The notes under the pieces were generated by a model. The model had not been told where the DNA came from, ran no database searches, and saw only the letters and a list, made by a program, of their open reading frames with translations. A stretch of DNA of 12,668 nucleotides from Nitrospirota bacterium (GTDB taxonomy: Bacteria > JACPQY01). The translations under genes were made by a program, and so were the position numbers. Of this stretch, positions 1 to 12,668 are shown piece by piece; within the stretch, counting starts at the first letter, position 1, and the number at the start of each line of letters is the position of its first letter. The stretch is taken from the NCBI GenBank assembly GCA_016180645.1, contig JACPAV010000063.1, positions 1-12,668 of the forward strand, in the 5' to 3' direction.

Positions 1-87
1 TCCACCCCGAACCCCTTCGGTCGTACCGGCACGAACCCCATTAGCGGCACCCCCTCGGACGCCATCGGCCGCACCACCTCGAACGCC
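1..87. repeat. 24-bp tandem repeat inside the lipoprotein gene
   Basis: On the minus strand the codons for GVR recur every 24 bases (residues 78, 86, 94 and 102), giving three full degenerate units and part of a fourth, cut by the window edge. The period is a multiple of three, so gain or loss of units would keep the reading frame. Confidence 0.75.
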
Positions 88-318
88 CTCGCCGTCGATC
101 TCAAGGTCCGCGACTCCGCGCGTGTCGCCTGCGAGCGCGTCGGGATCATCCGATGCCAGCCCGTTGAGCGCCGCCGCCTGAGAAGCGCTGAGCGGGACCG
201 CCACCTCCAAGATAACGGGATCACCCGACAGCGAATCCTTTTTCGACGTACACGCAGGGGTGAAGAAGAAGGAGGCAACCAAGCCCGCGGCTGCAAAACG
301 TGTGACACTTGCGTTCAT
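1..318 (-). CDS. Putative lipoprotein with 8-residue GVR repeats, C-terminus outside window
   Basis: This is the first 106 codons of a minus-strand gene that runs off the left edge. The N-terminus has one Arg, a hydrophobic stretch (residues 8-19) and the lipobox-like TPAC at 20-23, followed by TSKKDS, so Cys23 would be lipidated and the protein anchored in a membrane facing the periplasm or outside. The start at 318 has GGAGG six bases upstream; an in-frame ATG at 324 touches that GGAGG and is less likely. Residues 78-106 are a tandem of an 8-residue unit (GVRGGAAD, GVRGGAAN, GVRAGTTE, GVRGG...) still running at the edge. The part between signal and repeat is acidic and Ala-rich, and I recognise no domain. 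It diverges from the desaturase-like gene. Function unknown; the lipoprotein call is fairly safe. Confidence 0.72.
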   Translation of the reverse strand, partial: MNASVTRFAAAGLVASFFFTPACTSKKDSLSGDPVILEVAVPLSASQAAALNGLASDDPDALAGDTRGVADLEIDGEGVRGGAADGVRGGAANGVRAGTTEGVRGG

Positions 319-382
319 GAGCATCCTCCGATCTCCTGACGCCGTTTGAGGCACCTTGACATGATGGGATGCCATCGAAATG

Positions 383-411
383 ACCGTACTCTCGATGCCG
401 CAGTGGGTCAA
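383..411 (-). promoter_or_regulatory. Possible promoter of the lipoprotein gene
   Basis: Read on the minus strand, TTGACC (406-411) is followed after 17 bases by TACGGT (383-388). The -35 box is good and the -10 box weak. Transcription would start near 376, leaving a leader of about 58 bases with the GGAGG of the lipoprotein start. No other support. Confidence 0.25.
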
Positions 412-439
412 TCGGGAAAGGCTCGATGGAATTGAATCC

Positions 440-468
440 TGGACAAGCACGATCTCCATGTGTAAAAA
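440..468 (+). promoter_or_regulatory. Predicted promoter of the desaturase-like gene
   Basis: TGGACA (440-445) is followed after 17 bases by TAAAAA (463-468). Transcription would begin around 475, only a few bases before the ATG at 478, implying a leaderless or almost leaderless message. This fits the absence of a Shine-Dalgarno sequence before the ATG. Another TTGACA at 356-361 has no convincing -10 partner. Confidence 0.4.
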
Positions 469-487
469 TTACCAGCCATGGAGATCG
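450..487. promoter_or_regulatory. Perfect 11-bp inverted repeat over the -10 box and start codon (possible operator)
   Basis: CGATCTCCATG (450-460) and CATGGAGATCG (477-487) are exact reverse complements separated by 16 bases. The gap holds the predicted -10 box, and the right arm contains the start codon of the desaturase-like gene. Such a dyad is what a dimeric repressor bound over a promoter would use. If transcription came from further upstream, it could instead form an RNA hairpin hiding the start codon. The symmetry is seen directly; the role is inferred. Confidence 0.55.
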
Positions 488-1293
488 ACGCTTCGGATAG
501 GCCCGCGGGAGGATTTTCAATCGAGCGGTATGTTGAATCCTCGCGGCCGTTGGATTTGGAGGGCATTCAGTGGGAGCAAAGTCGGGAGTATCCCATCACC
601 CCGGAGGTTGTCCGCGCGGTCACCTATTTCATGGACATCGAATACCAGACGATCAACTATCTCCGTGATCTCTTAGCGGCGGGGGCGGCCAACGATCCGG
701 AGATCGCCGTGTTTCTTTCCTGTTGGGGGTATGAGGAGATGTTCCACGGTCGCGCATTGGAGACGTTCCTGAAACAGTACGGCATCGAGGTCGCGCGAGA
801 GCGCCTCGCCGAGGTCCGGCGGACGGTCACGTGGCGGGAGCGGTTCGAAGCCTTTGGAGCCAAGTTGTTGGCGAAGTACAACCGCCATTTTCCGGCGTTG
901 TATCTGAGTTGGGGGGCTTCGCAGGAGATTTCGACCCTGATGGGGTATCAGGGGCTCGGACGACGCGCCAACAACCCGATTCTCACGGAAATTACCCGCC
1001 GAATCATCATGGATGAGTCCCGGCATTTCAGCTTCTACTACCACATGGCCCGAAAACACTTGTCTGATCCCCGGGCGCAGCGGCTCACTCGATGGGTCCT
1101 CACGCATTTCTGGTCGCCCGTGGGGCAGGGCGTCAAGCCCGACGCGGAAGTTCGCTGGATTCATCGGTTCATCATGGAGGGTGAATTCGGGAAATCCGCG
1201 ATCCGGCACATCGACTCCATCATCAACAAGCTTCCCGGCCTCGATTCGCTCAACATCCTCGACCGCTACACCACCGCTCTCGGTCCGGCCTGA
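478..1293 (+). CDS. Acyl-ACP desaturase-like diiron protein
   Basis: A 271-residue ferritin-like four-helix diiron protein. The ligand pattern of class II (acyl-ACP) desaturases is present in order: E55 (MDIE), E87 with H90 (EEMFH), E150 (SQEI) and E180 with H183 (DESRH), with spacings close to those of the family. Members use O2 and reduced ferredoxin to place a double bond in an acyl chain carried by acyl carrier protein, in the cytosol. The length fits the short bacterial branch. No signal peptide or membrane segment is seen. An in-frame stop at 463-465 makes ATG 478 the first usable start; no Shine-Dalgarno precedes it. The start lies in a perfect inverted repeat, suggesting regulated expression. 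Related diiron families (for example N-oxygenases) share the ligands, so the substrate is unproven. Confidence 0.8.
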   Translation: MEIDASDRPAGGFSIERYVESSRPLDLEGIQWEQSREYPITPEVVRAVTYFMDIEYQTINYLRDLLAAGAANDPEIAVFLSCWGYEEMFHGRALETFLKQYGIEVARERLAEVRRTVTWRERFEAFGAKLLAKYNRHFPALYLSWGASQEISTLMGYQGLGRRANNPILTEITRRIIMDESRHFSFYYHMARKHLSDPRAQRLTRWVLTHFWSPVGQGVKPDAEVRWIHRFIMEGEFGKSAIRHIDSIINKLPGLDSLNILDRYTTALGPA

Positions 1294-1311
1294 AGGGCAA
1301 CAGTCATTTTA

Positions 1312-1333
1312 CGTTCCCGCATGCGCGGGTACG
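1312..1333. repeat. REP-like hairpin before the helicase gene
   Basis: CCCGC (1316-1320) and GCGGG (1325-1329) pair around a four-base loop, and flanking CGT/ACG extend the stem with one mismatch. It resembles the short palindromic intergenic elements built on CCCGC/GCGGG that are scattered in many Gram-negative genomes. There is no T-run, so it is not a typical intrinsic terminator. The ATG at 1321 lies in its loop, which weakens that ATG as a start codon. Confidence 0.5.
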
Positions 1334-1356
1334 ACAATTGGAAGTACAATAGGCCC

Positions 1357-3309
1357 GTGTTGTATCGCAATTTCACGCTCGATCGATTCCAGGAGGAGGC
1401 GATCCGGCACATGCAGCAGGGGGCGTCCGTCCTCGTCGCCGCGCCTACCGGTTCGGGAAAGACTTTGATTGCGCAGTATGCGCTTGAGCAGGCCCTCCTG
1501 GAGGGCAAGCGGGCCGTGTACACCGCCCCCGTGAAGGCGCTCAGCAATCAGAAGTTCCGCGAGTTCTCCGCCTTGTGGGGGCATCGCGTGGGGATTGTCA
1601 CCGGCGACGTGGCCATCCATCCCCAGGCGGAGATCATCATCATGACCACCGAGATTTTTCGCAACGCGCTGCTCGAATCGACCGATCTTCTGGAAAACGT
1701 CGGCTGGCTCGTCATGGATGAGATTCATTACATGGACGACCGCGACCGCGGCACGGTGTGGGAGGAGTGTCTCATCCTCGCCCCCGCGTCCATTCGCCTG
1801 GTCTGTCTGAGCGCCACTGTTTCGAATCTGGAAGACATCGGCAAGTGGCTGAAGGCGGTCCGGCCCGAGCGGCCCATCCACGTCGTCCGTGAATCGACGC
1901 GGCCGATTCCACTCGAACCGTCGGTCTTCGTGCCTTCGGTCGGCCTCATGCCGATCAACAAAGTCGGACGGCACATGGTCCGGTTCGGTAGACGCGGAAA
2001 ATTCTGGGAGGGACGCCTCATCCTGGACCTCGAAGAAATGGATCGTCTGCCCGGACTGTTTTTCTGTTTCAGCAGGAGGGATGTGGAATATCTGGCCACC
2101 TCAAGGCGGATGCCGGATCTCGGCGCCGGCGTGGCGCATGAGTTGCTCGATGAATACAAGGCGCTGTGTCATCGCTTCGGCCTCCCGGAGAACATGGGGA
2201 TGAAAGTGGCACTGGCGAGGGGGACCGCCTATCACCACGCCGGATTGCTTCCCGCGGAAAAAGAAGTGGTGGAAAGGCTTTTCTCGACGGGCCGGGTGCG
2301 GATGCTTTTCGCAACTGAAACATTCGCAATGGGGGTGCATATGCCTGCGAGAACGGTCATTTTCAGAACGGTTTTCAAGATGGATCATTTGCTCCGGGTC
2401 AGGGAATTCCAGCAGATGTCCGGCCGGGCCGGCAGGAGGGGACTGGACGAGAAAGGGTACGTCGTTCTCCCTCCCGAGGCCGCCGCTCTCAGCCGGGATG
2501 TGCTTGCCCATTTGGTGGATGGAGAGCCGGAGCCGGTCCAAAGCCGGTTCAAACTGTCCTACGGAACAATCCTGCACCTTTACGAAACGTTGGGTGACCG
2601 CATTTTCGAGATCCTTCAAAGTTCGTTCCTACACTACGATGGAACCCACAAACGGGATGTTGGGTTTGCGGAGCGCGAGGTGAAACAGCGGCTGCGGCTG
2701 CTCGAAACGCTGGGCTATATCAAAGGGGGGATCGTTACCCGAAAAGGGGAATTTGCCTCACGTCTTTACGGATTCGAGATGACGCTGTCGGAGGCTTTTC
2801 ATCAGGGGAATCTGAAGCGGATTTCGGGAGAGGAGATTGCGGTGCTGGCATGCAGCATTGCGTACGAGGGCGACCAGGACATGACCCGGTTCCGATTGCC
2901 TCCGGGCGTGCCGTTCCGGAAGGAGTTCAAAAACGTGTGGGGAATTGCGGACGATCTGCGCCGACTGGAATACTCGCTCCGGATTTTTCCGCCGGTGCGA
3001 CTGCTGGATTTCGGCATGGGCCCCGCCTTGTACACCTGGATGAACACGGGTGATTTTCAGACGGCGGCGTTGAAATCCGAGAGGGATCCGGGCGACTTGG
3101 TGCGGGTTTTCCGGCTGACGGTGCAAATCCTCCGCGATCTCAAGGAGGCGTGCGACGATTCCGAATTGCGCGAGCGGATGGGCCACGCCATCTCCAGAAT
3201 TTCCCGCGGCGTCGTCGATCCCAAGGCCGAGCTCCTGGCGGGAATGGAGGCTGCACCCATTGCAGGAGAGCTTGCCGGCGCTGCACCTGGCCCCAGCCGT
3301 GCGATGTAG
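1357..3309 (+). CDS. Ski2/Mtr4-like ATP-dependent RNA helicase, compact form
   Basis: Superfamily 2 helicase of the Ski2-like branch, expected to unwind RNA with ATP in the cytosol. Numbered from GTG 1357 (650 residues): Walker A APTGSGKT at 29-36; motif Ia around TAPVKALSNQK; DEIH at 121-124 followed by YMDDRDRGTVWEE, a strong Ski2/Mtr4 signature; SAT at 152-154; ATETFAMGVHMP from 319; QMSGRAGRRG from 353. The C-terminus (GDLVRVFRLTVQILRDLKEA, then SRISRGVVD) resembles the DSHCT domain. It is much shorter than Mtr4 or actinobacterial HelY, with no room for an arch insertion. The start is uncertain: ATG 1321 lies inside a palindromic hairpin, whereas GTG 1357 sits seven bases after a TACAAT box and directly before the conserved FTLDRFQEEAI region. 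The stop overlaps the next gene. Confidence 0.88.
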   Translation: MLYRNFTLDRFQEEAIRHMQQGASVLVAAPTGSGKTLIAQYALEQALLEGKRAVYTAPVKALSNQKFREFSALWGHRVGIVTGDVAIHPQAEIIIMTTEIFRNALLESTDLLENVGWLVMDEIHYMDDRDRGTVWEECLILAPASIRLVCLSATVSNLEDIGKWLKAVRPERPIHVVRESTRPIPLEPSVFVPSVGLMPINKVGRHMVRFGRRGKFWEGRLILDLEEMDRLPGLFFCFSRRDVEYLATSRRMPDLGAGVAHELLDEYKALCHRFGLPENMGMKVALARGTAYHHAGLLPAEKEVVERLFSTGRVRMLFATETFAMGVHMPARTVIFRTVFKMDHLLRVREFQQMSGRAGRRGLDEKGYVVLPPEAAALSRDVLAHLVDGEPEPVQSRFKLSYGTILHLYETLGDRIFEILQSSFLHYDGTHKRDVGFAEREVKQRLRLLETLGYIKGGIVTRKGEFASRLYGFEMTLSEAFHQGNLKRISGEEIAVLACSIAYEGDQDMTRFRLPPGVPFRKEFKNVWGIADDLRRLEYSLRIFPPVRLLDFGMGPALYTWMNTGDFQTAALKSERDPGDLVRVFRLTVQILRDLKEACDDSELRERMGHAISRISRGVVDPKAELLAGMEAAPIAGELAGAAPGPSRAM

Positions 3310-4282
3310 GACTTCCATTCTCCTGTGCTTGGCGGTGCTGGCTTCCTGCGGGAAGCAGACGCCGCAGGTCCTTCTGATCATCGACGACGATGTCTCCATC
3401 GGCGAGTCGGCCCAGGCGAACGGGTCGTATTTCCTGGGTGGCTTCGGGACGGGCTTCGGGGAGATCGACGGGGGCCTCGAGATCGTCTACGCGGTCAACT
3501 CCCCTGGCGTGAAGCTGCTGGGAGTGACCACGGTCTTCGGAAATACCTGGGTGGATTACGCGGTGGAGTCATCGCACGAGCTGCTGAACAAGATGGGCCG
3601 GAAAGAGATCCCGGTTCTCCGCGGCGCGGAAAGTCCACAGGACTTGGGCCGCTCGACCGAGGCGTCGGAATTCATTGTCCGCACCGCGCGGGAGAATCCC
3701 GGAGAAGTGGTCTTGGTTGCCTCGGGACCCGTGACGAATATCGCCACGGCGCTCCGGGAAGATCCCGATCTGTTTCGGCGAGTCCGAAGTTTCTACTACC
3801 TCGGTGGCTTCCTTGATCCTCAGAGATTCCCGTTCATGATCGATTTCAACACGGCGGGTGATCCGGATGCGGCCGACCTCGTGCTGGCCGAAGGAGAGGG
3901 GGTCAATCTCGGCCCGGACAGCGTCACGTTCGGCGCCCCGTTCCGATACGATGATTTGGACTATCTGCGTGGCCTCGGCACGGAGATGTCCGCGTATCTG
4001 GCACTCAAGATCGAACCCTGGATCGCGGCGCAATCGCTCGTGTTCGGCATCAAGGGGTTCTATCCCTCGGACATGGCCGGACTTGCGGTGGTCTTGGAAC
4101 CGGATCTAGCCCAGAGCGTGGAGGAGCGGGGTCTTCGTGTGGATGTGGAGGGAACTCCCCTCTACAATCTCCCGAAGGGGCGGGTCTGGATCGTTCCCGA
4201 TTCCAGCCGCGCTCCCGTGCGGATATGGCAGAACATTCGCGCCGAGGAGGCGCGGAAGAGATATCGAGAGCGGTTGCGTTGA
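3260..4282 (+). CDS. Divergent nucleoside hydrolase (IUNH family), predicted lipoprotein
   Basis: Inosine-uridine nucleoside N-ribohydrolase fold, 340 residues. Recognisable blocks are VTTVFGN at 89-95 and DFNTAGDPDAADLVL from 195. Two catalytic regions deviate. The N-terminal Asp motif (usually DTDPGxDD) reads IIDDDVSIG and then, after about 18 extra residues, EIDGG. The C-terminal HDP motif reads SDM at 270-272, so the usual His is Ser. The N-terminus carries a lipoprotein signal, ILLCLAVLASC, with Cys30 lipidated, unlike the usual cytosolic enzymes. TTG 3260 has GGAGG nine bases upstream inside the helicase gene; GTG 3299 would give a shorter, more classical signal (MRCRTSILL). Either way it overlaps the helicase stop (TAG 3307-3309), suggesting translational coupling. 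It may act on a different N-riboside or have lost hydrolase activity. Confidence 0.75.
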   Translation: MQESLPALHLAPAVRCRTSILLCLAVLASCGKQTPQVLLIIDDDVSIGESAQANGSYFLGGFGTGFGEIDGGLEIVYAVNSPGVKLLGVTTVFGNTWVDYAVESSHELLNKMGRKEIPVLRGAESPQDLGRSTEASEFIVRTARENPGEVVLVASGPVTNIATALREDPDLFRRVRSFYYLGGFLDPQRFPFMIDFNTAGDPDAADLVLAEGEGVNLGPDSVTFGAPFRYDDLDYLRGLGTEMSAYLALKIEPWIAAQSLVFGIKGFYPSDMAGLAVVLEPDLAQSVEERGLRVDVEGTPLYNLPKGRVWIVPDSSRAPVRIWQNIRAEEARKRYRERLR

Positions 4283-4304
4283 CGGGACCGCCTCCCGGTC
4301 GCAG

Positions 4305-4332
4305 TTGACTATTGCGACGAGTTCCCTACACT
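4305..4332 (+). promoter_or_regulatory. Promoter of the tRNA-Asp gene
   Basis: TTGACT (4305-4310) and TACACT (4327-4332) are separated by 16 bases, close to the sigma-70 consensus. Transcription would start near 4339, about 27 bases before the mature tRNA. The 11-mer TTCCCTACACT around the -10 box recurs in the rplM promoter. Confidence 0.7.
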
Positions 4333-4366
4333 GCTCCCGGCTTGCGGCTCACGACTGGCGAATCCT

Positions 4367-4443
4367 GGGGACGTAGTGCAGCCTGGTTTTAACACGTCGC
4401 CCTGTCAAGGCGAAGATCGCGGGTTCAAATCCCGTCGTCCCCG
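4367..4443 (+). tRNA. tRNA-Asp (anticodon GTC)
   Basis: A 77-base cloverleaf. The acceptor stem pairs GGGGACG (4367-4373) with CGTCCCC (4436-4442). The anticodon stem pairs TCGCC with GGCGA around loop CTGTCAA, with anticodon GTC at 4404-4406. The T arm has GCGGG, loop TTCAAAT, then CCCGT. The discriminator is G (4443), as expected for Asp. The 3' CCA is not encoded and must be added after transcription. The D stem is short, with a C-A mismatch at its inner pair. Confidence 0.93.
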
Positions 4444-4492
4444 CGGTGATTGTGGGCACTTGCGCCCAATCTGCAAAAGGGCCGGTTGACCC

Positions 4493-4990
4493 GTGTGGGG
4501 CCGGTGTGGGGACGACCGGAGAAAAACTGGGCTCTTCAGTTACCCGGCGCGGGCTACAAAAGCTCCCATGCCAACCGCCCGAAAGGGACTGGCGGTAACA
4601 GAATTGAACGGCAAGCCGTATGCCCTTGGTGGCGACCTATTGTCTCCCACGGCGCTCACCACGAACGAGGAGTACGACCCCGGAACGAACGCGTGGTCGG
4701 CAAAAGCATCGCTGCCAGGAAACAACCCGCAAGTGGCGGTTGCCGCGTTGGACGGAAAGATCTATGCGCTGGATGGTTTTGTCGCCGGGTTAACGATAAG
4801 CTCGGCATCGGTTTACAACCAAGCAACCAACACTTGGTCGGCCATTGCCTCTCTCCTCCAAGAGAGATCCTGGGCGACGGCATCTGCAGCAGGCGGCAAG
4901 ATCTATCTTTTGGGCGGACGGAATTCCGGGTCCACCGCGGCCACGTTGTTGACTTTTGACCCGTCCTTCCCTACACTTCCGCGGTCATGA
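4493..4990 (+). pseudogene. Kelch-repeat protein fragment (probable pseudogene)
   Basis: The open frame encodes about three Kelch blades and nothing else recognisable. The blades start at KAPMPTARKGLAV, at the middle LPGNNPQVAVAALDGKIYAL and at ERSWATASAAGGKIYLLGG, each with the hydrophobic strand, GK-Y-L-GG turn and T-N-W strand of Kelch motifs. A closed propeller needs five to seven blades. Homology begins before the ATG at 4568 (residues TKAP), so that ATG is not the ancestral start; there is no signal peptide and no Shine-Dalgarno. At the 3' end the last blade (TLLTFDP) runs straight into the rplM promoter and ends just past the rplM start. The likely explanation is the remnant of a larger secreted Kelch protein. 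A short expressed protein is not excluded. Confidence 0.65.
4949..4977 (+). promoter_or_regulatory. Promoter of rplM-rpsI(-argC), leaderless architecture
   Basis: TTGACT (4949-4954), a 17-base spacer and TACACT (4972-4977) form a near-consensus sigma-70 promoter. The predicted start at about 4984 is two or three bases before the rplM ATG at 4987, and no Shine-Dalgarno sequence lies upstream of that ATG. The -35 box is read as part of the LLTFDP codons of the Kelch remnant. Confidence 0.65.
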
Positions 4991-5391
4991 AGGACGAAAC
5001 CGCTTGGCACTTGGTCGACGCCGATGGGAAGGTCGTTGGACGGCTGGCTTCTCGCGTCGCCCAAATCTTGCGCGGCAAACACAAGGCCACGTTTTCTCCC
5101 CATCTCGTGGAAGGCGACCATGTCGTGATCGTCAATGCCGAGAAGGTGCGATTCACGGGCGACAAGTGGAATGCCAAGGAATACCGGCACCACTCGGGCT
5201 ATCCGCGTGGGTACAAGGCGGTCAACGCGGAGACGATGAGAAAGCGTCATCCTGAAAGGATCCTTCTGGAGGCGGTGTCCGGCATGCTGCCCAAGAACAA
5301 GCTTCGCAAGGTCATGATGTCCCACCTCAAGGTTTACGCCGGCCCGAGCCATCCGCATTCGGCCCAGCAGCCCAAGCCTTTGGCGCTCTGA
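4987..5391 (+). CDS. rplM: 50S ribosomal protein L13
   Basis: L13 of 134 residues, slightly shorter than the usual 142 or so. Family landmarks are [15 protein letters not shown] near the N-terminus, then [25 protein letters not shown], and MLPKNKL with [11 protein letters not shown] near the C-terminus. It binds 23S rRNA and is an early assembly protein of the large subunit. ATG 4987 starts exactly where family members start. Its promoter places the transcript start almost on the ATG, so translation is probably leaderless. The stop TGA overlaps the rpsI ATG by one base (TGATG), the usual arrangement of this operon. Confidence 0.97.
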
Positions 5392-5828
5392 TGGAGCAGA
5401 CGGAAGCGGCGGTTCCAGAGCGCGCTGAGCCGGCGCCGGGAGGGTCCGTTCACGCCGTTGGCAAGCGCAAGACCGCGGTTGCGCGGGTTTACCTCATCCC
5501 AGGCAAGGGAGAGATCCAGGTCAACAAGAAACCGTTCGAGCGCTATTTCGGCACACCGGCCGCGTACAAGTCGATTGTGCACATCCCCTTCAAGGTGACC
5601 AAGACTGAAAACCTGTACGACGTGAAAGTGAATGTCCGTGGTGGGGGAACCTCGGCCCAAGCGCAGGCCATCCGTCATGGGATTGCGCGCGCTTTGACCC
5701 AAATCAGCGATGATTTCCACGTCCCCCTGAAAAGGGCGGGACTCCTCACGCGCGATCCCCGGATGGTCGAGCGCAAGAAATACGGTCGGCACAAGGCCCG
5801 GCGCGGCTTCCAGTGGACGAAGCGGTAA
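5391..5828 (+). CDS. rpsI: 30S ribosomal protein S9
   Basis: S9 of 145 residues. After a nonconserved N-terminal extension of about 22 residues (Glu, Pro and Ala rich) come the family features: [70 protein letters not shown], and the C-terminal tail ending TKR, which reaches towards the P-site tRNA in the small subunit. The ATG overlaps the rplM stop by one base and has no strong Shine-Dalgarno, so it is probably translated by coupling with rplM. The N-terminal extension is longer than in E. coli S9. Confidence 0.97.
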
Positions 5829-5867
5829 GCCGGGTTTCCTTCCTCGCTGTCCTGACGGATTCCTCTC

Positions 5868-6947
5868 ATGCCTCGCGGTAAGACGGCGCCGCGCACTCGC
5901 CCCAAGGCGTCCCCCGTCTGCCCGAAGATCCGCGTGGCGGTTTGCGGGGCGGCGGGCTTCACGGGCTTTGAGCTGCTTCGAATCCTTCTGGCCCACCCGA
6001 AGGCCGAAGTGACGCTGGCCACATCCGAGCAGGACGCCGGCAAGTCGGTTTCGGAGAGCCATCCCGTTCTGCGGGGGCGAACGGACCTGCGTCTGGAACA
6101 CCTCGATTTGCTACAACAGACTTCCCGCGCGGACGTTTTCTTTTTGGCCCTTCCGAACGGGCAGGCGATGCAGATGGCTCCACAGCTTCTGGCAGCGGGA
6201 AAGAAGGTCATTGATCTGGGCGCGGATTTCCGGATACGCGATTTGGCGCTCTTTCGTAAATTCTACGGGAACCACTCGTCCCCCGAATTGGTGCGGAAAG
6301 CGGTCTACGGGCTGTGTGAGCTGCATCGCCCCCGAATCGTCCAGGCGTCGCTCGTGGCCAATCCGGGGTGCTATGCGACGTCGGCCATCCTGGCCCTCGC
6401 GCCTCTATTGGAGGCCGGCGTGATCGAGGGGGACGGGATCACCGTGTTCGCCGCTTCCGGCGTTTCGGGGGCAGGCCGGCGAACGGGGGACGACAAGAGT
6501 TTCGTCGCGGTCAACGAAGGATTCCATGCCTACAATCCCGTGACCCATCGGCACCGACCGGAAATTGAGCAGGAGCTCGAAGCGGCCTTGGGCAAGAGCG
6601 TGCATTTGTCTTTCATTCCCCACTTGTTGCCCCTCACGCGCGGCATATTGGCGACTATTTCCGCGCGATCCGCCTCGAAGTCCGGCGCCGCCGCGGCCAC
6701 CGAAGTCTTGGAGAAGGCCTATCGCCATAGCCCGTTCATCCGTCTTCGAGTCCTGGAAACGACCTCTCCCAATGTTCTTGACGTCCAAGGCACGAATTTC
6801 TGCGACCTCGGCGTCATCGAGGACCGCAGCTCCGGGCGTCTTCTGATTTTCTCGGCCTTGGACAACCTGATCAAGGGCGCTTCCGGGCAGGCCGTGCAAA
6901 ACATGAACCTCATGTGCGGCCTCGACGAAACGACCGGCCTGCTGTAG
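5868..6947 (+). CDS. argC: N-acetyl-gamma-glutamyl-phosphate reductase
   Basis: The enzyme of arginine synthesis that reduces N-acetylglutamyl phosphate to N-acetylglutamate semialdehyde with NADPH, in the cytosol; 359 residues. The Rossmann motif VAVCGAAGFTGFELLR lies at about 23-38. The catalytic Cys168 is in NPGCYAT. Other landmarks are FFLALPNGQA, VIDLGADFR, ASGVSGAGR and, near the C-terminus, FSALDNLIKGASGQAVQNMN. The first 20 or so residues (basic, MPRGKTAPRTRPK) are an extension before the family core. It follows rpsI by 39 bases with no visible terminator, so it is probably cotranscribed with rplM-rpsI, an arrangement common in Deltaproteobacteria. I see no clear Shine-Dalgarno at ATG 5868. 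Confidence 0.96.
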   Translation: MPRGKTAPRTRPKASPVCPKIRVAVCGAAGFTGFELLRILLAHPKAEVTLATSEQDAGKSVSESHPVLRGRTDLRLEHLDLLQQTSRADVFFLALPNGQAMQMAPQLLAAGKKVIDLGADFRIRDLALFRKFYGNHSSPELVRKAVYGLCELHRPRIVQASLVANPGCYATSAILALAPLLEAGVIEGDGITVFAASGVSGAGRRTGDDKSFVAVNEGFHAYNPVTHRHRPEIEQELEAALGKSVHLSFIPHLLPLTRGILATISARSASKSGAAAATEVLEKAYRHSPFIRLRVLETTSPNVLDVQGTNFCDLGVIEDRSSGRLLIFSALDNLIKGASGQAVQNMNLMCGLDETTGLL

Positions 6948-6986
6948 GAATTCTGCTGCGCCCTTCCCGCCATTTATGCCTGATGC

Positions 6987-7019
6987 GTATGGCCTAATCC
7001 ACACTCTTAGGCAAGATAC
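6987..7019. other. Hairpin between argC and ssrA
   Basis: GCCTAA (6992-6997) and TTAGGC (7007-7012) pair perfectly around nine bases, and GTAT (6987-6990) with ATAC (7016-7019) extend the structure through small bulges. It lies between the convergent argC and ssrA genes, where a bidirectional terminator would be expected, but neither strand has a T-run. The rest of 6948-7146 holds only the direct repeats listed next. Confidence 0.4.
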
Positions 7020-7026
7020 CATACAT

Positions 7027-7145
7027 CTCGGGCCATCGTGGCCACTCGACACTTGCGCAAGGACCATACATCCGTGTGGCCCTTGCGCTACAACCTCGGG
7101 CCATCGTGGCCACTCGACACTTGCGCAAGGACCATACATCCGTGT
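7027..7145. repeat. Two copies of a 51-bp direct repeat at the ssrA 3' end
   Basis: The 51 bases at 7027-7077 recur without change at 7095-7145, a period of 68, separated by 17 bases. A degenerate tail of an earlier copy (GCAAGATACCATACAT) precedes them at 7011-7026. Each copy contains small palindromes: GGCCATCGTGGCC, CTTGCGCAAG and CCATACA-TCCG-TGT. The second copy stops one base short of the mature 3' end of tmRNA, and its last hairpin (7132-7149) uses the two terminal C residues of the tmRNA acceptor strand. Confidence 0.85.
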
Positions 7146-7146
7146 A

Positions 7147-7493
7147 TGGAGGCGCCGGGAGTCGAACCCGGGTCCGAGGATACGCGGGGAAGGACGCCTA
7201 CGTGCGTGTTCGGTGTTTTATTTTGTCCCGCCGTCCCCCACCGACAGGGTGCGGCGGGACTAGGTCCCAGTATTATCTCGATCGTCGCCCTGAGTCCGCG
7301 ACGCCGACCTATCCCGCATTGTAACGCCCGTTCCAAGCCGGCAGGAGCGACCTGGGCGGACGCCTCAGCAGCTAACTAAGCCGCGAGAGGGAGTGCCGTT
7401 GTTTCGGCGTTTGTTGGTTCTCCCCCACTTACCCGGAGAGAGTTAGGGCACGCCATCTTTCCTGTTGTATCCGCGTCGAAACCATACGCCCCC
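7147..7493 (-). ncRNA. ssrA: Transfer-messenger RNA (tmRNA)
   Basis: A one-piece tmRNA, which with SmpB frees stalled ribosomes and tags the unfinished protein. On the minus strand the 5' end GGGGGCGTATGGTTTCGACG matches the tmRNA start. The 3' end GGTTCGACTCCCGGCGCCTC supplies the T arm and the partner strand. The acceptor stem pairs GGGGGCG with CGCCTCC and contains the G3-U70 wobble that marks alanine charging, with discriminator A; CCA is not encoded. Pseudoknot 1 can form from GCCC/GGGT and TCTCC/GGAGA. Ten bases later the predicted resume codon GCC (7406-7408) opens the tag AETTALPLAA, ending at TAG (7376-7378), ten encoded residues as in E. coli. It is convergent with argC. The exact 5' base is set by the stem pairing. 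Confidence 0.95.
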
Positions 7494-7501
7494 ATCCGGA
7501 T

Positions 7502-7507
7502 AGTATA
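7502..7507 (-). promoter_or_regulatory. -10 box of the ssrA promoter
   Basis: Read on the minus strand, TATACT ends eight bases before the mature tmRNA 5' end, so the primary transcript could begin at or next to the mature end. The position 17 bases further upstream (TACTCA) is a poor -35 match and falls within the heptamer array. Confidence 0.5.
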
Positions 7508-7509
7508 CC

Positions 7510-7559
7510 GTGAATCGTGAGGCGTGAGTAGTGAGTTGCGAGCAGCGCAGTCGTGAGGA
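7510..7559. repeat. Degenerate heptamer tandem array
   Basis: Seven consecutive units: GTGAATC, GTGAGGC, GTGAGTA, GTGAGTT, GCGAGCA, GCGCAGTC and GTGAGGA, all seven bases long except one of eight. The array covers the region directly upstream of the ssrA -10 box. Similar heptad strings (GTGAATC/GTGAGTA) occur as intergenic repeats in other genomes and are often misread as short proteins containing SRFTIH-like text. Confidence 0.7.
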
Positions 7560-7636
7560 AGAAGGGGCGGAAGGTGAAGACGTCGAGGAGAGTACTGTCA
7601 ATGAACGAGGCCCTCTGGTAGAGTGGCTGGGAGGGT

Positions 7637-8872
7637 ATGTTTCGGCATTCCATAGCGCGTCCGTTGGCCTGTCTGCTTACGGCCACAGCGATCCTTGTTA
7701 CGGACAAGGTCGCGGGCGCGCAGGAGGCGCAGGAGAGCAACGCGGCGGCTTTGCTGTCAATGGCGGACAAGGCCGTCGAGGTGGGCAACCTTGAGGTGGC
7801 CAAGGATCTCTACGAACGGATCTTGCGAGAGCATGGGGACACGCGCGAGGCGGCAGCCGCGGTGAGGGCGCTTTCCATCCTTGCGGCGATCGAGGCGGAG
7901 CTGAAGGCCAAACTTGAGGGAGAAGAAGGGGAGGGCGCGGCGATCGCGGAGAACGATCGGAAGAAAATCGTCATCTTCCGTCGCGAACCGTATTCGTTGC
8001 TCACCAGGGAGCGGGTTCGACTCTCCACCTGGGAGAAGATTGATTTCGGGGTGACCGCGTTCACGTACGGGGCGTCCTTGGGATTCTCCTATTCCATTGC
8101 GGGGGGATCGGATGATTCCCCCCCTATGGGGCCTGTGGTGTTTGGCGCACTGGTGTATACACTGGGTTCACTGCTCTATCTTCACGAGGGGAATCCCGGC
8201 CGAGGAGACCTGCCGCTTGTTTTAGGCATCACGTCTTACGTGCCTACGACCGCGCTTTTGGCGTCGAATCTTGGGCGAAACGGCCTTTCTGCCGAGAATA
8301 CGTCCCTCATCGTGGCGCTTTCGGGAACGGCTTCCGTGCCGATGGCGCTCTATTCGGCCTACCGGTTCGATCCGGACCCGGGAGATGCGCAGTTGGTAAG
8401 AGATGCCGGCTTTTGGGGAATGATCCTGGGAATGACGGGCATGATGGGTTTCGGCGGGGAGACGTGCCGCGATTGCCGCTATGAGGAATACGATGAGCCG
8501 TCCGCGCGGGCGGTTTCGGCAGCCGGGCTGGCCGGATTGTACGGAGGGATCACCTTGGGAGTCTTGGCTGCCCGAGGTACGGAGCCGTCATTGGAGCGGA
8601 TTCGCATTGCCACGTGGGCGGGCTACGGCGGAGGTGTGCTGGGGCTATTGCTCTCTACCGAGAGCGACGAGCCCGCGGCGTGGCGGGGTCTCACGATTGG
8701 CGCGGCGGGAGGGCTTGCTCTCGCGTATGCCTTGGCCGCAGGAGTGGATCCGATTCCGCCTGAAACGCCGCTCCTCGGTTGCTTATCGGCTGTCCAGCCA
8801 GTCGTGGCGCCGGTTGTCGGGAAGGATGGGAACCCGGCATGGTCGATCGGCTTGCGTTGGTCTCGCCGCTAG
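7637..8872 (+). CDS. Exported protein of unknown function, TPR-like N-terminus and Gly-rich hydrophobic C-terminal part
   Basis: 411 residues. Residues 1-28 look like a Sec signal peptide (Arg-containing start, hydrophobic LACLLTATAILV, cleavage after AGA). Residues 35-75 (ALLSMADKAVEVGNLEVAKDLYERIL...) resemble one tetratricopeptide-type helix pair, then a Lys/Glu-rich helix to about 105. From about residue 133 there are six to eight hydrophobic, Gly/Ala-rich stretches separated by short loops, including GFGGETCRDCRYEEYDE with a CxxC. These could be membrane helices or strands of an outer-membrane barrel; I do not recognise the family. GGGAGGG (7629-7635) ends one base before the ATG, closer than ideal, and CCCTC at 7611-7615 could pair with it. 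It runs away from ssrA and no gene partner is evident. Confidence 0.7.
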   Translation: MFRHSIARPLACLLTATAILVTDKVAGAQEAQESNAAALLSMADKAVEVGNLEVAKDLYERILREHGDTREAAAAVRALSILAAIEAELKAKLEGEEGEGAAIAENDRKKIVIFRREPYSLLTRERVRLSTWEKIDFGVTAFTYGASLGFSYSIAGGSDDSPPMGPVVFGALVYTLGSLLYLHEGNPGRGDLPLVLGITSYVPTTALLASNLGRNGLSAENTSLIVALSGTASVPMALYSAYRFDPDPGDAQLVRDAGFWGMILGMTGMMGFGGETCRDCRYEEYDEPSARAVSAAGLAGLYGGITLGVLAARGTEPSLERIRIATWAGYGGGVLGLLLSTESDEPAAWRGLTIGAAGGLALAYALAAGVDPIPPETPLLGCLSAVQPVVAPVVGKDGNPAWSIGLRWSRR

Positions 8873-8905
8873 CTCACAGCCCGAACGGTTTCCAGAGCGG
8901 AAGAG

Positions 8906-8929
8906 GGGGAGGAGGCTTCCCCCCTCCCC
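8906..8929. other. G-rich hairpin after the exported-protein gene
   Basis: GGGGAGG (8906-8912) can pair with CCTCCCC (8923-8929) around ten bases, about 35 bases past the stop of the upstream gene. No T-run follows on either strand, so the terminator role is only possible. Confidence 0.35.
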
Positions 8930-8963
8930 AGTGTAAGATTTGGGAGGGACGGGGGATGCCCTG

Positions 8964-9029
8964 TTATGCGAGATTGATGACGGGCACCGGGGTGGATTTG
9001 TTCACCGTTGACCCGTCGCCGAGTTGGCC
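8964..9029 (-). pseudogene. 3' remnant of a second RCC1-repeat gene
   Basis: The minus strand reads GQLGDGSTVNKSTPVPVINL, then A and a stop at 8964-8966. This is nearly the same as the C-terminus of the large RCC1 gene to the right, GQLGDGTTVNRLTPVPVTNL, then P and stop. Upstream of this the frame passes into an unrelated palindrome (9030-9054) and the RCC1 homology ends. It is therefore the last half-blade of a paralogue left after deletion or insertion. Confidence 0.7.
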
Positions 9030-9054
9030 GGGAAAGTGGAATGTCCCCTTTTCC
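9030..9054. repeat. Palindromic element at the break of the RCC1 remnant
   Basis: GGGAAAGTGGA (9030-9040) pairs with TCCCCTTTTCC (9044-9054) around loop ATG, with one mismatch and one G-T pair. It begins exactly where the RCC1 homology stops. It resembles short mobile palindromes seen near REP-associated transposases, but no transposase is present here. Confidence 0.55.
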
Positions 9055-9111
9055 ATTACGCGCCCGGCGCGAGGGCCGGCCCAGGAGGACCGGTAGGTTA
9101 TCCCAAGAAGA

Positions 9112-9133
9112 GGGAGCAGCTAAAGCTGCTCCC
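9112..9133 (-). terminator. Hairpin, likely terminator of the large RCC1 gene
   Basis: A perfect 9-bp stem, GGGAGCAGC and GCTGCTCCC, with a four-base loop. On the minus strand it lies 70 bases past the stop of the RCC1 gene and is followed by TCTTCTT, a moderately U-rich tail. It also adjoins the tandem repeats at 9134-9186, so it may be part of the same repetitive element. Confidence 0.45.
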
Positions 9134-9186
9134 CTACGAAGTCGCCCCTACGAAGTCTCCTCCTACGAAGTCGCCCCTACGAAGTC
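9134..9186. repeat. Four tandem copies of a 14-15-bp repeat
   Basis: CTACGAAGTC begins at 9134, 9148, 9163 and 9177, with alternating GCCC and TCCT(C) spacers. Together with the adjoining GGGAGCAGC hairpin this matches a common type of intergenic repeat (read in reverse, GACTTCGTAGG...). It lies between the RCC1 gene stop and its putative terminator. Confidence 0.8.
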
Positions 9187-9202
9187 TCGTCTGATCGCAG
9201 GT

Positions 9203-12200
9203 TCAGGGCAGGTTCGTAACCGGGACGGGGGTCAACCGATTGACCGTCGTGCCGTCGCCGAGTTGGCCGTACTGACCGGAGCCCCAGCATTTCACCATGC
9301 CATCGGATTGGAGGGAACAGGTGTGAACGTTGCCCCCCGCGATCCCGCTGGCGGCAGAAAGGGACGCCACCGGGACAGGCGTCGACTTGTTCACGGTCGT
9401 CCCGTCCCCAAGCTGACCGTTGCCATTGCTCCCCCAGCATTTCACCGTGCCGTCGGAAAGAAGGGAACAGGTGTGATTGACGCCCCCCGCCACGGCGACA
9501 GCACCGCTGAGCGTCGACACAGCGACGGGGGTCGATTTGTTCACCGTCGTCCCGTCCCCAAGCTGACCGAAGGGATTGTACCCCCAGCATTTCACCGTGC
9601 CGTCGGAACGAAGGGAACAGGTGTGACTGTTGCCCGCCGCGATGGCGACAACACCGCTGAGCGTCGACACGGCCACGGGGGTCGATTTGTTCGCCGTCGT
9701 CCCGTCCCCAAGCTGACCGTAGGGATTGTACCCCCAGCATTTCACCGTGCCGTCGGAAAGAAGGGAACAGGTGTGAACGTTGCCCCCCGAGACGGCGACA
9801 GCACCGCTGAGCGTCGACACGGCTACCGGCGTCGTCTTTTGCACCGTCGTCCCGTCCCCAACCTGACCGTTGCCATTGTACCCCCAGCATTTCACCGTGC
9901 CGTCGGAAAGAAGGGAACAGGTGTGGGTGGTGCCCCCCGCCACGGCGACAGCACCGCTGAGCGTCGACACGGCCACGGGGGTCGACTTGTCCGCCGTCGT
10001 CCCGTTCCCAAGCTGACCGTTGCCATTCCACCCCCAGCATTTCACCGTGCCGTCGGAAAGAAGGGAACAGGTGTGATATTGGCCCCCCGCGATCCCGATG
10101 GCGGAAGAAAGAGACGCCACCGAGACAGGCGTCAACTTGTCGGCCGTCGTCCCGTCCCCAAGCTGACCGTAGAGATTGTACCCCCAGCATTTTACCGTGC
10201 CGTCGGAAAGGAGGGAACAGGTGTGAAGACCGAGGTGGTTGGTGAGGCCTTCGCGGAAGGGGCGGGCGGGGGCGCCGGAGGCGGTGGATTCGTGGAGATT
10301 GGGATTCCTTACGCCCATCGGACCCACGGCAAACGAGACGGCCACGGGCGTAGTCTTGCTCACCGTTGTCCCATCTCCAAGCTCGCCCTGGGGGCCAGCC
10401 CCCCAGCAGTTCACCGTCCCATTCGACAGGAGTGCGCAAACATGGAACTCCGCGGTCGAGATGGCAACGGCATTTGTGAGGGTGGAAACCGCCACGGGCG
10501 TCCACTTGTCAACGGTCGTCCCATCTCCCAATTGGCCAAAACTAGTTGCCGACCAGTAGTTCATGCCCCAGCATTTGACGGTCCCATCCGAAAGGAGCGA
10601 GCAGGTGTCGAAACCGCCCGGGGAAACAGTTGCGGCATTTGTGAGGGTGGAAACGGCGACGGGCGTCCACTTGTCAACGGTCGTCCCATCCCCAAGCCTC
10701 CCGTAGGCGTTGCCTCCCCAGCACTTGACGGTCCCGTCGGACATGAGAGCGCACATGTGGCCGCTGCCGGCTGCCACTGCCACCGCGTTCGAGAGAGACG
10801 ATACGGCCACGGGGGTCGTCTTCTGCAGCGTTGTCCCGTCGCCGATCTCCCCACTGAGATTGCGCCCCCAGCATTTCACTGACCCATCCGACACCAGCGA
10901 ACAGGCAACGTCGCCGCCGGAAGCCACTGCAATGGCACCCGTCAGGCTGGTAACGGCCACGGGCGTAGTCTTGTTCGCGGTGGTGCCGTCCCCCAACTGG
11001 CCATAGCTATTGATCCCCCAGCACTTGACCGATCCGTCCGAGATGAGGGCGCAGGTCTGGTAGGAGCCCCCTCCCGTCACGGCCAAGACGCTCGAGAGAC
11101 TGGAGACCCCCACGGGGGTTGACGTGAGCGTCGCGGTGGTGCCGTTGCCCAACTGACCTTCCAGGTTGCGTCCCCAACATTCGACGGTCCCATCCGAAAG
11201 GAGCGCACAGGTATGCATATAGCCGCCGGTGACGGACACCGCGTTGGTAAGCGAGGAGACGGCCACGGGGGCTGATTTGTTCACCGTGGTACCATCCCCG
11301 ATCTGGCCCTCCGCATTGCGTCCCCAGCACTTGACCGTGCCGTCCACCATGAGCGCACAGGCGGACTTGCCGATGTGACCCGAGATGGCTTTCGCAACAC
11401 CGGTGGTGGACCATGTGCGGGCGTATTTTTCGACGGTGTTGGTGTCCACGTTGCCGGCTTCGTCGCGGGCGCGGACGACGTAGTACACTTGGTTGCCGAA
11501 CGTGAGCGAGCCGTCGCCGTAGTTGACGGCCCCGGCGGAGGTTGTGAACGTGGCGTTAAAACTTCCTTGGCAGTCCGCTTGAGGCGCCTCACGGCAGATC
11601 TGGTAGACGATGTTTCCAGTGGCCGTCACCGTGTCCGAACCGGCTGACCAAGCGAGGTTTACGTTGGTTTCGGAAGTGGCCGTGGCGCTTGTGAGGCCGG
11701 CGAACGTCGGCGCAGTCCAGTCGTTCGTCCACGTGATGTCCAGATTGTTCGCCGTTGAGTTTCCGTTCCCGGCGGCATCCACGCAGGCGATGTATCGGGT
11801 GTAAGCGGTATCCGCGTTGAGCGCATCGGTGAACTGGCAGGCGGTTGCGCTCGCGCAGGCGGTGCCGGTCCCCGAGTTGTAGGCGGAGTCGGTGGTGTAC
11901 CATCGGCAGCCGGTGGTGCCGGAGACGGCATCCGTGGAGGTGAGGACGATGTCCGTATTCGAATCGTTTGTTGTGTCGTAATACGTCGTTGCGTTGTCCC
12001 CCTCGACGCTGGTGAGGGTGAGCGGCGGGGCGGTGTAGTCGTTCGTCCATGAGATGTCCAAGTTGTTCGCCGCGTCGTTCCCGTTCCCGGCGGCGTCTAC
12101 GCAGGCGATGGAATATGTGTACGTGCTCCCCTCCGTGGCCGCCCCGGTGAACGAGCAGGATGTGCTTGAGGCGCAGGCGGTGCCGGTCCCTGCGTTGTAG

Positions 12201-12668
12201 GCCGAGTCGGATGTGTACCATCGGCAGCCGGTGGTGCCGGAGACGGCATCCGTGGAGGCGAGGACGATATCCGTGTTCGAATCGTTTACCGTGTCGTAAT
12301 ACGTGGACGCCGTATCGCCCTCCACATTGGTAAGCGTGAGCGGCGGGGCGGTGTAGTCGTTCGTCCATGAGATGTCCAAGTTGTTCGCCGCGTCGTTCCC
12401 GTTCCCCGCGGCGTCCACGCAGGCAATGTAGCGGTTGTAGGTGGTGCCTTCGGTGTCCACACCGGTGAAAGAGCACGAGGTGGCGCTTGCGCAGGCGGTG
12501 CCGGTGCCCGCGTCGTAGCCTGAGTCGGTTGTGTACCAGCGGCAGGCGGTGGTGCCGGAGGGGGTATCGGTGGAGGTGAGGACGATGTCCGTGTTGGAGT
12601 CGTTTACCGTGTCGTAGTACGTTGAGGCCGTATCGCCCTCGACGCTGGTGAGCGTGAGGGGAGGGGCG
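9203..12668 (-). CDS. Large secreted-type RCC1 double-propeller protein with Cys modules and an FN3-like domain (N-terminus outside window)
   Basis: The frame is open from the right edge to a stop at 9203-9205, about 1154 residues. A GTG at 12460 is not the start, because module homology continues upstream of it. In order from the edge: three modules of about 106 residues (APPLTLTSVEGD..., GCRWYTTDSAYN, TACAS, IACVDAAGN), each with several Cys; a fibronectin-III-like domain (about 315-418) with VYYVVRARDEAGNV; then 14 RCC1 repeats of about 50 residues with the core HTCSLLSDGTVKCWG...GQLGDGTT. Repeats 1-7 and 8-14 would make two seven-bladed propellers, separated by a 35-residue Pro/Arg-containing linker. 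Two Cys per blade suggest an oxidising, extracellular location. The signal peptide must lie beyond the window. Probably a surface or secreted binding protein; the ligand is unknown. Confidence 0.88.
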   Translation of the reverse strand, partial: APPLTLTSVEGDTASTYYDTVNDSNTDIVLTSTDTPSGTTACRWYTTDSGYDAGTGTACASATSCSFTGVDTEGTTYNRYIACVDAAGNGNDAANNLDISWTNDYTAPPLTLTNVEGDTASTYYDTVNDSNTDIVLASTDAVSGTTGCRWYTSDSAYNAGTGTACASSTSCSFTGAATEGSTYTYSIACVDAAGNGNDAANNLDISWTNDYTAPPLTLTSVEGDNATTYYDTTNDSNTDIVLTSTDAVSGTTGCRWYTTDSAYNSGTGTACASATACQFTDALNADTAYTRYIACVDAAGNGNSTANNLDITWTNDWTAPTFAGLTSATATSETNVNLAWSAGSDTVTATGNIVYQICREAPQADCQGSFNATFTTSAGAVNYGDGSLTFGNQVYYVVRARDEAGNVDTNTVEKYARTWSTTGVAKAISGHIGKSACALMVDGTVKCWGRNAEGQIGDGTTVNKSAPVAVSSLTNAVSVTGGYMHTCALLSDGTVECWGRNLEGQLGNGTTATLTSTPVGVSSLSSVLAVTGGGSYQTCALISDGSVKCWGINSYGQLGDGTTANKTTPVAVTSLTGAIAVASGGDVACSLVSDGSVKCWGRNLSGEIGDGTTLQKTTPVAVSSLSNAVAVAAGSGHMCALMSDGTVKCWGGNAYGRLGDGTTVDKWTPVAVSTLTNAATVSPGGFDTCSLLSDGTVKCWGMNYWSATSFGQLGDGTTVDKWTPVAVSTLTNAVAISTAEFHVCALLSNGTVNCWGAGPQGELGDGTTVSKTTPVAVSFAVGPMGVRNPNLHESTASGAPARPFREGLTNHLGLHTCSLLSDGTVKCWGYNLYGQLGDGTTADKLTPVSVASLSSAIGIAGGQYHTCSLLSDGTVKCWGWNGNGQLGNGTTADKSTPVAVSTLSGAVAVAGGTTHTCSLLSDGTVKCWGYNGNGQVGDGTTVQKTTPVAVSTLSGAVAVSGGNVHTCSLLSDGTVKCWGYNPYGQLGDGTTANKSTPVAVSTLSGVVAIAAGNSHTCSLRSDGTVKCWGYNPFGQLGDGTTVNKSTPVAVSTLSGAVAVAGGVNHTCSLLSDGTVKCWGSNGNGQLGDGTTVNKSTPVPVASLSAASGIAGGNVHTCSLQSDGMVKCWGSGQYGQLGDGTTVNRLTPVPVTNLP
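9206..10255. repeat. Seven-fold 150-bp coding tandem repeat (second RCC1 propeller)
   Basis: The motif GGGAACAGGTGTG recurs with its GTGTG at 9321, 9471, 9621, 9771, 9921, 10071 and 10221, exactly 150 bases apart. Large parts of each unit are identical in DNA, not only in protein, pointing to recent amplification or gene conversion. Blades 1-7 further upstream in the gene are of similar length but far more diverged, and their spacing is irregular. Confidence 0.9.
11714..12668. repeat. 318-bp coding tandem repeat (Cys modules)
   Basis: Three units with a period of about 318 bases (106 codons). For example, GAGCGGCGGGGCGGTGTAG occurs at 12019 and 12337, and related sequence recurs near 11717. 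The two right-hand units are nearly identical over long stretches; the left-most is more diverged. The array continues past the window edge. Confidence 0.85.

Follow-up and report, generated by a model that had tools for sequence, protein, structure and literature searches.

Operators of TetR- and GntR-type regulators that respond to fatty acids are compact sites in which the spacer between the half-sites is short or absent. For BirA, the operator follows the consensus TTGTAAACC-N14/15-GGTTTACAA and thus keeps its half-sites well apart (PMC545781). In published leaderless genes, on the other hand, it is the promoter itself that lies next to the reading frame, with the first T of the motif TANNNT placed some 12 bp ahead of the start codon (PMC3160421).

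The locus described here has features in common with each of the three arrangements. It lies near one end of a stretch of 12,668 bases, referred to as the window, which is the entire contig C63 of a 4.7-Mb Nitrospirota genome assembled in 65 contigs. An earlier note on this DNA had reported an exact 11-bp inverted repeat at 450-460/477-487 with a predicted -10 box between the arms and a start codon in the right arm, and all of this is confirmed by direct reading of the sequence. The arms are 11 nt long, 100% complementary and 16 nt apart, their centres are separated by 27 bp (about 2.6 helical turns), a -10-like hexamer is flanked by them, and the ATG at 478-480 falls within the right arm, which is made up of the first codons of the gene (ATG GAG ATC G). 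Nowhere else does the window contain a perfect dyad with arms of 11 bp or more and a loop of 3-30. The features of the region are as follows.

1-318, minus strand: divergent lipoprotein-like open reading frame, truncated by the contig edge, with GGAGG ahead of its ATG (316-318); start and lipobox assigned by eye
440-469, plus strand: sigma-70-like promoter hexamers TGGACA (440-445) and AAAAAT (464-469), N18 spacing, matching at 9 of 12 positions, the second hexamer preceded by TG
450-460: CGATCTCCATG, the dyad's left arm, located downstream of the -35-like and upstream of the -10-like hexamer
461-476: spacer of the dyad, 16 bp, TGTAAAAATTACCAGC, containing a short internal dyad, GTAA-AAA-TTAC at 462-472, that is not significant
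477-487: right arm of the dyad, CATGGAGATCG, with the start codon inside
478-1293, plus strand: orphan gene for a likely diiron (ferritin-like) protein of 271 aa; weak FA_desaturase_2 match; EExxH (YEEMFH) and DESRH motifs seen by eye

We consider it probable, with modest confidence, that the dyad is an inverted repeat that arose by coincidence where the orphan diiron gene begins and that this gene is expressed from the leaderless-type promoter at 440-469. The arrangement TGGACA-N18-AAAAAT is the best sigma-70-like site within 300-520, and no other promoter-like site was found on the plus strand of this region; across the window, such sites are not in excess (three versus 2.4 in shuffled sequences). 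The -10-like hexamer begins 14 nt before the ATG of the diiron gene and 461-477 is devoid of a Shine-Dalgarno sequence, so that position 478 has the layout of a leaderless start (no Shine-Dalgarno, and a -10 element that precedes the ATG by about 10-15 nt), the match of the hexamer being approximate. A GGGAGGA at 507-513 is situated inside the diiron reading frame, and no normal start codon is suitably spaced from it. Spacing of this kind recurs in the genome: -10-like hexamers with five of six matches at offsets -17 to -12 were counted 23 times at 626 candidate starts, where about 1.4 were predicted from the rate at 7,318 interior ATGs (16 matches), with the reservation that the gene-call starts are crude and that intergenic DNA is generally richer in -10-like hexamers than coding DNA, other offsets being raised too but less. 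This enrichment fits leaderless or nearly leaderless mRNAs and suggests that there are many of them in this poorly sampled phylum.

The gene had been termed desaturase-like, and a family match does exist, but it lends this name weak support: FA_desaturase_2 (PF03405) is matched with 24.6 bits against a curated cut-off of 22.7 and over residues 71-196 only. Below the cut-offs, the protein also matches models of rubrerythrin, AurF, AcsF and R2-like oxidase. Among proteins of solved structure, a designed helix bundle is nearest in sequence, and a single-sequence structure model was too poor for use (pLDDT 44.7). Judging from its sequence, the 271-aa protein is likely a diiron carboxylate enzyme. 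Since fatty-acid desaturation by this protein is putative, the fatty-acid-responsive regulator that had been proposed to act on the gene has little basis. The divergent frame at 1-318 has no Pfam match; its C-terminal part contains short repeats of the EGVRGG/DGVRGG/NGVRAG type and runs off the contig edge. Further into the window, a tmRNA gene (7144-7493, minus strand, tag AETTALPLAA) lies beside a short sequence containing GCGCAAGGACCATAC that is repeated in direct and inverted orientation (7038-7137), and a large open frame on the minus strand (9203-12667) with RCC1 repeats (13 matched stretches) after repeated extracellular-type domains runs off the contig.

The dyad is locally improbable, yet only mildly unusual for a 12.7-kb window, in which 0.14-0.31 are expected. 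When the surrounding 131 bp (400-530) were resampled, 34 of 40,000 sequences carried such a dyad (about 0.00085, or about 1 in 1,200), and the earlier note was right in calling it unlikely at this position, the figure being post hoc. In Markov-resampled DNA of the same genome, perfect dyads with arms of 11 bp or more and a loop of 3-30 arise about 0.14 times per 12.7 kb (12 in 1.03 Mb), whereas the real genome contains about 0.31 per 12.7-kb window (26 in 1.03 Mb). A larger sample of 2.15 Mb, taken from the genome in stretches and used also for -10-like hexamers and arm words, held 67 dyads of at least 11 bp versus 24 in the Markov control. As 14 of the 67 belong to one dispersed GTATAC-containing family and others resemble terminators or other repeats, the excess over the Markov expectation is partly due to dispersed repeat families.

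Of the 863 other start contexts whose upstream DNA is free, not one carried an 11-bp dyad over the ATG; this set does not include the diiron gene itself because a 153-aa divergent frame overlaps its upstream region. Among 7,858 interior ATGs, there was likewise none with an 11-bp dyad and there were two with a 10-bp dyad, and for arms of 6-9 bp, dyads were not enriched at start codons compared with interior ATGs (863 versus 7,858 contexts). By extrapolation rather than by count, there are roughly 0.0001-0.0002 such dyads per start codon, and therefore somewhat less than one functionless case is expected among the some 4,000 genes of the genome. Nested symmetry was considered as added evidence and rejected: the inner GTAA-AAA-TTAC and the outer AAGC/GCTT are not significant, as 44% of the sequences with shuffled loop and flanks fold equally well when the 11-bp dyad is kept, and 16% of shuffled loops likewise contain an inner dyad.

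It had been suggested that the same palindrome be sought at other genes, in this genome and in others. No second copy was found in the 4.7-Mb genome, neither with spacers of 4-34 and no mismatch nor with a spacer of 16 and up to three mismatches. Among the roughly 85,000 other genomes of GTDB r220, searched for the exact dyad with spacers of 12-20, there was one match, in Janibacter sp. HTCC2649 and with the same 16-bp spacer; this sole hit is coding and lies inside the codons GDLHVLKDINMEIGK of an amino-acid ABC-transporter ATPase gene (family by eye). We read it as a coincidence and as a natural example of such a dyad arising in coding sequence. Single arms with at most one mismatch occur 148 times in the 2.15 Mb versus 33 times for permuted-arm controls, and loosely similar dyads also exceed permuted-arm controls in this sample. 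Because 137 of the 148 single arms are coding (7% are noncoding, compared with a noncoding share of 11.6% of the sequence), the excess of arms and loose dyads appears to reflect a common coding word; the arm word is no intergenic word. A close-relative search of GTDB r220 confirmed no close homologue of the diiron gene. In the searched collection, the phylum is represented by just one other genome, from a different genus of the same family; the diiron gene is missing from it, and an aminotransferase-like gene (family by eye) is present instead, upstream of the helicase orthologue. Across 386 sampled genomes, only distant homologues were retrieved, whose identity of 21-34% over part of the protein led us to judge their promoters uninformative for the start-codon dyad.

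If the dyad is indeed coincidental, its right arm would be nothing other than the gene's own first codons, a common coding word in this genome, and its left arm would match by chance inside the promoter. Transcription from 440-469 would yield an mRNA, leaderless or nearly so, whose first base lies at most a few positions from the ATG, and the DNA from the -35 element to the ATG would serve as promoter and specify no leader RNA. For a leaderless diiron gene, it follows that the left arm and the spacer would be promoter DNA and that its mRNA would contain no hairpin. We infer the use of this promoter, the position of the transcript start and the dyad's lack of function. Several points count against coincidence: the local improbability of the dyad, the lack of an 11-bp dyad over the ATG at all 863 other start contexts, a position precisely suited to the action of a repressor, and a fold that, as RNA, is better than that of nearly all start contexts.

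A dimeric or tetrameric repressor might bind both arms, cover the -10 element and the start site and so block transcription of the diiron gene, making the dyad a single-gene operator. We hold this to be unlikely, though the best surviving alternative: the site is symmetric and covers the core promoter between two divergent reading frames, its arms are perfect, its local improbability (34 of 40,000) speaks in its favor, and BirA sites with long half-sites 14-16 bp apart provide a precedent for the layout (PMC545781). These points are set against the missing second genomic site, which a single-target operator would also lack, the missing intergenic bias of the arm word (137 of 148 coding), the missing match to the BirA sequence, and the geometry of the arms, which face different sides of the DNA because their centres are about 2.6 helical turns apart. 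The earlier note had seen no suitable regulator gene in the window, and in agreement with this, no regulator family was recognised among the genes tested there; the contig ends at position 1. The tests run gave the operator no support, though the dyad may still have a function. Its most specific form, a widely spaced 11-N16-11 operator private to an orphan diiron-enzyme gene that is leaderless and whose start codon is itself an operator element, in a phylum with hardly any sampled genomes, strikes us as decidedly improbable. Should it function as an operator, the dyad would represent one regulatory site of local interest, belonging to a class that is already familiar.

The dyad could alternatively act in RNA, as had also been proposed for the case that transcription begins further upstream: a longer transcript would fold so that an 11-bp stem encloses the AUG and restrains translation. 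The stem itself is strong, with a predicted -17.3 kcal/mol that no shuffled sequence equals; the AUG is wholly contained in it, and only three of 736 start contexts are as stable. Such stability is, however, not very rare at interior ATG contexts (47 of 4,000), no Rfam family matches here, and there is no Shine-Dalgarno sequence before 478 to sequester. The upstream promoter was not found, as 300-520 contains no further promoter-like site on the plus strand, and the only recognisable promoter has its -10 element between the arms at leaderless distance, which would leave the left arm untranscribed. An RNA hairpin is therefore quite implausible in our view. As a by-product of the analysis, the phylum appears to place promoters directly beside start codons, and such promoters warn against reading start-codon dyads there as mRNA hairpins.

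Derivation of the dyad from a dispersed palindromic element, as a REP or MITE remnant, is scarcely credible: several families of dispersed palindromes do exist in the genome, but the dyad is single-copy and belongs to none of them. A terminator was rejected, as on neither strand is the stem followed by a run of T, and so was an invertible promoter, for which the 16-bp spacer is too short; known invertible segments are longer than that. As an observation in its own right, one of the dispersed families, GGTGACAGTATACT...AGTATACTGTCACC, comprises 59 exact half-sites in the genome, mostly in inverted pairs with a spacing of about 16 nt (e.g., C2:32317-32361 and C28:71661-72466; none was found in the window). 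The genome also contains seven matches to a Y1 (IS200-type) transposase, and two of these half-sites, in inverted orientation, flank the match at C28:71990-72319, such that the half-site family and the transposase together resemble a REP/RAYT-like system. A second palindrome family, TCGCAATGACA...TGTCATTGCGA, was seen at L070:12403-12435, L079:10690-10718 and L107:12252-12281, two of the three copies overlapping the earliest start available to a long open frame.

In comparison with known systems, the dyad shares with TetR/GntR-type fatty-acid operators that it is an inverted repeat over a core promoter, but it differs in its 16-bp spacer and in having neither a linked regulator nor another genomic site. 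What it has in common with the BirA operator is a promoter location and a pair of long inverted half-sites separated by about 15 bp (PMC545781), whereas the half-site sequence is unrelated, the arms here are of 11 bp with a spacer of 16 bp, and the gene is not a biotin gene. As for the coincidental dyad on a leaderless-type promoter that we favor, the counterpart is found in the leaderless bacterial promoters of Deinococcus and Actinobacteria, with TANNNT next to the open reading frame: although the hexamer here, AAAAAT or TAAAAA, is an inexact TANNNT, a -10-like element likewise precedes an ATG lacking a Shine-Dalgarno sequence by 12-15 nt (PMC3160421, PMC12340547).
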